DNA of 42,833 nucleotides from assembly GCF_012940005.1 (NCBI RefSeq), contig NZ_SPMX01000054.1, positions 1 through 42,833 of the forward strand. Reading direction: 5' to 3'. The position numbers were made by a program, and so were the translations under genes. Source of the stretch: Candidatus Accumulibacter contiguus (GTDB taxonomy: Bacteria > Pseudomonadota > Gammaproteobacteria > Burkholderiales > Rhodocyclaceae). The notes under the pieces are model-generated. The model worked only from the letters and a program-made list of their open reading frames with translations. It did not search any database and was not told where the DNA came from. Below are positions 1 to 42,833 of the stretch, piece by piece; position 1 is the first letter of the stretch; the number at the start of each line of letters is the position of its first letter.

Positions 1-284
1 GCGCCGTCTCCCGACGCACATTCTCAAAGTCCCATGCAGCATCGCTCAACAGGTGGTGGAGGCTGTAATACTCGGTCTCCGCCACCGTCTCGCTCATCTG
101 TTCCAGGTTCGCACGAGGGCTTTGAAAAAGGCCCCGCAAGTACTGTTCAGCTTGCTCGGCCGTGCTTCGCGTTTTACTGCGGAAACACTCCCGGAACGAC
201 TGAAAATGGCTGGTCAGATTCTCGCAGCAGCTGGCCACCGCACGCCCGATCCCAAATAAATAAATTTGGCGATTTCATCGTCAT
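1..284 (-). pseudogene. IS701-like transposase, N-terminal fragment, cut by window edge and frameshifted
   Basis: Read on the minus strand, about 80 codons give a continuous frame resembling the N-terminus of IS701/IS4-superfamily DDE transposases: FRSKTRSTAEQAEQYLRG, then a block ending in LLSDAAWDFENVRRETA. The catalytic domain lies beyond the window. A strong AAGGAGT ribosome site precedes ATG at 284-282 (a second ATG is at 278-276). That ATG frame runs only about 36 codons. The homologous frame is entered about 12 codons later, near 243-256, where the GGG runs suggest one surplus base. An in-frame GTG at 238-236 is a weaker alternative start. The outer inverted repeat cannot be fixed because the other end is missing; it must lie between about 285 and 363, before the intergenic repeat begins. 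Family assignment is from motif memory. Confidence 0.6.
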
Positions 285-363
285 ACTCCTTATGTGGTAG
301 AGCATTAGATATGTAGCTCAATAGCCTGTATTTCAACCATTTTAGAAATGTGGCAAAGTAGAA

Positions 364-450
364 TTAATGTGGAAGTCGTGTCAGCGACTCACGAATCCTG
401 CCATGAGTCATGACTTTCATGATCGGCGGTGCCTGGAAGAGTCATCACCG
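364..450. repeat. Intergenic repeat, copy 1
   Basis: This block is a diverged copy of 1024-1149. Shared parts are TTAATGTG(A/G)AAGTCG, a short hairpin of the type AGTCGYG..GCGACT at 373-389, a GAATC box, and a second block with GTCATGACTTTCATGATCGG at 407-426 and an AGTCATSACCGT end. It lacks the C/G-rich hairpin found in copy 2, and its terminal inverted repeat is imperfect. It ends directly against the stop codon of the minus-strand arsR-like gene, so it forms the start of that gene's 3' untranslated region. Confidence 0.7.
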
Positions 451-762
451 TCAGGGCTGCGGTTTGCAGATTTCGGGATGTCCTCCACAGCAGTTGTCGG
501 TCAGGAAACCGAGCAGGGCGTCGATTCTGTCCAGCGCGGCATGACAGCGAACGAAACGGCCTTCCTGTGTGGTGTTGACCAGACCGGCATGGGTCAGGGT
601 CTTGAGGTGGAAGGAAAGGGTGGGTGCCGGTAATTGCAGTTGCTCGGCAATCAGGCCGACGGTCAGGCCCGCCGGCGCACTCTGCACCAGCAGCCGGAAA
701 ATGGCGAGGCGACTGTCTTGTGCCAGTGCGGCCAGCGCGGTGACGGCATCGGTATTGGTCAT
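451..762 (-). CDS. ArsR/SmtB-family winged-helix repressor
   Basis: This 103-residue protein has the ArsR helix-turn-helix core (AEQLQLPAPTLSFHLKTL at about residues 39-56, then the wing with EGRFVRC). Members usually repress a metal or metalloid resistance operon and leave DNA on ligand binding. The C-terminus carries a vicinal Cys pair and a third Cys (C91, C92, C99, in NCCGGHPEIC). This resembles the C-terminal arsenite site described for the Acidithiobacillus ferrooxidans type of ArsR, though the spacing is not identical. I chose the ATG at 762 over a longer frame because GGGAA lies just upstream and the ArsR fold starts there. No arsenate reductase, efflux pump or methyltransferase is nearby, so the regulator is an orphan in this window. 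As(III) is the likeliest ligand by inference. Confidence 0.85.
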   Translation of the reverse strand: MTNTDAVTALAALAQDSRLAIFRLLVQSAPAGLTVGLIAEQLQLPAPTLSFHLKTLTHAGLVNTTQEGRFVRCHAALDRIDALLGFLTDNCCGGHPEICKPQP

Positions 763-770
763 CGTTCCCA

Positions 771-786
771 CAATACCGAAATATTG
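771..786. promoter_or_regulatory. Candidate operator upstream of the arsR-like gene
   Basis: CAATA-ccgaaa-TATTG is a 5-bp inverted repeat with a 6-bp centre, 8 bp upstream of the chosen start. ArsR-family repressors bind AT-rich imperfect dyads that overlap their own promoters, so autoregulation here is plausible. No clear sigma70 hexamers were recognised around it. Confidence 0.35.
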
Positions 787-977
787 CCGATCTCGTAAAG
801 CATTTGCAGCCAGCCTGGGCATTGCCTTGGTCCTATCGGGTTTGCGACCATCATCCGGGTTTTTTACCGAGCAGGTGAACCGGAGTTTCACTTGCTTCTA
901 GCATTCTAGCATTATGGAAATGTTTCGCAAGCTGAAGTCCATTGCGATGCGCGAATCGTCAGCTTGCTGGCGGGATG

Positions 978-1007
978 AAAAAAGGGCATCGCCACGGCGA
1001 TGCCCTT
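978..1007 (-). terminator. Rho-independent terminator downstream of eno
   Basis: On the minus strand a perfect 10-bp stem (GGGCATCGCC / GGCGATGCCC, 2-nt spacer) is followed by six T residues. It sits about 150 nt past the enolase stop codon in the right orientation. The repeat copy 2 at 1024-1149 lies between the stop and this terminator and would be transcribed as part of the enolase 3' untranslated region. Confidence 0.8.
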
Positions 1008-1023
1008 CTCAAGCTGCGGCTGC

Positions 1024-1149
1024 TTAATGTGAAAGTCGCGTATGCGACTCAGGAATCTCCCCTCCCCCCTCGCGGGGGGAGGGGTCGGGGGGAGAGGGAA
1101 ACGGTCATGACTTTCATGATCGGGGGTGTCTGGAAAAGTCATGACCGTT
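1024..1149. repeat. Intergenic repeat, copy 2, with perfect 12-bp inverted repeat
   Basis: This is the longer copy of the element at 364-450. AACGGTCATGAC at 1100-1111 and GTCATGACCGTT at 1138-1149 form an exact 12-bp inverted repeat around a 26-bp core that is conserved in copy 1. A second hairpin (AGTCGCGTATGCGACT) is at 1033-1048. Between the two lies a C/G-rich hairpin absent from copy 1. The element ends three bases before the enolase stop codon. Confidence 0.7.
1059..1084. repeat. C/G-rich perfect hairpin inside repeat copy 2
   Basis: CCCCTCCCCCC and GGGGGGAGGGG form an 11-bp perfect stem with a 4-nt loop, followed by more G runs to about 1098. Similar C-rich/G-rich palindromes are common dispersed intergenic elements in many proteobacteria. 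Here it appears to have been inserted into, or lost from, the surrounding repeat, since copy 1 lacks it. The G runs could also form a quadruplex. Confidence 0.6.
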
Positions 1150-1152
1150 AGC

Positions 1153-2648
<1,496 letters not shown>

Positions 2649-2853
2649 TGCCTGACAACGAAATCAGGGTCAATTCGTCCATCCAGATAAAGCGTGGAGA
2701 ATCGGTCACTTGTGTGTCACAGAGAAGATCTTCAGCGAAACACAGGCATCCAGCATGAATGGACTCCGGAAGGAAATTGCAGTGTGCTGGACGATGTGTT
2801 ACAAGGTAAACTCATCGCGGATTCACGAATTCAACCGCAGTCCCTCTCGCCAA

Positions 2854-4092
2854 ATGGTTTTTTCGTTTTTCAAGAAGCAGCCACCGGAAAAGAAAATGGT
2901 TGCCCGGCCAGCCGCCGCTCCCCGCGCCCGCGACGAGCGGGGCGAAGCCCTGGGTCAGGCGCCGGATGATAAGCCGGCCGCCGCCGCGCCAGTCGGCCTG
3001 TTGCGGGCTGACCTCCCCTTTGCCACTCCGGTTTCCAAGATCGAAGGGCAGCCTCTGGATCTCAGCGAGTTTGTGTTCAGTGAGCACGCGCATGATATTC
3101 CGATCGAGGTTGAGATTGATCCGGTAGACGCCGAGGCTGAAGAGGCGGCCATGCTCTTTGCCAATGGCCAGGACAGTGCGGTGCGCTCGCTGCTCGAGAA
3201 CTCGACCCGCTCCTACCGTTCCGGCCCGGGCGAGCGCTTATGGCTGATGCTTTTCGACCTCTTCCGGCTGACTGGCCAGAAAGCCCCTTTTGAGGCGCTG
3301 GGAATCGACTACGCACAGTCTTTCGAGAAATCGCCGCCAGGCTGGCGCGATACCGCTGTCGCCGCGCCGGTACACGCCAAAGTGGTTGGGTCGGTGTTGT
3401 TCAAGGGTGAGTTGACCGGTGATAACGATGCCGGATTTACGGCGGTACGCCAGGCTCTCGCGAGGAACCCGCGTCTTCGTCTCGATTTGTCCAAGCTGCG
3501 TAGACTGGATGCTGCCGGTTGCCAGTGGCTTCTGGATCTGCTGCAGCAGGCGCACAAGGATCGGCGCGAGATCGAGTTGCTGGGTCGTGATCACCTCGCG
3601 GCCCTGCTTGACCCCCTGATCATGCCCGGTCGAACAGAAAACCAGGCCTGTTGGCTGCTGAAGCTCGAGGTATGTCAGTTGCGCGGGCAGTTGGAGGCTT
3701 TCGAGGATCTGGCGGTCAACTATGCAGTGACCTTCGAGATTTCCCCACCCTCCTGGGAGCCCAGACGGGTGATGGAGGCCGAACCGCCGCCACTGGTGCT
3801 GGCCGTCGCCGATCAGTTGGTGACCGAGGCGTATGTCATCAAGGGCGATGTCAAGGCTTCCCGTTTCACTGACTTGCCGGCGTACGCTGAAGCCAACGAT
3901 CCGGTGCTGATCGATTGCGCTGCCGTGACGCGTATGGACTTCCTGAGTGCCGGCGCCTTGCTCAACATCCTGACCATGGTCAAGCGGAAGGGCCGGCAGA
4001 TCATTTTCCGTCATCCCCATTACCTGCTTGCCGAACTGTTCCGCGTCGTCGGGCTGAAAGCCGTGGCGGAAATCGTTCTCGCCAGAAACTAG
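2854..4092 (+). CDS. Duplicated STAS-domain protein upstream of hslVU
   Basis: This 412-residue cytoplasmic protein has two STAS-like segments (roughly residues 175-250 and 330-412) of the type found in anti-sigma-factor antagonists and in MlaB-like proteins. Each is paired with a short helical motif ending in F-E-x-SPP-x-W: LWLMLFDLFRLTGQ...SPPGW near 130-168, and CWLLKLEVCQLRGQ...SPPSW near 268-308. The arrangement is therefore helix-STAS-helix-STAS, an internal duplication. The N-terminal 50 residues are basic, Pro/Ala-rich and probably disordered. The start MVFSFFKK was preferred over an in-frame ATG 48 codons upstream because the upstream part is not protein-like; no good ribosome site supports either. 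It is followed by hslV after 21 bp and is likely co-transcribed with it. Its partner is unknown. Confidence 0.8.
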   Translation: MVFSFFKKQPPEKKMVARPAAAPRARDERGEALGQAPDDKPAAAAPVGLLRADLPFATPVSKIEGQPLDLSEFVFSEHAHDIPIEVEIDPVDAEAEEAAMLFANGQDSAVRSLLENSTRSYRSGPGERLWLMLFDLFRLTGQKAPFEALGIDYAQSFEKSPPGWRDTAVAAPVHAKVVGSVLFKGELTGDNDAGFTAVRQALARNPRLRLDLSKLRRLDAAGCQWLLDLLQQAHKDRREIELLGRDHLAALLDPLIMPGRTENQACWLLKLEVCQLRGQLEAFEDLAVNYAVTFEISPPSWEPRRVMEAEPPPLVLAVADQLVTEAYVIKGDVKASRFTDLPAYAEANDPVLIDCAAVTRMDFLSAGALLNILTMVKRKGRQIIFRHPHYLLAELFRVVGLKAVAEIVLARN

Positions 4093-4113
4093 AACCACCA
4101 ACAGGAGTTTTGT

Positions 4114-4651
4114 ATGGACCAGTACCACGGCACGACGATCCTGTCCGTTCGCCGCGGCAAGCGCATTGCCATGGGTGGAGACGGCCAGGTAACCCTGGGC
4201 AATATCGTCATCAAGGCCACTGCCCGCAAGGTTCGGCGCATCCATCAGGGGCGGATTCTCGCCGGGTTTGCGGGTGGGACGGCGGATGCCTTTACCCTGT
4301 TTGAACGTTTCGAAGCCAAACTGGACAAGCACCAGGGCAATCTGCTCCGCTCGGCAGTTGAACTCGCCAAGGACTGGCGCAGCGACCGTGCCCTGCGTCG
4401 GCTGGAGGCCATGCTGGCGGTCGCTGATCAGGAGAATTCACTGATCATCACCGGCAATGGTGATGTGCTCGAACCGGAGTATGGCATCGTCGCCATTGGC
4501 TCGGGGGGGGCGTTATGCGCAAGCGGCGGCACGCGCACTGGTAGAAAACAGCGAACTCGATCCGGCCGAGGTGGTCCGCAAGTCCTTGCAGATCGCCAGC
4601 GATCTGTGCATCTATACCAATCAGAACTTCACCATCGAGGTGCTCGAATAA
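4114..4651 (+). CDS. hslV: HslV (ClpQ) protease subunit, apparent frameshift
   Basis: HslV is the proteasome-like N-terminal threonine peptidase that assembles with the HslU ATPase. The protein starts MDQYHG followed by [10 protein letters not shown], so the catalytic Thr would be exposed by removing a six-residue propeptide, as in other betaproteobacterial forms. GDGQVTLGN and [18 protein letters not shown] are family signatures. The frame breaks in a run of eight G at 4503-4510. With seven G it reads [16 protein letters not shown] and continues to [11 protein letters not shown] and a TAA at 4651, giving 178 residues (E. coli 176). CAGGAG precedes the ATG. hslU starts one base after the stop. 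The frameshift is most likely a sequencing artefact. Confidence 0.92.
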
Positions 4652-4652
4652 T

Positions 4653-5985
4653 ATGTCGTCGATGACTCCGCAGAAAAATTGTTCACGAACTGGACAAACA
4701 TATCGTTGGTCAGGGCAAGGCCAAGAAGGCCGTGGCGATTGCGCTGCGCAACCGCTGGCGGCGCGCGCAGGTCGCCGAGCCGCTGCGCCAGGAGATCACG
4801 CCGAAGAATATCCTGATGATCGGACCCACTGGTGTTGGCAAGACCGAAATCGCGCGCCGGCTGGCACGTCTGGCCAACGCGCCGTTCATCAAGATCGAGG
4901 CCACCAAGTTTACCGAGGTCGGTTACGTGGGCCGCGATGTCGAAACGATTATCCGTGACCTCGTCGAGATTGCCGTCAAGAGTGCTCGTGAACAGGCAAT
5001 GACGGGCGTTCGTATACGTGCCGAAGACGCTGCCGAAGACCGCATTCTCGACGCCCTGTTGCCGCCGGCACGCGGCAATTTCTTCAACGATGCGCAATCG
5101 ACGGAAGACAGTGCGACTCGGCAGAAATTTCGCAAGAAACTGCGCGAGGGCGAACTGGACCACAAGGAGATCGAGGTGGATGTCGCCGCTCCGTTGATGC
5201 AGGCCGAAATCTTCGCACCCCCGGGAATGGAGGAGCTGACCTCGCAGATTCAGGGCATGTTTCAGAACATGGGTGGGGGCCGCAAGAAATCGCGCAAGCT
5301 GAAGATCTTCGAGGCACGCAGGTTGCTGATCGAGGAGGAAGCCGCGAAGCTGGTCAATGATGAGGATGTCAAACACGATGCCGTCCGTAATGTCGAGCAG
5401 AACGGCATCGTCTTTCTCGATGAAATCGACAAGATCGCCTCTCGCAGCGACACGCACGGTGTGGACGTTTCGCGTCAGGGGGTGCAACGCGACCTGCTGC
5501 CGCTCGTCGAAGGTACCACGGTATCGACCAAGTACGGGATGATCCGGACCGATCATATCCTGTTTATTGCCAGCGGTGCTTTCCACCTGGCGAAACCCTC
5601 GGACCTGATTCCTGAACTGCAGGGTCGCCTGCCGATCCGGGTGGAACTGGATTCCTTGTCGGTCGCCGACTTCGAGTGCATTCTGACGCAGACTGACGCA
5701 TGCCTGACCATGCAATACCAGGCACTGCTGGCAACCGAAGGGGTGACCCTCGACTTTGCCGCGGACGGGATCAAGCGCCTGGCCGAGATTGCCTGGTCGG
5801 TCAATGAGCGTACCGAGAACATCGGTGCTCGACGACTGTATACGGTCATGGAACGGCTGCTCGAAGAGGTGTCGTTCTCCGCCGGCGAGGGAAGCCTGGA
5901 GAGCGTTGCCATCGATGCAGCCTATGTGGACAGCCGGCTTGCCGAACTGGCGCAGAACGAGGATCTGTCGCGCTACGTTCTCTAG
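4653..5985 (+). CDS. hslU: HslU (ClpY) ATPase subunit, apparent frameshift near the start
   Basis: HslU is the AAA+ unfoldase of the HslVU heat-shock protease. Visible features are Walker A GPTGVGKT (about residues 57-64), the VGYVGRDVE pore region, Walker [11 protein letters not shown], and a C-terminal tail LSRYVL like the tail that docks into HslV. Codons 1-7 read MSSMTPQ, then a run of five A (4674-4678) shifts the frame. With four A it reads [19 protein letters not shown] and joins the long frame to give 443 residues, exactly the E. coli length. Internal ATG starts would delete the conserved N-terminus, so the start at 4653 is preferred. It is translationally coupled to hslV (1-bp gap). 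Confidence 0.93.
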
Positions 5986-6027
5986 CCCGCAGCTCTGCCG
6001 CTTACTTCACTACCACCAGGACCGGCA

Positions 6028-7377
6028 TCAAAGCAACTCCAGGGGCGGCATCAGGCCTGCAGCGTAAGCCGAAGAGCTGCCCTGCACAGCGGTCTGACCG
6101 AGCTTGGCCAGCACTTTGTTGGCTTCGCGCAAGCGGCCGAGCAGCTTGCTCAGCAGGACCTTGTTGAAGCGTTCCCGTACTTCGTCAGAACTCAAGTCCA
6201 GCGCTGCGCTATTGATCTCCAGGAACAGGGTCGGCTCCAAGGTCACCACCGTGGCGTGACGCCGGGGGTCGGTCGGGTGCAGGAATGCCATTTCTCCAAC
6301 CACCTCGCTTGCGCCGAGCCGACAGATCACCCGTCCATTTGTGGAGATCTCGACAAAGCCGTCAACCACCACGCCAAACTTGCGATGGTTTTCACCTTCA
6401 CGGATGAGCGTGACTTTTTCCGACAGTTCTCGCCAGACACTGATGCGCAGCACTTCCCACAACTCGATATCCTCGAACTCGGTGAAGAACTCCACTTTGC
6501 GCAACTTTTCGAAGTGTGTCAGATCTTGCTGCATCTGATCTTCTTCGAGCATCTGGTAGCGTACCGAGGAAAGATCCTTGGCAAACTCGGCACCATTGCG
6601 GTAGCGGCTGTACAGGTCCTTCTCGAGTGCCTTCTTGATGATCGGATCAAGGCCTGCCGGCAAAGTCGGGTTGAGTGCGCATACCGAAGGCGAGTCCATG
6701 TTGATGATCTTGTAGACCAGCGTTGCGGGATTGTTGGCGCGAAATGGTAGTCGCCCGGTCAGCAACTGGAATAGCAGGACACCAAGCGAATAGAGGTCGG
6801 TCTTGTGATTGAGCGGATAGTTCTTGACCTGCTCAGGGGACATGTAGGCTGGTGAGCCGACGCCCATGACGAAAGTCGAGTCCTTGCCCATATCCTTGAG
6901 GAGATTGAGCCCCAAACCGAAATCGGTGATTTTCGGATTATCGTCGGCATCCAGCAGGATATTGGCCGGTTTGATATCGCGATGCACGACGCCCTGGCGG
7001 AAGGCGTAATCGAGGGCCAGGCAGCACTTGAAGATGATGCCGATGACGCGGTGCATCGGCAGTAGGCGATTGATTGCACAATATTTGTCGAGCGCGGTGC
7101 CATCAATGAACTCCATCACCAGATACGCCTGTTCGGGTTCCACCACGGCGTCGTGGATCTTGACGATGTTCGGGTGATTCAAACGACGGCCGATCGCATC
7201 CTCGGTCTGGAAAAGCTTGCGCAGACGTCGCGACATGGCTGCATTTTCTTCACCGAAGCGGATCAGCTTGATTGCGACCTGGCTGCCCAGGTCCGGATCT
7301 CGAGCCAAATAGACGACAGCAGTCGCACCCTTGCCCAGGGAGCGAATGATTTCATACTTGCCGATCTTCTCCAACAT
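6028..7377 (-). CDS. Soluble Hanks-type Ser/Thr kinase fused to a cyclic-nucleotide-binding-like domain
   Basis: The 449-residue protein has an intact kinase domain (residues 8-275): a glycine loop GKGATAVVY, the ATP lysine K37, HRDIKPAN at 132-139, DFG at 152-154 and SPAYMSPEQ in the activation segment. It is followed by a CNMP/Crp-type beta-roll (about 296-400, with EGENHRKFGVVVDGFVEIS and GEMAFL) and a helical tail. No membrane segment is seen, so it should be cytosolic. Such domain pairing suggests kinase activity gated by a small ligand, as in cGMP-dependent kinases; whether a nucleotide binds here cannot be told. It is convergent with hslU (42 bp apart) and divergent from grpE. It is the first of three Hanks kinases in this window. 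Confidence 0.9.
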   Translation of the reverse strand: MLEKIGKYEIIRSLGKGATAVVYLARDPDLGSQVAIKLIRFGEENAAMSRRLRKLFQTEDAIGRRLNHPNIVKIHDAVVEPEQAYLVMEFIDGTALDKYCAINRLLPMHRVIGIIFKCCLALDYAFRQGVVHRDIKPANILLDADDNPKITDFGLGLNLLKDMGKDSTFVMGVGSPAYMSPEQVKNYPLNHKTDLYSLGVLLFQLLTGRLPFRANNPATLVYKIINMDSPSVCALNPTLPAGLDPIIKKALEKDLYSRYRNGAEFAKDLSSVRYQMLEEDQMQQDLTHFEKLRKVEFFTEFEDIELWEVLRISVWRELSEKVTLIREGENHRKFGVVVDGFVEISTNGRVICRLGASEVVGEMAFLHPTDPRRHATVVTLEPTLFLEINSAALDLSSDEVRERFNKVLLSKLLGRLREANKVLAKLGQTAVQGSSSAYAAGLMPPLELL

Positions 7378-7498
7378 GCCAGAACCACACCCTATCGACG
7401 ACCATCGGGAATTGAAATGCTAGCAGCAGAATCGTCTTGTACATGAAAAATTATGCATGATTTGCCTCGCTGCCCGGCACGACCAAGGTAAAAAAAAG

Positions 7499-7526
7499 CT
7501 TGAAATCGAAGAACTCGCCCCAAACT
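7499..7526 (+). promoter_or_regulatory. Sigma32-type heat-shock promoter for grpE-dnaK-dnaJ
   Basis: CTTGAA at 7499-7504 and CCCCAAACT at 7518-7526 are separated by 13 bp, close to the RpoH consensus CTTGAA-N13/14-CCCCATNT. The grpE ATG is about 29 bp beyond the -10 box. This fits heat-induced expression of the downstream chaperone genes. The remainder of 7378-7554 shows no other supported feature. Confidence 0.8.
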
Positions 7527-7554
7527 CCTTTCCGTTTTAGGGAGATCAACATCT

Positions 7555-8112
7555 ATGCAAACGAACGACAAAGTACCCGAAGAGACCACTGCTGCTACCG
7601 AAACACCGGAAATCGTTGCCTTCCCATCGGAAGCCGCGCCTGCAGGCGGCACGCCCAGTCTCGAAGAAACTCTCAGGCAAGCGCAACTGCAGGCAGAGGA
7701 GTACCACGATGCGTGGCTACGCGCCAAAGCTGAAACCGAGAATGTGCGCCGTCGTGCCCAGGAAGACATTAGCAAGGCTGCGAAGTTCGCTGTTGACCGT
7801 TTTGCTCGGGAACTGCTGGCCGTGAAGGACAGCCTCGAAGCTGCACTGGCGACCGAAACAGCCAGCGTCGAGAGCCTTCGGTCCGGTACCGAACTGACCC
7901 TCAAGCAACTGGTCGCCGCTTTCGAAAAATCGGCACTGACGGAAGTCGATCCGCTTGGCGAGAAGTTCGATCCGCATCGACACCAGGCGATCAGCGTCGT
8001 CGAATCGACACAGGAGCCAAACACCGTCGTCAGCGTACTGCAGAAGGGCTACCTGCTGGCTGACCGCGTGCTGCGCCCGGCGCTGGTCGTCGTCGCCAGG
8101 GCAGGCGCTTGA
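7555..8112 (+). CDS. grpE: GrpE nucleotide-exchange factor
   Basis: GrpE dimers release ADP from DnaK. The 185-residue product has the expected acidic, disordered start, a long coiled-coil helix ([18 protein letters not shown]... to about residue 95) and the C-terminal beta domain with [14 protein letters not shown] and [29 protein letters not shown] site lies 10 bases before the ATG. It is first in a grpE-dnaK-dnaJ cluster behind a sigma32-like promoter. Confidence 0.96.
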
Positions 8113-8203
8113 AATCGTCACGATAATCCCCAACTGCAGCGTATCACCAGACATTCCGGTTTTGGCGAATGTTTTTGAAAAACAATATTGAAAGGATTCT
8201 GAT

Positions 8204-10133
8204 ATGGGCAAGATCATCGGCATTGATCTCGGAACGACCAACTCCTGCGTTGCTGTCATGGAAAACGGCAAACCGAAAGTGATCGAGAACTCTGAAGGTG
8301 CGCGTACCACACCATCAACGGTCGCTTATGCGGAAGATGGTGAAATTCTCTGCGGAGCGCCGGCCAAGCGTCAGGCCGTGACCAATCCGAAAAACACTCT
8401 GTACGCGATCAAGCGGCTGATTGGTCGCCGCTTTGAAGAGAAGGAAGTGCAGAAGGATATCTCCCTGATGCCGTTCAAGATTCTCAGGGCGGACAATGGT
8501 GACGCCTGGGTCGAGGTGCGCGGCAAGAAGATTGCCCCGCCGCAGGTTTCCGCCGAAGTGCTGCGCAAGATGAAGAAGACCGCCGAGGATTACCTGGGCG
8601 AGGAGGTCACCGAGGCGGTGATCACCGTGCCGGCCTATTTCAACGATAGCCAGCGCCAGGCGACCAAGGATGCCGGGCGGATCGCCGGTCTGGAAGTCAA
8701 ACGCATCATCAACGAACCGACGGCAGCGGCCCTGGCCTTCGGCATGGACAAGAAACAGGGTGACAAGAAGATCGCGGTCTATGACCTCGGCGGCGGTACT
8801 TTCGACATCTCGATCATCGAAATCGCAGCGGTCGAAGGCGAGCACCAGTTCGAGGTGCTGTCCACCAACGGCGACACCTTCCTCGGTGGCGAAGACTTTG
8901 ACCAGCGTCTGATCGACCATATCATCGATGAGTTCAAGAAGGAATCGGGTGTCAACCTGAAGGCCGACGTGCTGGCCCTGCAACGCCTCAAGGATGCTGC
9001 TGAAAAAGCCAAGATCGAGCTTTCGTCCGGGCAGCAAAACGAAATCAATCTGCCGTACATCACCGCGGACGCCTCCGGGCCCAAGCACCTGACGCTGAAG
9101 ATCACACGCTCCAGGTTCGAAGCGCTGGTCGACGATCTCATCGAGCGGACCATCGAGCCCTGCCGCATTGCGTTGAAGGATGCCGGCTGCAAGATCGGCG
9201 ACATCGACGACGTCATTCTCGTCGGTGGCCAGTCCCGGATGCCCAAGGTGCAGCAAAGGGTGAAGGAGTTCTTCGGTCGCGAACCACGCCGGGACGTCAA
9301 TCCGGACGAAGCGGTTGCCGTTGGGGCAGCGATCCAGGGTGGCGTTCTGCAAGGCGAGGTCAAGGACGTTCTGCTCCTCGATGTGACGCCATTGTCGCTG
9401 GGTATCGAGACGCTGGGTGGGGTGATGACCAAACTGATCAAGAAGAACACCACCATCCCGACCAAGGCGACACAGGTTTTCTCGACGGCGGACGACAACC
9501 AGTCTGCAGTCACCATTCACGTCCTGCAGGGTGAGCGCGAAATGGCCAGCGGTAACAAGAGCCTTGGACAGTTCAATCTCTCCGATATCCCGCCGGCGCC
9601 GCGTGGCATGCCACAGATCGAAGTCACCTTCGACATTGACGCGAATGGAATTCTGCATGTTTCCGCCAAGGACAAGGCCACTGGCAAGGAGAACAAGATC
9701 AAGATTCAGGCGTCTTCCGGCCTCAGCGAGGCGGAAGTACAGCGCATGGTCCAGGACGCCGAGCTGCACGCCGAAGAGGACCGGAAGGCGCATGAACTGG
9801 CGGAAGCCCGCAACCAGTGCGATGGCATGATCCACACCGTCAAGAAGTCTCTTGCCGAATATGGCAAGGAACTCTCCGACAGCGAGAAACATCTCATCGA
9901 AAGGGCGATGCAGGAAGCCGAGGAGGCCATTCGTGGCAACGACCTCGACACCATCAAGGCGAAGAACGAGGCGCTCGGGACAGCCGCGCAGAAGTTGGGT
10001 GAGAAGATGTACGCCAAACAACAGGAGCACGCGGGGGGGTACCGAGCATGCCGCAGGGACTGCTGGCGAAACGAAGAAGGATGACGGCGACGTCGTCGAT
10101 GCCGAGTTCACCGAAGTCAAAGACAAGAAGTAG
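8204..10133 (+). CDS. dnaK: DnaK (Hsp70) chaperone, apparent frameshift near the C-terminus
   Basis: DnaK is the ATP-dependent Hsp70 that works with GrpE and DnaJ. The nucleotide-binding domain begins [17 protein letters not shown] and includes the phosphate loop [12 protein letters not shown] and the [12 protein letters not shown] block. The substrate-binding domain follows the [14 protein letters not shown] linker. A run of seven G at 10033-10039 shifts the frame so that the literal product ends in a non-native 17-residue tail. With six G it reads [17 protein letters not shown] and ends in the typical acidic [16 protein letters not shown], giving 642 residues, normal for the family. AAAGGA lies seven bases before the ATG. 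The gap to grpE is 91 bp with no clear separate promoter. Confidence 0.95.
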
Positions 10134-10148
10134 GCCTCTGCCTGCCAG

Positions 10149-10172
10149 GCGAGGCGTATAATCGCGCCTCGC
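10149..10172 (+). promoter_or_regulatory. Hairpin with TATAAT in its loop between dnaK and dnaJ
   Basis: GCGAGGCG and CGCCTCGC form a perfect 8-bp stem around TATAATCG. It could be an mRNA processing or stability element between dnaK and dnaJ. The loop hexamer matches a perfect -10 box, but no -35 hexamer lies at the proper distance, so an internal dnaJ promoter is only weakly supported. Confidence 0.4.
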
Positions 10173-10199
10173 TCCGCCCCTCCAATTGTTCAGATACCG

Positions 10200-11321
10200 A
10201 TGGCAAAACGCGACTTATACGACATTCTCGGCGTCAATCGCGACGCCTCCGATGAAGAAATCAAGAAGGCTTACCGCAAGCTGGCGATGAAGCATCATCC
10301 GGATCGCAATCCGGACAACCCCAAGGCCGAGGAGCACTTCAAGGAAGTCAAGGAAGCCTACGAAATTCTCTCCGACCCGGAGAAGCGCTCGGCCTACGAC
10401 CAGTACGGTCACGCCGGCATCGATCCACAGGCCGGCATGGGCGCCGCAGGGGCAGGGGGATTCTCCGAAGCCTTCGGCGGCATCTTTGATGAGATTTTCG
10501 GTGGTCGTCGCGGCGGTGGACGTTCCAATGTCTACCGTGGTGCCGATCTGCGCTACAACCTTGAAATTTCCCTCGAGCAGGCGGCCTTTGGCACGGAAAC
10601 CAAGATTCGCATTCCGACGATGGAGGTTTGCGACGCCTGCCATGGCAGTGGTGCCAAGGCCGGTACGCAGCCAAAGACCTGTCCGACCTGTCAGGGAAGC
10701 GGTCAGGTTCGCCTGCAGCAGGGGTTCTTCTCGATTCAGCAGACCTGTCCGAAATGTCACGGAACCGGGCGCTTTGTTGCCGAGCCATGTGTTCCGTGTC
10801 ACGGCGCGGGTCGGGTCAAGCAGCACAAAAGTCTGGCGGTGAAGATTCCGGCGGGTGTTGATGAGGGTGACCGGATTCGTCTCTCGGGCGAAGGCGAGCA
10901 CGGCATCAATGGCGGACCTTCCGGGGATCTTTACGTGCAGATTCATCTCAAGACGCATCCTGTCTTTCAGCGTGAACAGAACGACCTGCACTGCGAGATG
11001 CCGATCAGTTTTACCACCGCGGCCCTGGGGGGAGAAATCGATATTCCGACACTCGATGGAGCGGCAAAGATCCGGGTTCCTGCGGAGACACAATCCGGAA
11101 AAATCTTTCGCTTGCGTGGAAAAGGCATCAAGGGCGTGCGTAGCAACACCCACGGTGACCTGCTCTGTCATGTGGTCGTGGAAACCCCGGTGCATCTCAC
11201 CGAACGTCAGAAGGAGTTGTTGCGCGAGCTTGAGGAGTCCAGCCGCGAGAACTCCGCCCACCACAACCCGCGCGCCAAATCCTGGATGGATCGCGTGCGC
11301 GATTTCTTCGCTGCCACCTGA
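10200..11321 (+). CDS. dnaJ: DnaJ (Hsp40) co-chaperone
   Basis: DnaJ delivers substrates to DnaK and stimulates its ATPase. The 373-residue protein has the J domain with HPD at residues 33-35, a Gly/Phe-rich linker (about 75-110), four zinc-binding CxxCxGxG repeats ([32 protein letters not shown]) and the C-terminal peptide-binding domain. It is therefore a complete type I DnaJ. It follows dnaK after 66 bp on the same strand. Confidence 0.97.
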
Positions 11322-11332
11322 GATCTGTCGTC

Positions 11333-11351
11333 GCTGCGCCCTCGGCGCAGC
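11333..11351 (+). other. Perfect hairpin downstream of dnaJ
   Basis: GCTGCGCC-CTC-GGCGCAGC is an 8-bp perfect stem 11 bp past the dnaJ stop. It lacks a following T run, so it is not a standard intrinsic terminator. It may protect the 3' end or act with Rho. The rest of 11352-11488 shows nothing I can name. Confidence 0.45.
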
Positions 11352-11488
11352 GCAGTGCCAGGCGACACATTATTCAGCACGGAGTCGCTTCGTGTAAGGA
11401 GGGTGTCAGCTTGCTGCGCCATCCTGGGCTAGCGCGAGCCGGCGATCGGTAAACGGTCGCGGCACACGCACTACCTGAAGGAGATGGC

Positions 11489-12631
11489 ATGAGGATCGCC
11501 AGAGCGCTACTGTTTGGTTTCTTGAGTTGGTTCGGCTGTGTGTTTGCCGCTGAGGTGGGTGTCACCGACAACAGCGTTCTGATCGGCATGACTGCGCCGT
11601 TTTCCGGCCCTAACGGGGCGTACGGACTGGACATGAAGATGGTCATCAACGCCTATTTTCGCCAGATCAACGACGCCGGTGGGATTCATGGAAGAAGGCT
11701 GGAGTTGCGCGCACTCGATGACGGCTATGAAACGGAACGTGCGGTAGCCAATACCCGCACCTTGATCAACCAGGAGAAGGTTTTTGCCTTGCTTGCGTCG
11801 TATGGTTCGAGTCCAACGACAGCGGCCATGAATGAGGTCTTTGGCGTTGCCAAAGTGCCGCTGGTCGGAGCGATTTCCGGTGCCGACTCGATCCGTCAGT
11901 CGCCCAGGGACAACCCGAAAAATCGCTACATGTTCAATGTGCGGGCGAGTTACGCGAACGAAACCGAAGCGATCGTCAATCAACTGGTCTCTCTCGGCTT
12001 CAGGAACATCGCTGTGTTGTACCAGAACGATGGTTTCGGCAAATCCGGCCTCGATGGTGTCATCACGGCGCTCAGGAAGCACAACCAGGCTCCATTAGCG
12101 GTGGCCACGGTGGAGCGTAACTCGGTCGAGGTCAGCCAGGCGGTGCAGACCATCGCCCAGGTGAACCCGCAAGCAGTAATCATGGTGACCCTGTACAAGC
12201 CGACTGCAGCCTTCGTTCGCGCGATGAGGAAAACCGGTCAGAAGCCGCAGTTCATGACCCTTTCGCCGGTCGGAGCGGACCTGCTGGTGCAGGAGCTTGG
12301 CGACGAGGCGCGCGGCATCGGCATTTCACAGGTCATGCCCTATCCCTGGAACGACACCACGCCGCTGGTGCGCGAATACCAGAAGCTGCTCGGCCAGAAT
12401 GGAAAATTCTCCTACTACGGCGTCGAAGCCTACGCCATGGCGAAAGTGCTGATCGATGCGATTCGCAAAGCGGGCAAGGACCTGAGCCGCGACAAGCTGC
12501 TTGCCAGCCTGGAAGGCATGCAGAACCACGACCTGGGGGGCTATCGCGTCAGCTATTCGGCCAATGAGAGGTTGGGTTCCCACTTTGTCGATCTGACGGT
12601 CATTGGCAACAGTGGCCGGGTTCTTCGTTAA
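11489..12631 (+). CDS. Periplasmic branched-chain-amino-acid-type substrate-binding protein
   Basis: The 380-residue product has a cleavable signal peptide (MRIARALLFGFLSWFGCVFA, cut near residue 20) and the type I periplasmic-binding fold of LivJ/LivK-like proteins (IGMTAPFSGPNGAYG, INDAGGIHGRRLEL, VPLVGAISGAD). Such proteins feed ABC importers for amino acids, amides or aromatic acids, or serve as ligand sensors. GAAGGAG precedes the ATG. No permease or ATPase gene is adjacent: the next gene, cysS, converges on it after 11 bp. The ligand cannot be assigned. An orphan binding protein could pair with a remote transporter or a chemoreceptor. Confidence 0.9.
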   Translation: MRIARALLFGFLSWFGCVFAAEVGVTDNSVLIGMTAPFSGPNGAYGLDMKMVINAYFRQINDAGGIHGRRLELRALDDGYETERAVANTRTLINQEKVFALLASYGSSPTTAAMNEVFGVAKVPLVGAISGADSIRQSPRDNPKNRYMFNVRASYANETEAIVNQLVSLGFRNIAVLYQNDGFGKSGLDGVITALRKHNQAPLAVATVERNSVEVSQAVQTIAQVNPQAVIMVTLYKPTAAFVRAMRKTGQKPQFMTLSPVGADLLVQELGDEARGIGISQVMPYPWNDTTPLVREYQKLLGQNGKFSYYGVEAYAMAKVLIDAIRKAGKDLSRDKLLASLEGMQNHDLGGYRVSYSANERLGSHFVDLTVIGNSGRVLR

Positions 12632-12642
12632 TCCATCAGCGA

Positions 12643-14023
12643 TCAGGCACGCCGCCAGTTGGTTCCCTTGGCGTCATCCTCGAGGACCACTCCCGCGGCC
12701 AGGAGTCCGCTTCGGATTCTGTCTGCTTCGGAGTAGTCCTTGCGTTTCTTCGCTGCCAGCCGGTCGGCGATCAGCGTTTCGATGGCGGTTGCGGAGATCT
12801 CTGCGTCGTTCGCCGGCGTCCCCTGCAAAAATACCTGTGGGTCACGCTTGAGCAGGCCCAGCAGGCCTGCCAGCCCTCGCAACTGGCTGGCCAGTTCCAC
12901 GGACTTGCTGCGGTTCACCTCGCTTGCCAGGTCAAACAAAATTGCACACGCTTCGGGGGTATTGAAGTCGTCGTTCATTGCCTGGCAGAAGCGAATCGCA
13001 TGCCGCTCATGCCAGTCCACTGCGGCCACTTCGACTGCGGGCTGCGCCGCCTTGATTGCGGTATACAGCCGGCTCAGCGCTTGCCGGGCATCATCGAGAT
13101 GGGCATCAGAATAGTTGAGTGGGCTGCGGTAGTGCGCACGCAGGATGAAGAAACGCAGCACTTCGGGATCGTATTGCTTGAGGATTTCCCGGATCGTGAA
13201 AAAATTGCCGAGCGACTTCGACATTTTTTTCGTCATCGACACGAACGAAACCGTTATGCATCCAGTAGTTTACGAAAGGGCAGCGATGTGCGCCCTCGGA
13301 CTGCGCGATCTCGTTTTCATGATGGGGAAACTGCAGATCCTGCCCGCCGCCGTGAATGTCGAAATGTTTGCCGAGCAGTTCCGAACTCATCGCGGAGCAC
13401 TCGATGTGCCAGCCGGGGCGACCATTGCCCCAGGGCGATGGCCAGAAAGGTTCCCCTTCCCTGGCATGTTTCCAGAGCACGAAATCAAGCGGGTCGTCCT
13501 TGCCAGAATCAAGCTCGACGCGTTCCCCAGCGCGTAGATCGTCAACGGACTTGCCCGACAGCTTGCCGTAGCCAGGAAATTTGCGGACCGAGAAATTCAC
13601 GTCACCAGCGGCCGCCTGGTAAGCCAGCCCGTTTTTCTCCAATCGCTCGATCAGGTCGAGCATCTGAGGAATATATCGGGTTGCCCGGGGTTCATGATCG
13701 GGTTTTTCCACGCCCAGTGCCGCTGCGTCTTCATCCATGAAGCCGATGAAGCGATCCGTCAGTTGGCCGATGCTTTCCTGGTTGGCCAGCGCCCGCTTGA
13801 TGATTTTGTCATCAATATCGGTGATGTTGCGGACGTAGCACACCCGTAGCCCACTCGCTCGCAGCCAGCGCTGCACCATGTCGAAAACGACCAGAACACG
13901 TGCATGGCCGAGGTGGCAGTAGTCATAGACGGTCATTCCACAGACGTACATGCGGACGCAGCCGGGCGTGATCGGAATGAAGTCCTGCTTTTCTCTGGTC
14001 AGCGAGTTGTAGATCTTCAGCAT
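12643..14023 (-). CDS. cysS: Cysteinyl-tRNA synthetase, apparent frameshift at KMSKS
   Basis: CysS charges tRNA-Cys. The N-terminal half has the class I signature [15 protein letters not shown] (HIGH-like) and zinc ligands beginning with [14 protein letters not shown] run of seven A on the coding strand (13224-13230) breaks the frame exactly before the KMSKS loop. With six A it reads [19 protein letters not shown] and continues to the C-terminus, giving 459 residues (E. coli 461). The start MLKIYNSL at 14023 matches family starts. An in-frame GTG at 14035 with GGAG seven bases upstream is a credible alternative. The split is probably a sequencing error because the gene is essential. Confidence 0.94.
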
Positions 14024-14147
14024 TTTCAGGCTCACGGTAGCGCTCCGCAAAGGACGCACGCAGAGGACTTTGGTTTGGACGCACTTCTTGTTAGAATCGA
14101 TCGGTTTAGTGACACCTAACCGCCGTGTGGGCAAGTATACCATAACC

Positions 14148-15248
14148 ATGCACTCGAACCTCCCGACGTCTATGCCCACTTCCTCAGCCCTGATCGTCGG
14201 CCTCCTTCTGGGCTGCGCCGGATTCTTTGCCACTGCCGACACGCTGTCGGATGCACAGCGGCTCATGCGTCAGGGGCAGAAGTCACAGGCGCTCGAAAAG
14301 GTCGATGCCTACCTGGCGAGCAAACCCGCGGACGCCCAGGGGCGATTCCTCAAGGGCCTGCTCCTCACCGAGATGGGCAAGCCGCCGGAAGCAATTGCCG
14401 TCTTCAGCAAGCTGACCGAGGACTATCCGGAATTGCCCGAGCCCTACAACAACCTGGCGGTTCTGTATGCTCAGCAGAAACAGTACGACAAGGCGCGTAC
14501 GGCACTCGAGATGGCCATCCGGATTCATCCGGGCTACACCACTGCCTACGACAACCTCGGTGATGTCTACGCCAGGCTCGCCGCTCAGGCTTATGACAAG
14601 GCGCTGCAGTTCGATCCGTCGAGGAGGGTGACACAATCCAAGCTGGCCAGGCTTCGGGAACTCAACAAGCCCTCGACAAGCAGCCCGGGGGTGGCAATGC
14701 GGCCGGCTGGCGAGACCAGCAGCCGGATGAGCGGTACCGAGCTGGCTGCCATGCCTGTTGCCTCAGCCCCGGCTGCCAGCACGGCGGCTGCCGTCGTGTC
14801 CGCGGGCCAGGGCATCGCTCCACTCGCCGCTGCGACGGCGGCTGACCAGTCGGCACAGCAAGCAGCGGCGGCCCGGGTCGAGGTGCCGAGGATGGCCGCG
14901 GCGGCTGCCGGCGACGAGGAGGCGGTGACGAAGGCCCTGCAAGCTTGGGCCAACGCTTGGTCACGCAAGGATGCCAAGGCCTATCTCGCTTACTATGCAG
15001 CGGATTTTCGTACGCCCAGAGGGATTCCCCGCAAGGCATGGGAAATCGAGCGTACCCGACCGATGAACAAGCCCGGCAGGCTACAGGTTGAAATCGAGGA
15101 CATCAAGGTCTCGTTTGCCGACGATAAGGCAACGGTGAGGCTCCGACAGCATTACAGTTCGCCCTACCTGAAATCCACCGTGACCAAGACCATCGTCCTG
15201 GTCAAATCCAGGGGTAGGTGGCTGATTCAGCAGGAACGCATCGGCTGA
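14148..15248 (+). CDS. Exported TPR protein with Cds6-like C-terminal domain
   Basis: The 366-residue protein has an N-terminal signal peptide (either from this ATG or from [20 protein letters not shown] at 14172), then about four TPR units (residues ~38-170, with [18 protein letters not shown] and [18 protein letters not shown]). A long Ala/Ser/Pro-rich linker follows (about 190-255). The C-terminal domain (~260-366) is of the NTF2/SnoaL-like type attached to Cds6-like L,D-transpeptidase-associated proteins ([19 protein letters not shown]... to [10 protein letters not shown]). The last assignment is from pattern memory. It leads a plus-strand cluster with two cyclophilins, lpxH and recQ, suggesting an envelope role. 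It is divergent from cysS. Confidence 0.75.
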
Positions 15249-15278
15249 AGATCATTATTTACCTGGAGGAATTCTCTG

Positions 15279-15845
15279 ATGTACAGGAAACTTGCCCTGA
15301 TTGCCGGTGGCTTGCTGTCGGTGGCGGCTTTGGCTACACCCAGCGTCGACATGCAGACCAGCATGGGCCGGATCGTGATTGAACTCGATTCCGAAAAGGC
15401 ACCAAAAACTGTCCAGAACTTTGTCCAGTACGTCAATGAGGGGTTCTACAACGGCACGGTTTTCCATCGCGTCATTCCCGGCTTCATGATCCAGGGCGGT
15501 GGTTTTACCGTTGACCTGCAACAGAAGTCGGCGGCCAGGAAGGTGGAGAACGAAGGAAAGAATGGCCTGAAAAACGATCGGGGAACGATCGCCATGGCCC
15601 GTACCGCGGATCCGCATTCGGCGAGTTCACAGTTCTTCATCAATCACCGCGACAATGCCGCACTCAACTATCCCGCGAGCGATGGCTGGGGCTATACGGT
15701 TTTTGGCAAGGTCACACAAGGCATGGAGGTGGTGGACAAGATCGCCAGGGTGGCGACCGGAAACCGCTCGATGCACCAGGACGTTCCCCTTGAACCGGTC
15801 ATCATCCAGTCGGTCAAGATCATTCCCGAGAAAGGAAAGCCATGA
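15279..15845 (+). CDS. ppiA: Periplasmic cyclophilin-type peptidyl-prolyl isomerase
   Basis: The product has a signal peptide ([19 protein letters not shown]) and a complete cyclophilin domain with [35 protein letters not shown] and [17 protein letters not shown]. It should catalyse proline cis/trans isomerisation in the periplasm. GGAGGAATT lies just upstream of the ATG. It overlaps the next, cytoplasmic cyclophilin by four bases (ATGA). Confidence 0.92.
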
Positions 15846-16333
15846 TCAAGCTGCATACCAATTTTGGCGTCATCGCCATCGAAGTGGACGCCGAAAAAGC
15901 GCCCTTGTCAGCCAGAAACTTCCTCGACTACGTCGAGGCCGGTCATTATGACAACACCGTTTTCCATCGCGTGATTCCCGGCTTCATGGTGCAGGGCGGT
16001 GGCTTCGCGCCGGGCATGAAACAGAAGGCCTGCAAGGATCCGATCCGAAATGAAGCCAGCAACGGGCTCAAGAATGATGCCTACACGGTTGCCATGGCGC
16101 GTACCTCGGAACCGCACTCGGCCACCGCACAGTTCTTCATCAATCTGGTAAACAACGATTTTCTCAATTACCGTGCGCCTAATGCCCAGGGTTGGGGCTA
16201 TTGCGTGTTCGGCAAGGTGGTTGAGGGTCGCGATGTGGTCGATCGGATCAAGGCAGTCAAAACGGGTTTTTCCGGCGGGCATGGCGATGTGCCCGTCGAA
16301 GATGTACTGATCGAGCGTGCCGAGGTCTGCTGA
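15842..16333 (+). CDS. ppiB: Cytoplasmic cyclophilin-type peptidyl-prolyl isomerase
   Basis: The 163-residue protein lacks a signal peptide and has the same catalytic signatures as its neighbour ([47 protein letters not shown]). It is thus a cytosolic PpiB. The ATGA overlap with ppiA indicates translational coupling. The two isomerases probably arose by duplication, with export signal gained or lost. Confidence 0.94.
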
Positions 16334-16364
16334 TGACCGCACCAGTTCACGATTCATCCCCGTA

Positions 16365-17096
16365 GTGATCCTGTTCATTTCCGATCTGCATCTGGCGCCG
16401 CAGGCGCCGGGTGTCACCCGCATTTTTCTGGATTTTCTCGGTGGCCGTGCGCGTGCCGCCGAGCAATTGTTCATTCTCGGCGATCTGTTCGAAGCCTGGC
16501 CAGGTGACGACTGCCTCGAAGATCCGGAGGATTCTTTTGCCGCTGACATCGTCGATGCACTGCACGCGCTGGCGGCAGCCGGTGTTCGCGTGTCGGTGAT
16601 GCATGGCAACCGCGATTTTCTGCTCGGAGACCACTTCGCCGCCCGCAGTGGCGCCCGGCTGCTGCCGGATCCTTATGTCCTGTCGCTGCCGGCATGGCAG
16701 TTCGTCCTGTCGCATGGCGATGCCTTGTGCACCGACGATCACGACTACCAGGCATTTCGTGCGCTGGCGCGTCGGCCCGACTGGCAGGCCACCTTTCTGG
16801 GCAAATCCCTGCCGGAGCGCAAGGCGATGGCCATCGCGGCTCGCCAGAAAAGCGAATCTGCCAAGCGCGACAAGGCGGACTACCTGATGGACGTCAATGC
16901 CGGTGCGACTGACGATTTCCTGCGTGCGCATGGCTATGCCACGCTGATCCACGGTCACACACATCGTCCGGCGACGCATGCCCACCTGGTCGACGGCATT
17001 CACGTCGAGCGCTGGGTCCTGGCGAACTGGCAGGAGACGCAAGGCGAGTTTCTTTGCTGGGATGGCCGGGAACTGTACCGGGAGCGCTGGATCTGA
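16365..17096 (+). CDS. lpxH: UDP-2,3-diacylglucosamine diphosphatase
   Basis: LpxH removes UMP from UDP-2,3-diacylglucosamine in lipid A synthesis. It is a calcineurin-like metallophosphoesterase with [35 protein letters not shown] and HGHTHRP metal-ligand motifs in order. The GTG at 16365 gives [10 protein letters not shown], the usual N-terminus, but has no ribosome site. A 10-codon reading frame beginning ATG at 16332 overlaps the ppiB stop and itself ends in TAGTG, overlapping this GTG. Either translation is coupled through that minigene, or one C is missing from CCCC at 16358-16361 and the true start is 16332. Confidence 0.92.
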
Positions 17097-17130
17097 TTCC
17101 CTTCGGTCGTTACCACGGCGCACGCAGGCC

Positions 17131-18945
17131 ATGAGCAAGCCCGCGGTCGACATCCTGCGCCGGGTTTTCGGCTACCCGTCGTTTCGTGGTCAGCAGGAGG
17201 AAATCGTCGACCAGCTCGTCGCTGGCGGTGACGCACTGGTGCTGATGCCGACCGGCGGCGGCAAGTCGCTCTGCTATCAGATCCCGGCACTGCTGCGCCA
17301 GGGCGTTGGGGTGGTCGTCTCGCCGCTGATCGCGCTGATGCAGGACCAGGTGGATGCCCTGCGCTTGGCGGGTGTGCGCGCGGCTTTCCTGAACTCGTCG
17401 ATGGATTTCCGGTCGGCGGTCGATACCGAGCGCCGATTGCTGGACGACGGGCTGGATCTGATCTATGTGGCACCGGAACGGCTGCTCAGCGAGCGTTTCA
17501 TCGGCCTGCTCGAACAACTCGTCGCGCGCCGGCAACTCGCACTCTTTGCGATTGACGAGGCGCATTGTGTTTCACAATGGGGACACGATTTTCGCCCGGA
17601 GTACATTCAGCTCTCACAGCTGCACCAGCGCTTCCCTGGGGTACCGCGAATCGCCCTGACGGCGACTGCCGACCAGCTGACCCGGCAGGAAATCATCACC
17701 CGCCTGAACCTCGAGGAAGCGAGCTTGTTCGTCGCAAGTTTCGATCGGCCAAACATCCGTTACACGATCGTCGAGCGTGACAACCCGCGCAGGCAGTTGC
17801 TGAGCTTTCTCGGTGCGCACCATGGTGCGGCCGGCATCGTCTATTGTCTTTCGCGCCGCAAGGTGGATGAAACCGCCGTCTGGCTGAATGCGCAGGGAGT
17901 GACTGCCCTGCCGTACCATGCCGGACTGACCGCTGGCGACCGGCAGCGTCACCAGCAGCGCTTTCTGCGCGAGGATGGGCTGGTGATGGTGGCCACCATC
18001 GCTTTCGGGATGGGAATCGACAAGCCCGATGTGCGCTTCGTCGCCCATCTCGACCTGCCCAAGAGCCTCGAAGCGTATTACCAGGAAACCGGGCGCGCCG
18101 GGCGCGACGGTGATCCGTCGCAGGCGTGGATGACCTACGGATTGAATGATGTGGTCATCCACCGGCAAATGATCGAGGAGTCGTCGGCACCGCTCGAGCA
18201 GAAGCGCGTCGAAAGGCAGAAGCTCGAGAGCATGCTCGCCTACTGCGAATCGGGACAGTGCCGTCGCGTCCTCCTGCTCAACTATTTTGGCGAGGCCGCA
18301 GCGCCCTGCGGCAACTGCGATGTCTGCCTTGACCCGCCGCTGCTCTGGGACGGTACGGTGGCTGCACAGAAAGCACTGTCCGCAGCCTTGCGAACCGGCC
18401 AGCGTTTTGGTGCCGGGCATCTGATCGACATCCTGCGTGGCAAGCTTACCGACAAGGTCAGGCAGTTCGGTCACGACCGCCTGCCGACTTTCGGCGTCGG
18501 AGCGGAGATGGACGACATGGGCTGGCGCTCGGTATTTCGGCAGTTGCTCGCCGCTGGGGTGCTCGAAGCCGACGCTGCGGCCTACGGGGCGCTGAAGCTG
18601 ACGGACAGCGCACGGCCGATTCTCAAGGGGGAAATCAGCCTCAAGCTGCGACGGCGTTCGGATCGGCCAAAGGGCAAGCCAGCCCGGAGCAAGGTCGTGC
18701 CAGGCAGCTCGCCGCAGCGAGCCAAGGATTCGCCACTGCTGGCCAGGCTGCGGACCTGGCGCAGCGAGAGAGCGCGCGAACAGGGTGTGCCCGCTTACGT
18801 GATCCTGCATGATCGCGCGCTCTACGAGATCGCTGCGCTGCTGCCCGACTCTGTGCAGGCGCTGCTCGCCGTACCGGGGATCGGCCTTGCCAAGGCCGAC
18901 CGCTACGGCGAAGACCTGCTGGCCATCGTCGCGGCGGCTGACTGA
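17131..18945 (+). CDS. recQ: ATP-dependent DNA helicase RecQ
   Basis: This 604-residue 3'-5' helicase acts in recombination and replication repair. Walker A TGGGKS is at 41-46, DEAH at 142-145 with the following aromatic-rich loop ([14 protein letters not shown]), and the [10 protein letters not shown] motif VI is present. The RQC zinc site (CESGQCRR...PCGNCDVC) is followed by a winged helix and a C-terminal HRDC domain (about 530-604). Length and domains are normal. It ends two bases from the converging gene at 18948. Confidence 0.97.
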
Positions 18946-18947
18946 TT

Positions 18948-20424
18948 TCAGGGCGACGTCGCCGGATAGGGATAGAGTCTGTCGAGTGCGACGCTCTGTC
19001 CGGAAGGCTGCACGATGCGTACATGCTCGCGGTGCAGTTCGCGGGCATGGCGCAGGCCGCAGGAGTGAGCGATCATTTCGATTTCCCTGTTCATGTTCCG
19101 GCAGTAGGACGCCACCCGCGTCGCTTTGTCCTCGACGACCAGGCCGCGCTGCAGGCGCGGATCGTGCGTGGTGACGCCGGTCGGACAAGTATTGGTGTGG
19201 CAGCGCAGGGCCTGGATGCAGCCCAGCGAGAACATGAAGCCACGCGCGGTATTGACGAAATCGGCGCCCGTCGCCAGCGCCCAGGCGACGCGCGCCGGCG
19301 TCACCAGTTGGCCGGCAGCGATGATCCGAATCCGTTCCTTGAGGCCGCTGGCCAGCAGTGCGTCGGCAACCAGTGGCAGGGCTTCGTCAATCGACATCGC
19401 CATGTGATCGGCCAGCGCCTGCGGTGCGGCACCACTGCCGCCCTCGCCGCCGTCTATGGTCAGAAAGTCGGGTGCTGCCTGCAGACCACGCTGCGCGACC
19501 GCTGCCGTGAGTTCCTGGATGAAGCGATCACCTCCGATGGCGGTCTTGACACCCACTGGCTTGCCGGTGATGGCCCGGACATGTTCGACCCGGTCGAGCA
19601 GTTCGTCGATGTTGGCGATGTCGCGGTGGCGGTTCGGGCTCAGTGAATCGCGTCCTTCGGCGATGCCGCGGATGCGTGCGATCTCGGGCGTCACCTTGTT
19701 GCCCGGCAGAACCCCGCCCTTGCCCGGCTTGGCTCCCTGCGAAAGCTTGATCTCGAAAGCCCGTACGCTCGCTTGTGCGGCGAGTTCGCGCAGGCGCTCG
19801 TCGGACAGCTCGCCGTTGCCATCCCGAACGCCGTACTTGGCCGTACCGATCTGAAAGATGATGTCGCAACCGCCTTCCAGGTGATAGGGAGAAAGCCCCC
19901 CCTCACCGGTGTCCAGCCAGCAGCCGGCCGCCGCTGCGCCATGAGACAGCGCGCGTACGGCAGGTTGGGAGATGGCGCCAAAACTCATGGCACTGATGTT
20001 CACCAGCGAGCGGCCGACGAAAGGGGTCCGACAATGGCCTTCACCAATCACCAGCGCTGGTGTTGCCTGTTGCTCCTCATCGAGGACGGGGAACGGAGCA
20101 TTGACGAAAACCAGAGCGCCGGGCGTATGGATCCGGTAGGTCGAGCCGAAGCCGATAATGCCACCTTCATTCTTGGCCATGCGGTAGACCCAGCTGCGAG
20201 TCGCCCGGTCGAAGGGCATCTCGTCTCGGTCGCCGAGAAAAAAAATACTGCCGGAAGTATTCGCCGAGAGTCTCGAAAAAGTAGCGCAAATGACCGACCA
20301 GCGGAAAATTCCGCAACACGGCATGCTTTTCCTGCGTGACGTCCTGTACATAGAGGTAAACCAGGCCGCCGGCGAATGCAAGGGCAAGCATCACCCCCAG
20401 GCCAACAAGCAGCAGGTCAAGCAT
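18948..20424 (-). CDS. Membrane-anchored FMN-binding glutamate synthase-like protein, apparent frameshift
   Basis: An N-terminal membrane segment (LLLVGLGVMLALAFAGGLVYLYV) is followed by the FMN-barrel domain of the glutamate synthase large subunit (NISAMSFGAIS, GEGGLSPYH, KLSQGAKPGKGGVLPG, IDGGEGGSGAAP, and CHTNTCPTGV for the Fe-S region). These standalone proteins lack the glutaminase domain, and their reaction is not established. A run of eight A on the plus strand (20238-20245) breaks the frame. With seven the protein reads YFRQYFFLGDRDEMPFDRAT and totals 491 residues. AAGGGAG lies before the ATG at 20424. It is divergent from nadC over 59 bp. Confidence 0.85.
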
Positions 20425-20483
20425 ATGTGTCTCCCTTCGGTGGTAGAATTGGTCAAGTCAGCTCTTAGTGTACGGGAATTGTC

Positions 20484-21344
20484 ATGACCTTTGCAGCCAT
20501 GCTGGATACGGAAATCGAGCGCAACGTCGCGGCCGCGCTCAGCGAGGATGTCGGGAGCGGCGACCTTACCGCACAACTGGTTCCCGCCGGCGAAATCCGG
20601 CGCGCCACCGTGATTGCTCGTGAAAACGCCATTCTTTGTGGGACCGCCTGGTTCGAACGCTGCTTCACCCGGCTCGATGCGGCGATCGCCATCGTCTGGA
20701 AGGCGGAGGATGGCCAACGCATCAACCCGGATCAACTGCTTTGCGAAATCGAGGGACCGGCGCGCGCCCTGCTCACCGGCGAACGCAGTGCGCTCAACTT
20801 CCTGCAGCTGCTTTCCGGGGTTGCCAGCAAAGCCAGGCAATACGCTGATCTGGTTGCCGGTACGCGGGCGCAGGTGGTTGATACGCGCAAAACGATTCCC
20901 GGTCTGCGCCTGGCACAAAAGTACGCGGTCAGATGCGGTGGTGGTGGCAATCACCGCCTTGGCCTCTATGACGGGATTCTGATCAAGGAAAACCACATTC
21001 TTGCCGCCGGCAGCATCGCCGCCGCCCTGGCTGCCGCGCAACGGATCGCCGAGAGCGCGGCAGGTCGTTGCCAGTTCGTTCAGATCGAAGTCGAAACCCT
21101 GGCCGAGTTGGGGCAGGCACTCGATGCCGGTGCGGAAATGATTCTGCTCGACAACATGGGGCTTGACGAGATGCGTGAGGCCGTAGCGATTGCCGCCGGT
21201 CGTGCCGTTCTCGAAGCGTCGGGCAACGTCAGCCTGGATAGCGTGCGTGCCATCGCCGAGACCGGAGTAGACCGCATTTCGATTGGCAGCCTGACCAAGG
21301 ATGTTCGCGCCCTTGATCTGTCGATGCGTTTTCAGGTGCTGTAG
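20484..21344 (+). CDS. nadC: Quinolinate phosphoribosyltransferase (NadC)
   Basis: NadC makes nicotinate mononucleotide from quinolinate and PRPP in de novo NAD synthesis. The 286-residue protein shows the active-site block [11 protein letters not shown] followed by [19 protein letters not shown] and GILIKENHI, and the barrel end [20 protein letters not shown]. Length is normal. The ribosome site is weak (GGGAATTGTC-ATG). nadA and nadB are not in the window. Confidence 0.95.
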
Positions 21345-21500
21345 GCGTTCGCCAACACAGCGTGCGGCTTTGCTGTAGGGTTGCCGTCCGGCAGCGCGAT
21401 CGCCGACCGGAACGGTGAGCAAGGCGGTCATATAAAATTTGGCCCGAGCGATGCAAAGCCGGCTGGCCGTTGGTTCTGCGCAACAAGGGGGGGTGGTCCG

Positions 21501-21638
21501 ATGCTGTTTGCGCTGTTTTACGTGTTGGCAATTTCGATTCTGATCATGCACTTCACGGGATTCCTGGCGCGGCATAATCTCGAATGGCTGATCCTGGTGC
21601 TCGCCGTCGCCGTTTTTCCGGCCGTGATCTATCTCTAG
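21501..21638 (+). CDS. Small two-span membrane protein
   Basis: This 45-residue frame (MLFALFYVLAISILIMHFTG..., ending LAVAVFPAVIYL) is almost wholly hydrophobic with a short polar turn (ARHNLEW), predicting two membrane helices. A G-rich GGGGGGGTGG site precedes the ATG. The same frame is open further upstream to an ATG at 21381, but those residues look non-coding. I do not recognise the family. It lies between nadC and the converging thrC. The 156 bp before it contains TATAAA at about 21430 with no good -35. Confidence 0.5.
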   Translation: MLFALFYVLAISILIMHFTGFLARHNLEWLILVLAVAVFPAVIYL

Positions 21639-21679
21639 AACGCGGTTTCTCCATCCCGCTTCGGCCGGGCTGCCCAGAA

Positions 21680-23155
21680 TCAGCGCAGGTGCTGCGCTAT
21701 GAAGCTTCTCACTGCATCAACACTGACGTCCATGACCGCAACCCGTTGGGGCAGGTTTTCGATCCCCTGCAGGCTGGCTGGCCGTTCGGGTTTCCGGCCA
21801 AGGGCCTCAACCAGGGTTTCCTCGAATTTGACCGGCAAGGCTGTCTCGAGGACGATCATCGGTATCTCCGGTGTTCGCCACTCGCTGCCGACCTTGAGCC
21901 CGTCAGCAGTGTGCGTATCGATCATCAGGCCATACCTGTCGAAGGTTCGGCGGATCGTTGCCAGACGATCGGCGTGCGAGCTTTTCCCGGAAACAAAGCC
22001 GAATTCCGGCAATCGGGCAAAGAACGACGTTCCGGACAGGTCAAAGCTGCGACCCGCATCGACCGCTGACCACAACTCGCGAACCATGGCCGGATCGCGG
22101 CCAACGAGATCGAAGACAAAGCGTTCGAAGTTGGACGCCTTCGAGATGTCCATCGACGGACTCGACGTGGCGCAGGTCTCGGCTGCCGCGCGTGGGCGGT
22201 AGACGCCACTCCGGAAAAATTCGTCGAGCACGTCATTCTCGTTGGTCGCCAGAACCAGTCGGCCGATCGGCAGACCCATCATGCGCGCGATGTGGCCAGC
22301 GCAGATATTGCCGAAGTTGCCTGAAGGTACCGCAAAGTCGACCTGTCGGGCGTTGCCGCCGGCAGTCGCTGCGAAGTACCCCTTGAAGTAGTAGACGATC
22401 TGCGCGGCAACCCGTGCCCAGTTGATCGAGTTGACCGCTCCGATCTTGTACTTTGCCTTGAAGGCATGATCATTGGACACCGCCTTGACGATGTCCTGGG
22501 CATCATCGAACATGCCACGTACCGCGATGTTATGGATGTTCGCATCGTGTAGAGAATACATCTGCGCCCGCTGGAAAGCGCTCATCCGCTCGTGCGGCGA
22601 GAGCATGAACACCTGCACACCCTGTTTGCCGCGCATCGCGTATTCGGCCGATGAACCGGTATCGCCCGAGGTGGCGCCGAGGATGTTGATTTCCTCGCCC
22701 TGCCTGGCCAGTACGTACTCGAAAAGATTGCCGAGCAACTGCATGGCCATGTCCTTGAAAGCCAGGGTCGGGCCGTTGGATAGTTCGAGGATCGCCAGTC
22801 CGCCTTCGCCGCGCGCGGGATCCGGTGGTTCGAGCCAGAGCAAGGGGGTGATCTCGCTCGCCTGTGCTCTGACGCGACCGTTGCAGTAAACCTCGGCGGT
22901 GTAGGTCCTGGCCAGCAAGGCTTGCAGATCGGCTGCGGGGATATCGTCAATGAATCTGGAGAGTACGGCGTAGGCCAGATCGGCGTACGACAGACCCCGC
23001 CATTGCTCAAGTTCATCACGGCCGATCTGCGGGTAAGCCTCCGGCAGGTAGAGGCCGCCGTCTGGCGCCAGCCCGCCGAGCAGGATCTCGGTAAATGTGT
23101 GAGCTGATGAATTCGGTGAACTGGCGGTGTGACCGCGAGTCGAGATATAGCGCAT
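21680..23155 (-). CDS. thrC: Threonine synthase
   Basis: ThrC converts O-phosphohomoserine to threonine with PLP. The 491-residue protein starts MRYISTRGHT, the usual N-terminus of this longer class, and carries the PLP lysine in LSNGPTLAFKDMAMQLL (about K134), the phosphate-binding ATSGDTGSSAEYAM block, and FAVPSGNFGNICAGHIA. No clear ribosome site is visible before the ATG at 23155, but upstream residues of the frame are not conserved-looking. It lies downstream of the diguanylate cyclase gene on the same strand with 133 bp between. Confidence 0.95.
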   Translation of the reverse strand: MRYISTRGHTASSPNSSAHTFTEILLGGLAPDGGLYLPEAYPQIGRDELEQWRGLSYADLAYAVLSRFIDDIPAADLQALLARTYTAEVYCNGRVRAQASEITPLLWLEPPDPARGEGGLAILELSNGPTLAFKDMAMQLLGNLFEYVLARQGEEINILGATSGDTGSSAEYAMRGKQGVQVFMLSPHERMSAFQRAQMYSLHDANIHNIAVRGMFDDAQDIVKAVSNDHAFKAKYKIGAVNSINWARVAAQIVYYFKGYFAATAGGNARQVDFAVPSGNFGNICAGHIARMMGLPIGRLVLATNENDVLDEFFRSGVYRPRAAAETCATSSPSMDISKASNFERFVFDLVGRDPAMVRELWSAVDAGRSFDLSGTSFFARLPEFGFVSGKSSHADRLATIRRTFDRYGLMIDTHTADGLKVGSEWRTPEIPMIVLETALPVKFEETLVEALGRKPERPASLQGIENLPQRVAVMDVSVDAVRSFIAQHLR

Positions 23156-23288
23156 GGCGATGACCGTAAGGAAGAGGCGGATGGGGTATGGAGGATTGAT
23201 GGCGACTGGCGAGCAGTCTACCATGCCAGGCTCTCCCCTGACGCCGGTGCGGAGCCGTGTTTCCGGTATGCCTGTGCGCAGGGAAAGC

Positions 23289-24023
23289 TCAGCCCGTGAC
23301 GACGCAATTCTTGCCTGCCCGCTTGGCCGCGTAGGTCGCTGCGTCGGCACGCAGAATCGAGTGTTCGAGCGATTCGCCATTTTCCTGCACGACGACGCCG
23401 GCACTGAAGGTCAGGACGATGTCCTTGCCCGGGATGGCCTGCGCGGCAAGTTGTCGCTGAAAACGGGAAATTGCGGTTGCCGCCTGGCTCAGTGCCGTTT
23501 CGGGCAGCAGCAGGACAAACTCCTCGCCACCAAAGCGACAGAGGATGTCTGATGGGCGTAGCGCTGTGCGCAGAACCTTGACCAGATGAACCAGTGCCTC
23601 GTCGCCCACCTGGTGTCCGAGGGCATCGTTCAATCGCTTGAAGTCATCGAGATCGATCAGCGCCAGTGCCAGGGGGCTGTGCTTGCGGTGTGCGCGCGCC
23701 GCTTCGCGTTGGTAGGCTTCAGCAAAGCCGTGACGGTTGAGTGCGCCGGTCAGCGCGTCGGTATGGGCTGCCGCTCGCGCTTCGCTCAAGGCCCTCTCGA
23801 GGTCGCCGATGCGCAGTTCGGCGGCCAGCAGTGCCAGTGCGGCAGCTTCCCGTTGGTGCGTAGCGAAACGGTGAATGTGCGTGTGTTGCGCACGGCCGAC
23901 CGCTGCCTGCAGGAAATCGGACGGCTGTGCCGACGGCATGGCATGAAGGGCAGGGCGCCGGTGCAAACGGCGGGAGACGCGCCGGGAAGAATGCATAATG
24001 GCTAAGTGGTCATGCTTGAACAT
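23289..24023 (-). CDS. Compact diguanylate cyclase (GGEEF, with I-site)
   Basis: This 244-residue protein has a C-terminal GGDEF domain (about 85-244) with the active motif GGEEF at 165-169 and an RPSD sequence at 156-159. The latter sits five residues ahead of the motif, where the RxxD product-inhibition site belongs. It should therefore make cyclic di-GMP and be feedback-inhibited. The N-terminal 85 residues contain no recognisable sensor or membrane segment, only a basic stretch and a likely coiled coil (HQREAAALALLAAELRIGDL). GGAG eight bases before the ATG supports this start; MHSSRR or MPSAQP are later alternatives. Confidence 0.88.
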   Translation of the reverse strand: MFKHDHLAIMHSSRRVSRRLHRRPALHAMPSAQPSDFLQAAVGRAQHTHIHRFATHQREAAALALLAAELRIGDLERALSEARAAAHTDALTGALNRHGFAEAYQREAARAHRKHSPLALALIDLDDFKRLNDALGHQVGDEALVHLVKVLRTALRPSDILCRFGGEEFVLLLPETALSQAATAISRFQRQLAAQAIPGKDIVLTFSAGVVVQENGESLEHSILRADAATYAAKRAGKNCVVTG

Positions 24024-24144
24024 TTTACTGGCTCCGTCGCGCTGCCGGTGAGGGTGGGTAGTACCCTCAGAAACGGATGTCTGCTCGAAATCTTGAGATT
24101 TTTTTCACGAATCACTAGTGGCGTCTTGTATCCATTAGCGAAAT

Positions 24145-24173
24145 TTGACAAGCAAGTCGTGTTCACGACTTTG
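24145..24173 (+). promoter_or_regulatory. TTGACA box with perfect 18-bp palindrome in the spacer
   Basis: TTGACA at 24145-24150 is a consensus -35 box. Just after it lies AAGTCGTG-TT-CACGACTT (24154-24171), a perfect palindrome with 8-bp arms where a repressor would block the promoter. The -10 is poor (GACTTT or ACTTTG), so a promoter is only suggested. An A/T stem (AAATCT-TG-AGATTT plus T run, 24088-24105) lies just upstream. Downstream plus-strand reading frames are the small frame at 24266 and the transporter at 24431. Confidence 0.35.
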
Positions 24174-24265
24174 CATCTCGTCTCAGCCGTGTGCACGGAT
24201 CACTGTGGATTCTGTCCCGTTCTTGTCTACCTGGGGTATCGTTCGGCCTTGGGAGGGCATTTACC

Positions 24266-24367
24266 ATGGAGTCCGTTCCCGAGAGTGAGGTTTCGAAATG
24301 TCAACCGATGTGTGGTTTGCAAGCACAGGGATCCAGCCTTGCCAAGGAGGAGAGGCCGCCGCTCTGA
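24266..24367 (+). CDS. Possible 33-residue small protein
   Basis: The frame begins MESVPESEVSKCQPMCGL and ends in KEERPPL before TGA. It is preceded by GGGAGG at nine bases from the ATG, the same site and spacing as the downstream transporter gene (GGGAGG, nine bases, ATG at 24431). The peptide is hydrophilic, has two Cys in a CxxxC arrangement, and has no signal or membrane segment. It lies 63 bp before the EamA gene and may be a leader or an independent small protein. I do not recognise the sequence. Confidence 0.45.
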   Translation: MESVPESEVSKCQPMCGLQAQGSSLAKEERPPL

Positions 24368-24430
24368 GACCTGGCCCCGGCTTGCCGGGTGGCCGGCGCC
24401 TCCCATCAACCGTCAGGGAGGTGTGAACCG

Positions 24431-25306
24431 ATGCGACTACGCGATCTGGGTGATCTGATTCTTCTCGCCGCGCTCTGGGGTGGTTCCTTTCTCTTCATGC
24501 GCTACGCCGCGCCGGCTTTCGGACCGCTGGCACTGATCTGGCTGCGCGTCGCAATCGCCGCTTTGTTTCTGGTGCCCCTGCTGCTCCTGCGCCGGCAGGG
24601 CTGGGCACTGCGTGAGCACGTGTTCGGCATCGCGGTGATGGGCCTTTTCGGTTCGGCATTGCCATTCGTGCTGATTGCCTGGGCGATGCTGTCGATCACC
24701 GCAGGACTGGCTTCGATACTCAATGCCACGGTGCCGATCTTCACTGCACTGATCGGCGCCCTCTGGTTGCACGAGCAACTCGGCGCTTCGCGCGCGGCGG
24801 GTCTGGCCGTCGGCTTTGCCGGCGTCTTGCTGCTTGCTGCCGATCAGGCTGATTTCAAGCCCGGCGGCAGCGGCTGGGCGATCGTCGCGATGTTGCTGGC
24901 GACGCTGTCCTATGGCTTTGCCGCCAACCTGACGCGGCGCCTGCTCGGTGGCGTTCCCGCGCTGGTCAGTGCTGCCGGATCACAACTCGTCGCCGCCATC
25001 ATCCTGCTGCCTTTCGCGCTGTGGTTCTGGCCGAGCGTGCAGCCCGGCGGCATGGCGTGGTCGGCAGCGATCATTCTTGGTCTGGGCTGCACGGCGCTCG
25101 CCTTTCTGCTGTTCTTTCGCCTGATTGCCAACGTCGGCGCCTCGCGTGCGGTGACCGTGACCTTTCTGATCCCGCTCTTCGGCGTCCTCTGGGGCAGCGT
25201 CTTTCTTGGCGAGAGACTCGACGCCGGCATGTTTTTCGGTGGGGTGGTCGTCGTGCTGGGCACCACGCTGGCCACCGGGGTGCTGCGCTGGCCGGCGCGC
25301 GCCTGA
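24431..25306 (+). CDS. EamA/DMT-superfamily transporter
   Basis: The 291-residue protein is an inner-membrane drug/metabolite transporter with ten predicted hydrophobic segments forming two five-helix EamA repeats. The first repeat includes LAALWGGSFLFMRYAAP and ASILNATVPIFTALIGALWL; the second ends FLIPLFGVLWGSVFLGE. Family members export amino acids, nucleosides or other metabolites; the substrate is unknown. GGGAGG nine bases upstream fixes the start. Confidence 0.9.
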   Translation: MRLRDLGDLILLAALWGGSFLFMRYAAPAFGPLALIWLRVAIAALFLVPLLLLRRQGWALREHVFGIAVMGLFGSALPFVLIAWAMLSITAGLASILNATVPIFTALIGALWLHEQLGASRAAGLAVGFAGVLLLAADQADFKPGGSGWAIVAMLLATLSYGFAANLTRRLLGGVPALVSAAGSQLVAAIILLPFALWFWPSVQPGGMAWSAAIILGLGCTALAFLLFFRLIANVGASRAVTVTFLIPLFGVLWGSVFLGERLDAGMFFGGVVVVLGTTLATGVLRWPARA

Positions 25307-25374
25307 CCTCGTGCGTAGTGCATGGCATTGGCGAAATCAGGCGGACCTGGGCAGGCAATCTCGATGCTGGGATA

Positions 25375-25926
25375 ATGATCGCCGTGCGCCGCTTTCTACA
25401 AAAATATCTCCCTGAGCGCGAGGTCATTCACCGCAACCTCTACTTGCGACCGTTTCAGGCATCTCTGCTGCATCCGCGCTTGTGGCATCTCAATCGCCAC
25501 TCGGCAGCCGGCGCGGTGGCGGTCGGACTGTTCTGCGGGCTGATTCCGGGGCCGCTGCAAATGATCGGAGCGGCAATCGGCGCGCTGATCCTGCGCGTCA
25601 ATCTGCCACTGGCGTTATTGGTCACGCTGTACAGCAACCCATTGACCATCATCCCGCTCTACCTGCTGGCCTACCAGCTTGGCCGTCTGCTGACCGGCGA
25701 CTCTACCGGCTTCATCGTTCCGCCGGAGTTCAGGATCACCGCCATCACCGGCTGGGCTGAGGAGGTGTGGCTCTGGATGTTCGCCGTCGGCAAACCATTG
25801 GCAGCGGGACTGGTCGCTCTCGCCATCATTCTCGCGGTCCTGGGCTATCTGGCGACCCAGGTCGCCTGGCGCCTGTACCTGGCCAACGCCAGGCGGCGCC
25901 GTAGATCCGGATCCTGGAAGCGCTGA
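25375..25926 (+). CDS. DUF2062 membrane protein
   Basis: The 183-residue product has the DUF2062 pattern: a basic N-terminus (IAVRRFLQKYLPEREVIHR), then AAGAVAVGLFCGLIPGPLQM with following hydrophobic helices (SNPLTIIPLYLLAYQLG), a polar middle loop, and a final helix (ALAIILAVLGYLATQVAW) ending in a very basic tail. Function of the family is unsettled. The start at 25375 is chosen from this N-terminus; the ribosome site (GGGA) is weak. It converges on the next gene with 12 bp between. Confidence 0.8.
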   Translation: MIAVRRFLQKYLPEREVIHRNLYLRPFQASLLHPRLWHLNRHSAAGAVAVGLFCGLIPGPLQMIGAAIGALILRVNLPLALLVTLYSNPLTIIPLYLLAYQLGRLLTGDSTGFIVPPEFRITAITGWAEEVWLWMFAVGKPLAAGLVALAIILAVLGYLATQVAWRLYLANARRRRRSGSWKR

Positions 25927-25938
25927 CCGCCGGACTGC

Positions 25939-26415
25939 TCAGTTGCCGATGTGCATCTGGTATTTGGCACCGTTGGCGAACGAACAAGTTCCGGCACCCT
26001 GATGCGGCGTGTTCATCTGATACTCACAGGACATGTACATGCCGCCAGAACTGAAGGCGCTCGCAACGCCGCGCTTTTCATCGTTCGATATGCGCGTCGC
26101 TTCTCCGCTCAGTACCTCGCCAAGATAGTTGACCACGAAGCGGCCCTTGCCGGTCATCATGTTGGTGACGCTGCCGCTGACGACACCGGTGGGGGTCGCC
26201 AGTTCATTGTTTGGATAGAGCCTGACCGTGAGCGTCGCTGGCGTGGCGCCTGCAGGCGGTGGCAGCGGCGTTCCTGCGGGTGGCAAGGGGTAAGATCTGT
26301 ACTGAGCCGTGCCATCGGGCCCTGCCGCCGGCACCACGTAACAGGCAGAGGTGCTGACCGCCACAGCCAGGAACACGCTGCTCCGCCAGCCACAGAAGGA
26401 TGTTCTTTTGCACAT
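25939..26415 (-). CDS. Small exported protein, possible lipoprotein
   Basis: The 158-residue product has a secretion signal (RSSVFLAVAVSTSAC). Cys25 could be lipidated, but Thr rather than Leu, Val or Ile at -3 makes the lipobox non-canonical. A Pro-rich linker (PLPPAGTPLPPPAG) precedes a small domain with SGSVTNMMTGKGRFVVNYLGE and CEYQMNTPHQGAGTCSFANG. I do not recognise the domain. GGA eight bases before the second ATG favours 26415 over 26421. It is divergent from the FHA-protease operon. Confidence 0.65.
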   Translation of the reverse strand: MCKRTSFCGWRSSVFLAVAVSTSACYVVPAAGPDGTAQYRSYPLPPAGTPLPPPAGATPATLTVRLYPNNELATPTGVVSGSVTNMMTGKGRFVVNYLGEVLSGEATRISNDEKRGVASAFSSGGMYMSCEYQMNTPHQGAGTCSFANGAKYQMHIGN

Positions 26416-26494
26416 ATTCATCTTCCTTTCATCGAGCGCTAATCGCCGCCCAGAGCTTGTGAAACAATCGGGACTGGAGCCTACAGATCAGTCT

Positions 26495-26528
26495 AAACGT
26501 ACGTTTTAAATAACATTATAACGTCGTT
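26495..26528. promoter_or_regulatory. Palindromes between the exported protein and the FHA-protease operon
   Basis: AAACGTACGTTT (26495-26506) is a perfect 12-bp palindrome, and AACGTCGTT (26520-26528) is a related half-matching dyad about 24 bp further on. Both sit in an unusually A/T-rich patch of a GC-rich genome, so this is a plausible control region for one or both divergent genes. No confident -35/-10 pair was found in 26422-26666. Confidence 0.3.
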
Positions 26529-26666
26529 TGTAGGCGTTTCCAGGAACTCTGCCATCGATGTCGCAGGATTGAATTGAAGGTTGATGAGCCTTGGGGTAGA
26601 CTGGCACACAGGGTGATGTATCGGTAGTCAATACAATCGGGTGGCACTCACAGGAAGGATGGTCGG

Positions 26667-28784
26667 ATGGAACGTATCGTCATCAAGCACCTTTCGGGCT
26701 CCAAAGCAAATCAGGAGATCAGCTTTCCCCTCGATCAAGTGCCGGAAATATCGCTCGGACGAGATGCCGCATCGACCGTTGCCTATGACATGGAACGTGA
26801 CGATGCCGTCAGCCGCAACCATGCCAGGATCACTCGTGACCCCGCACAGAGCACGGTCTTCATCCTCACCGACCTCGGCAGCCGCAATGGTGTTTTCGTC
26901 AACCAGTCGAGGATCACCGGCAACACGGCGCTGCATCATGGGGACGTCGTGCAGCTTGGTGCCGGGGGCCCGGAATTCAGCTTCCAGATGGATCCGCCAC
27001 CGGCACTCACTGCGAAGGCGACGCGCCAGATCGATCTGAGGCAGGCGGCACCTACCCGCGAGATTTCCCTGGGGCCGGCGGCGAATGCCGATGTACGACC
27101 GCAACGCGTCGTGCTCAGACACCTGACCGGCTCGAAGGCGAACCAGGAGGTCACTTTTCCGGTCGCACAAACCACGGAGATCAGCTTTGGTCGCGACCCT
27201 GCAGCCAGTGTGTCCTACGACGCCGAGCGTGACGATACGGTAAGCCGCAATCATGCGAAGATCGAGCGCGATTCCCAGCAGAAGGGCTTCACGCTGGTCG
27301 ATCTCAACAGTCGCAATGGCGTGTTTGTCAATGGCGCGCGCATCCGCGACAGTGTCGCCTTGCACCATAATGACCTCATCCAGTTCGGAGCGGGAGGGCC
27401 CGAGCTTTCGTTCCAACTGGATCCGCCGCCTGCCGACGCCCTCCGGGCGACGCGTCAGTTCGACCCGCGCCAGGCGCCGCCGGCGCAGACCCGTGAGGCG
27501 ACGGTGGCCCCGCTGGCGGCTGCAGCCGGCAGCGAAACAGCCGCGCCCTCCGCGACCATGGCAGGCACGCGCGGGGTAGGCAAGGAAACGGTGGAAAGGC
27601 TGATTACCGAGACCAGGGTGGAGTCGCGCAAGTCCATGGTCAACATCGTTGCGGCGTTGCTGGCTCTGGTGGCAGTGGTGGCTGGTGTGTTCGTCTTCAT
27701 GGGCAGGGAAACGGACAAGAAGATCGAGGCCACGACATCGCAGGTTCAGGCGGCCAAATCGCAATCGGAAGCGACTGCGTCGACGGTCAAGGCGATGCAG
27801 AATGTAATGACGCCGAAGGAAATTGCTGCTGCGTATTCGGGGTCTACGGTGTACATCGAGGTGAACTGGAAGCTGATCGACCTGGCTTCTGGGCAACCGC
27901 TGTATCACCAATCCTGGGAGGGGAAGCCGGCCTATGTGCGGACGAACAAGGGGGATCTGGAGCCTGTGTTGACGCCACAGGCGCAGAAAAACGCTGCGCC
28001 GATTGGCGGCAGCCACTCTGGTTCGGGATTCGCCGTCACCGAGAACGGGTTCATCCTGACCAATCGCCATGTAGCTGCGCCCTGGAAAGCCTACCAGGTG
28101 TTACCAGCAGGAGTGCGACTCGAATTGAACCAGAAGAAGCAACTAATCGCCGTCGAAAATGTTCCACAGCACCGCTGGTATCCCGAGAGAAGCGTCTGGT
28201 CGCAGACGCCTCTCGGCGAGCAGAAACCCGTTGCCGGACGACATGACCGGCTGGAAGTGACTTTCGCCAACAACAAGCTGCGCATTCCCGCCAAACTCGC
28301 CCGCGTCTCGGACGAGCATGACGTGGCCTTGATCAAGGTGGACACGCCGGCAGCAGTCAAACCGACCGTACTCGCACCCGAGTCGAGCTACGAGGAGGTC
28401 AGGCCGGGCGATACGATCACCGTGCTGGGCTATCCCGGGGTCTCGCCCAAGGTATTCTTCGCCGGCAAATCGAAAGACATACTCGACCCAGGCGGAATGA
28501 ATATTGTGGACATTCCGGTGCCGACCGTCACCCCAGGGGCCATCGGCAAGGTCATACGTGGTACGGTGACCACGACCAGCGGCGGCAAAGACGATTACTA
28601 CAGTGCCTCGGATTCCTATCAACTGACGGCCAACGCCACCGGACCCGGTAACAGCGGCGGGCCAGTCTTCGACGATCGTGGGCGGGTAATCGGTCTCTTC
28701 TACGCCGGCAATCCGACCATCACCTTTGCGGTACCCATCAAGTTCGCCAAGGAACTGATGGAAGTCAAGGCCGTGCTCCAGTAG
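26667..28784 (+). CDS. Tandem-FHA, membrane-anchored trypsin-like serine protease
   Basis: The 705-residue protein begins with two similar FHA domains (residues ~1-110 and ~147-255), which bind phosphothreonine peptides. Both keep the core residues: GR at 31-32 and 175-176, SRNH at 49-52 and 193-196, SRNG at 72-75 and 215-218. After an Ala/Pro-rich linker there is one membrane helix (~325-346), then a coiled region. A trypsin/HtrA-like protease domain follows with His468 (TNRHVAAP), Asp552 (EHDVALIKVD) and Ser663 (GPGNSGGPV). The expected topology is FHA in the cytoplasm and protease outside the inner membrane. No PDZ domain is seen. AAGGA seven bases before the ATG fixes the start. It heads an operon with two kinases and a phosphatase. 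Confidence 0.88.
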   Translation: MERIVIKHLSGSKANQEISFPLDQVPEISLGRDAASTVAYDMERDDAVSRNHARITRDPAQSTVFILTDLGSRNGVFVNQSRITGNTALHHGDVVQLGAGGPEFSFQMDPPPALTAKATRQIDLRQAAPTREISLGPAANADVRPQRVVLRHLTGSKANQEVTFPVAQTTEISFGRDPAASVSYDAERDDTVSRNHAKIERDSQQKGFTLVDLNSRNGVFVNGARIRDSVALHHNDLIQFGAGGPELSFQLDPPPADALRATRQFDPRQAPPAQTREATVAPLAAAAGSETAAPSATMAGTRGVGKETVERLITETRVESRKSMVNIVAALLALVAVVAGVFVFMGRETDKKIEATTSQVQAAKSQSEATASTVKAMQNVMTPKEIAAAYSGSTVYIEVNWKLIDLASGQPLYHQSWEGKPAYVRTNKGDLEPVLTPQAQKNAAPIGGSHSGSGFAVTENGFILTNRHVAAPWKAYQVLPAGVRLELNQKKQLIAVENVPQHRWYPERSVWSQTPLGEQKPVAGRHDRLEVTFANNKLRIPAKLARVSDEHDVALIKVDTPAAVKPTVLAPESSYEEVRPGDTITVLGYPGVSPKVFFAGKSKDILDPGGMNIVDIPVPTVTPGAIGKVIRGTVTTTSGGKDDYYSASDSYQLTANATGPGNSGGPVFDDRGRVIGLFYAGNPTITFAVPIKFAKELMEVKAVLQ

Positions 28785-28813
28785 TTTTGCCTCCGGTGTC
28801 GGCGGCCCATACC

Positions 28814-30067
28814 ATGCTCGCCAACGCAGCGATCGGCGAATATCGTCTGCTCGAATCGCTTGGTGCCGGGGGCATGGGCGAAGTGTACCGCGCGATACAT
28901 TCCAGGATCGGGCGCGTCGTTGCAGTCAAGATTCTCTCGGGTGCCGAACCGGGACCAGGTCTGGCCGAGCGCTTCATCAACGAAGCGCGCATCCAGGCCG
29001 GGCTGCACCATCCGCACATTGCCGAACTCTATGATTTCGTCGAGTTCGATGGACGTCCCTGCATCATCATGGAGTATGTTGATGGCATTACCCTCCATGA
29101 TCGGATACAGCGCGCTCGTGGCGGCATGCCGGCATCCGAAGCGCTGACTGTCTTTCGTGCCGTAGTCGAAGCCATTGCCTATCTGCACGGACGCGGCATT
29201 CTCCATCGGGACATCAAGTCCTCGAACATCAAGCTCAGTTCGAGTGGACAGGTCAAGCTGCTGGACTTTGGAATTGCCAAGGATCCCGGCAGCAAGCGCC
29301 TGACGATGGTCGGCGGTTGTGTCGGCACGATGGATTACCTGGCTCCCGAACAGATCCGGGGCAAGTCTGCGGATGCACGGGCAGATGTCTGGTCGCTGGG
29401 CGTCCTGTTCTACGAAATGCTGACCGCCAACATGCCGTTCGCCGCCGATTCGGTGGGTGTGCTCTGTGAACGCATTAGCCGCGCAGAGTACCGTACTCCG
29501 ACTCTGGCCTCCCCGCTGTCCGCGGATCTGCAGCGCATCATCGGGCGCTGCCTGCGCAGCGATGCGGCCGAACGTTATCATGACGCCCGCGAACTGCTCG
29601 ACGATCTCGGGCAGATCGGGCAATCGCCGCCGGCGCTGACTCCGGCGGCGGAGCGTGGATTTCGATCAGGCGGGTGGTCGACCTGGCGGGGAAACTGGCC
29701 TCTGATCGGCGCCGGGTTTTTGCTTGCTGGCGTGCTGTTTGTCGGGTTCTTCTGGAAGATGCGGCCGGAAACCGCGGTGGACGCTCCACCCAGGTCAAGC
29801 CTGGAGCATGCGGCGCCCGCCGGCTTGCCGGGTGCCGCGCTGCGGGTGGTGCGTATTGGAACGATCGACGGGCCTGCAGATATCTACGAAGAAGGCAAAC
29901 TGCTTGGCACGACGGCAAGGGTGTTCGAGAAGCCGTATCCGGTAGGGGCCCATGTCGCATTGATGCTCAAGCGAGAAGGACATGAAGATGAGCGAGTGGA
30001 GTTCGAGGTTCGCCAGAGCGGTAACGAGTTTCTGGCCTGGCAGCTCCGACCGAAAGGGCGACAGTGA
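28814..30067 (+). CDS. Transmembrane Hanks-type Ser/Thr kinase with PEGA-like C-terminus
   Basis: The 417-residue protein has a complete kinase domain (about 8-268): glycine loop GAGGMGEV at 17-24, Lys39, alphaC Glu57, HRDIKSSN at 131-138, DFG at 151-153 and APEQ in the activation segment. A membrane helix follows (~295-315). The outer C-terminal part (~340-417) resembles a PEGA domain (GPADIYEEGKLLGTT, PYPVGAHVALMLKREGHED). GTG at 28796 or TTG at 28787 are alternative starts; no ribosome site is clear for any. It starts 29 bp after the FHA-protease stop. Its likely substrates include the FHA partner or the second kinase, by inference. Confidence 0.9.
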   Translation: MLANAAIGEYRLLESLGAGGMGEVYRAIHSRIGRVVAVKILSGAEPGPGLAERFINEARIQAGLHHPHIAELYDFVEFDGRPCIIMEYVDGITLHDRIQRARGGMPASEALTVFRAVVEAIAYLHGRGILHRDIKSSNIKLSSSGQVKLLDFGIAKDPGSKRLTMVGGCVGTMDYLAPEQIRGKSADARADVWSLGVLFYEMLTANMPFAADSVGVLCERISRAEYRTPTLASPLSADLQRIIGRCLRSDAAERYHDARELLDDLGQIGQSPPALTPAAERGFRSGGWSTWRGNWPLIGAGFLLAGVLFVGFFWKMRPETAVDAPPRSSLEHAAPAGLPGAALRVVRIGTIDGPADIYEEGKLLGTTARVFEKPYPVGAHVALMLKREGHEDERVEFEVRQSGNEFLAWQLRPKGRQ

Positions 30068-30074
30068 TTCGTCG

Positions 30075-30908
30075 ATGAGTGAAGCGCCTGTGTACTATAC
30101 CATCGAGACCTGCATGGCCACGGACATCGGTTGCGTGCGAACCAGCAACCAGGATTCGATCGCTTTCGTTTCTCCGGGCGACCCCGAGGAACTCAGGAGG
30201 CGGGGTGTGCTGGCGGTAGTGGCAGATGGCATGGGTGGGCACAATGGCGGCGAGGTGGCGAGCAGGGTTGCGGTGGAAACGATCTGCCGTCGATATTTCG
30301 CAAGCCATGATGACGACCCTCTGCGTGCCATCGAGCAGGCGCTACTCGAGGCAAATGCCGCGATCTTTCGCTACGCCGAGGCCGATCGAGCACTCTCGGG
30401 GATGGGAACCACGGCAACGGTGCTGGCCTTGATCGGTCGGCGCATGTGCTTTGGGCATGTGGGTGACAGCCGGCTCTACCGTTGCTCGGATGGCCAGCTC
30501 ACGCAATTGACCAAGGATGACACCCTCGTGGAACAGATGGTGAACGAAGGGCTGATCACGGCCGAACAAGCACGCTACCACCCCGAGCGCAATATCCTGT
30601 TGCGATCTCTGGGGACGCATCCGGATCTGCGTGTTACAGCCGAGGGCGGCGACCCGCCACAGCTTGGCGACACCTTCGTACTCTGCTCGGATGGCCTGTA
30701 CGACAGTGTCGAAGCGCGCGAGATTGCCGAGGTGGTGGAAGCGTGCGACCCACAGGATGCCTGTCGGCGGCTGATCGAACTGGCGCGCGAGCGGGGCGGC
30801 AGCGACAACATTTCCGTCGGCGTCATTGCCGTTCGGCCTCCCGAGGCCGAGGAGAGGCCGATACCGGTGACGCGTGAGATGATCCTGGACCCGGCGGAGG
30901 GCAGGTAA
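30075..30908 (+). CDS. PP2C-family Ser/Thr protein phosphatase
   Basis: The 277-residue phosphatase carries the PPM metal-site motifs in order: RTSNQD (22-27), VADGMGGHNGG (49-59), GMGTTATVLAL, HVGDSRLY, LCSDGLYD and GGSDNISV. No membrane segment is seen, so it is cytosolic. It should reverse Ser/Thr phosphorylation by the neighbouring kinases. The start at 30075, seven bases after the upstream kinase stop, matches the usual domain start; a start at 29982 would overlap that kinase by 86 bp. Its TAA overlaps the next ATG (TAATG). Confidence 0.93.
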   Translation: MSEAPVYYTIETCMATDIGCVRTSNQDSIAFVSPGDPEELRRRGVLAVVADGMGGHNGGEVASRVAVETICRRYFASHDDDPLRAIEQALLEANAAIFRYAEADRALSGMGTTATVLALIGRRMCFGHVGDSRLYRCSDGQLTQLTKDDTLVEQMVNEGLITAEQARYHPERNILLRSLGTHPDLRVTAEGGDPPQLGDTFVLCSDGLYDSVEAREIAEVVEACDPQDACRRLIELARERGGSDNISVGVIAVRPPEAEERPIPVTREMILDPAEGR

Positions 30909-32395
30909 TGGGCAATCTCATCGGTGATTTCGAACTCGTCGCCAAGATTGGCGAAGGGGGTATGGGCGAGGTCTTCAAGGGCCGCGACACGATGCTTGAG
31001 CGAGATGTCGCGATCAAGTCACTGCGCCCGGAATTTGCTGCGCGCGCGGATATCCTTGAACGTTTTCGAACCGAGGCGGTGGCTCTGGCCCGCCTCAATC
31101 ACCCGAACATCGCCGGCGTCTATCGGTTTTTCCGTCATGCTGACCAGTACTACATGGTCATGGAATTTGTCGCCGGCGAAACGCTGGACCAACTCGTCGC
31201 CCGACGCGGCGCGTTACCCTGGGAGGAAGCGATACGCTACGCAATCGCCGCACTGAGTGGTCTTGAGCACGCGCACCGTGCCGGCGTGGTACACCGCGAC
31301 ATCAAGCCCGCGAACATGATGGTGGCAGTGGACGGGTCGCTGAAGTTGATGGATTTCGGCATTGCACGAATCCTCGAGAAGATGCGCCTGACGCGTAGCG
31401 GTCATCTGATCGGAACGCTCGAGTACATGTCGCCCGAACAGGTTCAGGGCAGGGATGTGGACGCCCGCTCGGATCTGTACTCGCTGGCCGTGGTTCTTTT
31501 CGAACTGCTGACCGGGCGTGTCCCGTTCTCGAAGGGGACCGACTTTGAAATCATGAAGGCGCAGCTCGAGGAGCCGCCGCCGCCACTGCGCCAGTTTGCC
31601 GGCGGCGTGCCGGTAGTGCTTGAGGGCATCCTGTCGCAAGCGCTGGCCAAGGATCCGGCGCAGCGCTTCCCGGATGCCGGCGCGTTTCGCCGGGCGCTGG
31701 AGGGAGCGCTGTTCAATGACGTTCCGATGCCCGACACGCTGCCCCGTCTGGTTCCCACGACGCGCCTGTTCACCCCGCAGGATGCCACTTCCGCCGCCGC
31801 AGACGCCGGCAGAACTGCCGGCGTCGCGGAGCCAGCGCTGGCTCGGATCTCGGCCGATGCCGCCAAGGGAAGCATACGCGCATCGCCAGGGCAGGTGCTC
31901 TGGAAAAAGTACCCAGGCATCGTGGCCCTGTTTGTTGCGCTGTTGGTGCTGGGTGCTCTGGCTTGGTGGAGCAGCAGCAAGAAGAGTCCAGTGACACCGG
32001 CCGAGGTGTCTGGCGAGCTGGCACAGAAACCCCCGGTGGCTGTAACGCCTGCGGCTTCGCCGCCGCGTGGCGAGTCCCCAGCTGCCGCCCTGAGCGCACC
32101 AACGCTGCGCGATCCAGTGCTGCCGGCGAGTGCCCCACTATCCGTCCCGGCTGCTCCGGGCAGTCCGGCAGAGGTCCCGCCTTCTTCAATCCCGGCGCCG
32201 CTAGCAGGTCCTGTTGCTGGTCCCGCGCCCGTCAGTCGCGAACGAGCCAGTTCTGGTTCGGGAGAAAAGGTCGCAGTCAAGTCGAGGGTAAGGGAAGCGC
32301 CTTCTCCACAGCCCAGCGTCCGCAGCGACCCAAACCCGCCGGTCGTCAAGCGTGACGATTCCGGTTCGGCGGGCGGATGGACCATACGAAAATGA
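30908..32395 (+). CDS. Second transmembrane Hanks-type Ser/Thr kinase
   Basis: The 495-residue protein has an intact kinase domain (8-270): GEGGMGEV loop, Lys37, HRDIKPAN at 129-136, DFG at 149-151, GTLEYMSPEQ. A juxtamembrane region rich in Ala and Thr leads to one membrane helix (~337-354). The outside portion (~360-495) is a long Pro/Ala/Ser-rich region without a recognisable fold. This could span the periplasm or contact the cell wall. The start overlaps the phosphatase stop by one base, and its own stop overlaps the next gene (ATGA), so translation is coupled through the block. Confidence 0.92.
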   Translation: MGNLIGDFELVAKIGEGGMGEVFKGRDTMLERDVAIKSLRPEFAARADILERFRTEAVALARLNHPNIAGVYRFFRHADQYYMVMEFVAGETLDQLVARRGALPWEEAIRYAIAALSGLEHAHRAGVVHRDIKPANMMVAVDGSLKLMDFGIARILEKMRLTRSGHLIGTLEYMSPEQVQGRDVDARSDLYSLAVVLFELLTGRVPFSKGTDFEIMKAQLEEPPPPLRQFAGGVPVVLEGILSQALAKDPAQRFPDAGAFRRALEGALFNDVPMPDTLPRLVPTTRLFTPQDATSAAADAGRTAGVAEPALARISADAAKGSIRASPGQVLWKKYPGIVALFVALLVLGALAWWSSSKKSPVTPAEVSGELAQKPPVAVTPAASPPRGESPAAALSAPTLRDPVLPASAPLSVPAAPGSPAEVPPSSIPAPLAGPVAGPAPVSRERASSGSGEKVAVKSRVREAPSPQPSVRSDPNPPVVKRDDSGSAGGWTIRK

Positions 32396-32943
32396 TCAAT
32401 GCCTTCCGAACCACCTCGCGGTTGCGCGCTCTGCTGCTCAGTTTCGGCACGCTCCTGCTGGTCGCCTGTGCCACCGGTCAGGGTTCCTCCCCGGTCGGCG
32501 CCATTCAGTCCTGGTTCTCGCGTATGGAGAAAGGCACGCGCCAGCCCGGTGAAAAGCTCGTCAGCCCTGCCGATGTCGTCTGGAAGGAACGCAACTGCGC
32601 CAGGCTGCAACGTCCCTATATCGACATCGACTTGAACGAGGTCCTGCCATCTCGTGTCACCGCTGGGGAAGAGTTCAATCACCGCATGATCTATTCGATG
32701 TGTCCGATACGCACTGCGGAAGTGGTGGTGGGGGACCTTTCCCGTCGCATCCTCTTCAAGGGCAATACGGTTTTCGAAGATGTTTCGCGTCGCTTCGAGA
32801 TCAGACCCGGAAAGTGGCAGCTCGATGCCTTCATCGGTATACCGGCAGCGGCCCCAGCCGGTGCCTATTCCCTGGAAGTCGCTTTTTCGAGTAGCACATT
32901 GCGCTTCCAGCGCAGCGCGAGTCTGGTGGTCATCCGGCCCTAG
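32392..32943 (+). CDS. Lipoprotein of the kinase/phosphatase operon
   Basis: The 183-residue product has a signal peptide with a good lipobox (LLLVAC, lipidated Cys about residue 26). The remainder contains two further Cys (KERNCARL and YSMCPI) and a predicted all-beta C-terminal region (PGKWQLDAFIGIPAAAPAG, SLEVAFSSSTLRFQRSASLVVI). I do not recognise the family. The ATGA overlap with the kinase gene ties it to the operon. It may be the periplasmic input or a target of the protease; this is inference. Confidence 0.75.
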   Translation: MINAFRTTSRLRALLLSFGTLLLVACATGQGSSPVGAIQSWFSRMEKGTRQPGEKLVSPADVVWKERNCARLQRPYIDIDLNEVLPSRVTAGEEFNHRMIYSMCPIRTAEVVVGDLSRRILFKGNTVFEDVSRRFEIRPGKWQLDAFIGIPAAAPAGAYSLEVAFSSSTLRFQRSASLVVIRP

Positions 32944-32951
32944 CCGGCGGC

Positions 32952-33554
32952 TCAGGCGCGTCCGAGTTGCAGCGCGAAGGTCTTGATTCCCCGCAACATC
33001 ATTTCAATCGACATCGCCACCAGCACCAGTCCCATCAGACGCTCCAGCGCCACCACGAAACGATCGCCGGCGACGCGCTGAATGCGTTCGGCGAGCACCA
33101 GGATGATGGCGCTGATCGCCATGGTGATGCTCAGTGCGCCGATCCATTCCATGCGCCGGTCGGGCGCCTGCGAGACCAGCAACAGGACGGTGGCCAGCGC
33201 CGAGGGCCCGGCAATCGCCGGAATGGCCAGAGGCACGATCAGCGGTTCACCCGCGGGGTCGGGGGTGTCCGCACTGGGTGGTGGAAAAATCATGCGCAGC
33301 GCAATCAGAAACAGGATCACGCCGCCGCCGATCTGCAGCGACAGCTCGCTCAAGTTCATCAGCCGCAGAAAACCCTCACCGATGAACATGAAGGTCAGCA
33401 GCAGAATGAAGGCAATCAATACCTCACGCAGAATCACCCGTGATCGACGTTCCGGCGCCACGTGTCGGAGCGCATTGGCAAAGATCGGGATGTTGCCGAT
33501 CGGGTCGGTGATCAGAATCAGCAGGATCGTGGCCGAGGCAAAGGTGTAATTCAT
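32952..33554 (-). CDS. MarC/YhgN-family integral membrane protein
   Basis: The 200-residue protein has six hydrophobic segments and the MarC-family blocks LLILITDPIGNIPIFA near the start and PLAIPAIAGPSALATVLLL in the middle. Despite the name, a role in antibiotic resistance is not supported for the family; some members are proposed amino-acid or metabolite transporters. It converges on the lipoprotein gene with 8 bp between. The 33555-33667 stretch upstream holds a run of eight G at 33599-33606 and nothing else I can support. Confidence 0.9.
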   Translation of the reverse strand: MNYTFASATILLILITDPIGNIPIFANALRHVAPERRSRVILREVLIAFILLLTFMFIGEGFLRLMNLSELSLQIGGGVILFLIALRMIFPPPSADTPDPAGEPLIVPLAIPAIAGPSALATVLLLVSQAPDRRMEWIGALSITMAISAIILVLAERIQRVAGDRFVVALERLMGLVLVAMSIEMMLRGIKTFALQLGRA

Positions 33555-33677
33555 GACTCAGGAGTTCCCGTGGAGCACGCCGCTGGCAGCAGTGGATGGG
33601 GGGGGGTGAAATCGGCAGGACTGCATCAGCACGGCTGCGCATCCGCGCAGAATAGCAGGCCTGCGCCAGTTCGCCCA

Positions 33678-33695
33678 CAGGGCAATCGCTTACAC
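33678..33695. repeat. Left terminal inverted repeat of the ISAs1 element
   Basis: CAGGGCAATCGCTTACAC. The transposase stop codon (TAA on the minus strand, 33692-33690) lies inside this repeat. The 10 bases to its left, AGTTCGCCCA, are the left copy of the target duplication. Confidence 0.95.
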
Positions 33696-34852
33696 GGATA
33701 GCATGATGTCTTCGCTCGCCGTCGCCGAGAAAGCGAGACTGATCAAGGATTCGCGGTAATCCTGATGCCGGTCGGCGTGAACGCGTCGGCGGCGCAAACC
33801 CATCTTCGAATCCTCATCCTTGCGCAAGGTCGCCAAGTCGAACTTGCGCAGAACGGAGAAGTTCCGCGCTGAGTGACCTTTGCGGGCACGGCAGTGATCC
33901 TCGCGGAAGACCACATCGAGTGTCCAGTGCAAACCGTTCTCGATGCCCCAATGGTTGCGAGACGCATTGGCGAACATGGCGACGGTCTGGACGCCGCTGG
34001 AACCAATGGCGTAACGATGCTCGGTATGGACGGTATTGCCGATTTCCCGCACCGACTCGATCATGCCCACACCCCCGAGTTTCTTCCACGCCTGGCGCAT
34101 CGGCTTGTCCATCCAGGAGACGTCATGGATCCACGTGTAGCGGCGTGTCTCGATCCGGCCGTGATCCTTCTCGATTTCCTCAAAACGCTGAACGTTCAGG
34201 CGACCAAAGCCGGCCTGGTTGCCCTCCTCAAAAAAACTCCCGAATCGCTTCGGCCAAGTTCTTCTGGTTGTCTTTGACCTGCAGGACGTAATCCCCACCC
34301 CCGGTCGACGATCTTCTCCGCCACCTCGGTTTGGCAACCCAGAGCATCTGTTGTGGCAATACATCCTTTTAATATGAGTACCTCAAGCAAGTTCTTGAGC
34401 CCCGCCAACTCGTGTCCCTTGCCGCAAGTTCCCTCCTGCGCCAGACAAAGGCCACTTCCTACCGCGTAGGCCGTCACCCTATGGAGGAGTTCATTGCTTC
34501 CTTTCTTCCCCGAACCACGCAAGGTCTTCCCGTCGAAAGCGACCACTCCTTCCACGACACCGACCAATCCCGCGACCCATTGCCGAAAGCGCTCCTCAAA
34601 TACGCTCCCATCCAGCACCCGAAAGATATCGCCAAACGTGTCATGGGAGGGCGTCCCTCCCTTCAGAGCCCAACCAAATTGCTCCCGCAACCACTCTTGT
34701 CGATCCCGACACCAGTCTGCGACCTCCGCCCAGTTGTCGGCGCCACACAGAGTCGCGCAAACCGCCATCACCACCGTTTCCATCAAGACGTAGCGCTTGG
34801 CCGGACCTCGACGTTTGTCCGGCAATCCCGAAAACGTTTCTACAAGCGTCAT
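33690..34852 (-). pseudogene. ISAs1-family transposase with two apparent frameshifts
   Basis: The frame from ATG 34852 (GGAGG eight bases upstream) begins MTLVETFSGLPDKRRGPAKR and includes SHDTFGDIF and VVAFDGKTLRGSGKKG, the region with the first catalytic Asp. It continues to ATTDALGCQTEVAEKIVDRG. There an extra G in a G5 run (34298-34302) and an extra base in a seven-base run (34230-34236) shift the frame; between them the +1 corrected frame reads DYVLQVKDNQKNLAEAI. The rest (GNQAGFGRLNVQRFEEIEKD, NHWGIENGLHWTLDVVFRED) is intact to the stop at 33690. Corrected length is 386 residues, normal for the family. The shifts match the homopolymer errors seen elsewhere, so the gene may be intact. 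Confidence 0.85.
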
Positions 34853-34961
34853 CAAACCGCCCTCCGAAAAGGAGAGAGTAGACCCCATTGCTATTTGCAA
34901 ATCAATACTATGGCATAAATGCATGATAGTAAAAGAATATTCTCAGCTGCGTACGACATCT

Positions 34962-34979
34962 GCGTAAGCGATTGCCCTG
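34962..34979. repeat. Right terminal inverted repeat of the ISAs1 element
   Basis: GCGTAAGCGATTGCCCTG is the reverse complement of the left end with one mismatch. It is followed at 34980-34989 by the right copy of the target duplication, AGTTCGCCCA. Confidence 0.95.
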
Positions 34980-35039
34980 AGTTCGCCCATTCCGCTGCCG
35001 ATTTGTTAGCATCGCTACTTCAAATCGGGAAGGAAGGGC

Positions 35040-36740
35040 ATGCACAACATCGAAGAGCCCGTCGCAGGGCGGCGCAAGGGGTATGGGCAGCGCCAGGGCC
35101 GACGGGTCGATGCCGGACGGCGTGACGCCGTCGCGAAGCTTCTCGCCGACTTGCCCCTGCGCCGCGACCTGTTGCTGGAACATCTGCATCGATTGCAGGA
35201 CGAGCACGCCTGCCTGCGCTCGGGAGACCTCCTGGCGCTGGCCGATCTGCTGCGGATTGGCGTCGCCGAAGTCTATGAGACGGCCACTTTCTACGCTCAC
35301 TTCGATCTTTGTGACGATGGCGATCCAGCGCCGGCGCTTGCGGTCCGGGTTTGCGACGGCCTCGCTTGCCGACTGCAGGGTGCGCTGCAATTGACGGCGT
35401 CGCTGCGCGAGTTGCTCCCGCCGGTGCGTGCCAGGGTTCTCCGGGCACCCTGCATGGGTCGCTGCGACCTCGCACCCGTGGTCCAGGTCGGCAAGCGCCA
35501 TGCCGATCGGGCGAGCACTGCAGAGGTGCTCGCCCTGATCGAGGCCGCGGTCCTGACACCGCTCCCGGTCGCCAGCGAGAGTTTCGACGCCTACCGCGCA
35601 CGCGGCGGCTACCAGCAGCTGCAGGCGCTGCGCAACGGCGTGTTGCCGACCGAAACGCTACTTGACGAAGTCGAAGTGGCGGGGCTGCGCGGGATGGGCG
35701 GCGCCGGCTTTCCGAGCGCTCGAAAATGGCGACTGGTCAGCAAGGCGCCGGCACCACGCTACCTGGTCTGCAACGCCGATGAGGGCGAACCGGGAACTTT
35801 CAAGGACCGCCTGATCCTGGAACAGCAGCCACACCAGTTCCTCGAAGGGCTGCTGCTGGCGGCCAGTTGCATTGGCGCTGCCCGTTGCTGGATCTACCTG
35901 CGCGACGAATACCCTGCCGCGCACGCCATACTGACCCGCGAGATCGCCTTGCTCGAACGGCTGAAACTTGTCGAAGCGGGCTTCATCGAATTACGCCGCG
36001 GCGCCGGCGCCTATATCTGCGGCGAGGAGTCGGCGCTGCTCGAGTCGATCGAGGGCAAACGCGGCTACCCGAGACAGCGTCCGCCCTACGTCGCCGAGGC
36101 CGGACTTTTCGGGCGACCAACCTTGGTCAACAACGTCGAGACGCTGGCGCTGGTACCGGGAATTGTCGCCGGCGGAGGCGCCCGCTTCGCTGCGCTGGGC
36201 AGTGAGGGTTTTGCTGGTCTGCGCAGTTACTCGGTCTCTGGCCGGGTGCGCGAGCCAGGGGTAAAGCAGGCGCCGGCGGGAATCAGCGCGCGCCGCCTGA
36301 TCGACGACTACTGCGGCGGCATGGCCGAGGGTCATCAACTGCTGGCCTACTTGCCCGGCGGTGCCTCGGGAGGGATTCTGCCGGCGAGCATGGCCGATCT
36401 GCCGTTGCAGTTCGGCGAACTCGAGAAGGTCGGCTGCCTGATCGGTTCGGCGGCAGTAATCGTCCTCTCCGACCACGACGACCTGCGCGCTGCGGTGCAG
36501 GCGCTGCTCGAGTTCTTCGCTGACGAGAGTTGCGGCCAATGCACGCCCTGCCGGGTCGGCACCGAAAAGATGCTGGCCTTGTTCTGTGTACCCGAACCGG
36601 ACCTGGAACTGCTCAAGGAACTGGCCACGGTGATGCGCGATGCGTCGATCTGCGGCCTCGGCCAGGCGGCGCCGAATCCGCTCATTACCGCGTTGCGCTA
36701 TCTGCCACAGCACCTGATGACCGGCCACGGCGATGACTGA
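35040..36740 (+). CDS. NAD-linked formate dehydrogenase beta subunit (NuoE-NuoF fusion)
   Basis: The 566-residue flavoprotein joins two complex-I-like modules. Residues ~28-170 are NuoE/FdsG-like with a [2Fe-2S] site C105, C110, C138, C142. Residues ~180-566 are NuoF/FdsB-like with the FMN/NADH site GLRGMGGAGFPSARKW and NADEGEPGTFKDR, and the [4Fe-4S] ligands C498, C501, C504 and C538. It passes electrons from the alpha subunit to NAD. Many Fds-type enzymes have separate gamma and beta genes; the fused form with order beta-alpha resembles Methylobacterium FDH1. GGAAGGAAGG precedes the ATG. It overlaps the alpha gene by 8 bp. The upstream 35 bp directly abuts the IS target duplication. Confidence 0.9.
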   Translation: MHNIEEPVAGRRKGYGQRQGRRVDAGRRDAVAKLLADLPLRRDLLLEHLHRLQDEHACLRSGDLLALADLLRIGVAEVYETATFYAHFDLCDDGDPAPALAVRVCDGLACRLQGALQLTASLRELLPPVRARVLRAPCMGRCDLAPVVQVGKRHADRASTAEVLALIEAAVLTPLPVASESFDAYRARGGYQQLQALRNGVLPTETLLDEVEVAGLRGMGGAGFPSARKWRLVSKAPAPRYLVCNADEGEPGTFKDRLILEQQPHQFLEGLLLAASCIGAARCWIYLRDEYPAAHAILTREIALLERLKLVEAGFIELRRGAGAYICGEESALLESIEGKRGYPRQRPPYVAEAGLFGRPTLVNNVETLALVPGIVAGGGARFAALGSEGFAGLRSYSVSGRVREPGVKQAPAGISARRLIDDYCGGMAEGHQLLAYLPGGASGGILPASMADLPLQFGELEKVGCLIGSAAVIVLSDHDDLRAAVQALLEFFADESCGQCTPCRVGTEKMLALFCVPEPDLELLKELATVMRDASICGLGQAAPNPLITALRYLPQHLMTGHGDD

Positions 36741-39510
36741 GACCGGATCGGCAGAGCTTCGCTTCGTTCTCGATGGCCGCCCGTTGACGGCGCTGCCCGG
36801 CGAAACCATCTGGCAGGCAGCGCGGCGTGCCGGCACGACGATTCCTCACCTGTGTACGCGCACAGCGCCAGACTATCAGCCGGGCAACAACTGCCGCGCC
36901 TGCATGGTCGAGATCGACGGCGAGCGAAATCTCGCCCCCAGTTGCAGCCGCAAGGTCAGCGAGGGGATGCAGGTGCGCAGCGACACTTCCGAGCGTGCCC
37001 GGCAAAGCCGGCGCATGGTGATCGAACTGCTGCTCACCGAACAGCCGCCACGCGCGCAGGCGTACGACCGTAACTCGGCGTTCTGGTACTGGGCCGGGCA
37101 GTCGGGTGTGCATGCCAGCCGCTTTCCGCAACGCACAAGAGTTGCCCGCGCCGACCGCAGCCACCCGGCGATGAGCGTGCGGCTCGACGCCTGCATCCAT
37201 TGCCAGCTCTGTCTGCAGGCTTGCCGCGACATCCAGGCCAACGACGTGATCGGCATGGCCGGTCGCGGCGCAGCGGCGAGGATCGTTTTCGATCTCGACG
37301 ACCCGATGGGCCGATCGAGCTGTGTCGGCTGCGGTGAATGCGTGCAGGCCTGCCCGACCGGCGCACTGCTGCCGACAGCGATGCTTGCCGACGATGGCAG
37401 CGGCCTGCTCGGGGCAGGCGAGACCGTCGACCGCGTCGTTCCCAGCGTCTGTCCTTACTGTGGCGTCGGCTGCCAGGTCGACTATCAGATTCGCAAGGAT
37501 CGGATCATCGCCGTCAGCGGCCGCAACGGGCCGGCCAATCGGGAGCGCCTGTGTGTCAAGGGGCGCTTCGGCTTCGACTATGTGCACTCGCCACAGCGCT
37601 TGCTGAAACCCCTGATCCGCCGCGAAGACGCGCCCAAGGTCGCCGACGCAGCTTTCGACCCGGCCAGGCCCGGCACACATTTTCGTGAAGCGAGCTGGGA
37701 AGAGGCGCTGCTGCGGGCCGCGTCGGGGCTGCGGTCGATTCGCCAGCAACACGGTGGCGGCGCACTCGCCGGTTTTGGTTCGGCCAAGTGCAGCAACGAG
37801 GAAGCCTACCTGTTCCAGAAGCTGGTACGTACTGGTTTCGGCACCAACAATGTCGACCACTGCACTCGCCTCTGTCATGCCTCGTCGGTCGCGGCCTTGA
37901 TCGAAGGCGTCGGTTCCGGCGCGGTATCGGCATCGTTCATGCAGATCGACCACGCCGAGGTGGCGATCCTGATCGGCTGCAATCCGGAATCCAACCACCC
38001 GGTCGCATCGACCTTCTTCAAGCGCGCCGCACGCCAGGGCACCCGCCTGATCGTCATCGACCCGCGCCGCCATGGTCTGGCGCGCTTTGCCGACAAGACG
38101 CTGCAGTTCCGGCCCGGGACCGATGTCGCGCTGCTCAACGCGCTGCTGCACACGATCATCGACGAGGGCTTGTTCGACCCGGCGTATATCGCCCGCCATA
38201 CCAGCGGCTTTGCCGAGATGCGCACGCACCTTGCCGCTTTCAGCCCGGAAGCGATGGCCGCAGTCTGCGGCATCATGGCCAGCGAAATCCGCGCGGTGGC
38301 GCGACTCTACGCCCGATCGAAAGCGTCGATGATCTTCTGGGGGATGGGGATTTCGCAACACGCGCATGGCACCGACAACGCGCGTTGCCTGATTGCTCTG
38401 GCGCTGATGACCGGACACATCGGCCGTCCCGGCACCGGTCTGCATCCGCTGCGCGGGCAGAACAACGTCCAGGGCGCATCGGACGCCGGTCTGATCCCGA
38501 TGGTCCTGCCTGACTACCTGCCGATCTCGGTGGCCGCCAATCGCCGACGTTTCGAACAGCTCTGGAACACCACTCTCGATCCACGGCCGGGGCTGACAGT
38601 GGTCGAGATCATCAACGCCGCTGCCGCCGGCGACATCCGCGGCATGTACATCCTTGGAGAAAATCCGGCGATGTCCGACCCGGACCTCGGGCATGCGCGG
38701 CAAGCGCTGGCGTCTCTCGAACATCTGGTGGTGCAGGACCTGTTTCTCACCGAAACCGCAATCTACGCCGACGTCGTCCTGCCGGCTTCGGCCTGGCCGG
38801 AGAAGGAGGGCAGCGTGACCAACACCAATCGCCAGGTGCAGCTCGGTCGGCAGGCGCTGCCCTTGCCCGGCGATACCCGGCCCGATTGGTGGATCATCCA
38901 GGAGCTGGCACGCCGGCTCGGCCTCGACTGGCGCTACGACAGCCCAACGGCGATTTATTCCGAGATGCGCATGGCGATGCCCTCGCTGGCCAACATCAGA
39001 CGCGAGCGTCTCGTGCGCGAGGGTTCGGTGAGCTACCCCTGCGCCGGCGACGACGTGCCGGGTGCCGACGTCGTTTTCGAGAATGGTTTCCCGACGCCCA
39101 GTGGTCGTGCCGGCTTCGTTCCCGCCGCCCTGCTGCCACCCGACGAACAGCCGTCCGAGGAGTATCCGCTGATCTTGTCAACCGGGCGCCTGCTGGAGCA
39201 TTGGCATACCGGCGCGATGAGCAGACGCAGCGCCACGCTCGACGCACTCGAACCCGAAGCGGTGGTGACCGTCAGTGACGAAGACCTGCGTCGGCTGGGA
39301 CTTGCCGACGGCGAGCGTGTCCGCCTGAGCACCCGGCGCGGTGCAATCGAAGCCACGGCCCGCGCCGATCCGGCCGTCGCGCCCGGATCGTTGTGGCTGC
39401 CATTCTGCTTCCACGAAGCCGCCGCCAACCGCCTGACCAACCCGGTACTCGACCCCTTCGGCAAGATTCCCGAATTCAAGTACTGTGCGGTACGCCTGGA
39501 GCGTGCCTGA
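36733..39510 (+). CDS. Formate dehydrogenase catalytic alpha subunit (Mo/W-bis-MGD)
   Basis: The 925-residue protein oxidises formate to CO2. The N-terminus holds a [2Fe-2S] site (C41, C54, C57, C71), two ferredoxin [4Fe-4S] sites (C154/157/160/164 and C197/200/203/207) and the cluster near the cofactor (C240, C243, C247, C274). The molybdopterin domain follows with Cys381-His382 (HCTRLCHASSVAAL), the active-site pair; the codon is TGT, so it is a cysteine and not a selenocysteine enzyme. The C-terminal molydopterin-dinucleotide-binding domain (LILSTGRLLEHWHTGAMS... to FCFHEAAANRLTNPVLDP) is complete. Metal (Mo or W) cannot be told from sequence. Confidence 0.94.
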   Translation: MTETGSAELRFVLDGRPLTALPGETIWQAARRAGTTIPHLCTRTAPDYQPGNNCRACMVEIDGERNLAPSCSRKVSEGMQVRSDTSERARQSRRMVIELLLTEQPPRAQAYDRNSAFWYWAGQSGVHASRFPQRTRVARADRSHPAMSVRLDACIHCQLCLQACRDIQANDVIGMAGRGAAARIVFDLDDPMGRSSCVGCGECVQACPTGALLPTAMLADDGSGLLGAGETVDRVVPSVCPYCGVGCQVDYQIRKDRIIAVSGRNGPANRERLCVKGRFGFDYVHSPQRLLKPLIRREDAPKVADAAFDPARPGTHFREASWEEALLRAASGLRSIRQQHGGGALAGFGSAKCSNEEAYLFQKLVRTGFGTNNVDHCTRLCHASSVAALIEGVGSGAVSASFMQIDHAEVAILIGCNPESNHPVASTFFKRAARQGTRLIVIDPRRHGLARFADKTLQFRPGTDVALLNALLHTIIDEGLFDPAYIARHTSGFAEMRTHLAAFSPEAMAAVCGIMASEIRAVARLYARSKASMIFWGMGISQHAHGTDNARCLIALALMTGHIGRPGTGLHPLRGQNNVQGASDAGLIPMVLPDYLPISVAANRRRFEQLWNTTLDPRPGLTVVEIINAAAAGDIRGMYILGENPAMSDPDLGHARQALASLEHLVVQDLFLTETAIYADVVLPASAWPEKEGSVTNTNRQVQLGRQALPLPGDTRPDWWIIQELARRLGLDWRYDSPTAIYSEMRMAMPSLANIRRERLVREGSVSYPCAGDDVPGADVVFENGFPTPSGRAGFVPAALLPPDEQPSEEYPLILSTGRLLEHWHTGAMSRRSATLDALEPEAVVTVSDEDLRRLGLADGERVRLSTRRGAIEATARADPAVAPGSLWLPFCFHEAAANRLTNPVLDPFGKIPEFKYCAVRLERA

Positions 39511-40416
39511 ATGAGCACCTTCGCACTGGCGCCCGACCCCGACGATCCGGAACTCACACGCAAGGTCGAAGGCTGCGACCACCGCGGCCAGGCGGTGGCG
39601 CTGAGTGTCGTCGTCGAGCGACCGCTGACCCTGTATCTGAACGGTACCGAGGTGGTCACGCTGATGACCATCGGCGACCACCCCGAGCTGCTGGCCCTGG
39701 GCTTTCTCCTCAACCAGAACATGCTTGCCGGCGACGATGCGGTCACCGCCGTGGATTATGACGGCGACCTTGACGTGGTCGTCGTTCGCACGCGCAGCGA
39801 GTCGAGCTACGAACAGAAGCTGCAGCGCAAGATTCGCACCTCGGGCTGCGCGCAGGGGACGATCTTTGGCGACATCATGGAGCGCTTCGACGACATCCGC
39901 CTCGACACTGCCGCCGAGGTACGCTGCTCATGGCTGCAGAGCCTGTTCCTGCAGATTGGCCGGCAACCGAGCCTGTACCAGAAGGCCGGCGCGATTCACG
40001 GTTGCGTCCTCTGCGAGCGTGACCGCCCACTCGTCTATATGGAGGATGTCGGACGGCACAATGCCGTCGACAAGATCGCTGGCTACATGCACCGCCACGG
40101 TCTCGGCGGCCGCGACAAGATCTTCTACACCACCGGACGCCTGACCAGCGAAATGGTGATCAAGACGGTTCAGATGGAGATCCCGATCCTGGTGTCGCGA
40201 TCGGGTTTCACGGCCTGGGGCGTGGACCTTGCCCGGCGCGCCGGACTGACGCTGATCGGGCGCGCCAGGGGGCAGCGCTTCATCGTCCTGTCCGGCGGCG
40301 AAAGGCTGGTCTACGACCTCGATTTCGCCAAGGCAGCGGCCGACGATGGCCTCGATCCGCGGGAACAAGGCAGAAGCAAGCGATCCGGGGAAAAATCGGC
40401 AGATTCGGCGCCATGA
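39511..40416 (+). CDS. fdhD: FdhD/FdsC-like formate dehydrogenase maturation protein
   Basis: FdhD-family proteins deliver sulfur to, or carry, the bis-MGD cofactor for formate dehydrogenase. The 301-residue protein has the family blocks VVERPLTLYLNG, HPELLALGFLLNQ, GAIHGCVLCERD, EDVGRHNAVDKIAGY and FYTTGRLTSEMVIKTVQM. The usual CxxC loop is CAQG (Cys113 only), so the second Cys of the sulfurtransferase pair is absent. That fits the FdsC type, which binds bis-MGD, better than E. coli FdhD; this is inference. It begins directly after the alpha-subunit stop codon. No fdsD-like gene follows. Confidence 0.9.
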   Translation: MSTFALAPDPDDPELTRKVEGCDHRGQAVALSVVVERPLTLYLNGTEVVTLMTIGDHPELLALGFLLNQNMLAGDDAVTAVDYDGDLDVVVVRTRSESSYEQKLQRKIRTSGCAQGTIFGDIMERFDDIRLDTAAEVRCSWLQSLFLQIGRQPSLYQKAGAIHGCVLCERDRPLVYMEDVGRHNAVDKIAGYMHRHGLGGRDKIFYTTGRLTSEMVIKTVQMEIPILVSRSGFTAWGVDLARRAGLTLIGRARGQRFIVLSGGERLVYDLDFAKAAADDGLDPREQGRSKRSGEKSADSAP

Positions 40417-40567
40417 CGCCATGCATTCCCAGGCTTGTGCTCGTGCCGCCAGCAGTGCCGCCAGTGCAAGTATTGCGCTGGATCAATATACGGTCGCTCA
40501 TTCCAGTGTGAAATCACGACACTGACGGTGCAAAACGCCGAAGCACCGACATATTGAGGACAGACAC

Positions 40568-41215
40568 ATGGCCGAAATCCAGTTCGCCAAAAACTTCAAC
40601 GACCTGTCACACGCTCAGGGTGTCGATGCAGGCTTCCAGTTCGAGTTCTACTGCGAGCGCTGCTCAGATACCTGGCGCTCGGAGTTCGCTCCCTATCGCA
40701 GCGGCCAGGCTTCAGGCTGGGTCGGCAAGGCCGCGAGCATTTTCGGCGGAGTCCTCGGCAGCGTCGGTTCGGCGATCGATGGACTCGCGCAACATGGTTT
40801 CGGCGAGGCCCGCGATGGCGAATTCCGGCGCGCGATCGAGCAGGCCAAGGCGCATTTTCACCGCTGCGGCAAGTGTCACGCCTACGTCTGCGACCGTTGC
40901 TTCAACTCCGCTAGCGGCCTCTGCTACAACTGCGCGCCGGACGTCGAGGTAGAGATCGAGGCCGCGCGCAATCAGGGCGAGGTCCAGGGTGCGACGGAGA
41001 ACGCGGTTGCCGAAGGTGTCCGCCGCGGCAGCCAGCGCGAAGTCGGGCGAGGTCGGCAACTCGTCTGTCCGGCCTGCGGAGCAGAAACGCACGCTGCGAA
41101 GTTCTGCCCCGACTGCGGCCAGCGCCTTGGCGTCCCTGGTGTGTGCGCATGTGGAACGAGGATCCCAGCGGGCGCGAAGTTCTGCCCCGAATGCGGTGCC
41201 AGGACGAGCGGCTGA
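40568..41215 (+). CDS. Multi-zinc-ribbon protein
   Basis: The 215-residue protein holds paired-Cys knuckles throughout: YCERC near the N-terminus, then CGKC, CDRC and CYNC in the middle (about 98-118). At the C-terminus are two double-zinc-ribbon units (CPAC...CPDC and CACG...CPEC). Between the first knuckle and the middle group is a Gly-rich amphipathic stretch (GWVGKAASIFGGVLGSVGSAID) that could meet a membrane. No enzyme motif is seen; a scaffolding or protein-binding role is only a guess. TTGAGGA lies seven bases before the ATG. The 40417-40567 gap upstream shows no supported feature. Confidence 0.75.
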   Translation: MAEIQFAKNFNDLSHAQGVDAGFQFEFYCERCSDTWRSEFAPYRSGQASGWVGKAASIFGGVLGSVGSAIDGLAQHGFGEARDGEFRRAIEQAKAHFHRCGKCHAYVCDRCFNSASGLCYNCAPDVEVEIEAARNQGEVQGATENAVAEGVRRGSQREVGRGRQLVCPACGAETHAAKFCPDCGQRLGVPGVCACGTRIPAGAKFCPECGARTSG

Positions 41216-41275
41216 GTCTGTTGCATCCGCTTGGCGGCGTTCGACCTCGCACCGGCCGAAAAGGATCTGCCAGAC

Positions 41276-41593
41276 ATGCCGTACACCCTTCTTCCCTCCC
41301 TCTTGGTGCGCTGGGCGATTGTGGCGGTGCTGTCCCTCTCCGTCTGCATGCCCGTCGTGCACGCCGAGTCCGGCGAACCGGGGCTTTTCGAGGCCCTCGG
41401 CAAGCTTCCGAAATCGGCCACTCCCCCCACCGAGCCTGCTCCGCTCGCCGAGTCCTCCCCAGCCCCTGCGCGCACCGTTGCCGTGCCCGTGCAAGAGCGC
41501 CGCGTTGCCCTGGTGATGGGAAACAATGCCTATCAGCACGTTAATGCTGTCTTCCTCCCTACACCTCGTTGTCAGGAGATCCGATCATCATGA
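41276..41593 (+). pseudogene. Caspase-family protease gene truncated after the first strand
   Basis: The 105-residue frame has a signal peptide (LLVRWAIVAVLSLSVCMPVVHA), a Pro/Ala-rich linker, and then ERRVALVMGNNAYQHVNAV. That last motif is the first beta strand of bacterial caspase-like (peptidase C14) domains. The homologous stretch ends near 41545-41550 and is followed by unrelated residues (FLPTPRCQEIRSS) that overlap the start of the Sel1 gene. The His/Cys catalytic dyad is missing, so the product cannot be a protease. The break looks like a deletion or recombination joint. No clear ribosome site precedes the ATG. Confidence 0.7.
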
Positions 41594-42549
41594 AACTCCC
41601 AGGCTCCAACAAGAAATTGCAGGTGCTGATCCTGGCAGCCGAAGCCAATGACCCGCAGGCCCAGTACGATCTGGGCGTAGCCTATGAATACGGCGAATTC
41701 GATGTCATCGATCTTGCCCAAGCCATGTGCTGGATCAGAAGATCGGCAGAGAACGGCCATGTACACGCGCAATTCAAGCTTGCCTGCTATTACGAAAGCG
41801 GATTGGTAGGGCAGCCGGATGATTCCGCTGCCTATCTCTGGACGGAAAAGGCGGCTCAGCAGGGCCTGGTACACGCGCAGAAACAGTTAAGCAGCTTGTT
41901 GTCGCTGGGTCGTGGTGTGGCGCGGGATTTCCATCGAGCCGCCTATTGGGAGAAGGAGTTTCTCACCCAGGAGGCGGCCAATGGCGAAGCTGCGGCGATG
42001 CACCACCTGGGCAACTTCTGGCTGGAGGGCAAGCCGGGATTCCCCCGGAATACCGAGCAGGCGCTGCGCTGGTATGCAGAAGCCGCCGCGCGCGGTCATC
42101 GTGATGCCATGTTGCGCCTGGCTTCCCTGCTGGAAAAGGGGGAGGCTGTGGCACGCGACGAGGAGCAGGCGATCGAGTGGTACGAACGTGCCGGCGGCGA
42201 AGGCGTTCCTGCCGCTGCCAGGCTCAGGAATCTCGTTCGGCTGAGAGTCTTGTCTGATCAGGGAGATGCCGATGCCAAGTACCAGCTTGGCGATCTGCTC
42301 GGCAGCGATAGTGATGAAGGCCGTGACTTCCTGCAGCAGGCAGCGCAGATGGGGCAACGAGACGCCGCGCGGCACTTGTTCGAGTACTACCGTTCCCTCG
42401 ATGACGGTAGAGGCATCCCCAGCGCGGGCCGCCAGTGGATCGAACTGGCGGCGGATCTGGGCATCCCCGAGGCTGCACAATGTTTGGGGAAAGCAACAGA
42501 GCCTCAGGAGTGGGGTGCGAACGAAAGTGTTGGGCGAGTCCCGCTCTGA
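41590..42549 (+). CDS. Sel1-like repeat protein
   Basis: The 319-residue protein is built of Sel1/TPR-like helical repeats of about 36 residues: PQAQYDLGVAYEYG, VHAQFKLACYYESG, VHAQKQLSSLLSLG, AAMHHLGNFWLEG, DAMLRLASLLEKG and DAKYQLGDLLGS. These form protein-interaction solenoids. There is no signal peptide, unlike the truncated gene before it. CAGGAG lies about 11 bases before the ATG; an in-frame TTG at 41569 is less likely. The last ~20 residues (GANESVGRVPL) are not repeat-like, and a transposase-like gene begins 82 bp later, so the end may have been changed by insertion. Confidence 0.82.
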   Translation: MKLPGSNKKLQVLILAAEANDPQAQYDLGVAYEYGEFDVIDLAQAMCWIRRSAENGHVHAQFKLACYYESGLVGQPDDSAAYLWTEKAAQQGLVHAQKQLSSLLSLGRGVARDFHRAAYWEKEFLTQEAANGEAAAMHHLGNFWLEGKPGFPRNTEQALRWYAEAAARGHRDAMLRLASLLEKGEAVARDEEQAIEWYERAGGEGVPAAARLRNLVRLRVLSDQGDADAKYQLGDLLGSDSDEGRDFLQQAAQMGQRDAARHLFEYYRSLDDGRGIPSAGRQWIELAADLGIPEAAQCLGKATEPQEWGANESVGRVPL

Positions 42550-42631
42550 TAATTGTCAGCGACGTGAGCAAACGTAAGGAAATTAGCGGAGAGTTGCGAT
42601 AGAGTAGGGAACCCATCCACGGAGAGAAGCC

Positions 42632-42833
42632 ATGCCTAAGATTTCCCACATCGAACCTTGCGATTCCAGAGACTTGGTGGCCCGTTTGGAGGCTAATCCA
42701 AAGATACTGGCGAAAGTGCTAGAGATGCTGGAGTTGGTGGAGAACGCCGAAGGGGATCTGCGTCGGGCCGATGAAGCCGAGCGCCGCGTGATAGAAATTC
42801 TCCGCGGGACGGGCCAGGAGATTCTGACGGGAT
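42632..42833 (+). CDS. Probable transposase N-terminus, cut by window edge
   Basis: Sixty-seven codons are open to the end of the window (MPKISHIEPCDSRDLVARL... RRVIEILRGTGQEILTG). GGAGAG lies just before the ATG. The helical, charged N-terminus ending in 'RRVIEILR-x-x-GQEIL' recalls the start of ISKra4-type transposases, but this is weak evidence with no catalytic residues visible. The element's left end would lie between 42550 and 42631; no inverted repeat can be checked. Confidence 0.4.
   Translation, partial: MPKISHIEPCDSRDLVARLEANPKILAKVLEMLELVENAEGDLRRADEAERRVIEILRGTGQEILTG

Follow-up and report, generated by a model that had tools for sequence, protein, structure and literature searches.

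The window, the whole stretch of 42,833 nucleotides that was analyzed, belongs to a Candidatus Accumulibacter contiguus genome of 5.0 Mb in 167 contigs. Five intact open reading frames lie on a single strand within it. They encode a protein with two FHA domains, a transmembrane (TM) segment and a trypsin-like domain (the FHA-protease), a Hanks kinase (PK1), a PP2C phosphatase, a second Hanks kinase (PK2), and a lipoprotein. The features, in window coordinates, are as follows.

26573..26666, plus strand: upstream stretch conserved by DNA homology, probably promoter and leader
26667..28784, plus strand: FHA-protease, 705 aa, consisting of two FHA domains, linker, TM segment, helical stretch, and trypsin-like protease
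26751..26960, plus strand: FHA domain 1 (PF00498, residues 29-98)
27021..27023, plus strand: Thr119 of TRQI, proposed phosphosite, conserved 5/5
27054..27056, plus strand: Thr130 of TREI, proposed phosphosite, conserved 5/5
27180..27389, plus strand: FHA domain 2 (PF00498, residues 172-241)
27450..27452, plus strand: Thr262 of TRQF, proposed phosphosite, conserved 5/5, with T262-R263 invariant in the six-row alignment
27645..27701, plus strand: single TM segment of the protease (hydropathy 3.01)
28020..28697, plus strand: trypsin-like domain with triad H468, D552, S663 and no PDZ found (Pfam, alignment)
28814..30067, plus strand: PK1, membrane Hanks kinase, 417 aa (Pfam)
29988..30908, plus strand: PP2C phosphatase of Stp1/IreP type; start at 29982 or 29988, with 30075 possible
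30870..30872, plus strand: Thr of PVTREM in the PP2C tail, proposed phosphosite, in 5/5 full operons and 0/19 stand-alone paralogues
30908..32395, plus strand: PK2, membrane Hanks kinase, 495 aa (Pfam)
31760..31762, plus strand: Thr285 of PTTRLF in the PK2 kinase-to-membrane linker, proposed phosphosite, in 5/5 full operons and 0/15 other kinases
32392..32943, plus strand: lipoprotein with two further invariant Cys, predicted to form an Ig-like beta sandwich

This composition is the one given in the original prediction, and it was borne out: the reading frames lie where they had been placed and have strong Pfam matches. The 705-aa protein matched FHA in two stretches (E 6e-37) and Trypsin_2 (E 2e-20); the other enzymes matched Pkinase (E 2e-56 and 1e-53) and PP2C_2 (E 1e-16). 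By hydropathy, the protease, PK1, and PK2 have a single hydrophobic segment apiece, which in the kinases is positioned after the kinase domain. The active sites had been described as intact, and they are: the triad His468, Asp552, and Ser663 is invariant in all six aligned protease sequences, and the catalytic Lys, HRD, and DFG residues are present in PK1 and PK2 of the five full operons. All five genes are under purifying selection, with dN/dS values of 0.07-0.25 in three comparisons.

The predicted junctions stood in part. The 29-nt gap between the protease and PK1 and the 1-nt TAATG-type overlap between PP2C and PK2 were found as described. The ATGA overlap of PK2 with the lipoprotein gene is likely, with that gene starting at 32392, but position 32377 also offers an ATG in frame. 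The 7-bp gap between PK1 and PP2C is probably not real, because ATGs upstream of the predicted PP2C start give an N-terminus that is kept in the operon copies and in some paralogues. The frame is open for 111 nt upstream of that start and has in-frame ATGs at 29982 and 29988, giving the N-terminal peptide W.SRFARAVTSFWPG. An upstream ATG and a similar peptide, with some change among copies, are present in each of the five operons, and the N-terminus is alike (MGKWS.R..) in at least 4 of 19 paralogues that stand alone. An AAGGA sequence is better spaced for 29988; the copy in genome G008 has an ATG only at the 29982 position. The start is thus most likely at one of these two positions, with an overlap of PK1 by 80 or 86 nt. 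This N-terminus is basic and contains Trp, and it could keep PP2C at the membrane. With 238.5 bits against the NF033484 (Stp1/IreP) cut-off of 230 bits, the operon PP2C is by score a member of that family.

The distribution of the operon was examined by a search with a protease profile built from six relatives. It matched 6 of 28 genomes of the genus: in five of them the protein has tandem FHA domains and is 77-100% identical to that of the window, and in the sixth, G012, it has a single FHA domain. The order protease-PK1-PP2C-PK2-lipoprotein, with short gaps or overlaps, was found in all five tandem-FHA genomes (5/28 of the genus), so the original prediction is not refuted by its own condition, a lack of conserved linkage in related genomes; the five constitute one lineage. 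Ca. Accumulibacter vicinus, Ca. A. necessarius, and Accumulibacter sp. Bin45 carry the same block, and a genome search placed G026, G021, and G008 in the genus of the window. A PK1 orthologue (69-87% identity to the window) is present only in the same 5 of 28 genomes; the other kinase matches listed reach at most 39%. The lipoprotein profile matched in the five full-operon genomes and in none other of 150 relatives. A family draw gave protease matches in 4 of 297 genomes, all four from the genus. Draws from the class, phylum, and order gave 2/369, 2/398, and 2/399, each consisting of the window's own genome and G105, a member of another family; these draws overlap, their scope is within the phylum, and the threshold (E up to 1e-20) passes over more divergent fusions. 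The plasmid collection gave no tblastn match to the protease at E up to 1e-15. We conclude that the five-gene set is a real, rare, and well-kept operon.

G105 and G012 have a simpler form, in which a single-FHA protease is followed by PP2C and then by a PK2-like kinase (56% and 49% identity, respectively, over the kinase domain), with no PK1 between; in G012 the contig end falls inside the kinase gene. The shared core therefore consists of the FHA-protease, PP2C, and a PK2-like kinase. In G105 the place of the lipoprotein is taken by one of another type, with a glycine zipper. The comparison of these two simpler loci with the five full loci of one lineage is suggestive of the second FHA domain, PK1, and the specific lipoprotein having been gained or lost together.

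In the window the block sits between a small 160-aa gene and MarC. These two genes are adjacent in G021 (about 145 bp apart, with the block on another contig) and in G006 (about 100 bp apart, in a genome with no protease match). Both genomes thus have the site of the window free of the block. DNA homology with the window has its left edge at 26573-26574 for G010, G026, and G021, and only at 26666 for G008; the right edge is the lipoprotein stop at 32943 for G010 and G026, and 32934 for G021. G010 and G026 have left neighbors in common with the window and no MarC match within 5.7-6.9 kb rightwards. None of the window's close neighbors is beside the block in G021. The block therefore occurs in at least two surroundings. 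G008 has, of the window's neighbors, only the DUF2062 gene, 1.5 kb upstream, and its locus may be a rearranged form of the window's place. Identity between the window and G010 was 85.5% for the operon and 87.6% for the small neighboring gene; with G021 it was 83.1% and 80.5% for two pieces of the operon and 79.6% and 85.7% for neighbors. Because the block diverges between species about as much as its neighbors do, these values speak for a block that has long been present and has moved within genomes; recent transfer as a unit is not favored.

A stand-alone PP2C, 52-62% identical to that of the operon, is present among the matches listed in 19 of the 28 genus genomes, and the window genome has no such copy among those matches. 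Because the stand-alone gene adjoins MarC or the small 160-aa gene, or sits about 1.5 kb from one of them, in 6 of the 19 loci, we considered an origin of the operon around a resident PP2C; the gene order there differs from that of the window.

The individual proteins were then compared with family models. Both FHA domains score above the PF00498 cut-off of 20.7 bits (64 and 71 bits), and alignment showed that both keep the signature GR, SRxH, and NG, which we take to be the residues that contact phosphothreonine (pThr). One FHA-linker unit resembles the other at about 59% identity (internal match 58.7%). No PDZ match was obtained with Pfam for the whole protein at E up to 0.1 or for residues 392-705 at E up to 5. 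By the topology drawn from hydropathy, the protease domain is most likely periplasmic. Lys plus Arg counts before versus after the TM segment are 5 vs 1 in G105, 4 vs 3 in G012, and 3 vs 3 in the window, and so favor an N-in orientation only in the simpler relatives. The structure model of the whole protease was poor (mean pLDDT 49), with FHA regions at about 71-88 and low values in the FHA linkers. PK1 has a conserved C-terminal part with no convincing Pfam match; a PEGA-like domain had been guessed there by reading, and Pfam gave no support for it. PK2 continues beyond its TM segment in a long Pro/Ala-rich part. Pfam matched no PASTA ectodomain in the operon proteins, and the two kinases score 259 and 337 bits against the cut-off of 450 bits for the PASTA kinase model NF033483.

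The lipoprotein was modeled with moderate confidence (pLDDT 68) as a beta sandwich. A fold search with this model gave generic Ig-like or MG-like sandwiches with query TM-scores of 0.27-0.43 among the 50 matches listed; there are many Ig-like domains, and the likeness is not telling of the protein's role.

Inspection of the sequences revealed a short motif shared by three of the proteins, which was then defined as T-R-x-[ILVMF], or TRx(hydrophobic). Five sites, T119, T130, and T262 in the FHA linkers, T285 in the PK2 linker, and the site in the PP2C tail, are each kept in all five genomes, which are one lineage and, with FHA linkers that are duplicates of each other, do not make the sites independent. 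A sixth occurrence, T301 of the protease, is not conserved. In 100,000 shuffles of five linkers, the total of 6 (a count that includes T301) was never attained; values for single linkers were 0.001, 0.007, 0.09, and 0.035, that of the PK2 linker (0.09) being weak alone. The operon has 6 motifs in 2082 aa vs 6 in 8897 aa for 22 other open reading frames of the window picked as likely genes. The motif threonines are kept although the FHA linkers have low pLDDT.

Among 27 kinase linkers the motif was found in 5/5 operon PK2 proteins and in 0/5 PK1, 0/2 PK2-like, and 0/15 other kinases, the last being about two families, many of which, by sequence, are without a comparable membrane linker. PP2C tails carry it in 5/5 operons vs 0/19 stand-alone paralogues, which provides a natural comparison for tying a phosphatase to one circuit. 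The simpler operons also have it in neither of their two PP2C tails. Among FHA proteins outside the tandem operons (13 rows from 10 loci), it occurs only in the G012 protease (2 rows; ATRLV and ATRLI) and was not found in the G105 protease or at the 8 other FHA loci. G105 has near-matches that fail the pattern, TRQA in the FHA linker and PITRV at the PP2C end. Matches inside folded domains, in the G105 PP2C and the G012 kinase, were excluded from the linker counts.

We propose that the TRx(hydrophobic) sites are phosphothreonine docking sites for the FHA domains. FHA domains may prefer a hydrophobic residue at pT+3. According to one source (PMC3953482), FHA domains select at pT+3, and an Agrobacterium FHA protein binds in vitro the kinase-made pThr of a membrane partner (Fha and TssL). 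The TssL site given there, pTVVE, has Glu and no hydrophobic residue at +3, and binding was weak (Kd 0.5-1.6 mM). What is new here is a motif common to the protease, PK2, and PP2C, which looks like the switch by which they would be joined.

The reading that we prefer, tentatively and at somewhat less than an even chance, is that the operon makes a self-assembling inner-membrane phospho-signaling complex with the protease as its output. A signal from outside the inner membrane would be sensed by PK2, PK1, or both, and the sensing kinase would phosphorylate the TR threonines. The two FHA domains would bind the marked threonines within and between molecules and thereby gather the protease, PK2, and PP2C into one cluster. 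Clustering, or a pull across the single TM segment, would switch the protease domain, and PP2C, docked through its own motif, would reset the switch. The lipoprotein would most likely be the periplasmic partner, as input, inhibitor, or substrate. A fuller version is doubtful as a whole. In it, both kinases would mark kinase, phosphatase, and protease with a common TRx(hydrophobic) code, and the tandem FHA domains would read this code and cluster its bearers. Cytoplasmic Hanks signaling would thereby lead straight to periplasmic proteolysis, and the code would also recruit the PP2C that resets it. That cytoplasmic phosphorylation gates proteolysis was already part of the original prediction; we infer the same, with indirect support from the motif. 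In our judgment, few outputs of Hanks kinases in bacteria have been mapped well. In this operon a single polypeptide, which appears to cross the membrane, unites the reader with an effector enzyme. Names can be put to the writer, the eraser, the reader, and the output within five genes, and the code that we propose amounts to a handful of directly testable threonines.

Phosphorylation might instead set where the protease cuts and not whether it does. The FHA domains, as binding modules, would then only place a constitutively active protease at phosphorylated kinases or membrane partners, and it would cut periplasmic targets lying close by, for example the ectodomains of the kinases or the lipoprotein. 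For such recruitment the PK2 linker motif would be enough, and the Pro/Ala-rich part of PK2 beyond the membrane would be open to trimming. We regard this as rather unlikely; it leaves unexplained the motif in the protease's own linkers (3 sites, 5/5).

The direction of signaling could also be reversed, with the protease as a sensor or shedding device. Its cleavage of the lipoprotein, or of either kinase in its outer part, would then tune the kinases, whose main targets would be elsewhere in the cell. Two kinases with different C-terminal parts plus a phosphatase do exceed the need of one protease, and the stand-alone paralogues indicate that this type of phosphatase also works without a protease. 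However, the strongest purifying selection in the operon falls on the FHA-protease (dN/dS 0.07-0.13 in three comparisons), and the simpler form retains the protease together with PP2C and a PK2-like kinase. This alternative is improbable.

The preferred reading, a complex with proteolysis as output, shares its parts with the type VI threonine phosphorylation pathway (PpkA, PppA, and Fha/TagH), which also has a membrane Hanks kinase, a PP2C, and an FHA reader. The operon differs in having its reader fused across a TM segment to a protease, two kinases, and a lipoprotein. That it is a relative of this pathway moved to another membrane machine is very unlikely: the same three types of enzyme and reader are present, and the TagH model TIGR03354 does match the reader, but with 55.1 bits against a cut-off of 120.25 bits, and the reader is a protease. 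The original prediction had seen no secretion gene beside the operon, and a search of seven genomes for VipB (PF05943) agreed with it: none of the six Accumulibacter genomes with the protease has a match (G012 being 88% complete), whereas G105, of the other family, has one elsewhere in its genome. Control of a type VI system by the operon in Accumulibacter is not supported by this result. By the tests run, the operon works like a kinase/PP2C/FHA trio and falls outside the type VI pathway.

Peptidase-containing conflict systems, as described in the accessible part of PMC7159879, include trypsin-like peptidases, kinases, PP2C, and occasional FHA domains, some with kinase/PP2C/vWA genes. A Pfam scan of the five operon proteins gave no vWA or STAND NTPase, and that part of the source describes no FHA-TM-trypsin fusion. 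A defense or cell-death system in which the kinases release the protease is the least probable reading. In its favor, PK1 and PK2 are matched by kinase models of PADLOC, the protease domain has a weak match to RT-Protease_XI, and the block has changed places within the genus. Against it, those kinase models are expected to match Hanks kinases generally, the neighbors scanned with Pfam or NCBIfam include genes for a chaperone, a dehydrogenase, transport, and the synthesis of amino acids, and the block, diverging about as its neighbors do, does not have the look of recent transfer.

A search at title and abstract level of mostly openly readable literature found no description of the five-gene set or of an FHA-TM-trypsin fusion. 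Like HtrA, DegS, and MarP, the operon protease has a membrane-anchored trypsin-like domain with an intact triad; it differs in its two N-terminal FHA domains and in that no PDZ was found. Its scores lie below the family cut-offs for DegP (degP_htrA_DO, 52 against 416 bits), DegS (20 against 423), and MarP (MarP_fam_protase, 33.6 against 250). GarA/OdhI and FhaA/FhaB are readers of PknB-type kinases, and threonine motifs close to their FHA domain control them; we know of no protease fusions among them. The FhaB and OdhI models match the operon protein below their cut-offs.

In G105, a genome of another family with a simpler locus, the gene directly after the PK2-like kinase encodes a glycine-zipper lipoprotein, and thus the same position is held by a lipoprotein of another family. 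This gene of G105 and three genes of the window are as follows:

Locus L039, 7193-7810, minus strand: glycine-zipper lipoprotein gene of G105
Window 25939-26421, minus strand: gene for a small protein of 160 aa, divergent from the operon
Window 33690-34924, minus strand: transposase-like gene in two overlapping frames, apparently frameshifted
Window 6028-7377, minus strand: additional Hanks-type kinase, about 19 kb away from the operon

The small protein on the left side of the operon has a signal-peptide-like N-terminus, gave no match in a Pfam scan, and is present in 16 of the 28 genomes of the genus. The transposase-like gene lies on the right side, immediately past MarC; the one piece of it that was scanned matched DDE_Tnp_1. 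In six loci (L137, L144, L145, L146, L138, and L071) a stand-alone PP2C gene, whose product is a close relative of the operon PP2C, either adjoins MarC or the gene for the 160-aa protein or lies not far from one of them, close to the site occupied by the operon in the window.

Other FHA proteins of related genomes (loci L003, L022, L030, L031, L033, and L035) carry a different recurring stretch behind the FHA domain, for example RTMLM or HTLVL followed by LSE.F, which is perhaps another type of phosphosite. The additional kinase of the window is 33% identical to PK1, one of the operon's two membrane kinases.
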